Assembly: GCF_001644025.1 (NCBI RefSeq)
Contig: NZ_LUUK01000197.1
Coordinates: 1 to 64,000 of the forward strand
Reading direction: 5' to 3'
From: Methylomonas koyamae
Lineage (GTDB): Bacteria; Pseudomonadota; Gammaproteobacteria; Methylococcales; Methylomonadaceae
DNA: 64,000 nt
The first letter of the stretch is position 1. Each line of letters opens with the position of its first letter. Shown in pieces: positions 1 to 64,000 of the stretch. The notes under the pieces were generated by a model that was not told the DNA's origin, searched no databases, and saw only the letters and a list, made by a program, of their open reading frames with translations. A program made the position numbers and the translations under genes.

Positions 1-55
1 CTGATTTAAATTTTAAACCGGCATTCAAGATAAACACACGAACTTTCGACTTGGA

Positions 56-371
56 TCGAAACCCACCATCCCCAAAATTTAGCTCATACAAGGATGGGTA
101 GAGGCGCTAGCCGAAACCCATCAAAAACACCATCGACTACGCCAAATCCAATTCAGTATAGATGCCGCCCGCCCAATTTGCCGGGAGAATGCCGCGTTTG
201 ACGAAATCATGAAATGAAGAATGTCGTATCTGATTTATCGGGGCATTTCGTTTGATGGGTTTCACTTCGCTCTACCCATCCTACTGTCGGCAATTGACTC
301 GCCCCCGGTCATTGGATAAGCCCTGTCGGTTGTCTCCTATCAGTCGAAACCCGCCATCCCCAAAATTCAGC
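56..371. repeat. 28-bp direct repeat pair (56-83, 344-371)
   Basis: The segments 56-83 and 344-371 both begin TCGAAACCC and end with AAAATT(T/C)AGC. They differ only by A/G at the tenth base and by T/C near the end. The copies lie 288 bases apart in the same orientation and bracket the inverted REP-like pair. No function can be assigned; they could be remnants of a dispersed intergenic repeat family. Confidence 0.6.
92..281. repeat. REP-like inverted repeat pair
   Basis: The segment 92-123 starts GGATGGGTAGAG and ends GAAACCCATCA. The segment 253-281 is its approximate reverse complement (TGATGGGTTTCAC ... CTACCCATCC). The arms match over about 12 and 10 bases with a diverged middle. The sequence type (GGGTAGAGCGAAGCGAAACCC-like) is a familiar dispersed intergenic repeat in proteobacteria. 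The arms are about 130 bases apart, so this is more likely two insertions than one hairpin. Confidence 0.5.
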
Positions 372-405
372 GCGGCTCTATAACGACATCGGCGTAACTC
401 ACCGT

Positions 406-1161
406 TTATGTTACTCCTCCCGGTCCACCAAGCTCGGGCAGGCGGTAGCAGTATAGGCGGGTGCGGCGAGGATCGGCGAGTTCGACGACGGTTTCTGGCG
501 GCCAATCCGGAATCGGGAACGATGAGGAAACGAACAGGCTGCCGGGGCGCATTTCGGCGCGGACTTTGCCGCCGATTTGGATCATCACGGCCGGGGACAG
601 AAAGGCGTAACCCAAGTCGTATTCGGCCAAGGATTGTTGCCAGAGATTGCAACGTTGGACCGCGACATTGGACTGATGTCGGCAGCGCCAGCGGGCCAGC
701 AGCCAGGGCAGTGGCGCTCGCTCCCAGGCGGCAATCCTCAGTTTGGGACACTGCCGCGCCAGCGGCAGCGCGACGCTACCGACGCCCGCGCCGATTTCGA
801 CGCAGGTTTTCGCCCCCTCTGTTTTTGCAATGTCCGCCAGCGCCAGCGCCACGGCCGGCGAGGACAAGAACAGCGGCACGTCGCCGCGAAACGTCCCCCA
901 AAACACCAGCAGCATGACCAAAAATCCGGCCAAGTACCAGACCGGCGACAATTGTAGAGTCGTAGCGAGTACCAGCGCCGGCAGGAAGACCAAATGGATA
1001 GGCAACCACCACTTGGGTTGGCGAAGCAGGCGGGAGAATAGCCCGGCGGCGCCGGCCTGGATCAGTAACAGCCAGCCTAGCGGTTGCGGCCAATAGCGAT
1101 TTAACGAAGCGGTCAGGACGAGTGCGGCGGCTTGGCAGGCCAGAGCTTTGAGCCATTGCAT
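406..1161 (-). CDS. Membrane-anchored class I SAM-dependent methyltransferase-like protein
   Basis: This is a 251-residue protein. The N-terminal ~90 residues are strongly hydrophobic, with probable membrane spans near residues 24-42 and 52-90. A Rossmann-type domain follows, in which residues 120-135 (CVEIGAGVGSVALPLA) match SAM-binding motif I (E/D-x-G-x-G-x-G). It therefore probably transfers methyl groups at the inner membrane; the substrate is unknown. It lies downstream of motB on the same strand, separated by ~236 bases, so it is probably transcribed separately. Seen: motif I and the hydrophobic N-terminus. Inferred: catalytic activity. Only motif I is clear, so a non-catalytic relative is possible. 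Confidence 0.6.
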   Translation of the reverse strand: MQWLKALACQAAALVLTASLNRYWPQPLGWLLLIQAGAAGLFSRLLRQPKWWLPIHLVFLPALVLATTLQLSPVWYLAGFLVMLLVFWGTFRGDVPLFLSSPAVALALADIAKTEGAKTCVEIGAGVGSVALPLARQCPKLRIAAWERAPLPWLLARWRCRHQSNVAVQRCNLWQQSLAEYDLGYAFLSPAVMIQIGGKVRAEMRPGSLFVSSSFPIPDWPPETVVELADPRRTRLYCYRLPELGGPGGVT

Positions 1162-1397
1162 TGCGACCTACTTCAGCCGGATTTCGCGTGGAAAGTCAGG
1201 ACGGGAACGACGCTTTGTCGAAATTGGGTGTTGTTCTTCGGCACGAAGCTTCATTTTCCGGGGCGATGCAGCGGCGTCATAACGGGTGGCCCTAAAAATC
1301 CGTTGCAATACACGGTTCGGCGCCGGAACGTCTTCGATCCCGGCTGAAGTCGCTTCGCCCCTCTTTTCATACTTCGGGACGAAAATCCGTTCGGCCG

Positions 1398-2333
1398 TCA
1401 GGAAGTCGGCCCGATCTTGGTATTTTGCTGTATCGCCGGAGATACATTTTGCAAGGCCGGCAGGTCCTCCGCGCCGTCGTGCAGCACCTGGTTTTCGGTC
1501 TTCTTGTTCATAACGATGATCGAAATACGCCGATTCATCGGATCGGTCGGGTCTTGCACGTTGTAGGAAATACTCGATGCCAGCCCCACCACCCGCAGTA
1601 CCTTCTCCTCGCCCAGCCCCCCTTGGGTCAGCTCCCGGCGCGCCACGTTGGCCCGATCGCTGGACAGCTCCCAGTTGGAATAGCCGCTCCGGTTGCTGGG
1701 AAACGGCAAGGCGTCGGTGTGACCGTTGATCGTCACCTTATTGGGCAGTTCGTTGATCACCGGCGCCAATTCGCGCAGGATGGCCTGAGCATAGGTTTCA
1801 ATCCCGGAACTGGCCAGCTTGAACATCGGCCGGTTTTGGGCATCGATGATCTGGATTTTCAGGCCTTCCGGCGTGGTTTCCAGTTTGATTTGATCCTTGT
1901 ATTCGGCCAGTTTGGCGTTGGCATCCAGCATGGATTCGATTTTTTCCTGCAATTTTTCCAGCTTTTGCTTTTCCTGTTCCTCGGCCAGTTTTTCGATGTC
2001 CTCGGGCGAAGGCGGCGCCGGCGGTGGCGGCTTGTCCTCGCCCATGTGAACCTGACCGACATCCTTGGAGGCCAAATCCGAGCCGCCGGCCTTGATGATG
2101 TTGGCGCGGTCGCCGACGCCGGAACCGCTCATCGCCACGCCGAACGGGTTTTGGAAATACTCGGAAATCCCTTTCTTGGTGGCTTCGTCGGTCGAACCCA
2201 GCAACCACATCAACAAGAAAAACGCCATCATCGCCGTCACGAAGTCGGCATAGGCGATTTTCCAGGCGCCGCCGTGGTGGCCGCCGTGACCGCCTTTCTT
2301 GACCTTCTTGATGATTATCGGTTGTTCGGCCAT
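1398..2333 (-). CDS. motB: Flagellar motor stator protein MotB
   Basis: At 311 residues it is close to the usual MotB length. A single membrane span lies at residues ~24-46, containing the proton-carrying Asp (D30, in IAYADFVTAMMAFF). It is preceded by a His/Gly/Lys-rich cytoplasmic N-terminus. A coiled, charged linker at residues ~105-150 leads to a C-terminal OmpA/MotB peptidoglycan-binding domain with NGHTDALPF and the LSSDRA signature. MotB anchors the MotA4B2-type stator to the cell wall and conducts protons for flagellar rotation. It starts 13 bases after motA and is surely co-transcribed with it. Confidence 0.96.
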   Translation of the reverse strand: MAEQPIIIKKVKKGGHGGHHGGAWKIAYADFVTAMMAFFLLMWLLGSTDEATKKGISEYFQNPFGVAMSGSGVGDRANIIKAGGSDLASKDVGQVHMGEDKPPPPAPPSPEDIEKLAEEQEKQKLEKLQEKIESMLDANAKLAEYKDQIKLETTPEGLKIQIIDAQNRPMFKLASSGIETYAQAILRELAPVINELPNKVTINGHTDALPFPSNRSGYSNWELSSDRANVARRELTQGGLGEEKVLRVVGLASSISYNVQDPTDPMNRRISIIVMNKKTENQVLHDGAEDLPALQNVSPAIQQNTKIGPTS

Positions 2334-2346
2334 CGCGGATTACCCT

Positions 2347-3192
2347 TTACTTGCCGGCTTTCAAGGCCGCTTCGAGTTCGGCAAAGTCGGGCCGAGAGTG
2401 GTGCGGAATCGTGGTCCGCATAAATTCGACGGTCATGGCCGGCGACGTGCCTTTCGCGCAATTCAGCAAGCCCTTCTGGGTGCATTTGTAGGCATTGCTC
2501 TCTTCTTCCAGGCGGGCTTCCATGACCGACGCCACCGGGCCGATAAAGCCGTAAGACACCAAGATACCGAGAAAGGTACCGACCAAGGCCGCCGCGATCA
2601 ATTTACCCAGCTCGGCCGGCGGAATACCGACCGACTCCATCGTATGCACCACCCCCATCACCGCCGCGACGATACCGAAGGCCGGCATGCCGTCGCCGAC
2701 TTTTTGGACGGCCTTGATCGGTTCGTTGCCTTCGGCATGATGGACTTCGATCTCGGCATCCATGATGTCCTCGAGCTGATTGACGTCGACGCCGGTCAGG
2801 ATCAAGCGCAGTTTGTCGCAAATGAATTCCATCAAATGATGGTCGTGGACGATTTTTTCGCCGAAGATCGAGCTGCCTTCCGGATCGTCCACGACTTTTT
2901 CCAGGGATAACAAGCCTTCCTTACGGGCTTTTTGACTCAGCGCGTTAAAGCTCATCAGCAGCTCCATGTAATATTCCTTGGTATAGGTGCTGCCCTTCAA
3001 GGTGGCGGTACCGCCGGCCATGGCCGCCTTGCTGACCGTCAGCGAGTTGCTGGCCAGGAAGGCGCCAAACGCCGAACCGACGATGATCAACACCTCGACC
3101 GGCTGCCACAGCACCCCGAGATGTCCGCCGGCCATCAAGAAACCACCCAGTACGCAGCCCAGGATGATTACATAACCAATGATTACGAACAT
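2347..3192 (-). CDS. motA: Flagellar motor stator protein MotA
   Basis: This 281-residue inner-membrane protein has four predicted spans: two near the N-terminus and two around residues 165-225. The cytoplasmic loop carries the charged KARKEGLLSLE segment that contacts FliG (equivalent of E. coli R90/E98). The conserved prolines of the last two helices are in IPPAELGKLI and GFIGPVAS. With MotB it forms the proton-driven stator. The ATG at 3192 follows a GGGG-rich ribosome binding site. motA is first in the motAB pair and lies ~70 bases downstream of the hpnN stop, so it may have its own promoter. Confidence 0.96.
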   Translation of the reverse strand: MFVIIGYVIILGCVLGGFLMAGGHLGVLWQPVEVLIIVGSAFGAFLASNSLTVSKAAMAGGTATLKGSTYTKEYYMELLMSFNALSQKARKEGLLSLEKVVDDPEGSSIFGEKIVHDHHLMEFICDKLRLILTGVDVNQLEDIMDAEIEVHHAEGNEPIKAVQKVGDGMPAFGIVAAVMGVVHTMESVGIPPAELGKLIAAALVGTFLGILVSYGFIGPVASVMEARLEEESNAYKCTQKGLLNCAKGTSPAMTVEFMRTTIPHHSRPDFAELEAALKAGK

Positions 3193-3262
3193 TGTTGCCC
3201 CTAAAAGTTAACTAGAACATTCAAGCGATGGATTTTGCCGGCTACGCGTTGGCCTCGCCCCG

Positions 3263-5941
3263 CTAAACCGATGGCGCCGGCAGCGGTTCGACCGGTTTCA
3301 ACACCAATTTGCTGAGGGCCGGCAACACCACGAAGGTGCAGGTCATGATCCAAAAAATGCCTATCGTGATGACCAAACCCATGCTGGCGATGCCTTGATG
3401 CGGCGAAAACGCCAGACCGATGAAGCTGGAAATCGTCGTCAACGCACCGTAGAACATGCCGCGGGCGGTACTGGACTGATAAATGTTTTGCTCCTCGGAC
3501 AAGGAGTGGTGCAGTTTCTCGACCATGTGTATTCCGTTATCGACACCCAAGCCCATTAATAAAGGCAGCGCGATGATATTGGCGAAGTTGATCGGCGTGC
3601 CGGTAAACACGGTGGTCGCCATCGTGAACAAGCCGGCCAAGACCAGCGGCGCCATGACCAGCAGCGTATCGACGATGCTGCGCCGAATAAACAATAGCAG
3701 CAACGCGATGGCGGTCAATGCGATGATGATGGCTTCCTGGAACGAAGCGATCACGGCCTTCATCGACTCCCAATACATCACCGGCAGGTCGGTGGCGTCG
3801 GGCGCGACGGCCTGCACGTCGGTGATAAAGGTTTGCAAAGCGTCGAGATCGTTCAAGTCTTCCTTCGGGAAAATCTGAATCCGGTACAGCCCATCCTTGC
3901 TCAGCCAGCGTTCGCCGATTTCCGGCGGAATGCTGGCCATCGTCACCGATTCGGCGTGAAAGCCGGTCAGCAACTGGTTCATCACGGTCGGCAAGGTCCC
4001 CAGCAGCGATGTCTGAATTTTTTCGATAAACACGCCCCGATCGGGCTGCAAGCGGGCATCCAGCTCGACCAACACGTCTTGCAACTCGCTTTTAAAGGTT
4101 TTTAGCGACTCGATTTCGGCGGGTTTGGTCTTCTTCGGCAAATTGGCGTCGATCGCCGCAATCATTCGCTTGATGGCCGGCAGCGGATCGGAGCCGACTT
4201 TCAATTGCGGAAAAGATTGGCTTTGCGGCCCCAAGGTCAGCACCATGTCGTCGATGATCGCCAATTTATCGTCCTGATCCTCCGGCACGAAATCGAACAG
4301 ACTGACGGTCTTGTCGACGGTTTTCAGCGCGGTCAATTTCTTTTGCATGTCGCGGGCCTCGGCTTCGTTCTTGGCCAGCACGGTCAGCGTCATCGGCGAG
4401 GTATCGCGCTCCTTCATCAAATCCTTAAAGGCGATGACCGATTCGGTATTCGGGTCGCGCAAATTCAAGGGATTGAAATCGGTCTGCACCTGGAAGACGA
4501 AATAAATCGCGGCCGCCGCCAGAACCAGCGTCGCGAACGCGATAGGCTTGGCGTAATGCAGCGTAAAGGTTGCCAAGCTGGCGGACAGCTTGGAGGCGCC
4601 GGGTTGTTCGCCGTGCAGATCGTGGAACGGCGGCGCCGGAATGACTTTCAGCAAGACCGGCAAGACCGTCAGCGTCACGAACAAACAGATGAACAAACTG
4701 GTACCGGCCAACAAACCCAATTCCGAGATGCCTTGGTAGTCGGTCGGAATAAAGGCGTACAAACCGATCGAGGTCGTGCCGGCGCACAGCATCAGCGACG
4801 GACTGGTCGCCAGCAGCGCCGAGCGTATCGCCTGGGTCTTGTCCTTGCCGTGCAGGTCCAGATTGTCGCGGTAGCGCAGGCAGAAATGGATCGCGTATTC
4901 AACGCCCAAGCCGATGTTCGACACCGCGAAGGCCACCGAAATCAGGTTGAGTTGCTTGACCGCGACCGACGCGAACAATCCGCAAAACACCATGCCCAAG
5001 GCCAGCGTCGCCAGCGTCGCCAACATCAGCAGCCAGGAGCGGTAAGCCACCAGCAAGATGCCGCACACCAACACCACCGAGAAGATGCTGGCCGTGAACG
5101 TGCCTTCGCTCATGCCGGCCATTTCGTCGTGTTCCAGGCCGACTTCGCCGGTGATCCAAACCTTGACCTTGGGCAGATTGGGGTCCTGGATCTTGTCTAC
5201 CGCCCGGCGTATCGTGTTGATGGCCGGCTCGACCGGCAGAATCTGGCTGAAATCGAATTTAGGCGTAACGAAGATGAAGGCCTTGTCCGATTGCTCTTCG
5301 CTGATCTTGTTTTCGGCGATCAATTTTTGCCAGGACAGCAGGTCGGTTTCGCCGTTCAGGGTTTTGTGCAGAGAGTTGCTGACCTTGTCGATCAATGAAA
5401 CCAGGTCGATGGGCACTTCCTCGGTCTTGGTTTCGGCGTTCAGCGCGTCCTCGAAAATCGAGAAAAACCCGGTCAGGCTGGGATCGGTGGAAATTCGGCC
5501 GATGAAGGGCTGGGCCTGGGCCAAGGTGACCGAAAAATCCTGTAGCTTGTCGGTATCCAGATAGAGCAAGCCGTTGCGTTGGAAAAACGCGTTTTCGTCG
5601 GGCCGGTAAACCTTGGTGAAATGCTCGGTGTCGGACCGCAATTGACGCGCCAAACGCGCGGCGGCGGCCTTGGTCAATTCCGGGCTGGTGGACTCGACCA
5701 CCAGCAGCATCGTATGAATTTCCTGACCGAAGGCCTTCTCGAAATTGCGGCGATTTTGCTGAAACCGCGACTCCGGCGCGATCAACTCGGCGGTATCGGT
5801 ATTCACGCTCAAATGCGTGCTGGTGTATTCGATCGCGCAATAGGCCAACAGCACCGCCACCGTCAACAGCAGCCCCGGCGAATACATCAGCCAATTGCCC
5901 CAGCGGAACACCGCGTTGCGCAAACCTTGTTCCCAGTTCAT
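3263..5941 (-). CDS. hpnN: RND-superfamily hopanoid transporter HpnN
   Basis: An 892-residue MMPL/RND protein. A helix at residues ~20-38 is followed by a large periplasmic loop with SVNTDTAELIAP and YRPDENAFFQRNGLLYLDTD, typical of HpnN. A helix bundle lies at ~275-480, then a second loop, and a second bundle at ~725-885. HpnN is known to move hopanoids to the outer membrane. I chose the ATG at 5941, two bases after the stop of the upstream exchanger gene. The frame stays open further upstream, but there it runs antiphase through the exchanger. Its presence fits a hopanoid-producing bacterium, although no hpn biosynthesis gene is in the window. Confidence 0.85.
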   Translation of the reverse strand: MNWEQGLRNAVFRWGNWLMYSPGLLLTVAVLLAYCAIEYTSTHLSVNTDTAELIAPESRFQQNRRNFEKAFGQEIHTMLLVVESTSPELTKAAAARLARQLRSDTEHFTKVYRPDENAFFQRNGLLYLDTDKLQDFSVTLAQAQPFIGRISTDPSLTGFFSIFEDALNAETKTEEVPIDLVSLIDKVSNSLHKTLNGETDLLSWQKLIAENKISEEQSDKAFIFVTPKFDFSQILPVEPAINTIRRAVDKIQDPNLPKVKVWITGEVGLEHDEMAGMSEGTFTASIFSVVLVCGILLVAYRSWLLMLATLATLALGMVFCGLFASVAVKQLNLISVAFAVSNIGLGVEYAIHFCLRYRDNLDLHGKDKTQAIRSALLATSPSLMLCAGTTSIGLYAFIPTDYQGISELGLLAGTSLFICLFVTLTVLPVLLKVIPAPPFHDLHGEQPGASKLSASLATFTLHYAKPIAFATLVLAAAAIYFVFQVQTDFNPLNLRDPNTESVIAFKDLMKERDTSPMTLTVLAKNEAEARDMQKKLTALKTVDKTVSLFDFVPEDQDDKLAIIDDMVLTLGPQSQSFPQLKVGSDPLPAIKRMIAAIDANLPKKTKPAEIESLKTFKSELQDVLVELDARLQPDRGVFIEKIQTSLLGTLPTVMNQLLTGFHAESVTMASIPPEIGERWLSKDGLYRIQIFPKEDLNDLDALQTFITDVQAVAPDATDLPVMYWESMKAVIASFQEAIIIALTAIALLLLFIRRSIVDTLLVMAPLVLAGLFTMATTVFTGTPINFANIIALPLLMGLGVDNGIHMVEKLHHSLSEEQNIYQSSTARGMFYGALTTISSFIGLAFSPHQGIASMGLVITIGIFWIMTCTFVVLPALSKLVLKPVEPLPAPSV

Positions 5942-5943
5942 AT

Positions 5944-6927
5944 TCAAGCGCTCACCACGGTTTCGATCAGGTACAAGGTATAACCGACGTAAACGGCCAG
6001 CAACAAGCCGCCCTCGACCCGGTTGATACGACCCGAGCCGCGTTTGCCGGCGTAACCGAGCGCGAACAGCGACAACGTTAGCAAAGCCATGACCGGCCAA
6101 TCGCGATTGACGATTTCGACCGGAATCGCCATCGGATGAATCGCGCCGGCCAAGCCGACCACGGCCAGGGTATTGAACAAGTTGGACCCTATGATGTTGC
6201 CGACCGCCAAGTCGTGCTCGCCCTTGCGAGCCGCGACGATAGACGAGGCCAACTCCGGCAGCGAAGTGCCGACCGCGACGATGGTCAAGCCGATAATCAA
6301 ATCGCTGACGCCCAAATCGTGGGCGATCGACACCGCGCCCCACACCAGCAAGCGCGAACTGATCACCAACAAAATCAAACCGCTGACCAACCAAATCATG
6401 GCTTGAGCAAACGACATCCGGTGTTCGTCCAACTCGTCTTCGATTTCGCTTTCCAACACATCGGCCTGCCGGGATGGGTCCTTGGCGCTTTGCCACACCA
6501 TCCAGCCCATCACCGCCGCGAATACCGCCAATTCCAGGAAGGCATCGCTACGCGACATGTCGCCGTCGTAAAGCTGGCCGAACGCAAACAAGGTCACGCA
6601 GAACAGAATCGGCAATTCCTTCTTGATGATTTGCGACTGAACCACGATGGGACTGATCAACGCGGTCACGCCCAAAATCAACGCAATGTTGGTGATGTTG
6701 GAACCGTAGGCGTTACCCAGCGCGATGCCCGGATTGCCTTGCAAGGCCGATAAGGCCGACACGCTCAGTTCCGGCGCCGAGGTGCCGAAGCCGATAACGA
6801 CCATGCCGATCAGCAACGGCGACATGCCCCAAAACCTCGCCAGCGCCGCCGCGCCTTCCACGAACAAATCGGCGCTCCAAACCAATACGATCAGCCCGAT
6901 GACTATCATCAACAACGGCAAAGCCAT
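5944..6927 (-). CDS. CaCA-family calcium/sodium antiporter (YrbG-like)
   Basis: A 327-residue membrane protein made of two homologous halves. Each half carries an alpha repeat: GFGTSAPELSVSALSAL with GNAYGSNITN (residues ~45-85), and AVGTSLPELASSIVAA with GNIIGSNLFN (~215-255). These motifs define the K+-independent Na+/Ca2+ exchanger family. An acidic loop (ESEIEDELDEH) lies between the halves. It probably exports Ca2+ across the inner membrane. It is followed after two bases by hpnN and preceded after 45 bases by uppP, which suggests one envelope-related operon. Confidence 0.9.
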   Translation of the reverse strand: MALPLLMIVIGLIVLVWSADLFVEGAAALARFWGMSPLLIGMVVIGFGTSAPELSVSALSALQGNPGIALGNAYGSNITNIALILGVTALISPIVVQSQIIKKELPILFCVTLFAFGQLYDGDMSRSDAFLELAVFAAVMGWMVWQSAKDPSRQADVLESEIEDELDEHRMSFAQAMIWLVSGLILLVISSRLLVWGAVSIAHDLGVSDLIIGLTIVAVGTSLPELASSIVAARKGEHDLAVGNIIGSNLFNTLAVVGLAGAIHPMAIPVEIVNRDWPVMALLTLSLFALGYAGKRGSGRINRVEGGLLLAVYVGYTLYLIETVVSA

Positions 6928-6972
6928 AAACTACCCTTATAAAGCAAACATTAAAACCAAGGACACGACCGA

Positions 6973-7800
6973 TCAATCGACGGTCCAGTTGACCCAGCCG
7001 CCATAGGCGGTGGCGATGACGACGATACCGAACACGATCCGGTACCAAGCGAAAATGATGAAATCGTGGTGACTGATGTAACGCAGCAAGCCCTTCACCG
7101 CCAGCAGGGCGCTGAAAAACGCCGCGATCATGCCGACGCCGATCAAGGCCACGTCGCCGTCGGTTTTCAGCAAGTCGCGAAATTTGTAGAGTTTGTAGGC
7201 GCTGGCCGCGGTCAAGGTCGGAATCGCCAGAAAAAACGAAAACTCGGTCGCCGCCTTGCGCGACAAACCGAACAACAAACCGCCGATAATGGTCGCGCCG
7301 GACCGGGATGTGCCGGGAATCAACGCAAAGGCTTGGGCCAAACCCAGCTTCAACGCATCCAGCGGCCTAAGCTCGTCGACGCTCTCGACCCTCACCTTAT
7401 GTTCGCGCTTCTCGGCCCAAATGATGACCAGGGCGCCGACGATAAAGGCCAACGCCACCGGCACCGGCCGGAACAACACCGCCTCGATTTGCTTGCCGAA
7501 CAACAAGCCCAGCACCGCCAGCGGCATAAAGGCGATCGCCAGGTTCAACACGAATTTCTGCGAAGTTCGCTCGGTCGCCAGACCGGCGAATACCGAAACG
7601 ATCTTAGCTCGATATTCCCAGCAAATGGCCAGGATGGCGCCCACCTGAATCACGATCGTGAACAGTTTGGCCTTGTCGTCGTTAAAGTCCAGCAGATCGC
7701 CGGCCAAAATCAAATGGCCGGTACTGGAAATCGGTAGAAATTCGGTCAACCCTTCGACGACGCCGAGAATCAGGGATTTGATGAGCAGGGTAATGTCCAT
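6973..7800 (-). CDS. uppP: Undecaprenyl-diphosphate phosphatase UppP (BacA)
   Basis: A 275-residue integral membrane protein with the two BacA/UppP signatures: [17 protein letters not shown] near residues 16-32 and [10 protein letters not shown] near residues 160-169. The Glu, Ser and Arg residues of these motifs form the active site. The enzyme converts undecaprenyl diphosphate to the monophosphate carrier lipid used for peptidoglycan and O-antigen, and confers some bacitracin resistance. Length and start (ATG at 7800) are standard. It heads the minus-strand run uppP - exchanger - hpnN. Confidence 0.95.
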
Positions 7801-8081
7801 GGTTTAATCAGGCTCCGCGCCTTGTCGACGCTAGAAAGGCTATCAGCATGTGGAAGGGATGTATCGAAAGACGACAAACGACTTTAAAAAAGCCACGCAA
7901 ATGCGGCGGAATTATAGTCGAAAACTCCGCGGCGAGTCAGCACGGCTGCTCCGCCGCGCCGGCCGTGCGTTTCCAGATTTGGCGACCCGGTGGACCCGAG
8001 CGGCGAATTCGCGGTGCCGCGACTTTGCGCGGCGCCCGCCGATCTGCCAGAATGCGGCGTCGGCCGCTTCCGAGGCAATCC

Positions 8082-9662
8082 ATGAACGCTACCCGCGAAT
8101 ACCCGCCGCTGATCGCCGCCTTGCTGAATCCGGCGATGTACCCGCATCCGGTCAAACGGGTAGCGATTCTGGAAACCCATATCTCGTGGGTCGTTCTGGC
8201 CGGGCGCTACGCCTATAAAATCAAGAAGCCGGTCGATTTCGGATTCTTGAATTTCACCGACTTGGCGCAACGCGAGTTTTTCTGCCGAGAAGAGTTGCGC
8301 CTGAACCGACGCCTGGCGAAATCGCTTTACTTGGACGTGGTGACGCTGGGCGGCACGCCGGGAAACCCCGGCTTTGGCCTGAGCCCAACGGTGGAATACG
8401 CGGTAAAGATGCGCCGCTTCGGCACCGGCAGACTATTGGATGAGTTGCTGAATCAAAATCGGCTCACGCCGACGCACATCGATCATCTAGCCGACATCAT
8501 CGCCCAATTCCACGACGGCCTGCCGCCCGCGCCGGCAACATCCGCATTCGGCACGCCGGACGCCGTCGCCGGGCCAGCCCGGCAGAATTTCCAACAGTTG
8601 GCCGAAACGGCGGCGGGCCGGGAATTCGCCGATCTAACCCAGCTGGCGGCCGCCAGCGCGGCCGAATTCGCCGCCGACGCCGCGCTGTGGCCGCGCCGCC
8701 GCCAAGCCGGCCGGATTCGCGAATGTCACGGCGACCTGCATCTGGGCAATATCGTGTTGCTGCGCGACCGGCCGGTCGCCTTCGACGGCATTGAATTCGC
8801 CCCCGAACTGCGCTGGATAGACACGATCAACGACAGCGCGTTTTTGGTTATGGACTTGCTGCATCGCGGCCGCGCCGATCTGGCCTACCGGTTTCTGAAC
8901 CGCTACCTGGAAACCGGCGGCGATTACCCCGGCTTGGCCGTGCTGCGTTTTTACTTAAGCTACCGGGCCACGGTGCGCGCCAAAATCGCCGCGTTCCGCG
9001 CAGAACCAAGCGGCGACCCGATCCACCAGTCCGAATGCCACGCCTACCTTAAGTTGGCCGAAGCCAGTCTGCGGCGGCGGCGGCCGGTACTGCTGATCAC
9101 GCACGGCCTGCCGGGCTGCGGTAAGACCGCGATTTCGCAGCTGTTACTGGAAGGTTTCGGCCTGATCCGGCTGCGGTCCGATGTCGAGCGCAAACGCCTG
9201 TTCGGCTTAAGTCCCACCCAGGCCAGCGGTTCCGGGCTCGACGCCGGCCTGTACGCGGCCGAAGCCGGCCGGCAAACATACGTCAAACTTGCCGACACGG
9301 CCGGCGCGTTGCTGCGGCTGGGCTACCCGGTCATCGTCGACGCCGCATTTTTGAAACTGGAGCAACGCCGAGCGTTTCGCGATCTGGCCGCCGAACTCGG
9401 CGCCGCCTTCATGATCGTTGCGGTGACGGCGGAAACCAGCCTGGCGCGCAGCCGCATCGAACGGCGCCTGACAACAGGCGGCGACGCTTCCGAAGCCGAT
9501 CCGACGGTGCTGGCCCATCTCAGCGCCTCCGCCGAGGCCCTGACCGACACCGAGCTCGAACATACGCTGGTCTGCCGCAACGACACCACCCCACCACAGC
9601 TCCCCGAAACCTTATCCGCCAGGCTGCGGACTTTACTGAACCCGGAGGCGACCCAACCATGA
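8082..9662 (+). CDS. Fusion of aminoglycoside-phosphotransferase-like domain and P-loop kinase domain
   Basis: With the ATG at 8082 the protein is 526 residues; an upstream extension reads through non-coding DNA. Residues ~20-320 resemble the APH/choline-kinase fold, with the catalytic loop CHGDLHLGNIVLL at 215-227 and the metal-binding FDGIEF shortly after. Residues ~335-520 form a zeta-toxin/gluconate-kinase-like P-loop domain with Walker A GLPGCGKT at 342-349. This two-domain architecture (COG2187 plus COG0645) is widespread, but its substrate is not known. The stop overlaps the start of the next gene (ATGA), indicating translational coupling with the alcohol dehydrogenase. Confidence 0.8.
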   Translation: MNATREYPPLIAALLNPAMYPHPVKRVAILETHISWVVLAGRYAYKIKKPVDFGFLNFTDLAQREFFCREELRLNRRLAKSLYLDVVTLGGTPGNPGFGLSPTVEYAVKMRRFGTGRLLDELLNQNRLTPTHIDHLADIIAQFHDGLPPAPATSAFGTPDAVAGPARQNFQQLAETAAGREFADLTQLAAASAAEFAADAALWPRRRQAGRIRECHGDLHLGNIVLLRDRPVAFDGIEFAPELRWIDTINDSAFLVMDLLHRGRADLAYRFLNRYLETGGDYPGLAVLRFYLSYRATVRAKIAAFRAEPSGDPIHQSECHAYLKLAEASLRRRRPVLLITHGLPGCGKTAISQLLLEGFGLIRLRSDVERKRLFGLSPTQASGSGLDAGLYAAEAGRQTYVKLADTAGALLRLGYPVIVDAAFLKLEQRRAFRDLAAELGAAFMIVAVTAETSLARSRIERRLTTGGDASEADPTVLAHLSASAEALTDTELEHTLVCRNDTTPPQLPETLSARLRTLLNPEATQP

Positions 9663-10648
9663 AAGCCATGATTTTCGACCGTCCCGGCCTGCCGCTCCGG
9701 GCCGCCGAGCGGGATATTCCGGAATGCGGCGCCGAACAAGTGTTATTGAAAGTCAGCGCTTGCGGCGTTTGCCGCACCGATCTGCATATCGTCGACGGCG
9801 AACTGACCGAGCCGAAACCGGGATTGATCCCCGGCCACGAAATCGTCGGCCGGGTCGTTGCCAAGGGCGCCAGCGTAGAACGTTTCGCGATCGGCCAGCG
9901 CCTGGGCGTGCCGTGGCTGGGCCAGACCTGCGGCCACTGTCGGTATTGCCTCGGCGGACGGGAAAATCTGTGCGACCAGGCTCGCTTCACCGGATACACA
10001 CTGGACGGCGGCTATGCGCAATACGCGGTGGCCGACCAGCATTATTGCTTCGCGCTGCCGGACGATTACAGCGACGCCGAAGCCGCGCCGTTGTTGTGCG
10101 CCGGCTTGATCGGTTACCGGGCGCTGGTCGCGGCCGGCGATGCCGAAACGGTCGGCATTTACGGCTTCGGAGCCGCCGCCCACATCATCAGCCAGGTGAT
10201 GGTCTGGCAGGGCCGCAGCTTGTTTGCGTTCACCAAGCCCGGCGACGACGCGGGCCAGCGCTTTGCCCGGCAATTGGGCGCGTCCTGGACCGGCGACTCG
10301 AATAGCGCGCCGCCGCGCGCCATGGACGCGGCCATCCTGTTCGCGCCGGTCGGCGCGTTACTACCACAAGCCCTGGCACATACGGTCAAGGGCGGCCGGG
10401 TGGTTTGCGCGGGCATCCATATGAGCGAGATCCCGGCGTTTCCGTATTCGATCTTGTGGGGCGAACGCAGCATTCAGTCGATCGCCAACCTGACCCGCCA
10501 GGACGGCGAGGCATTTTTCGAGATCGCGCCGCGCGCCGGCGTACGCACCAGCGTGGAAACCTTTGCGCTCGGCGATGCGAACCTAGCGTTGGCTAGCTTG
10601 AGAGCCGGATGCATTCAAGGCGCGGCGGTATTGACGATGCCGGATTGA
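9659..10648 (+). CDS. Zinc-dependent alcohol dehydrogenase family protein
   Basis: A 329-residue MDR-family enzyme. Catalytic zinc ligands are visible at C38 (in ACGVCRTDLH) and H60-E61 (PGHE). The structural zinc lobe CGHCRYCLGGRENLC supplies C91, C94, C97 and C105. The nucleotide-binding turn GIYGFGAAAH lies near residue 166. The sequence matches the short MDR subgroup often annotated as zinc-binding alcohol dehydrogenase family 2, and the physiological alcohol is unknown. It is translationally coupled to the upstream kinase/ATPase fusion. In a one-carbon organism it might handle aldehydes or alcohols, but that is inference. Confidence 0.85.
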   Translation: MKAMIFDRPGLPLRAAERDIPECGAEQVLLKVSACGVCRTDLHIVDGELTEPKPGLIPGHEIVGRVVAKGASVERFAIGQRLGVPWLGQTCGHCRYCLGGRENLCDQARFTGYTLDGGYAQYAVADQHYCFALPDDYSDAEAAPLLCAGLIGYRALVAAGDAETVGIYGFGAAAHIISQVMVWQGRSLFAFTKPGDDAGQRFARQLGASWTGDSNSAPPRAMDAAILFAPVGALLPQALAHTVKGGRVVCAGIHMSEIPAFPYSILWGERSIQSIANLTRQDGEAFFEIAPRAGVRTSVETFALGDANLALASLRAGCIQGAAVLTMPD

Positions 10649-10835
10649 ACCGTTTCAACCAATCACGGCCTATAAACCAGCTATTCCCGACTTCGCCGAA
10701 ATTTTCGTTTGGCGCTTGGCTAAGCGCGATTTCCGGGTAAATTAGCGGCCGGATAACCGCATTTCCTAGCAAGGGCCAACTTTGCTAAAATCACGCTCCC
10801 GCCTTCACGATAATAACTATTACTATTCAAGAGCC

Positions 10836-11270
10836 ATGAACAAAAAGAAAATCATCATTTTCGCCGCCTGCCTCGCGGGCTTGCTGGCGATCCAAATCAA
10901 ATTCTTCCTGCCCTTTATGTACGATATCGCCGCATCCGACCTGTTCTTGGTCGAAAGCAAGGACGCCGCCAACCCGATGCCGGTCAGCAACGATATGACC
11001 GCGGTAGCCTTTGCGCACTGCAACAACTACATCAAGGCCGACGCGGACGAAGATCAGAATTTTAATTTCGCCGGCCAACCCACCAACGTCTGGAGCTTGG
11101 GCAATTACGAATACATCGTCAACGCCGATGTCGAGATCAGCGGCAAGGACACCGCTCCGGTACTGCGTCACTACGCTTGCCGCATTCAATACACCAAGGG
11201 CGACGATACCTCCGACGCGGCCGACATCGAAAACTGGTCCTTGGACGGCATCAGCGGCTTGAAGGACTAA
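10836..11270 (+). CDS. Hypothetical membrane-anchored protein
   Basis: A 144-residue protein beginning MNKKKIIIF, with a single hydrophobic segment at residues ~5-26 preceded by four lysines, which predicts an N-in membrane anchor. The remaining ~115 residues are acidic and polar, with two cysteines (in HCNNY and YACRIQY) that could form a periplasmic disulfide. I chose the ATG at 10836 over the one at 10782 because the hydrophobic segment then sits at the N-terminus. I do not recognise the family. A strong palindromic hairpin lies just downstream. Confidence 0.6.
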   Translation: MNKKKIIIFAACLAGLLAIQIKFFLPFMYDIAASDLFLVESKDAANPMPVSNDMTAVAFAHCNNYIKADADEDQNFNFAGQPTNVWSLGNYEYIVNADVEISGKDTAPVLRHYACRIQYTKGDDTSDAADIENWSLDGISGLKD

Positions 11271-11661
11271 AACGTCGGTCTGGCCGCAATCCCCCCGCTT
11301 TAACCGTTTGCCCGACATTAAACCGGGCGAACGGTTGTTCAAGCTCCCCAACGACGGCGTTCGCCGTCAATCGATCCGCTTTAAGCCGACCCGCATCCGC
11401 CGATAGCTAAGCGGATAGTCGGAAATTACGTCGGCCCTTGCCAAAACGGCCGTCCGGCCGGTTCGACCGGAACAGTCCGCATAACCGACGAATAGAGACA
11501 GCGGCTCCGCTAACCGAAGTAGGCGGCGCTTAAACTGCTGCCGCCACTTGGAATCTCGGCTTAAGCCTTATTCAACGGCGGCTACCATCCGTGTCAACGA
11601 AACGGGTTCCCCAACCATCCCCAGCCGAATCCGCAAGACTCGACCGAGCGGCCGGGACCCG
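11271..11661. other. Convergent intergenic region
   Basis: These 391 bases separate a plus-strand gene from the minus-strand TonB receptor gene, so both transcripts end here. Apart from the hairpin at 11302-11336 I see no gene or RNA signature. Confidence 0.5.
11302..11336 (+). terminator. Strong 13-bp hairpin after the 144-aa gene
   Basis: The arms 11302-11314 and 11324-11336 pair over 13 positions, including one G-U, around a 9-base loop. The position, 31 bases after the stop at 11270, suits transcript termination or 3'-end protection. No T-run follows, so a classical intrinsic terminator is not certain. Confidence 0.45.
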
Positions 11662-13872
11662 CTAAAAGTTGATCGTGATGGTGCCGCGTACCATGCGCGG
11701 CTCGACCGGATGCTTCAAAATGCCGGTGCCCGGATTATTGTAGGGATAGTTGTAATCGTAGGCGTAGGCGATGTCGTTGCTTTGCGAGCCGAGCAGGTTG
11801 AACACGTCGATTTCCAATTTATATTGCTTGCGCTTGATACCGGCGCCGAGATTGACGATGTTGGTATCGCCGGCCCAAAAGGTGCCGGACTCGTCCAGCG
11901 GTACGTGGCCGAAGTGGCGGAAGCGAAGCGTGCCGAACAAGCCGGTGCTGCCGGTCGGATCTTCGACGGTAATCCCGGTGCTAATCACCCGGCCAACCGA
12001 GTTGGGGACGAAGTTGTCGGTCGCGCCGTCCGGCCGCTCGGCGAAACGGGCCGTGGTCAACGCATAGTCGGCGTCCAGCGTCAGCCAATCGGTCGGCTTG
12101 TAGTAGTTGGTCCACTCGATACCATAGCGGTGCGACTTGCCGTTGACCTCGGTAGTGCCTTCGTCGCCGACGAACACCAGCTCCTGGCTGGACTCCAGCC
12201 ACCACAACGCGAAGGTGCTGTTCAAGCCGGGAATGAAATTGCTGCGGATGCCGGCCTCGCCGCCGCGCGACCACGCCGCCGGCGTAATCCGCGCCGAGGA
12301 ACCCGATAGCAAGGCGCCGCTGGTCGGCTCGTAATTGAGCGTCGTGCCTCTGGCATCGTTGGAATGGTAGCCGTAACCGATATTGAAGAAATACTCAGTG
12401 TTGTACCAGGGACCGATCACCAAGCTGAGTTTCGGGCTGATCATCGCCTTGCCGCGACTGCCGGAGTTGGCGGCGGCCACGTTGGCCGAACCGCTGCCGG
12501 TATCCAACACCTCGACGTCGTTATTGATGAAATCGCCGCGCAGGCCGGCAATCGTTCGCACTTTATCGTGCCAGTGGGTCGTGTTCTTGAAATAAGTGCC
12601 TATCGTGGTCACGCCGACATTACTTTTGCTGACGGTATTGACGATTTGGCGCGCTTCGGTTTCGTACAAGCCCAGGCCCATGATCTGATCGTTACGGAAT
12701 TGCAAGCCGACGCTGTTATCCATATCGAAGCCGAACCATTTGTTGTAACGGGTATGTTCGAAATGACCGCCGGTCTGCACCCGGCGCTCGGTTTGCAGGA
12801 TTTGATCGCCGCCGGGACCGCGTGTGAAACCGCTGAAGTTGGAATACAAATTCAAGTCGGTGTACAACACGTACAGATTGGCATCGTTTTTCCAGTCGCT
12901 GCCTTGGTTCCAAAAACTGCTGGAAACGCTGTAACGGTTGGTTTCGCCGCCGTCGGTCGGGTCCATGCTGCCGTAGAGTCCGATGCCGCCGTTGTCGACC
13001 GCCGCCTGCGGAATCTGGTTGGTCGCGGTCCAACTGTTCGAATACGCCTTGGCGTTCAAGGCCAGCCCCCAATCTTCGCCGCCCAATGAATAGCGCAGTT
13101 GGCCGTTGAATTTCTTGGAATCTTCCGGCACCTGCCAGACGCCGTTGTAAAGGTTGAACTCGCCGGCATACAGCAAGTCGCCGTCGCCCAGCTTCATCGA
13201 GTCGGCGACCAAGGTCCGATAGTAATCGTACTGGCCGGCGGTGAATTTCAATATGCCTTGCGACAATTTATCCATCGTGTACATCTTGGCGTAACCGGCC
13301 GCCGAGAAGTCGCCGACTTCCGCGTAGTAAGGCCCCTTGCCGTATTCGACTTTCTTAACCAACTCGGGAATGATGCTGTTGATGTCCATATAGCCCTGAC
13401 CGTGGGCGTGGGTGGTCATGTTCATCGGGATACCGTCCACATAGGTCGTGAAGTCGGTGCCGTGGTCCAGGTTGAATCCGCGCAGAAAATATTGATTGGC
13501 CTTACCGGAACCGCTGTGCTGGGTGGCGACCGCCCCGGGTATGACTTCGACCAGCTCGCCGTTACGGGACAACGGACGATGCTCGAATTGTTTTTGGCTG
13601 ACCTCGCCCTGCGAGGCCGATCCGGCAATGCCGATCAAATCCTTGGCGCGGCCGGGTTCCTCGACCTCGACGGCTTCCATCTCTTCAATCTTCTCCTGTT
13701 TGGCCTTGGCTTTGCGTTTGGCCGGCTCGGCGCGCGCCGGCACAGCCTCAGCGGTTTGCACGGTCTGGTCCGGTTCCGCCGCGAAGCCGAGCTCGGCAAG
13801 ACCCAATCCTAAAACCAACTCCAGTCCGATGGCCAAACGGGTTGTTCCTAATTTTCTGTTGTAACACTTCAT
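11662..13872 (-). CDS. TonB-dependent outer-membrane receptor
   Basis: A 736-residue receptor. A signal peptide covers about residues 1-32 (ends GLAELGFAAEP). A charged Lys/Glu/Ala-rich stretch runs over 45-75. The plug domain is at ~80-190, with YFLRGFNLDHGTDFTTYVDG and a His-containing MTTHAHGQGY segment. The barrel ends with aromatic Phe (TITINF). The ATG at 13872 has GGAG seven bases upstream. It lies downstream of a HupE-like permease gene and nikR on the same strand, so nickel or cobalt chelates are the likely substrates. This is inference from context only; the receptor sequence does not fix the substrate. Confidence 0.85.
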   Translation of the reverse strand: MKCYNRKLGTTRLAIGLELVLGLGLAELGFAAEPDQTVQTAEAVPARAEPAKRKAKAKQEKIEEMEAVEVEEPGRAKDLIGIAGSASQGEVSQKQFEHRPLSRNGELVEVIPGAVATQHSGSGKANQYFLRGFNLDHGTDFTTYVDGIPMNMTTHAHGQGYMDINSIIPELVKKVEYGKGPYYAEVGDFSAAGYAKMYTMDKLSQGILKFTAGQYDYYRTLVADSMKLGDGDLLYAGEFNLYNGVWQVPEDSKKFNGQLRYSLGGEDWGLALNAKAYSNSWTATNQIPQAAVDNGGIGLYGSMDPTDGGETNRYSVSSSFWNQGSDWKNDANLYVLYTDLNLYSNFSGFTRGPGGDQILQTERRVQTGGHFEHTRYNKWFGFDMDNSVGLQFRNDQIMGLGLYETEARQIVNTVSKSNVGVTTIGTYFKNTTHWHDKVRTIAGLRGDFINNDVEVLDTGSGSANVAAANSGSRGKAMISPKLSLVIGPWYNTEYFFNIGYGYHSNDARGTTLNYEPTSGALLSGSSARITPAAWSRGGEAGIRSNFIPGLNSTFALWWLESSQELVFVGDEGTTEVNGKSHRYGIEWTNYYKPTDWLTLDADYALTTARFAERPDGATDNFVPNSVGRVISTGITVEDPTGSTGLFGTLRFRHFGHVPLDESGTFWAGDTNIVNLGAGIKRKQYKLEIDVFNLLGSQSNDIAYAYDYNYPYNNPGTGILKHPVEPRMVRGTITINF

Positions 13873-13980
13873 GTCAGCTCCGTGCATATTGCCGAGAATG
13901 TAGATTTGACGCCGGCCAATCCTGACCGGCGCGATGGGTGGCGCATGGCGCCAATGATTGCGAATGCTTCATCGTCTTCC

Positions 13981-15267
13981 TCAAGTGTCGAAAATTTCGT
14001 TATTTTTATGGTTTTGGTGTTGACCTTGGCCGGAACCGGCCAGAGTTTGGCTAACGCGAGCGGCGACTTGTCGAAAATGAGCCGGCGCGAACGAAACTGG
14101 GAAACCATCGATACGACGCGCTTCGGGACTACGAGAAGCTAGGTCCGGCGCGGTCGCGAAACGCAGCGATGGGACAGGCAGGAGATCGACAGGGCGATAC
14201 CGGCTATCGGAAAATGTTACGAAGGTAAGGCCGCCGGATACGGCAAGCATTGCGCGAAAACAGTGGTTTTCGGCGGGAAAAAGCGGGAAGGTATCTAACG
14301 GGGCAAAAACGAAGCGAGCGGAAACGACGGGCAAGGCAGGCGGCGAAGTCAGGCCGACGCCGTTACTCAGCAGCGATTTGCCTGGCGTGTGATTAATGCT
14401 CGGAAAAAAATGCTTGAAGCGGATATGAGCGGAACCGCCGTCGTCCGGCGCAATCAGGGCTAAACCCGATTCGGGCCGCCCGCCACCGTCGGCGGTTTCG
14501 GCTAATCCGCGACGGAGTTCGCAATCCGCCACCGCTTGAGCCATGCCGCGCCGCGCCGATGCCGACACCGCCTCCGACACGCGTTCGACCGATTGCCAAG
14601 CCGGGAGATGCCCGGCCTCGAAGCCCTCGATTGCCAAGCTTTCGGCCGCGAAAGCAGGCGGTGCGGCTTTTGCGAGCGCTATGTTCGAGAAACAGGCCGT
14701 CAGCAGAAAGGCAGCAACCAGCACCGCCAGCTTGGCGACCAGGAAGCCGGCGCCGTGCAGCAGCAGGGTCGCCAACATGAAACCTGCGGTATAGGACAAT
14801 AAGCTTGCCGAAGCCGAAATTTCCTGGCCGTGCGCAAGCCCGTGGAAAAAAGCGAAAAACGCCACGATGGCCAGATTGACAGTCGTGCCGTAACTGACCC
14901 GCCGCCCAATCAACACCGCAAATACCCCGCAGGACAGCAAAATCAGCCCTTCCATGCTGGGAATCGCCAACCCGGCCGCGCCGGCCAAACCGCCTAAACT
15001 CATCACGCCGACGAAGGCCAGCGGCAACATCCAGACGGCGCGGCCGCGTAGTTGCGCGGCCCAGACACCGACGGCCAGCATCGTCACCAAATGATCCCAA
15101 CCCTTCCAGGGGTGGTTGAAGCCGCTGCTCCAGCCGCCGATGTCGGCGCCGGCGAATGGCCCCGCCCAAAACCCCAAGCCCACCGCCGACAACAAGCCCA
15201 ACGCCAACCAACGCGCGAGCACGGGTCGCTGACGATAGGCGGCGGTTATGCGAGTAGTGGGCGACAT
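13981..15267 (-). CDS. HupE/UreJ-family metal permease with unusual C-terminal extension
   Basis: The first ~205 of 428 residues form a HupE/UreJ permease: about six or seven membrane spans, the N-terminal HPWKGWDHLVTMLAVGVW signature and FHGLAHGQE near residues 140-150, whose His residues are thought to bind Ni2+ or Co2+. The remaining ~220 residues (14652 down to 13981) are not hydrophobic, have no recognisable domain and end in a low-complexity GQGQHQNHKNN tail. HupE proteins usually stop at ~190-210 residues, so the extension may be translated non-coding DNA after loss of the original stop. Neighbours: nikR upstream and a TonB receptor downstream. Confidence 0.7.
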   Translation of the reverse strand: MSPTTRITAAYRQRPVLARWLALGLLSAVGLGFWAGPFAGADIGGWSSGFNHPWKGWDHLVTMLAVGVWAAQLRGRAVWMLPLAFVGVMSLGGLAGAAGLAIPSMEGLILLSCGVFAVLIGRRVSYGTTVNLAIVAFFAFFHGLAHGQEISASASLLSYTAGFMLATLLLHGAGFLVAKLAVLVAAFLLTACFSNIALAKAAPPAFAAESLAIEGFEAGHLPAWQSVERVSEAVSASARRGMAQAVADCELRRGLAETADGGGRPESGLALIAPDDGGSAHIRFKHFFPSINHTPGKSLLSNGVGLTSPPALPVVSARFVFAPLDTFPLFPAENHCFRAMLAVSGGLTFVTFSDSRYRPVDLLPVPSLRFATAPDLASRSPEARRIDGFPVSFAPAHFRQVAARVSQTLAGSGQGQHQNHKNNEIFDT

Positions 15268-15316
15268 CGGAGATACTCTGGGAGTGGTTAGGGCTTAAAA
15301 AATATTTGTAGGATGA

Positions 15317-15350
15317 ATTGACAATCTATCATACGGCAGATCATACTGCT
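15317..15350 (-). promoter_or_regulatory. Possible metal-regulator half-sites upstream of hupE-like gene
   Basis: Two direct copies of ATCATAC (15328-15334 and 15340-15346) lie 12 bases apart in the 173-base gap between nikR and the HupE-like gene. On the minus strand they read GTATGAT, which matches the GTATGA half-site of E. coli NikR. The full E. coli operator is an inverted pair with a 16-base spacer, which I do not find here. If NikR binds, it must tolerate direct half-sites. Confidence 0.35.
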
Positions 15351-15440
15351 TTCCGAATATGAATTTTAAAAAAAACATCCTATCGCTACGGTAATCGAAT
15401 GTTGCTGCTCGATTTACGCGCCACCAAAACTGTATCGCCT

Positions 15441-15908
15441 TCAACTATGCGGATGGAAATGGGTGTGGGTTTGCCCGTGATGGCTATGTTGATGCTGCAC
15501 GGCCGCCAGTTTGACCGGCACCAAGTTCAGCGCGCTATGCCTAACGCCGGTTTCGGCGGAAAGTTTGTCGGCGAAACTGCGGATGCGCTGGGTCAAGCCG
15601 CGCAAAAACAAAGTCTCCAGGCAATCGTCGTGGTCCAGATGGACGTGCATCGACGACACCACCAAATCGTGGGCCTCGTGTTGATGACTGGTCAGGCGTT
15701 CGGACAAATTCCGCTCGTGATGGTTGTAAACGTAGGAAAGCGTCGCGATGCTGTAGATGGCTTCGTCTTCGATCAGGCGCTTGGTTTCGATTTCCTTGCG
15801 CAACAAATCACGCACGGCTTCCGAGCGGTTGGAGTAACCCCGAGCGCTTATCCATTGGTCGAATTCAACGGCCAATTCGTCGCTCAAAGAAATGGTAAAT
15901 CGTTCCAA
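15441..15908 (-). CDS. nikR: Nickel-responsive transcriptional regulator NikR
   Basis: A 155-residue regulator with an N-terminal ribbon-helix-helix DNA-binding domain (MERFTISLSDELAVEFDQWI) and a C-terminal ACT-like nickel-sensing domain. The high-affinity nickel ligands are all present: H77, H88, H90 and C96 (MHVHLDHDDC), equivalent to H76, H87, H89 and C95 of E. coli. A His-rich tail (residues 139-155) is an addition that might bind further metal. The start is TTG at 15908, seven bases downstream of AGGAG; the weak start could limit expression. It represses nickel uptake when nickel is plentiful, which fits the adjacent HupE-like permease. Confidence 0.93.
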   Translation of the reverse strand: MERFTISLSDELAVEFDQWISARGYSNRSEAVRDLLRKEIETKRLIEDEAIYSIATLSYVYNHHERNLSERLTSHQHEAHDLVVSSMHVHLDHDDCLETLFLRGLTQRIRSFADKLSAETGVRHSALNLVPVKLAAVQHQHSHHGQTHTHFHPHS

Positions 15909-16019
15909 GACCGGCTCCTGTCGTTATTGTTATCGGAAACGCCCGATTATAACCCAAGCCGACCGGCGCCCGATCTGCAACCGGAAACACGCCGGCCTTG
16001 TCTCGTCAACGGAGCCTGA

Positions 16020-16598
16020 ATGTCCTCCGGCCCCTACACTCACGATCATTTCAGCAAGATCTTGATTCGCGGCCAGGCGGCGATTGCACTGCTATTGCTG
16101 CTGCTACTGCCCGCCGCCAACTTTTTTTATCCCACCGCTTACAGCCTGAAGGCCGGCCTGCACGGCGTCTGCGCGATATTGGCAGTCGTCGCCGGCACCT
16201 ATCTGACCCACCGCGCGCTGCCGCTGGTCCGAGGACTGCCTGTCGATCAGACCTCGCTGCGGTATTGGCTGCTGACCGCGACACTGCTAAATCTGGCAGG
16301 CGCGATTAGCGGCAACTGGATCTACATGCGCTATCGCGGCCAGCACGGTCCGCGCGACTGGATATTGCAACAGGTGCCGGCCTTCCACAACGTGTTGATG
16401 GAATTCAAGGAATTCGTTTCGCTGTTTCCATTTCCGCTAATGTTGTCGGCCACCTTTCTGTTGTATTACTACGGCCTGCCGAACGCGCTACGCCGCGACG
16501 TCGCCCGCTTTGTCGGCGTGACGATCTTGGTGTCCTGGAGTTTTCTGCTGCTGGGTTTCGCGGCCGGCCTAATCCTGGCGAAACTCCGCTTCGTTTGA
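16020..16598 (+). CDS. Hypothetical five-span membrane protein
   Basis: A 192-residue integral membrane protein with spans near residues 15-37, 45-67, 80-103, 128-152 and 164-189. Several His residues lie in or next to helices (LHGVCA, YLTHRAL, FHNVLMEF), an arrangement that could hold haem or metal, but I cannot assign it to a cytochrome b family. It opens a plus-strand operon: 16 bases separate it from the next membrane protein gene, followed by a CopC-like protein, an anchored periplasmic protein and a c-type haem lipoprotein. The operon diverges from nikR across 111 bases. Confidence 0.65.
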   Translation: MSSGPYTHDHFSKILIRGQAAIALLLLLLLPAANFFYPTAYSLKAGLHGVCAILAVVAGTYLTHRALPLVRGLPVDQTSLRYWLLTATLLNLAGAISGNWIYMRYRGQHGPRDWILQQVPAFHNVLMEFKEFVSLFPFPLMLSATFLLYYYGLPNALRRDVARFVGVTILVSWSFLLLGFAAGLILAKLRFV

Positions 16599-16614
16599 CC
16601 TTTACGAGCCGACC

Positions 16615-17019
16615 ATGACAGACTCCACCGAAAACCGAACCTCATATTCCGGCCCGGCCGTCGCCGCCAGCCTGTCCTTGCTGCTGGCTTTTTTAACCTT
16701 GATGATCACCCACCACATCTCGCGCCTGACGCCAACGCTGGATAAATGGGTGCACGGTTACGGCTACTGGATACCCGGCTCTCGCGGCAGCGGACCGGAC
16801 GGCAGTATAGGCTCCTATTCCGGCAAGGAAACCCTGGCCCTCGGGGTCTGGCTAGGCAGCTGGCTGATTCTGCATTTTCTGTGGCGCAGACAGGACCTCG
16901 CCCTGCAAGCGTGGACGCGCCTGTTCGTAATTGGCTTGGCCATGATCACCCTCGGCTTCTTTCATCCGCTCGCCGATCCCATCGTGTTGTTTATCGCCAG
17001 CTGGTTCGGCCTTCCTTAA
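16615..17019 (+). CDS. Hypothetical small membrane protein
   Basis: A 134-residue protein with membrane spans at ~12-33, ~66-88 and ~95-131, the last probably a hairpin. Paired histidines end the first helix (ITHHISRL) and others are in ILHFLW and FFHPLADP. The loop between spans one and two is glycine/serine-rich and predicted periplasmic. I recognise no family. It lies five bases before the CopC-like gene, so the two are expressed together and may form a membrane complex. Confidence 0.6.
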   Translation: MTDSTENRTSYSGPAVAASLSLLLAFLTLMITHHISRLTPTLDKWVHGYGYWIPGSRGSGPDGSIGSYSGKETLALGVWLGSWLILHFLWRRQDLALQAWTRLFVIGLAMITLGFFHPLADPIVLFIASWFGLP

Positions 17020-17024
17020 CCGCC

Positions 17025-17423
17025 ATGCGGACAAAACTCATGCTTCGCTACACGCTTGCCGCCATCCTCGGCCTAGCAATCAATACCGCCAGCCAGGCCG
17101 AAGGTATCCTGCTGAAATCCGATCCCAAGAACGGCGCCGAAATCGGCGAGTTCGACGGCACCGTCAAATTTTGGTTTAGCGGCAATGTTGGCGGTCGCTC
17201 GCCCTCGGTCGTTGTCGTCGATAGCAACGGCCAGCGGGTCGACAACGGCGATGCCCGCTTGGTTCTCGGCGAACGGCATCGATTAACCGCCACCACCAAG
17301 CCCTTGCCGCCCGGCCCTTACGCGATGCGTTATCGGGTGATTACCGAAGACGGCCTGATCGTCAGCGGCGTGTCGAAATTCGTGATCGCCGCAACCCCAT
17401 CCGCCCCGGAGAAACATCCATGA
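17025..17423 (+). CDS. CopC-like periplasmic protein lacking the canonical copper ligands
   Basis: A 132-residue exported protein. A signal peptide covers residues 1-~24 (ends NTASQA), followed by one CopC-type immunoglobulin-like domain (LLKSDPKNGAEIGEF, LPPGPYAMRYRVITEDGLIVSG, SKFVI). Canonical CopC binds Cu(II) through an N-terminal His of the mature chain and a D-x-H near the TxDxHPxxG strand. Here the mature N-terminus is Glu-Gly and the last motif reads EDGLIVSG, so both histidines are gone. It may bind another ligand or play a structural role. Its stop overlaps the next start (ATGA), so it is translationally coupled to the following gene. Confidence 0.75.
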   Translation: MRTKLMLRYTLAAILGLAINTASQAEGILLKSDPKNGAEIGEFDGTVKFWFSGNVGGRSPSVVVVDSNGQRVDNGDARLVLGERHRLTATTKPLPPGPYAMRYRVITEDGLIVSGVSKFVIAATPSAPEKHP

Positions 17424-18040
17424 ATCGCGCTCGACTGATTTTCGGTCTCATCCTGTGCGCGGGCGGCATCGAACAAGCCGCGGCGTCGGTGCCGCTCGGC
17501 GGCAACCGCAAGGGTGCCGGCGGCAGTTACGACCTGTACGGCTGCATGCTCAGCAACGATTACTACGTCGTCAATTTTGCCGCCTATCAGTTCGACCCGA
17601 CCCAGGCCAAGGACAGCAAGGCCTTACCTCAAGCTGAATGCGTGGACATTCCGGCGACCGGCAAGACCCAGCTCAGCGTCGACTTGCTAGACCTGGACGT
17701 CCGCAAGAAACCGGTAGCCTTGAAAATTCTACGCGAGGACGGCCAAATCATCGCCGAGCTACCAATGACGGTCGCCAAGCAAGGCGTGCTGACCACCACC
17801 GTGGATTTCAAAACCCCCGGCAAATACCAAGCGATACTCAGTGTCGACGACACCGATCTAAATACCGCGCCCGAGGTCGGCGCGCTGCACATGCCGCTGA
17901 CGGTCGGACTAGCCGTGGAAAGCACCGGCCCCGCTAGCCGCCTATCCGTTCTGATCGGCGCCGTCGGCATAGCCATTGCCGGCGCGGCCTATTTTGTGCC
18001 GCGCCTATTAAAACCTCGTCCGGCCGATTCGACCGGCTGA
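17420..18040 (+). CDS. Hypothetical exported protein with C-terminal membrane anchor
   Basis: A 206-residue protein. A signal peptide covers ~1-22 (ends EQAAAS), followed by a ~150-residue periplasmic beta-rich region with two cysteines (YGCML, AECVD) and an Ig-like FKTPGKYQAILSV segment. A single transmembrane helix lies at ~177-197, followed by the basic tail RLLKPRP. This makes it a type I membrane protein facing the periplasm. It is translationally coupled to the CopC-like gene, so a physical partnership is likely. I considered PmoD, which is also exported and C-terminally anchored, but see no PmoD signature. Confidence 0.6.
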   Translation: MNRARLIFGLILCAGGIEQAAASVPLGGNRKGAGGSYDLYGCMLSNDYYVVNFAAYQFDPTQAKDSKALPQAECVDIPATGKTQLSVDLLDLDVRKKPVALKILREDGQIIAELPMTVAKQGVLTTTVDFKTPGKYQAILSVDDTDLNTAPEVGALHMPLTVGLAVESTGPASRLSVLIGAVGIAIAGAAYFVPRLLKPRPADSTG

Positions 18041-18131
18041 CCCGCACTCATCATCCGGCCGACAAGGGTACCGCGAAAACCCGCTACGGCAGGGACATCC
18101 ACCGCTTATCCAACCGTCACAGGAATCGACG

Positions 18132-18623
18132 ATGAAAACCCTGATTTTTCCACTGAGCTTGGTCGCCGCCTCGGCCTTGCTGGTCGGCTGCGCCCATCGC
18201 CACGACGAACAGAGCTCCGAGCAAATCCAACAAAACTTCGTACCCGGCCTCGGCGAATTCATGGCCCAGACCGCCGCCCGCCACGCCAAACTCTGGTTTG
18301 CCGGCCAAGCCCGAAACTGGCCGCTGGCCGCCTACGAAGTGGAGGAACTGCACGAAGGTTTGGAAGATGCCGGCCGCTATCACCCGAGCCACAAACAGAT
18401 CAAGGAGCCGATTCCAAGCCTGATTGCCGCGCATATGGATCAACCGTTAGCCAAACTGGAGCAGGCTATCGCCGCGCGGGACCCGCAAGCATTTATCGAA
18501 AATTACGATAAGCTGACCGAAGCCTGTAATAGCTGCCACCGGCAAACCGAGTTCGGTTTCAACGTGGTCGTCCGTTCCACAAGCAATCCGTTTACCAATC
18601 AGGCGTTCGGCACGTCCGAGTAA
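18132..18623 (+). CDS. c-type haem lipoprotein with C-terminal CxxCH
   Basis: A 163-residue lipoprotein. The signal peptide ends in the lipobox LLVGC (C20). The body is mostly helical, and a single haem attachment motif CNSCH lies at residues 132-136. One haem near the C-terminus of a helical domain is the layout of class II cytochromes (c'/c556 type), although no family is certain. It starts 91 bases after the anchored periplasmic protein and probably ends the operon at 16020-18623. A role as electron donor or acceptor for the upstream membrane proteins is a reasonable inference. Confidence 0.65.
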   Translation: MKTLIFPLSLVAASALLVGCAHRHDEQSSEQIQQNFVPGLGEFMAQTAARHAKLWFAGQARNWPLAAYEVEELHEGLEDAGRYHPSHKQIKEPIPSLIAAHMDQPLAKLEQAIAARDPQAFIENYDKLTEACNSCHRQTEFGFNVVVRSTSNPFTNQAFGTSE

Positions 18624-18733
18624 TGACGAAGGTGGCGCCCTGCGTGGCGCTATCCCCCAAACGCTTTCTACCTCAAACCTGCCCGTTCAAGACAAGAATG
18701 CTAATCTCCGCCGGGCCCGGCAACACCTAAACA

Positions 18734-18767
18734 ATAAAAAGCCGTCAGTCCAACGGACTTGACGGCT
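18734..18767 (-). terminator. Rho-independent terminator
   Basis: On the minus strand a GCCGTC-A-AGTCC arm pairs with GGACT-GACGGC around a three-base loop, leaving one bulged A, and is followed by TTTTTAT. It lies 48 bases after the stop of the minus-strand gene ending at 18815 and is a convincing terminator for it. Confidence 0.85.
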
Positions 18768-18814
18768 CAATACCAGGCATCGACCGAACATCGCTCGATG
18801 CCAAAAACTCCCTT

Positions 18815-19183
18815 TTATTGGTATTTCGGCAGATTCGCGAAACCTTCCTTGGCAGTCTTCAGCTCTTGTTCGGCGCCGGCGAAATCGGATTTCTTCACCA
18901 GCTCCCTGGACTTTTTCAGCTTGAGTACCACTTTGTCGCGTTCGAATTCGAATTTGTAGTTGGCGCTCAGTTCGCTGGCAATTTCAGACGCATCCTTGAT
19001 ATGGGTCGCGATTTCTTGAGCATTCCCGGAAGGTAGCGCGTCCAATGCCGCCTGAATTTTCACATCGACTTCTTTCAAAATCTCGGGGATCGGTTTTTTT
19101 ACTTCTTTCGCGAACGTCGAGCCGGTAAAGCCCAATAGAGAGAAAAACAGCGCGAAGGCAACAAACATTTTTTGAAACGACAT
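18815..19183 (-). CDS. Hypothetical periplasmic helical protein
   Basis: A 122-residue protein with a clear signal peptide (residues 1-25, ending GSTFA). The mature part is about 95 residues, highly charged and predicted all-helical, with a possible four-helix layout (ILKEVDVKIQAALDAL, IKDASEIASELSANY, LKLKKSRELVKKS, EQELKTAKEGFANL). It has no cysteines and no CxxCH. It resembles small helical proteins found near metal or haem systems, but I cannot assign a function. It is transcribed alone, or after the HupE-like gene upstream, and ends at a strong terminator. Confidence 0.65.
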   Translation of the reverse strand: MSFQKMFVAFALFFSLLGFTGSTFAKEVKKPIPEILKEVDVKIQAALDALPSGNAQEIATHIKDASEIASELSANYKFEFERDKVVLKLKKSRELVKKSDFAGAEQELKTAKEGFANLPKYQ

Positions 19184-19319
19184 GGGGGTCTAAACCTCTA
19201 AATATAACTGACTGATAATTAAAATTATTGTTTCGGATACATCATTAATTACGCACTTACCTAAATACTCCTTTTTTATCAAACGTAAAAAATGGCGAAT
19301 GGAACTCTCCGCTAACGAT

Positions 19320-19880
19320 CTAACGCGCCATCGGCCTTGCTTGCCGATACTTTCGCACTAAATGACCGAAGCAATGCCCGGTCGCGACGCCAACAACCAG
19401 CAAGATCAACGTCGCCAGCGCAAAGCCCCCTGAATACGCGACGGCGTCGGCATCCAGCCACATGTCATAGGCATGCAAGTAACCGTGCAGCACTGCCACC
19501 AGCTCGACGCTCAACAGTCCGACGCCCACCGGCACTCTCGCGCCCAAAACCAACAACAAGCCCAGAATCGATATCGAAGCGACCATGACCGCTTCTGCAA
19601 AGGGAATTTCAACGGGGATCAGCGTCAAGCCGCAACCGACTGCCATAGCTGCCACAAACCCCAGCGGCAGTAAACGACTCCAAACACCAGGGGTTTGAGA
19701 AATCCACAATCCGACGGCCAACATCGTCAGCAGATGATCAGTGCCGGTCAACGGATGAAGTAAGCCACCGACAAAGCCGACGGATTCAGCCCCCCAGTGA
19801 AACGGATGGGCCTCGACAACCAGCGGCTGTAACAGAAGGACCGGAATCGTGCGTTGTAAAAAATCTGCCCTGCCATTCAT
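19320..19880 (-). CDS. HupE/UreJ-family metal permease (second copy)
   Basis: A 186-residue protein of normal HupE length, with about six membrane spans. Conserved motifs include VEAHPFHWG at the N-terminal exit, HPLTGTDHLLTMLAVGLW and VLHGYLHAYDM; the His/Asp residues are thought to bind Ni2+ or Co2+. I chose the ATG at 19880, which has GGAGGT five bases upstream; a longer frame lacks a ribosome site. It is only ~35% alike by eye to the HupE-like protein at 13981-15267, so the two are not a recent duplication. It probably imports nickel or cobalt. Confidence 0.85.
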   Translation of the reverse strand: MNGRADFLQRTIPVLLLQPLVVEAHPFHWGAESVGFVGGLLHPLTGTDHLLTMLAVGLWISQTPGVWSRLLPLGFVAAMAVGCGLTLIPVEIPFAEAVMVASISILGLLLVLGARVPVGVGLLSVELVAVLHGYLHAYDMWLDADAVAYSGGFALATLILLVVGVATGHCFGHLVRKYRQARPMAR

Positions 19881-20641
19881 CGCTACCTCCAATCCAGGCG
19901 GTTGAATACTGACCGATACCCCAGGCGTCTTGCCGGAAAAGGCGAAAAACTTGGCCCGGCCGAGCGGATTCAATCCGGGCAACCGCGCCAAGAGCGGACT
20001 ATGACAACTGTGAAGACATGGCGGGGGTCGAGAAAACCGGCACTTGGACAGCAGTCCAAAATAGGCCGCCCCCCTAACCATTAGGGTATCGCTATGCCTT
20101 ACCCAACCAAGCCTGGAATGCCTCAAGGCTGAGCGGATGAATAAGACGAGTTCATTTTAGCAGAGATAGGAATAAATAAAAATATTTCATAACAGTCTGA
20201 TTTTTTTGCCGACCCAGCTCAACGCCGGCGTGCGAAGCGGCCTCAACCGGTCTCGGCGGATGCCGTCGGTACGCTTTACCAACCGGATTTACGATGGGAA
20301 ATTAAGTTGAGCTGTTCTGCGACAATCCAATTGCGGCAACCACTTATTGACGATGGAGGAGTGGGAATTACGTCGATTTGCGGCGTAACTCCCTGTATCC
20401 GAACGCTAGAAACAATCGCAGTGACTGACCCGTGCGCTCGGCATTCCCGGTTTGGACACGAAAGTCAGCCTGAAGCTTGACGGCGATTATGGTCGCGGCG
20501 ATTGATCAAATCGGCCGACAAATTCAGGACCACTCGCCGCAATGATCTGAAACGTCGGCGGTTAACATTAAGAAACTCAAGCTTAGTAACACGCCCCACT
20601 TGCCCGAGCACGGGACAAGCGAGGCCGCGAACAAACGCTAC
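19881..20641. other. Long intergenic region
   Basis: These 761 bases lie between the start of the second HupE gene and the stop of katG, both on minus. No frame has convincing coding character. An AT-rich patch at ~20155-20210 is a likely promoter region for the HupE gene. A short inverted repeat (CTTGCCCG / CGGGACAAG, ~20598-20618) follows katG, but without a T-run. Confidence 0.4.
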
Positions 20642-23238
<2,597 letters not shown>

Positions 23239-24114
23239 ATGAATTTGCGCGATTTAAGCTATCTGGTCGCGGTAGCGGATTTAAGAAACTTCAGTCAAGC
23301 CGCCGAACATTGTTCGATTAGTCAGCCCACCCTCAGCACGCAGATCAAGAAGCTCGAGGATTATCTGGGCGCGGACTTGTTCGTGCGGGAGAAAAACCAT
23401 GTGGATTTGACCGAAGCCGGCCGCGAGGTTCTACCCCTCGCCCGCCGCATCCTGGACGATGCCCGCTCGATCCGGCAAATCGCCGCCCACGCCGGCGGAC
23501 GGTACCGCAATCACTTATCGCTGGGCGCGTTTCCGTCGCTGGCAAGTTACGTACTGCCGGAATACGTGTTTCGCATCAAGCAACATTATCCGGAACTGAA
23601 GTTGCAGTTGGTCGAGGAAAAAACCCAGGCTCTGATCGCGCTTCTGCTGAGCAAAAAGCTGGACGCGGCGCTGCTGGCCCTGCCGGTGGCCATCGACGCT
23701 CTGGAACAACGCATCTTATTCGAAGATCCGTTCACGCTGGCGGTTTGCGCCGACCACCCGTTGGCCGAGTTGGACGAAGTGGAGTTGGGCATGGCGGCCC
23801 AAGAGAATCTGCTATTGCTGGACGAAGGCCACTGTCTGCGCGACCAAGCGCTGAAGCTGTGCGATCCGTCCCGATTCGTCGAACACGATTTCCGGGCCTC
23901 CAGCCTGGAAACCCTGCGCTACATGGTCAAGAACGGCGTCGGCGTGACGCTGATGCCGTCGGTAGCGGTGCAGCCGGACGACAAGGACATTCGCTACATC
24001 GCTATCCGCCAGCGGCCGAGCCGCACCATTGCGCTGGTGTGGCTGAAGGCCCATCCCCGCGCCGGCTTGCTCGAGGACTTGGCGGGACTATTGGCTTACA
24101 AACCGCTGGTCTGA
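23239..24114 (+). CDS. oxyR: Hydrogen peroxide sensor regulator OxyR
   Basis: A 291-residue LysR-family regulator with an N-terminal helix-turn-helix (NFSQAAEHCSISQPTLSTQI). The effector domain contains the OxyR redox pair at exactly the E. coli positions, C199 and C208, in DEGHCLRDQALKLC. It is followed by the characteristic RASSLETLRYMVKNGVGVTLMP. Peroxide oxidises the pair to a disulfide and switches on antioxidant genes. The divergent katG is the obvious target. Confidence 0.95.
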   Translation: MNLRDLSYLVAVADLRNFSQAAEHCSISQPTLSTQIKKLEDYLGADLFVREKNHVDLTEAGREVLPLARRILDDARSIRQIAAHAGGRYRNHLSLGAFPSLASYVLPEYVFRIKQHYPELKLQLVEEKTQALIALLLSKKLDAALLALPVAIDALEQRILFEDPFTLAVCADHPLAELDEVELGMAAQENLLLLDEGHCLRDQALKLCDPSRFVEHDFRASSLETLRYMVKNGVGVTLMPSVAVQPDDKDIRYIAIRQRPSRTIALVWLKAHPRAGLLEDLAGLLAYKPLV

Positions 24115-24326
24115 GATTCGTTCCACTGCCTTCGCGCGCCGATCTGCCGCGCGGAAGTCCCGCGAGTGCCTCTTGCTCGACGCGCCCAATATGTGTTGAC
24201 AAATTACCGCACTCGCACCACCGGGCTGGAAGTCTTTGCGTTGTAGGTAACGGCCAGCAGCGCGCCCTGAACCGGCAACCGCTAGTCTGGAATACGGCAC
24301 CACGCGCCGGACTCGCTTCGTTATTA

Positions 24327-24620
24327 CTACTCGCGTAGAATCTCGTCCGTCCGTAAGTCGCGGCGCTTGTGAATGACTGCTAACACTTCAATATGGGAGG
24401 GTTTGATCTCGTAAAGGATGGGGTAGGAGTAAAGTGAAAGTTCGCGTACTGCCTCGTCGCTCAACTCCGGTACGATGCGCCCAATACGGGGCAGTTGATC
24501 CAAGTCAAGCGCTTTAGCGACCAACGCTTCGGCCACCCGTTTGGCATAAATCGGTGAGTCCTGTGCGATGTAGTCGTGAATGTGGCGAAGCTAGCCCAAT
24601 GCGTGATCGGTCCACTTCAC
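24327..24620 (-). pseudogene. ParE/RelE-family toxin interrupted by amber stop
   Basis: Read from the GTG at 24620, the frame gives VKWTDHALG, then TAG at 24593-24591, then LRHIHDYIAQDSPIYAKRVAEALV and on to LPRIGRIVPEL and SYPILYEIKP, ending RTDEILRE. The whole is 97 codons, the normal ParE length. A single C-to-T change (CAG to TAG) at codon 10 explains the break; otherwise the frame is intact. The GTG overlaps the antitoxin stop. A shortened product could start at an internal ATG (24536), but it would lack the first ~28 residues. The toxin is probably inactive. Confidence 0.8.
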
Positions 24621-24805
24621 CACGCTTGAATATCTCTCAGCACCTGTTCGGCGGGTACGGTTCTGCCCTGTTCGGCGTCTTTCCGGCCGCGACGGATATT
24701 TTCGCGCACATAGAGCCGGTACATGATTTCTTCCATGTCGGCGGTATCGGGTAAGCGCTGGATGATGGCAAGGGCTTCTTGTTTAGTGGTCCGTTGTCGT
24801 TGCAT
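24617..24805 (-). CDS. Type II antitoxin-like small protein
   Basis: A 62-residue basic protein (MQRQRTTKQEALAIIQRLPD ... VLRDIQAW) whose stop overlaps the GTG start of the ParE-like toxin frame. This overlap, the size and the position before a ParE/RelE-type frame identify it as the cognate antitoxin. The N-terminal part probably binds DNA and the C-terminal part would wrap the toxin. I do not recognise a named family. It remains intact although its toxin is broken, so it may persist as a regulator or be decaying. Confidence 0.65.
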   Translation of the reverse strand: MQRQRTTKQEALAIIQRLPDTADMEEIMYRLYVRENIRRGRKDAEQGRTVPAEQVLRDIQAW

Positions 24806-25011
24806 GGTGTACTTCTCCTTTGGTCGCTGACGGTTTTAGACTTATCCGGCATGGCCCGGAGCACTGATATAGTGTGCATTGGCGGCCACCATTCTACCGG
24901 TTGGACGCGGTAACCACCATCGTCGAGAAACAGGGCTCTTCAACACCGTCCGCGCAAGCCAGTTCAAGGTGAAGTGGAAGACAAGATACACAAGGTTGCG
25001 AGGTCGCCTCG

Positions 25012-27312
25012 CTAAAACTCGTACTTAAACCCCGCCTGCACCAAACGCGGCGCGCCGGGTTGGATGCCGCGCACCCGATCGACGATGTAGGTGTTGTCCA
25101 GCATGTTTTTCATCGACACGAACAGGGTCAAGTCTTTTCGCACCTTGTAGGAGCTGGCGAAGTTGACCACCACGTAATCGTTAATCTTGCCGAATTGGCC
25201 GGACTTGATCAGCGCGTTGCGTTGAGCGGTGGTGCCGACATCCAACGGCAGGTCGCCGGCGCTGTTCAGGTTCATGAAGTCGGCGAATTGCTCGCCGACG
25301 AACACCGCTTCCAAGTGTGCATCGAAGCCGCTGGCATGCGAGTAGCCCAGCGTCGCGGTCAGCAGGTTTTCCGGCGCGTAGGGCGCGCGTTTGCCTGCCG
25401 CCGAGCCGAATACGTTCCCGCCCGGACAGAATCGGGTGAAGGTCGCGTTCTGGCTGGAGCCGGTCGCCTGGCCGCTGTCGGTCAGGCAATGAAACGGCGA
25501 CGTGGTTTCGGCGGTCGGCAGCCAGGTGTAGGCGACTTGCGCGTAGGGATTGTGCGCCCAGCCGAACACGTCGCCGAGATCGGCCCGCGCCATCAATTCT
25601 AAACCTTCATACAGCGCTTTGCCCTGCGCCACCGGGGTATCGACGCCGCCAACCGTACCCAAGGCAGTCAGGGTATCGAAATCGTTGTGGAAATAGGTTG
25701 CTTCGGCTTTAACGCCGCGCGCCGGTCTGGCCCGGACGCCGAATTCGGCGTTCCAACTAATTTCCGGGCCAATCTCCACCGCCGCGCCGTTGGCATTGTT
25801 GACGCTGTCCTCGACGCGCGGCGGCGCGAAGCCGCGATGAATACCGAAAAACAACGTGGCCTGATCGATTGGACTGTAGGTCACCGCGAACGACGGCAGG
25901 ATTTCGGTCATGCCGTTGCCGCCGGCGATCCCGGTTCGCACATCCTTACGCTGGTAACTCACCGACTCGACCCGAACGCCGGGGGTCGCCGTCCAGTTTC
26001 CCCAAATGAATTGATTTTGGAAAAAACCGGAATAGGCATCGGCGAAACGCTGATTGTTTTCCAGCAAGGTGCCGTCGCGCGCGGTCGGCGAGCTGCCCTG
26101 GATTTGCCGACGGTACTGGTTCTCGAAGTGCGCGCGAAAACCCGCATCCAAATGGCTTTCGACGCCGAACAGATCGTGCTTGGCATGTAGAGTCGGGGCA
26201 ATGCCCCAGGTTTCGTAATTGCGCTTGCGACCGATGTTGTAGTTGCAGTCGTTCATATCCACCGCGATACCGTTTTCGCGATTTTGCACGTAATTGGCGA
26301 TGCCGCGGCTGCTGCATTGGTTTTCGGTCGGGAACTGATTCTGCTGCCGCCACCAGTTGCGTTCGTAGGCCGACCAGTAAAAGCTGGTTTCCAAGGTCAC
26401 GTCCTTATTGAAGCTGTGCTCGTAGGTGGCCGAGGTGGACCAGCGGTCGTTGATGAAGCTGGCGTTCTTGTCCGGATTGTAACGAGCGCCCAGCTTGCGG
26501 TATTCGGCGTCGGTCAAGCCGAAGGCCGCGCCTTGCTCGTCCTGGTGGTAAAAATCGCCGCGTAGCGTCAGGCGATTGCGCGCGTCAAAGTCGATGATGC
26601 TTTTCAGGTTGGCGTCGTCCACCACGGCGAAGGTGTTGTCGCGATTTTCCATGCCTTCCTTGTGAATGTAATCGACCACGCCGCCGACCGCATCCAGGCC
26701 TTGCACGTTCTTGACCATGCCGCCGTAACGGGCATGGCCGTTCAGATAATCGCGGTTGCCGCCGGTAAAGCTGACGAAACCGCCGGGCGTGGTCGGTACC
26801 TTGGGCGTCAGATAATTGATCGCGCCGTTGATGGTTTGTGGGCCGAATTGGGTCAAGTCGGCGCCCTTGTAAATTTCGATGCCGTCGTAGCGCTCGATCG
26901 GCGGATGGTAGTAGATGTCGTTATCGCCGTAGGGCGCGAAGTTGAACGGAATGCCGTCCTCCAAAAACAACACCTTGGTGGAGCGAAACGGGTTTTGGCC
27001 GCGAAAGGCGATGTTCGGCCGCAAACCAAAGCCTTCCTCGTCGCGGACATAAACGCCGGGGGCCTTGCGCAAGGCCTCGTTGACGGTGAATACCTGGTCG
27101 CGCTCCAGGGTTTGCTTGTCGATCACCGAGGTGGAGCCGGAGAAGGTCGCGGCCTTCTCGACGCTTTCGGCGACTTCGACGCTGGGCAAGGCCTCGCTTA
27201 GATCGGCCTCCGCCGTTTGATTTCGAGTCGACTCGGCGGTTTCGCCGGCAAACACACCTTGGGCCAGCGCGCCGACGATCAGCGCCGGCCATACTCCGCA
27301 TTTATTTCGCAT
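25012..27312 (-). CDS. TonB-dependent receptor, FecA-like
   Basis: A 766-residue outer-membrane receptor. A signal peptide covers residues 1-~23 (ends GVFAGE). The plug at ~45-175 contains VNEALRKAPGVYVRDEEGFGLRPNIAFRG, and the barrel ends AGFKYEF with the terminal Phe. The plug sequence (LRPNIAFRGQNPFRS, APYGDNDIYYHPPIERYDGIEI) resembles the ferric-dicitrate FecA group. I chose the ATG at 27312, which has GGGAA upstream, rather than a start 12 codons earlier. It follows a PhoQ/PhoP-like pair on the same strand by 143 bases and may be under its control. No FecIR-type sigma/anti-sigma pair is adjacent. Confidence 0.85.
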   Translation of the reverse strand: MRNKCGVWPALIVGALAQGVFAGETAESTRNQTAEADLSEALPSVEVAESVEKAATFSGSTSVIDKQTLERDQVFTVNEALRKAPGVYVRDEEGFGLRPNIAFRGQNPFRSTKVLFLEDGIPFNFAPYGDNDIYYHPPIERYDGIEIYKGADLTQFGPQTINGAINYLTPKVPTTPGGFVSFTGGNRDYLNGHARYGGMVKNVQGLDAVGGVVDYIHKEGMENRDNTFAVVDDANLKSIIDFDARNRLTLRGDFYHQDEQGAAFGLTDAEYRKLGARYNPDKNASFINDRWSTSATYEHSFNKDVTLETSFYWSAYERNWWRQQNQFPTENQCSSRGIANYVQNRENGIAVDMNDCNYNIGRKRNYETWGIAPTLHAKHDLFGVESHLDAGFRAHFENQYRRQIQGSSPTARDGTLLENNQRFADAYSGFFQNQFIWGNWTATPGVRVESVSYQRKDVRTGIAGGNGMTEILPSFAVTYSPIDQATLFFGIHRGFAPPRVEDSVNNANGAAVEIGPEISWNAEFGVRARPARGVKAEATYFHNDFDTLTALGTVGGVDTPVAQGKALYEGLELMARADLGDVFGWAHNPYAQVAYTWLPTAETTSPFHCLTDSGQATGSSQNATFTRFCPGGNVFGSAAGKRAPYAPENLLTATLGYSHASGFDAHLEAVFVGEQFADFMNLNSAGDLPLDVGTTAQRNALIKSGQFGKINDYVVVNFASSYKVRKDLTLFVSMKNMLDNTYIVDRVRGIQPGAPRLVQAGFKYEF

Positions 27313-27455
27313 TTCGTTCAGTTCCCGTTCGAATTTGAGTTGGCACATCCTCCGCCCCGGCCGGCTTTCCCGCCGGAATCCACCAACTGAAGCGAAGGAT
27401 GCTTAACGCAATTTAACGAACACGCGTGAATCGAAACTGAAAATCGGCTCCGGAT

Positions 27456-28781
27456 TTAGCGGCTCAACGGTAGACGCACCGTCGCCAGAAATCCGCCCAA
27501 TGCCTTGCTGCGGCCGAGTTGCAGGCTGCCTTTGTAACTATCGACGATGTCGGCGACGATACCCAAACCCAGGCCGTGACCTTGCACCGACTCGTCCAGG
27601 CGTGCCCCGCGCCGGGTTAACCCCGCCAATTCGGTTTCGGCGCAGCCCGGCCCGTCGTCGGCGACCCGCAACAACACCTCGTCGGCAAAGGCCAATTCGA
27701 CGTCGATGCGCCGCCTGGCCCATTTGCAGGCGTTGTCCAGTAGGTTGCCGAGCATTTCCATCATGTCTTCCCGGTCGAAATGCACCGATGCGTCCGGGGC
27801 GGTGATCTGAATATCCAGGTCCTTCTCGGCATGGATCGCCCGCAGGGTTTTTTTTAACGCCACCAATTCCTTGCGGGGATTGAACGCGGCGCTGGCCTGC
27901 TGGTCTCCGGCGATCCGGGCACGTTTCAGTTCCCGCTCGATGCAGCGCCGGATGGTTTCGGTTTGGCCCTGCACTTGCTCGCGCAAGTCGGGATGGTCCA
28001 GAAACGCCGGTTCTTCGGCAACCCGAAACAGCAAGGCCAGCGGCGGCTTCAGCGCGTGCGCCAGATTGCCGATCGCGGTACGGGACTGCTGCAAGCGCCG
28101 GGCAACCAGTTCCAGCAAATGATTGATCTCGTTCACCAGCGGTTTGATCTCGTCCGGCACGTCCAATTCGATACGCTGGCGCCGACCGGCGCAGACTTGT
28201 TCCAGTTCGCCGCCGACCAGCGTCAGCGGCCGCAACGCGCGCCCGACATCCCAGCTCAGCACGCCGATCGCAGCCATCAGAATCGTCAGCGTCAACGCAA
28301 AGTAGGCGGCGCGTATCCAGGTGATATCGTGATCGACCGCCGACAAATCCTCGGCGATATGAATGTTGATTCTATGGCCAAAGCGCACCGCGCCCAGGCT
28401 CAACACCAGTAACGGCCGGTTTTCCGGACCGGACAGATGATAAAGCGTCTGCTGTTCCGGCCCAACGGCTTGAACCGGTAACGGAAAATCCAGCAGCGAC
28501 GGCGACGGATGGGCTTCGGCGTCGACTTTGACCAGATAGTAATGGCCGGACAGCGGCCGGCTGTAGACCGAGCTGATGCGCAAGCGGTTGAACGAGAGTT
28601 TATCGTCGTCGGCGTAGGCCAGCGATTCCAGCAAGGAATAACCGTCGTCGGCCAATCGATTCGCCATCTGACCCTCAGCGACGGTGCGGATGACCCAATC
28701 CGCCGCGATCCAATGCACGACGAAAATCACGCACAGCGCGGCGATCAGGCCGCGGCCCAGGCGCTCGCGCAACGCCATCAT
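27456..28781 (-). CDS. Sensor histidine kinase, PhoQ-like
   Basis: A 441-residue inner-membrane kinase with membrane spans at ~10-30 and ~158-182 flanking a periplasmic sensor region of ~125 residues. A HAMP-like segment and the dimerisation domain follow, with phospho-acceptor H242 in NLAHALKPPLALL, then N-box NLLDNACKWA and G-box DDGPGC / GHGLGLGIV. The Pro-Pro after the H-box lysine replaces the usual Thr-Pro; this Thr position aids phosphatase activity in HisKA kinases. The kinase start overlaps the regulator stop (ATGA). The ligand is unknown; PhoQ relatives sense divalent cations or low pH. Confidence 0.85.
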   Translation of the reverse strand: MMALRERLGRGLIAALCVIFVVHWIAADWVIRTVAEGQMANRLADDGYSLLESLAYADDDKLSFNRLRISSVYSRPLSGHYYLVKVDAEAHPSPSLLDFPLPVQAVGPEQQTLYHLSGPENRPLLVLSLGAVRFGHRINIHIAEDLSAVDHDITWIRAAYFALTLTILMAAIGVLSWDVGRALRPLTLVGGELEQVCAGRRQRIELDVPDEIKPLVNEINHLLELVARRLQQSRTAIGNLAHALKPPLALLFRVAEEPAFLDHPDLREQVQGQTETIRRCIERELKRARIAGDQQASAAFNPRKELVALKKTLRAIHAEKDLDIQITAPDASVHFDREDMMEMLGNLLDNACKWARRRIDVELAFADEVLLRVADDGPGCAETELAGLTRRGARLDESVQGHGLGLGIVADIVDSYKGSLQLGRSKALGGFLATVRLPLSR

Positions 28782-29443
28782 GGCCGGCTTCCGAACACGT
28801 AACCCTGGCCCCGGCGAGTCTGGATCAAATCGCTGCCGACGATCTTGCGCAGGCGCTTGACGTAGACTTCGATGACATTGCTGTCTGGCTCGTCCGATTC
28901 GCTGTAGATATGTTCGCCTAATTGCGACTTGGTCAGGACTTTGCCGGCGTTCATCATGAAATAGCGCAACAGCCGAAATTCGATCGCGGTCAGCGGGTAA
29001 GCCTCCCCGCCATTGACCGCTGCGGTTTGCTCGTCCTCGTCGAGCAGGACGCCCAGTACCTGCAACGTAAACTGATTATGGCGGTGAACCCGTTTCAAAA
29101 TGGCTTGCAGCCTGACCAGCAATTCTTGCGGATGAAACGGCTTACCCAAATAATCGTCGGCACCGGCCTTGAAGCCGTCCACTTTCTCGTACCAAGCATC
29201 GCGGGCGGTCAAGACAATCACCGGCGTGGTATTGCCGGCATCCCGCCAGCGTTTCAAAACATCGAGGCCGGCCAATTTGGGCAAGCCTAAATCGAGTATC
29301 GCCGCGTCGTAATCTTCGGTAGCGCCGAGAAACTCACCGTGCTCGCCGTCCGCGGCCGTATCGACGACGTAGCCGGCCCGCTCCAAGTCCATCTTTAGCG
29401 GCGCCGCTAATGCAACGTCGTCTTCAACCAACAGCAATTTCAT
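28778..29443 (-). CDS. Response regulator, OmpR/PhoP family
   Basis: A 221-residue regulator. The receiver domain covers residues 1-~115, with acidic pocket E7-D8-D9, phospho-acceptor D51 (AILDLGLPKL) and conserved Lys in YLGKPFHPQEL. The C-terminal winged helix has TAIEFRLLRYFMMNAGKVLTKSQL and NVIEVYVKRLRKIVG, typical of PhoP/QseB. It is translationally coupled to the downstream PhoQ-like kinase. Likely targets include the nearby TonB receptor and the small exported protein encoded 57 bases upstream, judged only by proximity. Confidence 0.9.
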   Translation of the reverse strand: MKLLLVEDDVALAAPLKMDLERAGYVVDTAADGEHGEFLGATEDYDAAILDLGLPKLAGLDVLKRWRDAGNTTPVIVLTARDAWYEKVDGFKAGADDYLGKPFHPQELLVRLQAILKRVHRHNQFTLQVLGVLLDEDEQTAAVNGGEAYPLTAIEFRLLRYFMMNAGKVLTKSQLGEHIYSESDEPDSNVIEVYVKRLRKIVGSDLIQTRRGQGYVFGSRP

Positions 29444-29500
29444 CGCCTAAGCTCCATGCTCCGCGTTTGCCGGGACAAGCGCCGACTCGGCGCGCGCCGA

Positions 29501-29902
29501 TCACTGAATCCGCAATAAATACCCGTCGGTTTTCTCGCAACCCGGCTTGCTGTGCGCGGTGACGTTGAGCCGCGCGAAACCGTGCTCGATCGGCCGAGGC
29601 AATTTGCCCCTGACTTCGGTCTGACCATTTTTCAGCGGAAAAAACTTCAACTCCTTGGCGGATAAATGGTATTGAATAGACCCCGAACTGATATTGGCGA
29701 CGATGGACGTCGTCGTGGTATTGGACGAAACGATAAAGCTGAACTCGGTAAACGATTGCAGGTATTTATTCGGCGCCGGTTGAAACTCAGTGAATATCGG
29801 TTTGTCGCAATGGCCGGAACTGGAAGAACTGCCGTATGCCAGCGCATCGCCGGCCGCCAAGCCCAACGCCAACGCGATAACGGTCTTGATTGAAGCCTTC
29901 AT
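29501..29902 (-). CDS. Hypothetical exported protein
   Basis: A 133-residue protein with a signal peptide (1-~22, ends GDALA), then a Ser-rich YGSSSSSGHC segment and a beta-rich domain. It has two cysteines (GHCDKP near the mature N-terminus and PGCEKT near the C-terminus), probably disulfide-bonded. I do not recognise the family. It precedes the response regulator by 57 bases on the same strand and could be co-transcribed with the two-component system, perhaps as an accessory sensor. That is inference. Confidence 0.55.
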   Translation of the reverse strand: MKASIKTVIALALGLAAGDALAYGSSSSSGHCDKPIFTEFQPAPNKYLQSFTEFSFIVSSNTTTTSIVANISSGSIQYHLSAKELKFFPLKNGQTEVRGKLPRPIEHGFARLNVTAHSKPGCEKTDGYLLRIQ

Positions 29903-30012
29903 GTCTTACTCTCCCGTTTAGTTATTATTTTGGACATAGCTTATCAACAAATTCGCGACGAGCGGATGAATTCGACCCTGCTGCCCTTACAGTATTTTAG
30001 CGACTCAATACC

Positions 30013-31413
30013 ATGCCAGCCCTAGCCTTTGTCGATTTGGAGACCACCGGCGCCTCGCCGCGACAAGACCGGATAACCGAAATCGGTATCGTCTTGGTCG
30101 ATGCCGACGGCGTCCGGGAATGGAGCCAACTGGTCAACCCGCAAATGCGCATTCCGCTGTTCATCGAACAAATGACCGGCATCAGCAACGAGATGGTCTC
30201 AGGCGCGCCGCCGTTCTCCGCGATCGCGCGCCAAGTCTGGGAACTGTTGGAAGATCGAGTATTCGTCGCTCATAACGCCCGTTTCGATTACAGCTTTCTG
30301 AAAAACGAATTCAAGCGCCTGGACCTGCCGTTTCAGCCACAAGTGCTTTGTACGGTCAAATTGTCGCGCGCACTCTATCCCCAATACCACCACCATAATC
30401 TGGACAGTCTGATCGAACGGCATGGCCTGACCGCCAACGATCGGCATCGCGCCTTGGCCGACGCCCAATTGATTCATCAGTTTTGGGAGCATCTGCATCG
30501 CGAATTCCCGGCCGAGCGTTTGACCGACACGGCGGCCGGTTTGCTCGGCAAATCCAGCCTGCCCTCGGGGATCGACCCGCTGTTGACCCACGAATTGCCC
30601 GACGGACCGGGCGTCTATTTGTTTTACGGCGAAAACGATTTGCCGCTCTACATCGGTAAAAGCGTGAATATCCGGCAACGGGTACTCGCCCACTTCGCGG
30701 CCGACCACCGCCACGACAAGGAAATGAATCTTTCGCAACAACTTAGGCGCATAGACTGGCTAGAAACGTCCGGGGAATTGGGCGCGCTGCTGACCGAAGC
30801 CAAGCTAATCAAACAAATGATGCCGGTCTATAACCGCCGTCTGCGCCGCAAGAATGCGCTGGGCGCTTGGCGGCTGGCGCAACACGGCGAACAAGTGCGC
30901 CCCGAACTGGTCTGGGCGGACGCGCTGGATTTCGGCGGTCAGGACAATCTGTACGGCCTGTACCACAGCCAGCGCGACGCCCAAAAAGCCTTGCGCGGTC
31001 TGGCCGAGCAACACGGCCTTTGCCTGAGCGTGCTGGGCCTGGAGAAAACCGTGCCGGGACGACCCTGCTTCGGCTATCAATTGAAAAAATGCGCGGGCGC
31101 CTGCGTCGGGGCCGAACCACCCTTGGCGCATGCCGGCCGCTTATTCGTTGCGATGCAAAAACTTAAATTGGCGACTTGGCCCTATCCCGGCCCGATAGGC
31201 GTTCGGGAAGGCGACGACATGCACGTCATCGACCGCTGGTGCTACCTGGGCAGCGCCCGCACCGAAGCCGAAGTTGCCGAACTGCTCGAGGCCGGCCGGC
31301 CGGCTTTCGATCGCGATACCTATACCTTGCTCGCCAAGATGCTGAAAAAGGCCCGGATTATTCCGCTGGCAAGCCGCTCACCCGCTGGGCTCGATCTGGC
31401 CGACAACGTCTAA
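30013..31413 (+). CDS. DnaQ-like 3'-5' exonuclease fused to GIY-YIG (Cho/UvrC-type) nuclease
   Basis: A 466-residue two-nuclease protein. Residues 4-~165 form a DEDDh exonuclease with FVDLETTG (D8, E10), HNARFDYSFL and NDRHRALADAQL. Residues ~197-275 form a GIY-YIG domain, GPGVYLFYGENDLPLYIGKS. The C-terminal ~190 residues resemble the UvrC/Cho extension, with RPCFGYQLKKCAGACVG. Fusions of this type occur in gammaproteobacteria and are thought to act in DNA repair, incising near lesions and trimming. It lies ~110 bases before lexA on the same strand, consistent with a damage-response neighbourhood. Confidence 0.88.
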   Translation: MPALAFVDLETTGASPRQDRITEIGIVLVDADGVREWSQLVNPQMRIPLFIEQMTGISNEMVSGAPPFSAIARQVWELLEDRVFVAHNARFDYSFLKNEFKRLDLPFQPQVLCTVKLSRALYPQYHHHNLDSLIERHGLTANDRHRALADAQLIHQFWEHLHREFPAERLTDTAAGLLGKSSLPSGIDPLLTHELPDGPGVYLFYGENDLPLYIGKSVNIRQRVLAHFAADHRHDKEMNLSQQLRRIDWLETSGELGALLTEAKLIKQMMPVYNRRLRRKNALGAWRLAQHGEQVRPELVWADALDFGGQDNLYGLYHSQRDAQKALRGLAEQHGLCLSVLGLEKTVPGRPCFGYQLKKCAGACVGAEPPLAHAGRLFVAMQKLKLATWPYPGPIGVREGDDMHVIDRWCYLGSARTEAEVAELLEAGRPAFDRDTYTLLAKMLKKARIIPLASRSPAGLDLADNV

Positions 31414-31467
31414 ACTACTGCCCACCGAACCGCCGCCCGGCACGAGAATAGAACCAATAAAAAACAC

Positions 31468-31509
31468 TTGTTCTTGATTTGTTTTGTTTGTATAGTCTTT
31501 CAAAACAAA
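31468..31509 (+). promoter_or_regulatory. lexA promoter with overlapping palindromic operator
   Basis: A good sigma-70 promoter is visible: TTGTTC (31468-31473), a 17-base spacer and TATAGT (31491-31496). The -10 box lies inside a perfect 9-bp inverted repeat, TTTGTTTTG (31478-31486) and CAAAACAAA (31501-31509), with a 14-base spacer. A repressor bound there would block RNA polymerase. The arms differ from the E. coli LexA box (CTGT-N8-ACAG), so autoregulation would use a different operator. Confidence 0.65.
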
Positions 31510-31521
31510 CACAGAACAACC

Positions 31522-32148
31522 ATGACACTGACCCGTAAACAACAAGCGCTTTTCGACTTTCTGCTGCAAAACCAGGACAGCTTCGCCCATCCGCCGACGC
31601 TGGAAGAACTGTGCGCGGCAATGGGCTTGAAATCGCGCGGTTCGCTGCATAGCCAAATCAAGGCCCTGATCGAGGCCAATCTGGTCGAAGCGCCGGAACG
31701 CAAGCAGCGCGGCATCCGCCTGACCGATTACGCCAAATCGTTGGCCGCCCCAACCCAGGATTCCAGTCTGCTGCCGCTAGTCGGCTATATCGCCGCCGGC
31801 CGGCCGATCGAAGCCGTCGAAAACATCGCCTACATGGCGGTGCCCGAACCGCTGAAAACCGACAAACCTTGTTACATCCTGCGGGTCAAGGGCGACTCGA
31901 TGCAGGAAGCCGGCATCTTCGACGGCGACTGGGTCGTGATCGAGCAACGCAGCCACGCCCGCAACGGCGAAATCGTCGTGGCCTTGGTCGACAAGGCCGA
32001 GGCCACCTTGAAATTTATCGAGCAATACCCCCACGAAACCCTGCTGGTTCCCGCCAACTCTCAGATGCAGGCCATGCGTTTTCGGCCCGAGCAAGTGGAG
32101 ATACAAGGCGTACTGGTAGGCCAGATGCGCAGTTACACCCACCCTTAA
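31522..32148 (+). CDS. lexA: LexA-family repressor
   Basis: A 208-residue repressor. The N-terminal winged helix covers ~1-70 (TRKQQALFDFLLQNQ, PPTLEELCAAMGLKSRGSLH, RGIRL). The S24 autoprotease domain has cleavage site A92-G93 (GYIAAGRPIE), nucleophile S116 (KGDSMQEAGI) and general-base K154 (ATLKFIEQ). It should be cleaved on RecA activation and control the SOS response. The recognition helix differs from E. coli LexA, matching the unusual operator upstream. The ATG at 31522 lies 26 bases after the -10 box, so the leader is short. Two small genes follow on the same strand. Confidence 0.92.
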   Translation: MTLTRKQQALFDFLLQNQDSFAHPPTLEELCAAMGLKSRGSLHSQIKALIEANLVEAPERKQRGIRLTDYAKSLAAPTQDSSLLPLVGYIAAGRPIEAVENIAYMAVPEPLKTDKPCYILRVKGDSMQEAGIFDGDWVVIEQRSHARNGEIVVALVDKAEATLKFIEQYPHETLLVPANSQMQAMRFRPEQVEIQGVLVGQMRSYTHP

Positions 32149-32162
32149 AACCGGAGGCAATC

Positions 32163-32312
32163 ATGATTCGTCACACCGTCCATATGCGCGACCAAAAAGC
32201 CAACCAAGTCGCGATGCTGAACCGGGTCGCCCGCCAGTCGGCGATCAATATGCTGGAAGAAATCACGTTGGTGATCGTATTGTGGGGTGTGTTTTTGCTG
32301 GCGACCGGTTGA
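32163..32312 (+). CDS. 49-residue single-span membrane peptide in lexA operon
   Basis: The ATG at 32163 lies 14 bases after the lexA stop, behind GGAGG. The product is 49 residues: a basic, His/Arg-rich N-terminus (MIRHTVHMRDQKANQ), an amphipathic stretch, and a hydrophobic segment at ~31-47 (EITLVIVLWGVFLLATG). It should insert once in the inner membrane. Co-transcription with lexA implies SOS induction. SOS-induced small membrane peptides that stop cell division are known elsewhere (Caulobacter SidA and DidA), but no sequence match is claimed. Confidence 0.6.
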   Translation: MIRHTVHMRDQKANQVAMLNRVARQSAINMLEEITLVIVLWGVFLLATG

Positions 32313-32334
32313 CGCCAGCCTACGGATATTGACG

Positions 32335-32667
32335 ATGTATAAGCTGTGCTTTTTCGTACCCGCCAGCCATCTGGAGCCGGTCAAAAGCGCGGTGTTCGCC
32401 GCCGGCGCCGGCCATGTCGGCGATTACGACCGATGCTGTTGGCAAACCCTAGGCATCGGTCAATTTCGGCCGCTACCGGGTAGCGTCCCCTATTCCGGCC
32501 GAACCGGCGAGGTGACGCAAGTCGAGGAATACAAAGTCGAAATGGTTTGCAGCGCGTCCGCGATACGTCCGGCGCTGACCGCGCTGCTCGCCAGTCACCC
32601 CTACCAGCAACCGGCTTACGAAATCCATCGATTGATCGATCCCGACGCGCTACCCGCAGCCGATTAG
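32335..32667 (+). CDS. YqfO/NIF3 C-terminal-type (PII-like) domain protein
   Basis: A 110-residue single-domain protein (MYKLCFFVPASHLEPVKSAVFAAGAGHVGDY ... YQQPAYEI). It matches the PII-like domain found inside NIF3-family proteins such as YqfO, here standing alone, a common stand-alone form in gammaproteobacteria. The GxGxxGxY-type AGAGHVGDYDRC turn and the HPYQQPAYEI strand are typical. A metal- or nucleotide-binding role is suspected in the family, but unproven. It lies 22 bases after the 49-residue membrane peptide, so the three genes lexA, peptide and this one probably form one transcript. Confidence 0.8.
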   Translation: MYKLCFFVPASHLEPVKSAVFAAGAGHVGDYDRCCWQTLGIGQFRPLPGSVPYSGRTGEVTQVEEYKVEMVCSASAIRPALTALLASHPYQQPAYEIHRLIDPDALPAAD

Positions 32668-33299
32668 GCGACTCGCCAACCAGCCTCGCTCCTGCTCGAG
32701 GCGTCGCCAACGCCGCATTTTTCGATTTTAAAACGGCTTGAAGACGTTGCCGGCGTTTTTTCAGACTTCCGGCACAGCCGCCCGCGCTTCCGCCGACGGT
32801 TATCGTATGCTAAACCGTCCCGACCGGATATAAAAATCTCCGGAAGGCAGTTACCGGAGTCTCGACCACACCCGCGCCACCCTCGGTGGCACGCTCAACA
32901 TCGGCCACGGCGCCGCAGCAACCGGGGGTAGCCCCGCCGAAGCTGCTGGAAGTAGGGTCCGGCGCGTTTTGTACGCCTCCGGCCTGGACTGATATCCAGT
33001 CCATGTCAATGGAAGTATGGTCCAAGCGAATTTTGAGCTGTTATTCGTCGTCAAGCACGCGGATTCCGCGACCTTAAGCTTCGTCCGGCGCGGACTTCGG
33101 CTCCTTCTCGCAAAAGGGTAGCCCAACCAAAACACGAAGATCGTTGCCATCCGTTATGCTGCACGGCGTTAACTCTTTCCCGGCTCAAGCTTCTTGGCCT
33201 TTCAGGCTTTCCGCGGATGGATGGCGCCCCCAGTCCTAACCGAATTGGACACTTCTCCGAGGCGGATCGATAGCGGGGCTATCTGGGGAAAACCGGTCT
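32668..33299. other. Intergenic stretch without a recognisable gene
   Basis: These 632 bases separate the lexA operon (plus) from a lipoprotein gene (minus), so both transcripts end here. Open frames on either strand are short and compositionally unlike the neighbours. A perfect 7-bp inverted repeat (TGGACTG 32985-32991, CAGTCCA 32997-33003) is the only structure noted. The stretch may be decayed coding DNA, but I cannot identify a parent. Confidence 0.45.
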
Positions 33300-33839
33300 T
33301 CAATGAATTTCATTGAGCACATCGTCAACGATGTAAAAACGGTTTTCGGTAATCACATCCGCCGCGATTCGACTGTTTAGCAGGTTGTCCACATCATCCA
33401 GCACGCGGTCGAGTACGCTCGGGAGTTCGGCGCGTTCGGCCGATTTGCGCAAGGCTTCGCCCCATATCGCGATATGCCGGGTCGTGATGCGGCGCACCGT
33501 ATTATCCTTGGCCCACTCCGCCGCGATGGCGGCTCCCAAACGCTCCAGTTTTGCTTGCGTCTGGTGTTTTAGCGAGGGATCGGCAAGCTTGGTCGTCAAA
33601 TCCCGGCTAATTTCAATCCAGCCCGTCGGATGCAGCTCCCAACCCCGGTAAAAACGTTCGACCCAGGTCAGATATTCCTGCAAACTTTGCAACTCGGCAT
33701 TTTGGCGGTCTCGCTGGTAATGTTCGGCAAATCCGACCGGCGCCGGCATGCCCTCGGGCCAAGCGGATCGGCGGAAATCGGCTGTCGAGCAACCCCAAAG
33801 CAAACCCATCGTCAAGCAAATCAGAACGCGGACTTTCAT
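33300..33839 (-). CDS. Hypothetical lipoprotein
   Basis: A 179-residue lipoprotein: the signal peptide ends in the lipobox LLWGC (C17). The mature part is helical and rich in Arg, Glu and Trp (EYLTWVERFYRGWELHPTGW), and ends with DDVDNLLNSRIAADVITENRFYIVDDVLNEIH. No metal- or haem-binding motif is seen and I do not recognise the family. The gene is isolated, with ~108 bases to the phosphodiesterase gene upstream on the same strand. Confidence 0.65.
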   Translation of the reverse strand: MKVRVLICLTMGLLWGCSTADFRRSAWPEGMPAPVGFAEHYQRDRQNAELQSLQEYLTWVERFYRGWELHPTGWIEISRDLTTKLADPSLKHQTQAKLERLGAAIAAEWAKDNTVRRITTRHIAIWGEALRKSAERAELPSVLDRVLDDVDNLLNSRIAADVITENRFYIVDDVLNEIH

Positions 33840-33947
33840 TGCATTGCTTCCAGTTCGGAAAGGAATGCGGGGATTGTAGAGCGGCGCCGATGACAGGACG
33901 ATTAAGGTCCGGTTACCGCAATTTGACGACAGCGCCGCCAGCCCGAC

Positions 33948-34790
33948 TCAGAACAGCTCGAATCGAGCCAAGTAGCCGAAGTGGTCCGACACCGTGGGAT
34001 AAAATTCGTCGTTGAAGATGGGTGTCATCTCGCGGATGCGCAACGGATGCCCGTTACGTTTGAAGATGTAATCGATACGCCGGGGCGGACTATGCCGCCA
34101 GCCGTCGATCTGCCCGCGAAAGGTCGGTTCGTGAAACCGATGCGGATGCAACTCGTAATATTGATCGACGTATTCGCCATTGCCGACGATATGGCAATAG
34201 GCGTGGTCGCCGGCCGGCGCATTGAAATCGCCAACGATCAAATCACCTCTGACGCCGAAATGCCGGCGGGAAGCGATCAACTGTTTCAAGCGGGCGTATT
34301 CCTCGTGGAAACCGTGATGCGCCCAACTCAGATGCACGTTGGCAACGTGCAGCAAGCCAAACCGAGGCAGGTCGATGCAGCTGACGGTCACATTGCGCGA
34401 CATATAGTTATCTTTGCCGCGATCGTGAGACACGTAAGCGGCATAGTTATGATGCAACGGATAGCGGCTCAGGATGGCCGTGCCCTCCCGCCATAGCTGA
34501 AAGCCGATATGACTCCAGTCCTGGTGGATATGAAACCACTGCCCCCATTCCCGCAAACGCCGGCAAATTCGAAATGCCATATTCGACGGCGACTCGCCGT
34601 ACGGGCGCGTTATCGGATCGTACCGGTATTCGCCGACTTCCTGAAAACAGACAGCGTCGATACGCTGCTGAGCGATGGCTTCGGCGATGATTTGCACTTC
34701 TCGCTCGTGCAAATGCATGGTTTCGAAACAGTTTTGCCGTGGATGTTGCTGATAGGTATGCAGATTCAGCGTTAACAGCGTGAACGCCAT
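33948..34790 (-). CDS. Endonuclease/exonuclease/phosphatase (EEP) family protein
   Basis: A 280-residue DNase I-like-fold protein with the family motifs in order: TLNLHTYQQ, VCFQEVGEY (metal Glu), LLHVANVHLSW, LIVGDFNAP, PRRIDYIF and TVSDHFGYLARF (catalytic Asp-His). The full set indicates an active Mg2+-dependent phosphodiesterase. There is no signal peptide, so it is probably cytoplasmic. The substrate could be nucleic acid, a phospholipid headgroup or an inositol phosphate-like compound. Confidence 0.85.
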   Translation of the reverse strand: MAFTLLTLNLHTYQQHPRQNCFETMHLHEREVQIIAEAIAQQRIDAVCFQEVGEYRYDPITRPYGESPSNMAFRICRRLREWGQWFHIHQDWSHIGFQLWREGTAILSRYPLHHNYAAYVSHDRGKDNYMSRNVTVSCIDLPRFGLLHVANVHLSWAHHGFHEEYARLKQLIASRRHFGVRGDLIVGDFNAPAGDHAYCHIVGNGEYVDQYYELHPHRFHEPTFRGQIDGWRHSPPRRIDYIFKRNGHPLRIREMTPIFNDEFYPTVSDHFGYLARFELF

Positions 34791-34820
34791 GGTTCTGGAC
34801 GGCGGCCGATGCCGATGGCG

Positions 34821-35033
34821 TTAACCCAATTTGGCGAATTCGGCCTGCAAGGTGGCGAGAAAGGTTTCCCGCGCGACCTGGGCGATGCCCAACTGTTGTT
34901 GCAGCCGTTGGATTTCGGCGTCGACGATTTGCAGATTGGACAATTGAGTCTTGGCGATGTCGCTAAGGCTGTCGATCGGGTGAGTTTTGTCGCCTATCGT
35001 CAAGGTTGGAATGCTGGTGTTTGGATCGGCCAT
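34821..35033 (-). CDS. Small conserved protein, DUF6447-like
   Basis: A 70-residue protein (MADPNTSIPTLTIGDKTHPI ... ATLQAEFAKLG). A short N-terminal TLTIGDKTHPIDSLSD segment precedes a ~45-residue amphipathic helix likely to form a coiled coil. This layout fits the small DUF6447 family, a name I give from memory with moderate confidence. I chose the ATG at 35033 because the upstream extension is basic and atypical. It lies between pilU and the EEP gene, with 125 bases to pilU. Confidence 0.55.
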   Translation of the reverse strand: MADPNTSIPTLTIGDKTHPIDSLSDIAKTQLSNLQIVDAEIQRLQQQLGIAQVARETFLATLQAEFAKLG

Positions 35034-35158
35034 CGAATATTTCCGGAATAGATCAAAGTGAGCGGTTCGGCCCGCACGGCCGACCGTATGCGAGTTTAAT
35101 CGGCGAATATGACAAATTCGTTTCGACGGCGCCGCCATTCCGGGAGTCAAACCGCCGA

Positions 35159-36319
35159 TCAATGCCCGCCCTCGTCTTCATTTTCCTCAGGCTTGACGAT
35201 TTCCTGCAACGACAAGGTATCGGCCAGGCTGGGTTTGTCGTCGCCGGTCGCCGAACCCAGGCCTTCGCTGAGATTGATTTTGAGTTTCAAATTGTTCGGC
35301 GAGTCGGAGTTGCGCAATGCTTCGTCCAGCGAAATCACGCCGCTTTTGTAGAGCTTGAGCAAATGGCTGTCGAAGGTTTGCATGCCGATGTTTTCCGATT
35401 TTTCCATCGCTTCCTTGATCGCGTGCACATCGCCTTTCTGAATCAAATCGCTGACCAGTTTGCTGCCCAACAAAATCTCGATCGCCGCCACCCGCTTGCC
35501 TTCCACGGTCGGCACCAAGCGTTGCGACACAAAGGCCTGCACGTTCAGCGACAAATCCATCAACAATTGCGGACGGCGTTCTTCCGGAAAGAAATTGATG
35601 ATCCGGTCCAAGGCCTGATTAGCGTTATTGGCATGCAAGGTGGACAGACACAGATGGCCGGTTTCGGCGAAGGCCAGCGCGTGCTCCATCGTCTCCTGAC
35701 TGCGTATCTCGCCGATCAAAATCACGTCGGGCGCTTGGCGCAGCGTGTTTTTCAGCGCGTCTTCATAGCTGAGCGTATCGACGCCGACCTCGCGCTGATT
35801 CACCAGCGATTTCTTGTGCGGATGGACGAACTCGATCGGATCTTCGATGGTAATGATGTGGCCGGACGCATGGCTGTTGCGGTAATCGATCAAGGCCGCC
35901 AGCGAGGTGGATTTGCCGGAGCCGGTGCCGCCGACGAACAAGATCAGGCCGCGCTTTTCCATAATTTTGTCTTTCAGCACCTGCGGCAAGCCCAGGGTGT
36001 CGGCGTTGGGAATATCGACCTTGATGTTGCGGATCACCAGCGCGTAATTGCTGCGTTGCTTGAAAATATTCACCCTAAACCGGCCCACGCCTTCCTCGGC
36101 GATGGCTAGATTCATTTCCGGTACCTGTTCGAAGGCCGCGCGCTGATCGGCATCCATGATGGCATGGGCTATCTCTTTAAGTCTTTCGTTGGTCAGTCGA
36201 ATGTTTTCCAGCGGCCGCAGCGTGCCGTGAAATTTAGCAGCCGGCGGCGCGCCTGCGGTCAGATATAAATCCGAACCGTCTTGTTGAACCAAAATTTTCA
36301 GGTAATCTTTAAATTCCAT
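35159..36319 (-). CDS. pilU: Type IV pilus retraction ATPase PilU
   Basis: A 386-residue secretion-family ATPase. Walker A is GGTGSGKSTS, the Asp box is IITIEDPIEF, Walker B is DVILIGEIRSQETM and the His box is CLSTLHANNA. A C-terminal acidic tail (EENEDEGGH) and a length beyond the ~345 residues of PilT place it with PilU. It powers pilus retraction with PilT. The ATG at 36319 (MEFKDYLK) is the usual PilU start. It stands away from the pilBCD genes at 41486-45336, as is common. Confidence 0.93.
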   Translation of the reverse strand: MEFKDYLKILVQQDGSDLYLTAGAPPAAKFHGTLRPLENIRLTNERLKEIAHAIMDADQRAAFEQVPEMNLAIAEEGVGRFRVNIFKQRSNYALVIRNIKVDIPNADTLGLPQVLKDKIMEKRGLILFVGGTGSGKSTSLAALIDYRNSHASGHIITIEDPIEFVHPHKKSLVNQREVGVDTLSYEDALKNTLRQAPDVILIGEIRSQETMEHALAFAETGHLCLSTLHANNANQALDRIINFFPEERRPQLLMDLSLNVQAFVSQRLVPTVEGKRVAAIEILLGSKLVSDLIQKGDVHAIKEAMEKSENIGMQTFDSHLLKLYKSGVISLDEALRNSDSPNNLKLKINLSEGLGSATGDDKPSLADTLSLQEIVKPEENEDEGGH

Positions 36320-36437
36320 TGCACAGCCTCGCGTCGGGAAATCCGCCAAAGTGTAGGCCAAGCCCTCAACAAGTTGAAGCCCCGCAGCCCCGAACCGGTA
36401 TAATGCCCGGCTTTTTCTCGATTAGACGTTTGCGGTT

Positions 36438-37481
36438 ATGAGTCAACAACGTAAGGCAGTAGCGTTGATTTCCGGCGGCCTGGATTCCATGCTGGCCACC
36501 AAGGCTATCCTCGAGCAGGGCATTCATGTCGAGGGCATCAACTTTTTCACCGGATTTTGCGTCGAAGGCCATACCCACGCCATCCGTAAACAGGACGAAG
36601 CCAAAACCAAGCGCAACAATTCGCTGTGGGTCGCCGAGCAACTGGGCATCAAGCTGCATATCGTCGACATCATCGAAGAATACAAGCAAGTTCTGCTGAA
36701 TCCCAAGCACGGCTACGGCGCCAATCTGAACCCCTGTCTGGACTGCAAGATTTTCATGGTCAACAAGGCCAAGCAATGGATGGCGGAAAACGGTTTCGAC
36801 TTCATCATCACCGGCGAAGTCGTCGGCCAACGGCCGATGTCGCAACGCAAGCAAACCATGCCCATCGTCGCCGCCGAATCCGGTGCCGACGACTTGCTGG
36901 TAAGGCCCTTGTCCGCGCAAAACCTGCCGGCTACGCTACCTGAACGCGAAGGCTGGATCAGCCGAGAAGCATTGTTCGGCTTCAGCGGCCGCTCGCGCAA
37001 ACCGCAGATGGCGCTAGCCAAACAATACGGCTTCAGCGATTACGCCCAACCGGCCGGCGGCTGCTGTTTTTTGACCGACGCCGCCTATTCGCAAAAATTG
37101 GCCGACTTGTGGCAGGCACGCGGCAAACGCGACTACGACTTGGATGACGTGATGCTGTTGAAAGTCGGCCGGCATATTCGGCCCAAGCCGCATTTCAAGC
37201 TGATCGTAGCCCGCGAGGACGGCGAAGCCCGCTTCATGAGCGGCTATAAAAAAGAATTCGTCAGCATGAACTGCGCGAGCCATCGCGGCCCGTTGGTGCT
37301 GATCGACGGCACCCCGGACGAAGACGATCTGCATTTGGCTGCCCGCATCCTGGCCCGTTACGGCCAAGGCCGCGATGCCGAGAACGTGGACGTAACCATC
37401 CGCGACCGGCAGGGCAACGAACGCCAAATCAGCGTGGCCCCGTTGGCGGCCGATCAAATCCCCGAGGCTTGGTTCGTATGA
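36438..37481 (+). CDS. PP-loop thiouridylase-like protein
   Basis: A 347-residue PP-loop ATPase with the SGGLDS signature at residues 12-17. Possible sulfur-carrying cysteines are in NPCLDCKIFM (~98-107) and PAGGCCFL (~206). The sequence resembles ThiI/MnmA-type tRNA thiolases but is neither canonical MnmA nor ThiI; it has no THUMP or rhodanese domain. Its stop overlaps the start of a TusA-like protein gene, which supplies sulfur in related systems. A sulfur-transfer reaction on tRNA or a small molecule is the likely role. The target is unknown. Confidence 0.8.
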   Translation: MSQQRKAVALISGGLDSMLATKAILEQGIHVEGINFFTGFCVEGHTHAIRKQDEAKTKRNNSLWVAEQLGIKLHIVDIIEEYKQVLLNPKHGYGANLNPCLDCKIFMVNKAKQWMAENGFDFIITGEVVGQRPMSQRKQTMPIVAAESGADDLLVRPLSAQNLPATLPEREGWISREALFGFSGRSRKPQMALAKQYGFSDYAQPAGGCCFLTDAAYSQKLADLWQARGKRDYDLDDVMLLKVGRHIRPKPHFKLIVAREDGEARFMSGYKKEFVSMNCASHRGPLVLIDGTPDEDDLHLAARILARYGQGRDAENVDVTIRDRQGNERQISVAPLAADQIPEAWFV

Positions 37482-37702
37482 ACGAATTCACGCTAAACGC
37501 CCGCCGCCTGCTCTGCCCGTTGCCGGTGATTCGCACCCAGGATAAAGTCAAAACCCTGCAAAGCGGCGACGTCCTGACCGTGGAATGCACCGATCCCGGC
37601 GTGATGCAGGACATCCCGGCCTGGTGCCGGATCAATGGGCATCGGGTGTTGGAGACTCGGGCGGAGAGTGGCGAGTATGTTATTGTTTTACAAGTGGGCT
37701 AA
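37478..37702 (+). CDS. TusA-family sulfur carrier protein
   Basis: A 74-residue protein with the TusA core LNARRLLCPLPVIRTQDKVK. The Cys in LCPLPV (C14) is the persulfide carrier. TusA proteins accept sulfur from cysteine desulfurases and pass it to thiolation enzymes. The ATG overlaps the stop of the PP-loop gene (ATGA), so the two are translationally coupled and probably work as donor and acceptor. Confidence 0.88.
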   Translation: MNEFTLNARRLLCPLPVIRTQDKVKTLQSGDVLTVECTDPGVMQDIPAWCRINGHRVLETRAESGEYVIVLQVG

Positions 37703-37747
37703 GTTCCACGTCAGAGTTTTCGGACCACAGTGTTAACAGGATAGAAA

Positions 37748-38962
37748 ATGGCAGTAGGTCACACCGAATTTCCGATCATGCACGCCATACAGGGCGTCAA
37801 ACTCGGCACCTGCAACGCGGGGATCAAGCAAACCGTGCGCGACGACATTCTGGTCGTCGAAATGGCCGACGGCGGCAGTTGCGCGGCGGTATTCACCCAG
37901 AACGCCTTTTGCGCCGCGCCGGTTCAATTAGCCAAATCCCATTTGAGCATGGCGCCGCGCTGGCTGCTGGTGAACTCCGGCAACGCCAATGCCGGCACCG
38001 GCAAGCAAGGCCTGCAAGACGCCTTCGCCTGCTGCGCCGGCCTGGCCGGCGAAGTCGAGGGAATCGCCCAACAAGTGCTGCCGTTTTCTACCGGCGTCAT
38101 CGGCGAGCCGCTACCGGTCGCCAAGTTGACCTCCGCGCTGCCCAAGGCGGTCGCCGACCTGGCCGAGGCCCACTGGGACCAAGCCGCCCGCGCGATCATG
38201 ACCACCGATACCTTCCCGAAAGGCGCCTCGACCGTCGTCGACATCGGCGGCCACCCGGTCGCGATCACCGGCATTTCCAAGGGCGCCGGCATGATCCAAC
38301 CCAATATGGCGACGATGTTGGGCTTCATCGCCACCGACGCGACCATAGACCAAACTCTGCTGCAACAATGCCTAGCGGCGGCGACGGAAGTCTCGTTCAA
38401 CCGGATTACCGTCGATGGCGACACCTCGACCAACGATGCCTGCGTACTGCTGGCCAGCGGCACCAGCACGGCGCCGGAGATTCTGGCCGACAGCGAGCAC
38501 TACGCAAAATTCGCCGACGCAGTCACCGCCGTGTGCAAGCGGCTGGCCGAACTGATCATCCGCGACGGCGAAGGCGCCACCAAATTGATCCGCATCCGGG
38601 TCGAACAAGCTTCGAGCGCAGCCGAAGCGGTACAAGTCGCCAAGACCATCGCCCACTCGCCGCTGGTCAAAACCGCGTTCTTCGCCAGCGACCCCAACTG
38701 GGGGCGCATTCTGGCGGCGGTCGGCCGGGCCGGCGTCGTAAACCTGGTACTGGAAAACATCGAAATTTATCTGGGCACCGTCTGCATCGTCGAGAACGGC
38801 GGCCGCTCGCCGCTATATACCGAGCAAGACGGCCAACGCGTGATGAACCAGCAAGAGATTCTGGTCACGGTCCGATTGGGCCGGGGCGAGGCGTGCGAGG
38901 AAGTGCTGACCTGCGATTTCTCCTACGATTACGTCAAGATCAACGCCGAATACCGGACCTAA
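37748..38962 (+). CDS. argJ: Bifunctional ornithine acetyltransferase/N-acetylglutamate synthase ArgJ
   Basis: A 404-residue enzyme of the cyclic arginine pathway. The autocatalytic cleavage and catalytic Thr is T189 in KGAGMIQPNMATML; upstream VNSGNANA and downstream DGDTSTNDACV and NWGRI are diagnostic. The precursor splits before T189 into alpha and beta chains. It transfers acetyl from N-acetylornithine to glutamate, and possibly also uses acetyl-CoA. A mutT/thiE fusion gene begins one base after its stop. Confidence 0.96.
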   Translation: MAVGHTEFPIMHAIQGVKLGTCNAGIKQTVRDDILVVEMADGGSCAAVFTQNAFCAAPVQLAKSHLSMAPRWLLVNSGNANAGTGKQGLQDAFACCAGLAGEVEGIAQQVLPFSTGVIGEPLPVAKLTSALPKAVADLAEAHWDQAARAIMTTDTFPKGASTVVDIGGHPVAITGISKGAGMIQPNMATMLGFIATDATIDQTLLQQCLAAATEVSFNRITVDGDTSTNDACVLLASGTSTAPEILADSEHYAKFADAVTAVCKRLAELIIRDGEGATKLIRIRVEQASSAAEAVQVAKTIAHSPLVKTAFFASDPNWGRILAAVGRAGVVNLVLENIEIYLGTVCIVENGGRSPLYTEQDGQRVMNQQEILVTVRLGRGEACEEVLTCDFSYDYVKINAEYRT

Positions 38963-38963
38963 T

Positions 38964-39920
38964 ATGCTTGGCGCCAGCCGCCTCCTGCATGTCGCAGTCG
39001 GCGTGATTCGCGGCGGCGACGGCCGCATCCTGATCGCCGAACGCGCCAAGACCGCTCACCAGGGCGGACTTTGGGAGTTTCCGGGCGGTAAGGTCGAAGC
39101 CGGCGAAACGGTGCTGGAAGCCTTGTGTCGCGAGTTGTACGAAGAAGTCGGCATCCGCGTTGCCGACGCTACACCTCTGATCAAAATCGCTCACGATTAC
39201 GGCGACCGCCAGGTGTTGCTCGATGTGTGGGATATTCGGCGATTCGAAGGTCAAGCCCACGGCCGCGAAGGTCAGGCCATGCAATGGGTCGCCGCCGAAC
39301 GACTGAACGAATTCGCCTTTCCGGCCGCTAACCGCCCCATCATTGCCGCCGCGCGACTGCCCAGACACTATGCCATTCTGGAAGCCGCCACCCAACGACA
39401 AGCCTTGGACCGCTACCGCCTGTTGATCGACCAAGGCCTCCGGCTGATTCAAATCCGGCTGAAATCGCTGCCGACGGCCGAATTGGCCGCCACTCTGGAA
39501 GGCATCGCATCGGAAAGCAGCGGCACCGACACCACGTTGATGATCAACGCCGATCTGCCGATATCCGACGCCGGCTACGCTGGTTTGCACCTGAGCAGCC
39601 GGGCATTGCGCGCCTGCAAGGCTCGGCCGGCCGGCTATCGCTGGGTCGCTGCGTCGTGCCACGATTTGGCCGAGCTGCGCTTGGCGGAAGATTTGGGCTT
39701 GGATTTCGCGGTGCTGGCACCGGTCCAACCGACCTCCTCGCATCCGGGTGCTGCTGCGTTGGGTTGGGAACGCTTCGAAGCGTTGGTCGAGCGGGCCGGT
39801 TTACCGGTTTACGCGCTGGGCGGCTTGCAACGTGAAGATGGCGCCCGTGCCGCCCACGCCGGCGCGCAAGGCATCGCCGGCATCGGCGCGTTTTTGAACG
39901 CCGCTCAATCGCCGGGATAA
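38964..39920 (+). CDS. MutT-type Nudix hydrolase fused to ThiE-like domain
   Basis: A 318-residue fusion. Residues 1-~125 form a Nudix domain, with the box GKVEAGET ... [10 protein letters not shown] at ~42-64, that should remove 8-oxo-dGTP. Residues ~130-318 resemble thiamine-phosphate synthase ([46 protein letters not shown]). This fusion is typical of gammaproteobacteria near zapD and yacG. The ThiE part may not be catalytic in thiamine synthesis. The 3' end overlaps the 3' end of convergent yacG by 16 bases. Confidence 0.9.
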
Positions 39921-40108
39921 GCGTCGTCGTCGGACGGGTCGTCGACTAGCGGTTCGCCTGGAATCTTATGGGCCTCGGTGGCCCAATCGCCCAAATCGAT
40001 CAGCTTGCAACGCTCGGAACAGAAGGGCTTGAATGCTTCGGCGGCCACCCAGGCCACCGGTTTTCGACACGTGGGGCAAGCCACTGTCGTCGTGGAACGA
40101 GTGCTCAT
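39905..40108 (-). CDS. yacG: DNA gyrase inhibitor YacG
   Basis: A 67-residue zinc protein. The zinc finger is C11, C14 (CPTC) with C30, C34 (CSERC), the exact CX2C-X15-CX3C arrangement of YacG, followed by [16 protein letters not shown] and an acidic tail. It binds GyrB and blocks DNA binding by gyrase. The start ATG shares one base with the zapD stop (TGATG), so translation is coupled. Confidence 0.95.
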
Positions 40109-40878
40109 CAGAACATGCAGCGGGTCAATTGGAAATCGATATCGTCGAGAATTTGGTTGGGGCGGTTTTCGTCGGTGGACGGCTTCATGAAGCGAATGCT
40201 GAAACGGTGTTTGCCGCCGCTGATTTCGGCGAAACACGGCAAGGCGGCCGCAATGCCGACCCGCAGCAATTGCACCGGATGGCTTTTGTCCAACGCCAAC
40301 TGAAAGAATCCAGCCTTGGCGACTTCCTGAGTCGGCACGTGGCTTTGACGAATGAAACCCAAGATCAGGTCTATCGCTATCCGGATCGCAACGAAAGGCT
40401 GGGTCCAACGCTCCAGGTCCTTTTGTTGCTCGGCCTCGTCCTGCTCCAACCAATAATGAAACGCTGGCAGATCGAACGAACAACTGCCCCCCGGTATCGA
40501 GTTGCGCTGGGAAATGCTTTGAAACAAATCGCTTTCCATGACACTGATGCCGATCTTGCCGTTAGCGCTGTACAGGCTACGGCTGGCTTGGCTGACCTCA
40601 GCCAAAATCTCCTGGAGTTTTTCGCCGTCGACACCCTGGCTGTTGGCCAGCTGATTCAAAACCTTGGTATGCCTGTCCAGCTCCTTAAGCAATTCGGATT
40701 TTAGATCGCTACGGCTAAAGATGGTCAATATATCCAACAGGACGGAGATCGCGGCGCGTTTGTCGAACACCGAGGCGCCCAACATAAAGTGACTGAGTTG
40801 TTGAAAGAGCTGCTCCAAGCGCATAAACACACGAATTCGTTCATTCAGAGGGAATTCGTAGATGGTGAGTGTATTCAA
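40108..40878 (-). CDS. zapD: Cell division protein ZapD
   Basis: A 256-residue cytoplasmic protein matching ZapD/YacF over its whole length ([42 protein letters not shown]). ZapD cross-links FtsZ filaments at midcell. It overlaps the coaE stop by ATGA and the yacG start by one base. The compact coaE-zapD-yacG order is a hallmark of gammaproteobacteria. Confidence 0.95.
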
Positions 40879-41486
40879 GCCGTGGGTGTCCTAACAGAGG
40901 CTAATAAATTATAGGAATTGTGCAGGCTTTTAACTTGTTCTGCAAGCCGGTCGGGATCGCCGCCGTTGTCCAAAACGTCGTCGGCCCGCGCCAGGCGCGC
41001 CTCTCGGGAAAGCTGACTGGCGATAATCGCCCGCGCCTGATCGATTGCCAATCCGTCCCGAGCCAACACCCGTTGCAGTTGATTCTCCGGCGGGCAATCG
41101 ACCACCAACACCCTATCCACCCGACGATCGCCATCGGTTTCCAGCAATAAGGGCACCGCGACGATGACGTAGGACCCAGTCAAACCCTCGACTTGTCTAG
41201 CGATTTCGGTATAGACCAAGGGATGCAATATGGCTTCCAAACGGCGCTTTTGCTCGGGATCGGCAAACACCTTGGCCCGCAATGCGGCTCGGTCCAGCGA
41301 GCCGTCGGCATGTAAAACCGCGCTTCCGAACGCCGCGACGATGTCTTGCAAGGCCGGCTGACCGGGTTCGACCAATTGCCGGGCAATCAGATCGGCATCG
41401 ACGATGGGCACGTCCAGCGCCTCGAACAGCCGGCAAACCGTGGATTTGCCGCAGCCGATGCCGCCGGTCAAGCCGATCGTCAACAT
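40875..41486 (-). CDS. coaE: Dephospho-CoA kinase CoaE
   Basis: A 203-residue P-loop kinase with Walker A GLTGGIGCGKST (residues 6-17), DVPIVDADLIARQLVEPG and a lid region with conserved Arg. It performs the last step of coenzyme A synthesis. The ATG at 41486 shares one base with the pilD stop and its own stop overlaps the zapD start, so pilD-coaE-zapD-yacG are translated as a chain. Confidence 0.95.
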   Translation of the reverse strand: MLTIGLTGGIGCGKSTVCRLFEALDVPIVDADLIARQLVEPGQPALQDIVAAFGSAVLHADGSLDRAALRAKVFADPEQKRRLEAILHPLVYTEIARQVEGLTGSYVIVAVPLLLETDGDRRVDRVLVVDCPPENQLQRVLARDGLAIDQARAIIASQLSREARLARADDVLDNGGDPDRLAEQVKSLHNSYNLLASVRTPTA

Positions 41487-42352
41487 CAATTCAATCCGGC
41501 AAAATGCAGATACCAGCGGTTGATGTCGTCGCCCCACAGCATGGCGATCCAACCGGCCGCCGCCAGATAAGGCCCGAACGGAATCGGCTTGGACGCTTCG
41601 CGCCGCCCGGTCGCGATCATCGTCACGCCGACCAACGCGCCCAACAGCGACGACAGCAACACAATCTGCGGCAGATACTGCCAACCGAACCAGGCGCCAA
41701 GTAGGGCCAATAACTTGAAATCGCCGAAGCCCATCCCTTCCTTGCCGGTCAGCAGTTTGAAGCCCTGGTAAACGCTCCACAGTACCCAATAGCCAGCCGC
41801 CGCGCCGATGATCGCATCGCGCGGTTCGGCATAGACACCGAACAAACTCAGCAACAAACCCAGCCACAACATCGGCAAAGTGATGCTGTCGGGCAACAAT
41901 TGATGGTCGAAATCAATGAAACTCAACGCAATCAAGCTCCAGGTCAACAACAAACCGAATGCCAACCCCAGCCCGAAGCCCAACTTCCAGGCCACCAGCG
42001 CGGAACACAGTCCGGTAAACGCCTCGACCAATGGATAGCGCCAAGCGATAGGGGTAGCGCAGTTCGCGCACCGGCCAGCCAACAGTAAATAGCTCAACAC
42101 CGGAATGTTCTGATAGGCCTTGATCGGCGCGTTACAGGCCGGACAATGCGAAGCCGGCCACATCAGATTGAAAGCCTCGGTGGGCTCCGAATACGGCAGT
42201 TGTAAAAACTCGTGGCAATCGCGCCGCCAATCGCGTTGCAGCATCACCGGCAAACGGTAAATCACCACATTCAAGAAACTGCCGACCAGTAGACCTAGCA
42301 GTAGCGCCACGCCAATCAGCAGCGGCGGAAATTGTTCCAACATCGTCAGCAT
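41486..42352 (-). CDS. pilD: Type IV prepilin peptidase PilD
   Basis: A 288-residue polytopic membrane enzyme. Two CxxC zinc pairs (CPAC and CANC) lie in the cytoplasmic N-terminal domain. The catalytic aspartates are in FIDFDHQLLPD and GMGFGDFKLL. It cleaves and N-methylates type IV prepilins and type II pseudopilins. It follows pilC by 48 bases in the pilB-pilC-pilD cluster. Confidence 0.95.
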   Translation of the reverse strand: MLTMLEQFPPLLIGVALLLGLLVGSFLNVVIYRLPVMLQRDWRRDCHEFLQLPYSEPTEAFNLMWPASHCPACNAPIKAYQNIPVLSYLLLAGRCANCATPIAWRYPLVEAFTGLCSALVAWKLGFGLGLAFGLLLTWSLIALSFIDFDHQLLPDSITLPMLWLGLLLSLFGVYAEPRDAIIGAAAGYWVLWSVYQGFKLLTGKEGMGFGDFKLLALLGAWFGWQYLPQIVLLSSLLGALVGVTMIATGRREASKPIPFGPYLAAAGWIAMLWGDDINRWYLHFAGLN

Positions 42353-42400
42353 AAAATCTCGCGGAAATCCCGCCCGGCCAAACCGATCAGCGGAGGACGC

Positions 42401-43618
42401 CTACATCGCGGCGCCGAGCTTGAAGATGGGTAAATACATCGCGATGATCAAGCCGCCGACCAATACGCCCAAGATGGCCATGATGATCGGCTCCATCAGG
42501 CTGCTGAGGTTGTCGACCAGGTTGTCTACCTCTTCTTCGAAGAAATCCGCCACCTTATCCAACATCGCATCGATAGAGCCGGATTCCTCGCCGATGGCGA
42601 CCATTTGCACCACCATATTCGGAAACATGCCGGTTTGTTCCAACGCCACCTTCAACTGCTGACCGGTGGATACTTCGTCGCGGACGCTCATTACCGCATC
42701 ATGAAACAGAATATTGCCGCAAGCGCCGGCCACCGACACCAAGGCCTCGACCAGCGGCACGCCGGCCGCCGACATCGTCGATAGCGTGCGAGCAAAACGG
42801 GCGATCGCCGATTTTTCCAAAATCATGCCGACCACCGGAATCTTCAACAGCGTTCTATCGAGAAAATGGTTAAACGCCTGCGAGCGTTTCTTGAAGTAGA
42901 CAAAGGTATAACCGCCGCCGCCGATCACCAGCAACACCGCCCACCACCATTCCTGTACCCAGGCAGACAAGCCGATCACGAATTGAGTGAAGGCCGGCAG
43001 GTCGGCGCCGAAACTTTTAAACAAGTCCTCGAACACCGGCACCACGAAAATCAGCAAAATCGCGGTCACGATGAAGGCAACCACCAACACCGCGACCGGG
43101 TAGGTCAGTGCCTTTTTGACCTTTTTCTTGATCGACTCGGTTTTTTCCTTGTAGGTGGCAATCTTGTCCAGCAAGGTTTCCAACACCCCGGCATGCTCGC
43201 CCGCGGCGACCAAATTGCAGAACAAATCGTCGAAATAGATAGGCCGTTTCGCCAAGGCCTGGGCCATGGTGTCGCCGCCTTCGATGTCGGCCTTGATCGC
43301 CAGCAACAGCTCGGCCATGCTGGGATTGTCGTGGCCGCGGCCGATAATGTCGAAGGACTGCACCAGCGGCACGCCGGCTTCCAACATCGTCGCCAACTGT
43401 CTGGCAAATATCGCGATATCCGCGCTGGTGATTTTCTGCACCTTGGCGCCGAATAGCGGCTTAGCCTTGCGCTTGATGCCGACGACGCGTATCCCCATCC
43501 GCCGCAGCTCGGTTCGGGCAATCACTTCGCTTTTGGCCATGATCGTACCCTTGGTTTTTTTGTTTTGCTTATCGAAACCGTCCCAATTGAACTCGATTTG
43601 CTCGTCTTGCTTTGCCAT
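42401..43618 (-). CDS. pilC: Type IV pilus assembly platform protein PilC
   Basis: A 405-residue inner-membrane protein with two repeated GspF domains. Membrane helices lie near residues ~175-200, ~220-240 and ~380-400. Typical motifs include FARQLATMLEAGVPLVQSF and FARTLSTMSAAGVPLVEAL, one in each repeat. It couples the PilB ATPase to pilin assembly. It starts two bases after the pilB stop. Confidence 0.95.
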   Translation of the reverse strand: MAKQDEQIEFNWDGFDKQNKKTKGTIMAKSEVIARTELRRMGIRVVGIKRKAKPLFGAKVQKITSADIAIFARQLATMLEAGVPLVQSFDIIGRGHDNPSMAELLLAIKADIEGGDTMAQALAKRPIYFDDLFCNLVAAGEHAGVLETLLDKIATYKEKTESIKKKVKKALTYPVAVLVVAFIVTAILLIFVVPVFEDLFKSFGADLPAFTQFVIGLSAWVQEWWWAVLLVIGGGGYTFVYFKKRSQAFNHFLDRTLLKIPVVGMILEKSAIARFARTLSTMSAAGVPLVEALVSVAGACGNILFHDAVMSVRDEVSTGQQLKVALEQTGMFPNMVVQMVAIGEESGSIDAMLDKVADFFEEEVDNLVDNLSSLMEPIIMAILGVLVGGLIIAMYLPIFKLGAAM

Positions 43619-43620
43619 GT

Positions 43621-45336
43621 TTATTCCTTGGTGACGCGGTCGATTTCTTCGAGCGACGTAATACCCTGCCGTATTTTTAATAAGCCGGAAGCCCTAAGGT
43701 CGTTGATGCCTTCGGTTTTGGACAGCGCGGCCATGTCCATGGCATTGCCGCCACGCAAAATCAACGCGCGCATCGCTTCGCTGATCGGCATCACCTGATA
43801 GATACCCACCCGCCCCTTGTAGCCATTGTTGCAATGCTCGCAACCGACCGGTTCGTAAATTTTGAAGGTGCCGATTTCTTCCTTACTAAAGCCGGCCGAC
43901 AACCAGATGTTTTCCGGAAAGTCGGCCTCCTTCTTGCAATGCTCGCAAAGCCGCCGCGCCAAGCGCTGGGCCATGATCAGATTCACCGCCGACACGATAT
44001 TGAACGGCTCTATCCCCATCTGCACCAAGCGATTGATGGTTTGCGGCGCGTCGTTGGTGTGGAGGGTCGACAATACCAAGTGACCGGTTTGCGCTGCCTT
44101 GACCGCGATGCTGGCGGTTTCCAGGTCGCGGATCTCGCCGACCATGATGATATCCGGGTCTTGCCTCAAAAAAGCCCGCAAGGCTTCGGCGAAGGTCAAG
44201 CCGGCTTTGGCATTGACGTTGACCTGATTGATACCTTCGACCGTGATCTCGACCGGATCTTCGGCGGTCGAAATGTTCCGCTCGACGCTGTTCAGAATGT
44301 TCAAGCCGGTGTACAGCGACACCGTCTTACCGCTACCGGTTGGCCCGGTCACCAACACCATCCCGTAGGGCCGGTGAATGGCGTCCAAAAAGTTTTTTTG
44401 TTGAACAGGCTCGAAACCCAATTTTTCGATACCGATCTGGGCGCTGGTGGGATCGAGTATCCGCATCACCACTTTTTCGCCGAACAGCGTCGGACAGGTA
44501 TTCACCCGGAAATCGATGGCCCGATTCTTGGAAATTTGCATTTTGATCCGGCCGTCCTGGGGCACCCGCCGCTCGGCGATGTCCATTTTCGACATGACCT
44601 TGATCCGGGATATGATCCGATTGGCAATACCGACCGGCGGACTGGCGACTTCGGACAAAATGCCGTCGGCCCGAAACCGGATCCGGAACTTCTTCTCGAA
44701 CGGCTCCATGTGAATATCCGAAACGCCGCGCTTGATCGAATCGAGCAGAATTTTGTTGACGAAACGGACGATGGGCGCATCGTCGATGTCCGAACCGCCG
44801 ACTTCCTCGGCCGGCTTGGCTTCGTCGCCGGCGGAGATATCGATGTTGTCCAGGTCGTCGTCGAGCAAATCCTTCATTGATGTATCGGCCGCTTCCAGCG
44901 CGGTATCGATCATCTTCATCAATTTGTCTTCTTCGACCAGAATGTTCTCGGTATTGTGCCGAGTATGGAACTTGATCTCGTCCAGCGCCTGGAAATTGGT
45001 CGGATCGGCGGTGGCGACGAACAAGCGGTTACCGCGTTTGAACAGTGGCAGAGCGTGATGTTGGCGGATCAGCTTTTCGCTGACCATTTTGATAGGCAAC
45101 GACGCCACATCTATCGCATCCAAATCGAAAAACGGCACGCCGAACTCGGCGGAAGCGATGGAGGCCACGGTCCGACTGTCGAGCACTTTATGCTCGACCA
45201 GATAACTGACGAAGGCTTGCTTGCGTTTTTGGGCTTCTTGCAGATAGGCGGCGGCAGTCTCTTCAGTCAACAGGCCTTTTTGGATCAGGCACTTGGCCAA
45301 GCCGCTGAAATGAATATTGGAAGGAGCTGTCGCCAT
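43621..45336 (-). CDS. pilB: Type IV pilus extension ATPase PilB
   Basis: A 571-residue assembly ATPase. An N-terminal MshEN/GspE-N domain (~1-160) is followed by Walker A GPTGSGKT, STAEDPVEI, Walker B DIIMVGEIRDLETA and the His box LSTLHTNDAP. A zinc site is formed by two pairs of cysteines (CEHCKKEADF, VGCEHCNNGYKG). It drives pilus extension with PilC. It heads the chain pilB-pilC-pilD-coaE-zapD-yacG, which shares tight spacing throughout. Confidence 0.96.
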   Translation of the reverse strand: MATAPSNIHFSGLAKCLIQKGLLTEETAAAYLQEAQKRKQAFVSYLVEHKVLDSRTVASIASAEFGVPFFDLDAIDVASLPIKMVSEKLIRQHHALPLFKRGNRLFVATADPTNFQALDEIKFHTRHNTENILVEEDKLMKMIDTALEAADTSMKDLLDDDLDNIDISAGDEAKPAEEVGGSDIDDAPIVRFVNKILLDSIKRGVSDIHMEPFEKKFRIRFRADGILSEVASPPVGIANRIISRIKVMSKMDIAERRVPQDGRIKMQISKNRAIDFRVNTCPTLFGEKVVMRILDPTSAQIGIEKLGFEPVQQKNFLDAIHRPYGMVLVTGPTGSGKTVSLYTGLNILNSVERNISTAEDPVEITVEGINQVNVNAKAGLTFAEALRAFLRQDPDIIMVGEIRDLETASIAVKAAQTGHLVLSTLHTNDAPQTINRLVQMGIEPFNIVSAVNLIMAQRLARRLCEHCKKEADFPENIWLSAGFSKEEIGTFKIYEPVGCEHCNNGYKGRVGIYQVMPISEAMRALILRGGNAMDMAALSKTEGINDLRASGLLKIRQGITSLEEIDRVTKE

Positions 45337-45443
45337 GAAATCGAGTCGGGAATGGATTTACTGGAAGTTTAGGCTGCAACTATAGATGATGTAAGGATTT
45401 AATCCAAACTCCACGTCGCGCCTAAATCGACTCCGCAGGCATC

Positions 45444-45474
45444 GGCACTGCCGGCCCGACTGGCCGGCAGTGCC
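45444..45474 (-). terminator. Perfect 13-bp hairpin after thiC
   Basis: Arms 45444-45456 and 45462-45474 are perfectly complementary (GGCACTGCCGGCC and GGCCGGCAGTGCC) around a five-base loop. The hairpin begins ten bases after the thiC stop. The following bases are not a T-run, so it may act by RNA stabilisation or as an incomplete terminator. Confidence 0.6.
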
Positions 45475-45483
45475 TAAAGAGCC

Positions 45484-47367
<1,884 letters not shown>

Positions 47368-47401
47368 TCAGAATAAATCGCGAGCGCAGGGAAAAGATTT
47401 G

Positions 47402-47491
47402 GGCTTTCCTACGCCGGCATTAACCGGTTCAGGTTCGAAGGGTTTTTCTCAGCTTTCCGGATTAAAGTTTCGACGGAAAGCACCCCTAGCC
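47402..47491 (-). ncRNA. TPP riboswitch in thiC leader
   Basis: The minus strand shows the conserved TPP aptamer in order: GGGGTGC, CTGAGA, ACCCTTCGAACCTG and the AATGCCGGCGTAGG core. A short P1 stem (GGCT / AGCC) closes it. It ends ~50 bases before the thiC start, room for an expression platform that hides the ribosome site GGAG. Known behaviour: TPP binding represses thiC. Confidence 0.95.
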
Positions 47492-47629
47492 TTTCAGGTG
47501 GTCGCTTACGGTATATGATTATGTTTGGAAATGCAAGTCCGCCAAGGACTAATCCCAACACAAAAAGCTTATAAAACAATGGGTTTTAGCCTTTTGCACC
47601 CAACAAGCCAGCTAAATTTAACCGCCTCG

Positions 47630-49264
47630 ATGACTTCGCCCGAAACGCCTCACGACAAGCTGGCCAGCCACTTCGCCGACTTCCTGACCTCGCGCAGCGT
47701 TGTCTCAAGCGCCGACAACACCCGCCTTTACGCGCTGGCGAAAACGCTGGCCGAACAACAAGCCGCCGGCCATAGCTGTATCGAGCTGGACCCGGCCGAC
47801 GCCAATTTGCTGCTGGCGTCCGGCCTAGCCTCAAATAACGCATTGACGCCGTTGATCGTTGAATCCCAGCGTCTCTACCTGCGCCGATATTGGCAGTACG
47901 AATCCCGACTGGCCATGCAACTGGCAACGCTCGCCGCCATTCAATTCGACATACTCGACCCGGAACCCGCGCTGGCGCGGCATTTCCCGACGGACCGACA
48001 GGAGTCCGACGCGCAGCAACAGGCGGCGCGCGCGGCGTTAACCCAAGCATTGACGGTCGTCACCGGCGGACCCGGCACCGGCAAGACCACCACGGTTTTG
48101 AAAATCCTCGCCTTATTGCTGGAACTGAACCCAAACCCGCCATTCATCGCCTTGGCGGCGCCGACCGGCAAGGCGGCGATGCGTCTGCAACAAACAATCG
48201 TTGCCAATAAAGCCCATCTGAATTGCCCGGAAACGATCAAACAAGCCGTACCGGAAAGCGCCTGCACACTACACCGCCTACTCGGCGCCAAACCGCCATC
48301 CCCGTACTTCCGTCACAATGCCGACTTCCCGCTACCCTACGACGTGGTCGTAGTCGACGAAACGTCGATGGTCGACCTCGCCTTAATGAGCAAACTGGTC
48401 GACGCGCTAAAACCGGGCGCGCGCCTGATTCTGCTCGGCGACAAGGACCAACTCGCGTCGGTCGAAGCCGGCGCGGTGTTGGCGGACATTGCTCGCGGAC
48501 TACCGGAGCAAACCGTCGAGCTGCGCCACTCGCACCGTTTTCAAGGGCAAATCAAGGCGCTGGCCGAGGCCGTCCATCGCGGCGACGCCGAACAAGCCTG
48601 GCAATTGCTGCTGACCGGCGACGACGCGATCCACCGACTAAAACACGACGCGATCAGCTATATCGGCGAGCGCTATCGCCGCTATTTCGAACTGATAGCG
48701 GCCGGGGCCGGGCTGAACGAAATCTTCACCGAGTTCCAGCGTTTCCAGGTGCTATGCGCCAATCAACAAGGTCCGTACGGGGCAGAAGACATCAACCGTC
48801 GCGTGGAACGCGCCGCCGCCCAAGCATGGCCGCAGAGCATCGGCCATACCTGGTACCCCGGCAGGCCAGTGATGATTTCCCGCAACCACGCGGCTACCCA
48901 ACTATACAACGGCGATATCGGCATCTGCCTGCCGGACCCCGCCGACGGCCAACCGCGCGTCTATTTTCCGGACCGTGACGGATTTCGCGGTCTGCGCCCT
49001 GCTCGGCTGCCCGCGTGCGAAACGGTTTACGCAATGACCATTCATAAAAGCCAGGGCTCCGAGTTCGACGAGGCAATGCTGGTACTGCCGGAACGCGCCA
49101 ATCCGGTGCTCAGCAGGGAATTGCTGTACACCGGCATCACCCGGGCGAAACACCGAGTAAGCGTGTTCGCCGAGCGCGACATCTTCGAAACCTGCGTCGC
49201 CCGCCCAAGCGTCAGACACAGCGGCTTGGGCGAAAAGCTAATCGCGACCGGGAGCCAAGCATGA
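47630..49264 (+). CDS. recD: RecD-like exodeoxyribonuclease V alpha subunit / superfamily 1 helicase
   Basis: With the ATG at 47630 the protein is 544 residues; a start at 47579 is also possible. The helicase motifs are Walker A GGPGTGKTTTV, Walker B VVVDETSMVD, IDxQ-like LLGDKDQLASVEAGAVL, HSHRFQG and the C-terminal MTIHKSQGSEF and YTGITRAKHRVSVF. This is the RecD subunit of RecBCD, a 5'-3' helicase. recB and recC, usually immediately upstream, are absent from the window; the gene starts instead after the divergent thiC riboswitch. It overlaps a small hypothetical gene by ATGA. Confidence 0.85.
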   Translation: MTSPETPHDKLASHFADFLTSRSVVSSADNTRLYALAKTLAEQQAAGHSCIELDPADANLLLASGLASNNALTPLIVESQRLYLRRYWQYESRLAMQLATLAAIQFDILDPEPALARHFPTDRQESDAQQQAARAALTQALTVVTGGPGTGKTTTVLKILALLLELNPNPPFIALAAPTGKAAMRLQQTIVANKAHLNCPETIKQAVPESACTLHRLLGAKPPSPYFRHNADFPLPYDVVVVDETSMVDLALMSKLVDALKPGARLILLGDKDQLASVEAGAVLADIARGLPEQTVELRHSHRFQGQIKALAEAVHRGDAEQAWQLLLTGDDAIHRLKHDAISYIGERYRRYFELIAAGAGLNEIFTEFQRFQVLCANQQGPYGAEDINRRVERAAAQAWPQSIGHTWYPGRPVMISRNHAATQLYNGDIGICLPDPADGQPRVYFPDRDGFRGLRPARLPACETVYAMTIHKSQGSEFDEAMLVLPERANPVLSRELLYTGITRAKHRVSVFAERDIFETCVARPSVRHSGLGEKLIATGSQA

Positions 49265-49680
49265 AAACGACCAAAAAACGCTGCAAACAACTATTGAGAG
49301 ACATTGAGGGACAAGCCGGCGAATTGGCGATGCTGACCGACGGGCTGAGCTTGCTGAGCGAACTCCACACTCTGGCGCGGCGGGTCTTGGAATTGGCGAA
49401 CACACTGACCTTGCAAACCGAAGATCTGAAGAAGAAACACTACCTAAGCGCGCTAATCTCGTCCGAGGCCTTAGGCGAACTGGCCGAAATCGCCGACACC
49501 GACGCCGCCAGCCAACTCGAAGACCGGCTGTTTGCGGCAAACGCGGACTCGCCGGTGGCAAGCGACCGATTTTTTCAGGAGTTATTGGAGAAAATCGACG
49601 CGCGTTTCGCGCGTCTGACCGATGCGATACAGGATTTACTACATCTGGCCGAGCTGGATCCAGACCGGGAAGACGATTAG
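49261..49680 (+). CDS. Hypothetical coiled-coil protein coupled to recD
   Basis: A 139-residue protein, predicted helical throughout, with heptad-like leucine patterns (LLSELHTLARRVLELANTLTLQTEDL) and an acidic C-terminus. It has no signal peptide, cysteines or catalytic motif. Its start overlaps the recD stop (ATGA), which implies co-translation and possibly interaction. I do not recognise the family. Confidence 0.55.
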   Translation: MKTTKKRCKQLLRDIEGQAGELAMLTDGLSLLSELHTLARRVLELANTLTLQTEDLKKKHYLSALISSEALGELAEIADTDAASQLEDRLFAANADSPVASDRFFQELLEKIDARFARLTDAIQDLLHLAELDPDREDD

Positions 49681-49791
49681 AAGGCTATCCCCGTCCGGAA
49701 TAGCCGTACGGCCTGACTGGGACAGCCCGCCCTCAAAACCAGGCCAACAACCGAAAAACTAGCAGCCGGAAAGATTCATCGCCGCGCAACC

Positions 49792-50796
49792 TTAATGACT
49801 GCGCTGCACCGAGAAATGAGCCAAGGCTTCCAAAGCGCGCTTGTAGTCCGAATCCGGCAAGCATTGCAGCGCCTCAATGGCGGCCGCGGCGGCTCGATCC
49901 GCGCAACGCTCGGTGTATTCGATCGCGTTCGTAGCCTTGACGACTTCGTAAACTTCATTGAAAGCGTCCCGAGAGCCCTGCCGAATCGCATCTACCACCA
50001 CTTTGGCCTGACGCTCGTCGCCATGTTGAATTGCGTAGATCAGCGGCAAGGTCGGTTTACCCTCCGCCAAATCGTCGCCCAGGTTTTTACCCAGTTCCTC
50101 ACTGTTAGCCTTGTAGTCCAGTGCATCGTCGATCAATTGAAATGCCACGCCCAATTGTTGCCCATAGACCGCCAAGCCGTTTTCGACGACAGCGTCGGCG
50201 GCCGAAACCACCGCCGCCAACCGAGTCGCCGTGCTGAACAGGATCGCGGTTTTGCGGGCAATCACTTCGAGATATTTAGCTTCGCTGGTTTCGGGATTGT
50301 TGCAATTCAACAGTTGCAACACTTCGCCCTCGGCGATAGCCGTGGTAGTTTTGGACATGATGTCCATCACCCGCATGTTGTTGGTGCGGACCATCATTTC
50401 GAACGCACTCGAATACAGATAATCCCCGACCAAAACGCTGGCGGCATTACCCCAGACCGCGTTGGCGGACTCCTTGCCGCGTCGCATCGCCGATTCGTCG
50501 ACAACGTCGTCATGCAATAGCGTCGCGGTATGGATAAATTCGATGACCGCCGCCAGTGTCAAGTGATGATCGCCAACCTCGCCCAACGCCTTCGCGGCCA
50601 ACAACAACAACATAGGCCGCAAACGCTTACCGCCGTTACCTATGATGTAATGCCCGATTTGATTGATCAGGACGACATCCGAACTTAATTCTTGCAAAAT
50701 TAAGCGGTCGACAGCTTGAGACTCCTCGCTGGTCAAATTTTTGATCGAATCAAAATCTATGGCACCGCTAGTCGGCGCTGAATCTGTGGCTATCAT
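49792..50796 (-). CDS. ispB: Octaprenyl diphosphate synthase IspB (trans-isoprenyl synthase)
   Basis: A 334-residue long-chain polyprenyl synthase. The first aspartate-rich motif is LLHDDVVDESAMRRG and the second is FQLIDDALDYKA. It builds the octaprenyl side chain of ubiquinone. I favour the ATG at 50796, close to the E. coli length of 323; a GTG eight codons upstream is an alternative. It diverges from the rplU-rpmA-obgE operon, the usual arrangement in gammaproteobacteria. Confidence 0.93.
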   Translation of the reverse strand: MIATDSAPTSGAIDFDSIKNLTSEESQAVDRLILQELSSDVVLINQIGHYIIGNGGKRLRPMLLLLAAKALGEVGDHHLTLAAVIEFIHTATLLHDDVVDESAMRRGKESANAVWGNAASVLVGDYLYSSAFEMMVRTNNMRVMDIMSKTTTAIAEGEVLQLLNCNNPETSEAKYLEVIARKTAILFSTATRLAAVVSAADAVVENGLAVYGQQLGVAFQLIDDALDYKANSEELGKNLGDDLAEGKPTLPLIYAIQHGDERQAKVVVDAIRQGSRDAFNEVYEVVKATNAIEYTERCADRAAAAAIEALQCLPDSDYKRALEALAHFSVQRSH

Positions 50797-50931
50797 GGAA
50801 AGAGTCTGAACGCTGATCACTACGGCAAATTTTGTCTGGTTAGCCGGTCATGCTATGAATAATACCGAATAGTGTCAATAGTACCAGTCCGAACATGGCT
50901 TTAAACCGTTAGTGCTAAAAGCATTTTTTGT

Positions 50932-50960
50932 TTGACGTAACTTGCCTCCAAACATATAAT
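50932..50960 (+). promoter_or_regulatory. Strong sigma-70 promoter of rplU operon
   Basis: TTGACG (50932-50937), a 17-base spacer and the perfect -10 TATAAT (50955-50960) lie 45 bases upstream of the rplU ATG. This is the best sigma-70 promoter seen in the window and fits the high expression of ribosomal proteins. Confidence 0.85.
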
Positions 50961-51005
50961 CCGCTGTTCACTATTAACAGTTTATGCTTGATGGAGCTTA
51001 CGCCG

Positions 51006-51317
51006 ATGTATGCGGTAATTCAAACAGGTGGCAAACAGTACCGTGTCGCAGAAGGTACTACCTTAAAAATCGAAAAACTGGAACTAGGCGCGGGCGACAG
51101 CGTGGAGTTCGACAAGGTATTGATGGTTCAATCAGGCGACTCTGTAAAAGTTGGTCAGCCTTACGTTGAAGGCGGAAAGGTCACCGCAACCGTGGTTTCT
51201 CAAGGTCGCCACAAAAAAGTCCGTATCATCAAATTCAGAAGACGCAAGCACCACATGAAAAAACAGGGGCATCGTCAATATTACACGGAAGTCCAGATCA
51301 CTGGTATTTCCGCATAA
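51006..51317 (+). CDS. rplU: 50S ribosomal protein L21
   Basis: A 103-residue protein starting [14 protein letters not shown], with [23 protein letters not shown] and the terminal YTEVQITGI, typical L21. I chose the ATG at 51006, which gives exactly the family length. It is the first gene of rplU-rpmA. Confidence 0.98.
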
Positions 51318-51336
51318 CATTCACAGAGGTTAGATC

Positions 51337-51594
51337 ATGGCTCACAAGAAGGCAGGCGGTAGTACCCGCAACGGTCGCGATTCCAATGCACAACGCCTGG
51401 GCGTCAAACGTTTTGGCGGCCAAGTGGTTAAAGCGGGCAACATTCTGGTTCGCCAACGCGGCACTCAATTTCACCCTGGCACCAATGTCGGCATCGGTAA
51501 AGACCACACCTTGTTCGCGACCGCGGACGGCAAAGTGGTTTTTGAAGAAAAAGGCCCGAAAAACCGCAAATACGTTAGCATCGCAGCAGCGTAA
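51337..51594 (+). CDS. rpmA: 50S ribosomal protein L27
   Basis: An 85-residue protein starting [17 protein letters not shown], the invariant L27 N-terminus that reaches the peptidyl transferase centre. It lies 19 bases after rplU and ends before a good terminator. Confidence 0.98.
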
Positions 51595-51625
51595 CATCGC
51601 CAGCAGTGCTGCAAGGCACCACTGA

Positions 51626-53831
<2,206 letters not shown>

Positions 53832-53848
53832 CCGGCCCGAGCTCCGGA

Positions 53849-54937
53849 TCAAGTATTCTGAATCACGATATTCGGGAATCGGCCGCTGAAATCCTTGGCT
53901 CTCAGCGCCAGTTTCGCGGCCATTTTGCGGGCGATGGCCTTGTAGATTTGCGCCGGCCGCCCGTCCGGATCGGCAACTACCGTCGGTCGGCCACTGTCGG
54001 CAAACTCCCGGATTTTAATATCCAACGGTAACGCACCCAACAGATCCACCCCGTTTTTGGCGGCCATCGCCACGCCGCCGCCTTGACCGAAAATAGCCTC
54101 TTCGTGACCGCAGTTGCTGCAAATATGCAGACTCATGTTTTCGACCAATCCCAGTATCGGAACGTTGACCTTTTCGAACATGCCCAAGCCACGCTGAGCG
54201 TCTATCAACGCAATGTCTTGCGGCGTGGTCACGATGACCGCGCCGCTGACCGGAATCTGCTGAGCCAGCGTCAATTGAATGTCGCCGGTACCCGGCGGCA
54301 AATCGATGATCAAATAATCGATGTCGTGCCACTGCGTCTGCCCCAACAACTGCTGCAGAGCGCCGGTTACCATCGGGCCGCGCCAAATCATCGGTTGATC
54401 GGGATCGACCAGATAACCGATCGACATGGTCTGGACGCCGAAAGACAACTTGGGTTGCAATATCTTGCCGTCCTCGCTGTCCGGCTGACCGGACAAACCC
54501 AGCATGGTAGGAATGCTGGGGCCGTATATATCGGCATCCAAAATACCGACCTGAGCGCCTTCGGCCGCCAACGCCAAGGCGAGATTCACCGAGGTCGTCG
54601 ATTTACCGACGCCTCCCTTGCCCGACGCCACCGCGATAATATTTTTCACATTCGGCAAGGGCTTCAAGGTCTTTTGCACGGCGTGCGACACAATCTTGAA
54701 GGACACTTCGACCTCCAGCTTCCCAAGCCCCGGCAACGCGCGCAAGCGTTGCTCCAACTCGGCGCGCAGCTCGCCAACGTAACTCTTGGCCGGATAGCCC
54801 ACTTCGACGACGACGCTGACCGCGTCGCCGTCCACCGTAATCTTCTTGACGGCCTTAGCCGACACCAAATCGGTCTCGACATTCGGGTCAATGAAATTTT
54901 TCAATATATTTTCGACAGCCGCTTTTTCAATAGCCAT
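53849..54937 (-). CDS. mrp: Iron-sulfur carrier protein Mrp/ApbC
   Basis: A 362-residue P-loop ATPase. An N-terminal MIP18-type domain (1-~90) is followed by the deviant Walker A GKGGVGKST, DADIYGPSIPTMLG and a CxxC in HICSNCGHEE that holds the bridging Fe-S cluster. It assembles or transfers Fe-S clusters. It converges with proB, and in gammaproteobacteria it usually neighbours metG, here found 5.5 kb away. Confidence 0.95.
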   Translation of the reverse strand: MAIEKAAVENILKNFIDPNVETDLVSAKAVKKITVDGDAVSVVVEVGYPAKSYVGELRAELEQRLRALPGLGKLEVEVSFKIVSHAVQKTLKPLPNVKNIIAVASGKGGVGKSTTSVNLALALAAEGAQVGILDADIYGPSIPTMLGLSGQPDSEDGKILQPKLSFGVQTMSIGYLVDPDQPMIWRGPMVTGALQQLLGQTQWHDIDYLIIDLPPGTGDIQLTLAQQIPVSGAVIVTTPQDIALIDAQRGLGMFEKVNVPILGLVENMSLHICSNCGHEEAIFGQGGGVAMAAKNGVDLLGALPLDIKIREFADSGRPTVVADPDGRPAQIYKAIARKMAAKLALRAKDFSGRFPNIVIQNT

Positions 54938-55110
54938 TCACAACTCCTACAATAAGCCAATAACCAAGCAAAATAGTGGGGGAAGATACCATCTTCCGGG
55001 AAGCCAAGAAACCCGGACAACCAAATCCACGGGCTTTCTTGCCAGGCCGCGTCAAACGCGCTACTCTCCGGGCGGAAACAACCATCCGACGCCCCAGTCC
55101 CGTCACCGTC

Positions 55111-56451
55111 ATGATCGCCTTAACCCGTCCGCCTATCCGCCATTCCCCGGTCCACTCTCCGTTGCTTATACCATTCGCGCTGATACTGGCGTCGTTGCTA
55201 AGCGGCTGCCAAACCTTAGCCTTCTTTTCCGAGCCACAATCGGAAAAAGTCACCTGGACGGTCAAACCCAACGAAGTCGTCGAGACTCACCAATTCAGCC
55301 TCTCCGCCGACTTGAACATCGTCGGAGGCCTGGCCACTCTCTCCAGCCGGGAAAACGATACGCTCTCGGACATTGCTCGCCATTACGGCCTGGGATACAA
55401 CGACATTACCCTCGCCAATCCCGGCCTGGATCCCTGGAGCTTACAGAACGACAGCACGATATTGCTGCCCTTGCAATTCATAATCCCCGACGCGCCGCGC
55501 CAAGGCATCGTATTGAACCTGGCCAACATGCGCATGTTTTACTTTCCGAACACCCGATCGGTCTTGACCTATCCGGTCGGCATCGGACGAGAAGGCTGGA
55601 ATACACCGCTGGGTCAGACGCAAATCGTCGCCAAGAAAGCCAATCCGGCCTGGACCGTGCCGGAATCGATCCAACGCGAACACCAGGCGCTGGGCGACCC
55701 TCTCCCCAAAGTCATCCGCTCCGGCCCGGACAATCCTCTCGGCTATTACGCAATGCCGCTGGGCTTTAAGGGCTATTTGATACACGGAACCAACAAGCCC
55801 TACGGGATCGGCATGCAAGTCAGCCACGGCTGCGTACAGCTCTACCCGGAGGACGTGGAAAACCTGTTCAAGCAAGTCGACATAGGCACACCAGTACGCA
55901 TCGTCCACCAACCCTTCTTAGCCGCCTGGGCGGGAGACACGCTGTATCTGGAGGCCCACCAACCGTTGGATAAATGGGAAAAGCAACGCAAGCAACTGGA
56001 AAAAGACCTGCGCGGCAAATTGAAGCAGCTCGCCGCGGAACGGCAAGCCACACTGGATTGGCCCAAGGTGGAAGCCACGCTCAAGCGCGCCGACGGCGTG
56101 CCGACACCAGTACTCGTCAACAGTCCGAACCTTGCCGAACTAAGCGCCGCCGCGCCGCAGCTCGAACATCCGGAACGACTGTTCGGCCAACCGGAAATCG
56201 GCGAACTGGACGCCGACGCCTGGTCGACGATCATCGCCGATGTGTTCCAGAGCGAAACCGAAGCGCAAAAGCTGGCGGCCATGCTCAATCACCAAGGCCC
56301 GCCGATCCCGGCCCGCAAGATTGCCAGCAACGGCAATTACCGCGTCTTGGCCGGGCCTTTCAAAACCAAGTCCGAAGCCAGGGCGGCGGCAAAACGCATC
56401 AAACAGAACTTCGATATCGACGCGATGCCGCAAGCACCTTCGGCAAACTAA
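55111..56451 (+). CDS. L,D-transpeptidase lipoprotein with LysM-like and SPOR domains
   Basis: A 447-residue envelope enzyme from the ATG at 55111. The signal peptide ends in the lipobox LLSGC. A LysM-like segment (SRENDTLSDIARHYGLGYND) is followed by the YkuD catalytic domain with the HGTN and SHGCVQLYPED motifs (catalytic Cys). A charged coiled stretch and a C-terminal SPOR-like repeat (YRVLAGPFKTKSEARAAAKRI) complete it. It should cross-link peptidoglycan or attach lipoproteins. The SPOR domain targets denuded glycans at septa. It diverges from mrp by ~170 bases. Confidence 0.88.
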   Translation: MIALTRPPIRHSPVHSPLLIPFALILASLLSGCQTLAFFSEPQSEKVTWTVKPNEVVETHQFSLSADLNIVGGLATLSSRENDTLSDIARHYGLGYNDITLANPGLDPWSLQNDSTILLPLQFIIPDAPRQGIVLNLANMRMFYFPNTRSVLTYPVGIGREGWNTPLGQTQIVAKKANPAWTVPESIQREHQALGDPLPKVIRSGPDNPLGYYAMPLGFKGYLIHGTNKPYGIGMQVSHGCVQLYPEDVENLFKQVDIGTPVRIVHQPFLAAWAGDTLYLEAHQPLDKWEKQRKQLEKDLRGKLKQLAAERQATLDWPKVEATLKRADGVPTPVLVNSPNLAELSAAAPQLEHPERLFGQPEIGELDADAWSTIIADVFQSETEAQKLAAMLNHQGPPIPARKIASNGNYRVLAGPFKTKSEARAAAKRIKQNFDIDAMPQAPSAN

Positions 56452-56458
56452 GCCGCCG

Positions 56459-58729
56459 TCATTCCGACAAGGCCCCCGGCTTCAGCAACGCGGTGGCTTG
56501 CTCCACCGGCACCGGCTTGCTGAAGTAATAGCCTTGGCCGTAATTGCAACGCTGTCCGGACAGGAAGACCAACTGCTCCAAGTCCTCTATGCCCTCCGCG
56601 ACCAACTCCAATTTCAACTGGCCGGCCATCGCGGTAATCGCGGCCACGATCGCCCGGTCGCTGTCGTCGGTGGAAACGTCCTTTACAAAGGCCTTGTCGA
56701 TTTTCAACGTGTCGAGCGGAAACCGCTTTAAATAGCTCAGCGACGAATAACCGGTACCGAAATCGTCCACCGAGATCCGCACGCCCAAGCGCTTTAAGCC
56801 TTGCAGAGTGGCTAACGTGGTGTCCACATCGCGCATCATGATGCTTTCGGTGATTTCCAACTCCAATAATTCAGCCGGCAAGCCGGTTTCGGCCAACACG
56901 GTCGCAACCACGTCCAACAAGCCGCGTTGATGTTGAAAATCCTGGAACTGCCGACCGGATAGATTGACGGCGACGCGCACCGGCGTACCTGTCTCGCGCC
57001 AGCACTGGGCCTGTTCGCAAGCGGTCCGCAACACCCATTCGCCTATCGGCACGATCAACCCGGTTTCCTCGGCCAAACCGATAAACTGATCCGGCATCAC
57101 CATGCCCAAGGTCGGACTATGCCAGCGCAACAGCGCCTCCATGCCGATTACCGCCCGGCTATCGATTTGCACTTGCGGCTGGTAGTACAGCGACAGCTCG
57201 CCCTGACCGAGCGCGCAACGCAAATGATGCTCAAGCTGCAGATACCGCTGCGCGGTACTGTTCATTTCCGACGTAAAAAACTGATAGTTGTTCTTGCCGA
57301 GCTTTTTGGCGTGGTACAGCGCGGAATCGGCCTGCGCCAGCAGTTCGTCCAGATTGCCCGAGTTCTCCGGAAACACGCTGATGCCGATGCTGGCCCGCGA
57401 ATAAATCTGGTGTTGGTTAATGACAAAGGGTTCATTCAGTAGCCCCAAAATCTTGACCGCCACCTTGGCGGCATCCAGGCTGTCCTTGATGCCGGGCAAC
57501 ATGATAATGAATTCGTCGCCCCCCATGCGTGCCGGCGTGTCGCCTTCACGCAAGCACGAGGCGATGCGCTTGGCCACCTCTCTGAGCAATTCGTCGCCAA
57601 CGGTATGGCCGAACGAATCGTTGATAGTCTTGAAATTGTCCAGATCGAGAAACAAAAAAGCCACCACCTCGCGTTTGCGCTGCGCCCGCGCGATGAATTG
57701 CAAGGCGCGGTCGGTCAGCAGCGTGCGATTGGGTAGATCGGTCAGCGCATCGAAATGCGCCATGTAATCCAGGCGCTGGCGAGCCCGCTTGACCTCTTCC
57801 ATCTCCCTGGCGTTGTCGATCACCAACGATAACGAATGCGCGAAACTGGCCGCCAACTCCTCGTCGTTGGCGCTAAACGCCTCGCCGCCGACTTTGTCGC
57901 ACAAATAGATCCGCCCGTACACCCGACCGTGCCGGGAAATCGGCACCGCTAACAGCGATTTCATCGGCGGATGATGCGGCGGAAATCCGATGCTACGCGG
58001 ATCGGAGCGCATATCGCTCAAGCGCAGCGAAATATCCTCTTCGATCACGACGCCCAACAAACCCTTGCCTTGCGGCAGCTCGCCGATTTGCTTGGCCTGA
58101 GCCTCGCTGATTCCGGAATAAATGAATTCAGCCATCCCGCCGTGCTCATCGACGATACCAATCGCCCCAAAATCGGCGTCCAACAGCTTACGCAAGGCAT
58201 CGAGCCCGGCTTGCAGCAATTCGGTTTCTATCGACGTCCGAGCCAACACCCCCAACAAGCTTCTGGCGGCCTCGTTGAGGGCGGCCAAGCGCTCGACCCA
58301 AATCACGGTCTGGCGATGGTTTTCCTCGGCGATGTCCCGCAAACGCACGCTTTCGAGTAACAACTGCCGATCGCGTTCCAGCAAGGCCTGCAAAATGCTT
58401 TCCCGGGTCACGACGCCGACAAACTCGTCGCGGCTCATCACGGCCAACACTTCCATGCCATGCTTCCGCATGGTTTTCAACGCGGTACGGATACCGGCAC
58501 CGACCGGCACGGCCGCGAGCTTGCGATGCTCGACCAAGTCGGCAAAAATCCAGCCAGGGTGCAGGGAAATGTCATGGTGGGTAGCCACGCCGCAAAAATC
58601 GGCACTAAGTTCGCCATCGCGAAATACCGCGTACACGGTACTGCCATTCGCCCGCCCCTTTGGCCGGTCTTCTTCCCGGACCCTAACCACATCGGGCCAA
58701 AGACAGGCCTTTACCGTCAATTCCTTCAT
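56459..58729 (-). CDS. CBS-GAF-GGDEF-EAL cyclic di-GMP regulatory protein
   Basis: A 756-residue cytoplasmic protein. A CBS pair (~1-120, VLAVMSRDEFVGVVTRESIL) and a GAF domain (~160-310) sense signals. The GGDEF domain (~320-480) has MGGDEFIIML and the inhibitory I-site REGD five residues before it. The EAL domain (~500-750) has GMEALLRW, ESIMM, DDFGTGYSSL and GYYFSKP. Both cores look intact, so it could make and degrade c-di-GMP, with product inhibition. It is coupled by ATGA to the small upstream gene. Confidence 0.92.
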   Translation of the reverse strand: MKELTVKACLWPDVVRVREEDRPKGRANGSTVYAVFRDGELSADFCGVATHHDISLHPGWIFADLVEHRKLAAVPVGAGIRTALKTMRKHGMEVLAVMSRDEFVGVVTRESILQALLERDRQLLLESVRLRDIAEENHRQTVIWVERLAALNEAARSLLGVLARTSIETELLQAGLDALRKLLDADFGAIGIVDEHGGMAEFIYSGISEAQAKQIGELPQGKGLLGVVIEEDISLRLSDMRSDPRSIGFPPHHPPMKSLLAVPISRHGRVYGRIYLCDKVGGEAFSANDEELAASFAHSLSLVIDNAREMEEVKRARQRLDYMAHFDALTDLPNRTLLTDRALQFIARAQRKREVVAFLFLDLDNFKTINDSFGHTVGDELLREVAKRIASCLREGDTPARMGGDEFIIMLPGIKDSLDAAKVAVKILGLLNEPFVINQHQIYSRASIGISVFPENSGNLDELLAQADSALYHAKKLGKNNYQFFTSEMNSTAQRYLQLEHHLRCALGQGELSLYYQPQVQIDSRAVIGMEALLRWHSPTLGMVMPDQFIGLAEETGLIVPIGEWVLRTACEQAQCWRETGTPVRVAVNLSGRQFQDFQHQRGLLDVVATVLAETGLPAELLELEITESIMMRDVDTTLATLQGLKRLGVRISVDDFGTGYSSLSYLKRFPLDTLKIDKAFVKDVSTDDSDRAIVAAITAMAGQLKLELVAEGIEDLEQLVFLSGQRCNYGQGYYFSKPVPVEQATALLKPGALSE

Positions 58730-59064
58730 ACCTTGGCGCTCAAGCGCACCGAGACGTCCAAATCGGCGTGCAAAATCTCGTCGATGCTCATCAGCGGCTT
58801 AACCTGACCTATCACAAACTCGATCAATGCCTCGCGCGAAGCCCGGTTCAACAGGCTTTTTCGGACCAAGATATCGCTGATGATTTCGTCGTCGCACTCG
58901 ATATGCTCGAACGGCGCTTTCACCAATAATTCAATGGCGCGGCGCATCGCGATACAGCCGATTGGCGAATCGCGCCCCAAAATCAACATGTCTTTCAGTG
59001 GAGGAATGGTGTATTCGCCAAGCACGGCGGAGATATTGACCTGATTTTGAGTTTGCTTGAACAT
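58726..59064 (-). CDS. Small protein coupled to the c-di-GMP regulator
   Basis: A 112-residue cytoplasmic protein (MFKQTQNQVNISAVLGEYTI ... VSVRLSAKV). It has alternating beta/helix character with LGRDSPIGCIAMRRAIELL and ALIEFVIGQVKPLMSIDEIL. No catalytic motif is seen and I do not recognise it. Its stop overlaps the start of the CBS-GAF-GGDEF-EAL gene, implying co-translation and probably direct regulation of it. Confidence 0.6.
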   Translation of the reverse strand: MFKQTQNQVNISAVLGEYTIPPLKDMLILGRDSPIGCIAMRRAIELLVKAPFEHIECDDEIISDILVRKSLLNRASREALIEFVIGQVKPLMSIDEILHADLDVSVRLSAKV

Positions 59065-59327
59065 GCCGGTAACCTTATTTCCCTAAGTTTGACCGGTAAT
59101 TTAGCAGAAATTAAGCACTCTCAGGACTGGGCCCAAGGACGGAACTCACCGGAGCGGGTTAATCATTACGGAACAACGGAAAGCCGAACCGCCGGGCAGA
59201 CGGCTTGCAAGAACGAAAGACAGAAACGCCAATCCAGATCGGCGAAAGTGAAAATTGAGAGTTGGAACACAAAAAACCGGACGGTAAGGCTACCGCCCGG
59301 CTGGCAGAGAAAACGCCGGCAGAGAAA

Positions 59328-59591
59328 TTAGTTTCCGCCCTTGAAGCTGATTTGCAAAGCGTGCAGCGAATTCACGCAATCCGCGCTGGCTTGAAGGTTA
59401 GGATTATCGTGGCAGGTTTGGTTTTGCGCCTTCGCTTCCTTGATATTGGCCACATACCAAGCAACGGATTTACCCTCGGTAGCCGCCTTGTCTTCGTTAA
59501 CCTCGGAACTAGCATTGGTTACATTCAGGATCGCGGCTCCCCCGAGTACCGCAATCGCGGCGGCAGCTATAAATTTGTTGGCGTTTTTCAT
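59328..59591 (-). CDS. EexN-like small exported protein
   Basis: An 87-residue protein with a hydrophobic N-terminus (KFIAAAAIAVLGGAAILNV) and the motif SVAWYVANIKEAKAQNQTCHDNPNL ... ADCVNSLHALQ. The pattern W-Y, N-P/N-I and two cysteines spaced by ~14 is that of EexN-family proteins of conjugative plasmid entry exclusion. Chromosomal relatives exist without plasmid functions. Unlike typical EexN it has no lipobox. It is transcribed alone, so its role here is uncertain. Confidence 0.6.
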   Translation of the reverse strand: MKNANKFIAAAAIAVLGGAAILNVTNASSEVNEDKAATEGKSVAWYVANIKEAKAQNQTCHDNPNLQASADCVNSLHALQISFKGGN

Positions 59592-59848
59592 AAAGACTCC
59601 TTCGCTATCTGTTACCGGAAATTTGGAATCCCGTATTGGCGGGACACCGGTAATCTAACAAAAAATTCTAGCGTTAAAAATGTGGCGGATTGCCGCGCGA
59701 CAATCTGTCCGAATATAGCGGCAAATAACATAATTCAATTAAAGCATCGGATCAGTCAGCATAGCAAAGCCCCTAGCCGACTGTCTTGAGATTAGCCCGC
59801 GAGTAGCGGCGCACGGACCTTGCCGATCGCGCCGCGAAGCGGACTGGC

Positions 59849-60247
59849 TTATTTGATTTTCAACAACTCCTTGCCGTCGCTAGCGAATTTACAAATCCCG
59901 GCCGCAAAATAAGTACATTCTTCGGATTGCTCCAGCTTGGCGCCGTTTGGGGTCAAATGTACTTTTACCGAGCACGAACGCGCCTCGCCCTCGATATGCT
60001 TTTTCAAAACCAACTCGTTTTCGGCAATGACTTTAGCTTCGCCAGAAATTAGAGCAGAACATGCGTGCTTGCCGGCCTCGTCGGGATTCGGTTCGAAATC
60101 CACATCCACGGTGACATTGGTATCGTTACCGACCGTATTAATCTTCAAATGCTGAACGTGGTTACCGTCGCGCAACAGATAGTGATCGGTCGCCGCCATT
60201 ACGGAACCGGACATTAGCGCGATGGCCAAGAACAAGGTTTTTTTCAT
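59849..60247 (-). CDS. Hypothetical exported protein
   Basis: A 132-residue protein from the ATG at 60247. A signal peptide covers 1-~19 (ends GSVMA), followed by a beta-rich domain (HYLLRDGNHVQHLKINTVGND, VTVDVDFEPN) with four cysteines (HACSAL, RSCSVKV, EECTYF, GICKFA), likely two disulfides. No family is recognised. Most of the upstream open frame is non-coding. The gene is monocistronic and divergent from metG. Confidence 0.6.
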   Translation of the reverse strand: MKKTLFLAIALMSGSVMAATDHYLLRDGNHVQHLKINTVGNDTNVTVDVDFEPNPDEAGKHACSALISGEAKVIAENELVLKKHIEGEARSCSVKVHLTPNGAKLEQSEECTYFAAGICKFASDGKELLKIK

Positions 60248-60472
60248 GATGTAGCCTCTTTTATTGTGATTTGAAATCGGGCAAGCCCCACGCGGAAAAA
60301 TCCCGATCGGCACCCCGGCGTCGCCGAAGCGTCGAGCTTGGCGGCGATTGTACCCTACTGCCCGACGTTGCCCAAGAACCCTTGCCCGCCGCCGGCTTGT
60401 CGCGCCTTGCAATGAAAGCCCAGGCGATTTATGCCATAATCGCCGGCTCCTTTTTCCGGCCGTTTTACCGCC

Positions 60473-62533
60473 ATGTCGAAACGAAAAATCCTTGTCACCA
60501 GCGCCTTGCCCTACGCCAACGGCCCGATCCACCTCGGCCATCTGGTCGAATACCTTCAGACCGACATTTGGGTGCGTTTTCAAAAACAACGCGGCCACGA
60601 ATGCTACTACGTCTGCGCCGACGACACCCACGGCACACCGATCATGCTGCGCGCCGACAAGGAAGGCATTACGCCGGAACAACTGATCGCCGGCGTCGAG
60701 CAAGAACACCGCGCCGACTTCGACGCCTTCGGCGTGGCGTTCGACCAGTACCACAGCACCCATTCGCCCGAAAACAAGGCCTGCGCCGAACTGATTTACC
60801 TCAGACTACGCGAGGGCGGCCATATCAGCAGCCGCAGCATCACTCAAGCTTACGACCCGGTTAAAAACATGTTTCTGCCGGACCGCTTCATCAAGGGAGA
60901 ATGCCCCAAATGCGGCGCGCCCGACCAATACGGCGACAACTGCGAAGCTTGCGGCGCCACCTACTCGCCAACCGAATTGAAAAACGCGGTGTCGGTCGTG
61001 TCCGGCGAACAACCGATCGAAAAAGACTCGGAGCACTATTTCTTCGAACTCGGCCACTTCGCCGAAATGCTGAAAGACTGGACCACCGCCGGCCACTTGC
61101 AAGCGGAAGTCAGCAACAAAATGGCCGAATGGCTGCAAAACGGCTTGCAACAATGGGACATTTCCCGCGACGCCCCGTATTTCGGTTTCGAAATCCCGGA
61201 CGCGCCCGGCAAATATTTTTACGTCTGGCTGGATGCGCCGATCGGTTACATGGCCAGTTGCCGGCGCTTATGCGAGCGTACCGGTTTAATTTACGATGAC
61301 TTTTGGAGCCCGGACAGCGACGCCGAGTTGTACCACTTCATCGGCAAGGACATCATTTATTTCCACGCGCTATTCTGGCCGGCCATGCTGCACGGCGCCG
61401 GCTTCCGCACGCCGAGCGCGATCTTCGCCCACGGCTTTTTAACGGTCAACGGTGAGAAAATGTCCAAATCGCGCGGCACCTTCATCAAGGCCCGTACCTA
61501 TCTGGACCATCTGAACCCGGAATACTTGCGCTATTACTTCGCCGCCAAACTCAGCGCCGGCGTCGACGACATCGACTTGAACTTCGACGATTTCACGCTC
61601 CGGGTCAATGCCGACCTGGTTGGCAAAGTGGTCAACATCGCCAGCCGCTGCGCCGGATTTATCGCCAAACGCTTTGAAAACCGGCTATCCGCCGCCTGCG
61701 CCGAACCGGAATTGTTCGGCCAATTCGTCGCCGCCCATCAAGCCATTGCCGACCTTTACGAAAGCCGCGAATTCGGCAAGGCGATGCGCGAAATCATGGC
61801 CCTGGCCGACAAGGCCAACCAATACATCGACGAAAAAAAGCCCTGGCTGATCGCCAAGGAAGACGGCCGCGACGCCGAGTTGCACGACGTTTGCAGCATG
61901 GGCCTGAACTTGTTCCGCTTGCTGGTGGTTTATCTGCGCCCGGTGATACCGACGCTGGCCGCCAACGCCGAAGCCTTCTTGAACATCCCGCCGCAAGGCT
62001 GGCCGGCCGACGCCCAGCCGCTGACCGACCACGCCATCAACGCGTTCACGCCATTAATGACCCGAGTCGAGGCCGACAAAATCGCCGCGATCGTCGAAGC
62101 CTCCAAGGACAACCTGGAGAAGACTCCGTCGGTCAAGGCCAAGCCCGCCAAGACCGTCGGCGAAGCCGCCAAACCCGCCGAAAACCAAAAGCTGGAGCCG
62201 ATCGCCGAAGCCATCGAAATCGAGGACTTCGCCAAAATCGACTTGCGCATCGCCCGTATCGTCAAGGCCGAAGCGGTGGAAGGCGCCGAAAAACTGCTGC
62301 AGTTGACCGTCGATCTCGGCGACCACACCCGCAACATCTTTGCCGGCGTGAAGTCGGCCTACGCGCCGGACGATTTGGAAGGCAAGCTGACCGTCGTCGT
62401 CGCCAATCTGAAACCCCGCAAAATGCGCTTCGGTACCTCGGAAGGCATGATGCTGGCGGCCGGCCCAGGCGGCAAGGACATTTTCGTACTGTCGCCGGAT
62501 GCCGGCGCCCAACCCGGCATGCGCGTCAAATAA
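60473..62533 (+). CDS. metG: Methionyl-tRNA synthetase
   Basis: A 686-residue class I synthetase. The HIGH motif is HLGH ([10 protein letters not shown]), the KMSKS motif is KMSKS in [10 protein letters not shown], and the zinc knuckle is [18 protein letters not shown]. The last ~110 residues ([16 protein letters not shown]) form the EMAP/Trbp111-type tRNA-binding domain that mediates dimerisation. It charges initiator and elongator tRNA-Met. It is followed after 13 bases by the RnfB-like gene. Confidence 0.98.
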
Positions 62534-62546
62534 AACGGAACCGAGC

Positions 62547-63101
62547 ATGCTGGCCGACAGTATCGACGCCTTGCTGCCGCAGACTCAGTGCCGAAAATGC
62601 GGTTTTAACGGCTGTCTGCCTTACGCCGAAGCGATCGCTCGCGGCGAAGCCGACATCGACCGCTGTCCGCCCGGCGGCGATGCCGGTATCGCCAAATTGG
62701 CCGAGTTGCTGGGCATCGCGGCCAAGCCGCTGAATCCCGCCTACGGCATTGAACGGCCGCGCCTACTTGCGATCATCGACGAAGACGCGTGCATCGGCTG
62801 CACCAAATGCCTGCCGCCTTGTCCGACCGACGCCATTCTAGGCGCCTCCAAACACATGCATACCATCATTGCCGATCTGTGTACCGGCTGCGAATTGTGC
62901 ATCGCGCCGTGTCCGGTCGCCTGCATTGCCATGGTTCCCGCGCCCAACCTCACTTGGACCGAGACCGACGCCGACCGCGCCAGGCTGCGCCATCTCGCCA
63001 AACAACAACGCCTGACAAAACTGGAAGCCGAAAAGGCCGAGCGCTTGCAACGCCAGAAGCAGCTATTGTCAAAAGCCAAATCCGCGAAAAACCAAGATTA
63101 A
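62547..63101 (+). CDS. rsxB: RnfB/RsxB-like ferredoxin subunit without membrane anchor
   Basis: A 184-residue Fe-S protein. A 4Fe-4S domain ([16 protein letters not shown] ... CPPGG) at ~14-45 is followed by two ferredoxin motifs, [12 protein letters not shown] and [13 protein letters not shown]. coli RsxB has a ~30-residue N-terminal membrane helix; here the protein begins directly before the first cluster ([15 protein letters not shown]). It should move electrons, perhaps as a soluble ferredoxin. The other Rnf genes are absent from the window. The gene is linked to metG by 13 bases. Confidence 0.88.
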
Positions 63102-63158
63102 CGCGATCGGCCATGACTTTAGCCGCAATTGCTTTTATAATAAGCAGCTCTGCAATAC

Positions 63159-63197
63159 ACGCCCGTAGCTCAGATGGATAGAGCCCAGCCCTCCGGA
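63159..63197 (+). pseudogene. Partial copy of tRNA-Arg 5' half
   Basis: The 39 bases from ACGCCCGTAGCTCAG to CTCCGGA match the 5' half of the intact tRNA-Arg gene at 63286, with mismatches at the first base, in the D-loop and at the start of the anticodon stem. The match stops in the anticodon loop, after the CCG anticodon. No 3' half follows. It is probably a remnant of a recombination or integration event. Confidence 0.75.
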
Positions 63198-63285
63198 AGA
63201 AACAGTCAGCCGGATTTAGGTTTCTAGGGAAACGGTCAAAACCGTTTGACCGAACAGACTGTATCGTAAGACCGCAAATCCCATT

Positions 63286-63362
63286 GCGCCCGTAGCTCAG
63301 CTGGATAGAGCGCAGCCCTCCGGAGGCTGAGGCCAGAGGTTCGAATCCTCTCGGGCGCGCCA
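63286..63362 (+). tRNA. tRNA-Arg (anticodon CCG)
   Basis: The 77-base cloverleaf reads acceptor GCGCCCG / CGGGCGC, D arm, anticodon stem CAGCC / GGCTG with loop CTCCGGA (anticodon CCG, reads CGG), T arm AGAGG-TTCGAAT-CCTCT, discriminator G and encoded CCA at 63360-63362. AT-rich DNA begins soon after its 3' end, as expected at an integration site. Confidence 0.97.
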
Positions 63363-63489
63363 TTTTGACATCTTCCCCAAACTGCCATTTTCCCCTGGTT
63401 TGGCATAGGCGGCCATTCAGTGGCCAGCTAAAATTGATGTTATTTGTCGTCACCCAAATTTGACATTTGCCCTCAACGACCAAACATCC
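63363..63489. other. Junction DNA downstream of tRNA-Arg
   Basis: This ~127-base stretch, from CATTTTGACATC to CCAAACATCC, has no gene. It contains two TTTGACA(T/-) motifs and an inverted GGCCATTCAGTGGCC. It resembles the flank of an insertion sequence or an integrated element, but I cannot name one. Confidence 0.35.
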
Positions 63490-63842
63490 TTAATCTTTAG
63501 GGTTTACGTTTTGACTGCCTGTTAAAAGATCTTCAGAAACATATTCAACTAAATCTTCAATTCTGCAGTGAAAATAAGCGCAAAGTTTATCCAGATTGTC
63601 TGTACGGTGCTGTATTCTCTATGGTTTAGGAACCTCTGATTAATTTGCCATCTCGAATTCAGCTTCCAATTGAATCAATGGCTTGCATATCGGTTTTTCT
63701 TGAAAAACTGAGTTAATCAGAGGCTCCTTAATAATTTCATACGATTGATGTCTGTGAATTCAGCAAGCTCATTAATTGTGATTCGCCTATTATCATCGAA
63801 TTCCTTCTTTTCTAGCAGCTGCTTAATTTTAAATCTCAACAT
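63490..63842 (-). pseudogene. Xre-family HTH regulator split by a MITE-like insertion
   Basis: From the ATG at 63842, the N-terminal half reads MLRFKIKQLLEKKEFDD, RRITINELAEFTDINRMKLL, a helix-turn-helix start. A 99-bp insertion (63629-63727) breaks it. Beyond it the C-terminal half continues: HRTDNLDKLCAYFHCRIEDLVEYV and ends NPKD at 63490. Removing the element and one TTA gives NHREYST in the first frame, but the TDNLDKLC block is then one base out of frame, so a second mutation is present. Known Xre proteins of this type carry the same ordering. The gene lies in AT-rich DNA unlike the rest of the window. Confidence 0.7.
63629..63727. mobile_element. MITE-like element, 99 bp with 15-bp TIRs
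   Basis: The element begins GGAACCTCTGATTAA (63629-63643) and ends TTAATCAGAGGCTCC (63713-63727); the ends are inverted with one mismatch. It is flanked by TTA on each side (63626-63628 and 63728-63730), a target duplication. It carries no transposase. The ends and the TTA duplication fit an IS5-type family mobilised in trans. Confidence 0.8.
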
Positions 63843-64000
63843 GTTTTGCTTTTTGACGTATGCTCGATCGTATGCTGTAAAGAAAAGCCTCTCTAAGCAG
63901 AATAACTGTAATTCTCCCATTTTGAATAGAACGATTATTCCGGCAATCTACTGCTGATTTTGTCAATACCCGCTTGAGCACAGGCTTCATCTTTATCGCC
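63843..64000. other. AT-rich upstream region of the split regulator
   Basis: This is the likely promoter region of the Xre pseudogene on the minus strand. A direct repeat CGTATGCT occurs at 63857-63864 and 63869-63876, 12 bases apart, and could be an autoregulatory operator. No gene could be supported here before the window ends. Confidence 0.35.

Follow-up and report, generated by a model that had tools for sequence, protein, structure and literature searches.

Directly behind lexA, the window (the whole 64,000-nucleotide stretch of Methylomonas koyamae DNA analysed here) encodes a 49-residue peptide that belongs to an undescribed family and that we read, with a probability of about one half, as a LexA-repressed, tail-anchored inner-membrane peptide that is released by DNA damage, binds a membrane-associated partner and delays division. 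In the course of events proposed here, DNA damage would trigger self-cleavage of LexA and release the lexA-peptide-yqfO transcript, and the peptide would insert into the inner membrane through its C-terminal helix. A conserved H-M-x-D-Q segment would then lie at the cytoplasmic face of the membrane, where it would most likely bind a conserved partner associated with the membrane. The leading candidate for this partner is the division machinery, and division would be held back until repair is complete. Delayed division leads among the possible roles because small membrane proteins that are encoded beside lexA or controlled by LexA act in this way elsewhere, and because the Pfam SulA matches sampled here include no true SulA.

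Results

The peptide gene and its locus

The first-pass annotation had placed the start of the reading frame behind a ribosome-binding site shortly after lexA, and this arrangement is confirmed, with a 14-base gap between the end of lexA (32148) and the ATG (32163) that holds the GGAGG at 32153-32157 (Table 1). The encoded peptide, MIRHTVHMRDQKANQVAMLNRVARQSAINMLEEITLVIVLWGVFLLATG, has no match in Pfam (0 families), NCBIfam or the PDB sequences, so that the lack of a match stated in that annotation holds for these curated libraries and for sequences of known structure; single family members gave matches at E 0.003-0.1 in PHROGs, Pfam and NCBIfam, which are isolated and were taken as chance. 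The open-licence literature yielded no paper on a lexA-linked peptide of Methylomonas and none containing the motif strings.

The LexA translation shows the AAG cleavage site and the Ser/Lys catalytic residues. Its gene is preceded by the operator TTGTTCTTGATTTGTTTT-GTTTGTATAGTCTTTC-AAAACAAACACAGAACAA, in which two inverted GTTC-N7-GTTT boxes surround TATAGT (31491-31496), and the double-box arrangement also precedes lexA in relatives; a LexA-type operator at the promoter that is conserved in relatives, the mark of a LexA-regulon member, is thus present. No terminator-like stem-loop was found on the + strand of the lexA-yqfO interval, in a search that returned no more stem-loops than shuffled sequence did. 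The 466-residue product of the gene ahead of lexA combines a DnaQ-type exonuclease with a Cho/UvrC-like nuclease of the GIY-YIG type, and the dnaQ-cho type gene of relatives also occurs in lexA-cho operons.

Table 1. Coordinates of features at the lexA locus of the window
Feature	Position	Strand	Basis or remark
Gene of DnaQ-type exonuclease + Cho/UvrC-like nuclease, upstream of lexA	30013..31413	+	Pfam/NCBIfam
LexA-type double operator, TTGTTCTTGATTTGTTTT ... AAAACAAACACAGAACAA	31468..31519	+	Matched once in the window; shuffled sequence predicts 0
lexA, 208 aa, HTH + S24 peptidase	31522..32148	+	TIGR00498 5.5e-45; Pfam S24 and LexA DNA-binding domains
GGAGG Shine-Dalgarno of the peptide gene	32153..32157	+	Kept in orthologues as AGGAG/GGAGA
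Gene of the 49-aa peptide of the LexA-linked family, predicted to lie in the membrane	32163..32312	+	49 codons; TGA ends at 32312
Codons of the conserved N-terminal motif V6-Q15 (VHMRDQKANQ)	32178..32207	+	50-member alignment
Codons of the predicted C-terminal transmembrane helix core, residues 34-48, ITLVIVLWGVFLLAT	32262..32306	+	Hydropathy; AlphaFold2 helix
Gene of YqfO-like 110-aa protein	32335..32667	+	Name from the first-pass annotation; no Pfam/NCBIfam match
Terminator-like stem-loop 3' of yqfO	32700..32714	+	Stem-loop count no higher than in shuffles

Conservation of the reading frame

Judged by its sequence conservation, the frame at 32163-32312 is a real, conserved gene. Two of the checks proposed with the initial description, retention of the frame in relatives and bias towards synonymous sites, came out in its favour. 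A protein search of 61 relatives recovered the peptide in 33 of the 36 genomes that belong to the same genus, with 45-80% identity in relatives, and purifying selection on the frame is evident from a mean pN of 0.166 and pS of 0.643 (pN/pS 0.26 over 495 pairs, many of them near synonymous saturation, so that individual ratios relative to the window are rough values), with the third codon position being the most variable. A chance open reading frame is ruled out by this presence across the genus, by the pN/pS ratio and by four invariant residues. The three same-genus genomes without the peptide also lack this type of LexA; among the 61 genomes as a whole, peptide and lexA type occur together in 39 and are both missing from 22 (Fisher p ~5e-17, a value that ignores relatedness).

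A conserved N-terminal motif ahead of a predicted membrane helix

The single transmembrane helix and basic N-terminus attributed to the peptide at first reading agree with prediction. Hydropathy peaks at 1.97 (19-residue window) and places the hydrophobic core at residues 34-48, at the C-terminus and with about one residue beyond it, and the AlphaFold2 model is a single continuous helix over residues 2-48 (mean pLDDT 91.7). Because the segment N-terminal to the helix carries five Arg/Lys and three Asp/Glu, the positive-inside rule leads us to expect an N-in orientation. The peptide is thus a predicted small single-pass membrane protein with, by sequence, LexA-type control.

Members of the family share a [V/I]-H-M-[RKQH]-D-Q signature close to the N-terminus, followed by a single C-terminal membrane helix. 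In an alignment of 50 diverse members no variation occurs at H7, M8, D10 and Q11, and hardly any at N14; M8, D10 and Q11 remain invariant once members from four other taxonomic families are added. The conservation, as the alignments indicate, sits in this hydrophilic N-terminal motif and not in the helix. Some variant copies exchange the hydrophobic tail for a basic, amphipathic-looking one (YKKKP...) or end at 34 residues, and they keep the motif, an indication that the functional core lies in the N-terminal segment. These copies without a clear transmembrane tail (34-44 residues) are not predicted by a purely membrane mechanism and count against one.

The same distribution of conservation bears on a quite improbable alternative, a damage-induced peptide of the TisB/DinQ sort that depolarises the membrane and slows metabolism. 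SOS-induced single-helix peptides of such size are indeed known (DinQ, PMC3567139). Against this reading, conservation lies in the hydrophilic N-terminal motif and not in the helix, and a strong, conserved Shine-Dalgarno sequence and placement in the lexA operon fit poorly with a type I toxin whose translation is tightly repressed. Rfam gave no match on either strand at the peptide gene, which counts against an antisense RNA of a described family; one of an undescribed kind may exist.

Of 301 genomes searched in the order, 131 carry the family according to profile searches, spread over 24 of 50 genera, within the taxonomic family of the window and two further ones, and 67 distinct peptides were read out from this order-level search. 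Among 369 genomes of the class, a richer profile gave weak matches in four other taxonomic families; these were recovered from peptide sequence alone, and one lies behind lexA (L201) and the rest behind GTTC-N7-GTTC/T boxes. All five genomes examined of one further order carry the gene. Overall, 80 distinct gene copies were collected from the Methylococcales and several other gammaproteobacterial families. A draw of 398 genomes from the phylum contained no convincing member outside these lineages, its four weak matches being taken as chance since they lie in long frames or contain a stop, and a search of plasmids and phages gave no convincing match either.

LexA-type operators accompany most detached copies

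Directly behind lexA stand 58 of the 80 distinct copies, and the other 22 are detached from it. A strict GTTC-N7-GTTC box precedes 11 of these 22 against a 4.4% background, and a box with one C-to-T change allowed precedes 19 of 22 against ~10%, the background being 250-base stretches drawn at random from these loci. The corresponding binomial values, 5.5e-10 (strict) and 1e-16 (relaxed), are made optimistic by the relatedness of the copies, and grouping the copies into six settings gives ~1e-6. The background stretches themselves include the boxes, and in this respect the contrast is conservative. For three detached copies (L153, L158 and L165), no box was seen in the 250 bases examined. Six Methylomonas genomes are instructive: no lexA precedes the peptide-yqfO pair, and an operator of the kind seen ahead of lexA stands upstream of the peptide, while lexA lies elsewhere with its own box and without a peptide.

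That detached copies retain LexA-type boxes rules out a passive passenger of the lexA transcript and identifies the peptide gene as an independent member of the LexA regulon. SOS induction, which had been suggested from position behind lexA, gains from these boxes and is strongly supported by sequence, and the occurrence of umuDC or dnaQ-cho beside some copies fits the main reading too; with LexA control kept even away from lexA, the peptide is probably made upon DNA damage.

The identity of the neighbours bears on two further readings. According to one, the least probable of the alternatives considered, the peptide would work for the YqfO-like protein or in basic metabolism, with the lexA transcript no more than a convenient place for its gene. 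When the pair parts from lexA in Methylomonas, yqfO stays with the peptide, as this would have it, but it is not beside the peptide in other genera, where the peptide nonetheless lies behind lexA or a LexA-type box. According to the other, which is unlikely though not negligible, the peptide is an SOS accessory, anchored in the membrane, whose task is to regulate a repair or SOS protein (LexA, UmuD/UmuC, Cho or RecA) instead of division. Extra copies in other genera are divergent from umuDC (L151, L156, L159, L168 and L208) or lie ahead of dnaQ-cho (L155, L161 and L165), and the variants without a clear transmembrane tail keep the N-terminal motif as if it bound a soluble partner. Against such an accessory role, the LexA box stays close to constant across differing neighbours, so that shared regulation accounts for adjacency without contact.

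Two further arrangements were observed at these loci. One genome (G298) holds five peptide copies (L200, L207, L208, L209 and L210), of which three follow three separate lexA genes and the other two stand divergent from umuDC. At L075-L080 (G017, G023, G002, G027, G011 and G025), a further lexA of the window type shares an operon with dnaQ-cho that runs divergently from umuDC, with GTTCTATGATTGTTCT upstream where read and no peptide after it.

recA, SulA and a second LexA

In the window's own genome, a second LexA (39% identical; L087, G000:C180:11000-17000, lexA-like frame 1200-1784) has a CTGT...ACAG-type box and is encoded directly before an ImuA-like gene, so that two LexA systems with different operators appear to coexist. 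The Pfam SulA matches sampled in these genomes included no true SulA: at the loci that were read, each match is an ImuA-like gene next to a second LexA.

The Methylomonadaceae recA promoters that could be placed (L169-L188) show no GTTC-type or CTG-N10-CAG box within 260 bases, and recA may therefore lie outside the regulon of this LexA; the placement of the recA start is not reliable for the window's own genome. These box-free recA promoters weigh against the proposed model, as does the presence in the own genome of a full double operator, with both arms, at lexA only. In a separate observation, G043 (99% complete) has no RecA match (PF00154) and G037 a weak one; both retain lexA and the peptide.

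Discussion

A division-delaying inner-membrane peptide would bear on the way in which division is restrained during DNA repair in gammaproteobacteria that have no SulA. A broader proposal, which we advance tentatively and regard as somewhat less probable than its negation, is that the family is a new and widespread gammaproteobacterial SOS checkpoint effector that stands in for SulA alongside GTTC-type LexA. Its active part would be a cytoplasmic motif of ~20 residues (M-[RKQH]-D-Q-[VI]-x-N-R-[VI]-x-x-I-M) that a variable tail brings to the membrane, and its target would be unlike those of SulA, SidA, DidA and YneA. Many SOS genes have no assigned function, and the family offers a handle in its conserved motif, its conserved operator and its copies in culturable methanotrophs, with the gene present in the laboratory Methylomonas strain LW13 and in M. 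methanica; because the LexA box travels with the peptide gene, the SOS assignment is directly testable.

Comparison with known systems

By analogy, and not from any demonstrated sequence kinship with SidA, DidA or SosA, inhibition of division in the manner of SidA and DidA is the most likely role of the peptide. In the lexA-sulA operons of Pseudomonas, the gene of the division inhibitor SulA lies behind lexA, a position that the peptide gene shares, whereas SulA is cytosolic, larger and described by a Pfam model (PF03846) that the peptide does not match. Alpha-proteobacterial LexA boxes are also of the GTTC-N7-GTTC kind. TisB is a type I toxin under antisense RNA control. DinQ and TisB of E. 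coli are SOS-induced single-helix peptides (PMC3567139 for DinQ), as the peptide probably is too, and differ as type I toxins with antisense RNA control, no such RNA family being matched at the peptide gene in Rfam.

SosA of Staphylococcus, a 77-residue LexA-controlled membrane protein encoded beside lexA that blocks division (PMC6851548), is likewise small, under LexA control and the product of a gene adjoining lexA; its gene is divergent from lexA instead of downstream, and it combines an N-terminal helix with an essential extracellular C-terminal part, whereas the peptide has a predicted C-terminal helix and almost nothing beyond. YneA and ChiZ carry LysM in an extracellular C-terminal part after an N-terminal helix (PMC6851548). 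This layout is not that of the peptide, which has about one residue after its hydrophobic core and no match to Pfam LysM; in contrast to YneA, the conserved part of the family precedes the helix and is predicted to be cytoplasmic.

DidA of Caulobacter, a small damage-induced inner-membrane protein that binds FtsN (PMC4211646), is similar in being small, in predicted location and, judged from sequence, probably in damage induction. Both SosA and DidA act via parts beyond the membrane helix, whereas the peptide family is conserved before it. SidA of Caulobacter, with 29 residues, is SOS-induced and targets FtsW (PMC4211646); like the peptide, whose membrane location is predicted, it is a very small inner-membrane protein under LexA control, and it differs from the peptide family in that the latter has a conserved segment of 10-20 residues ahead of the helix.
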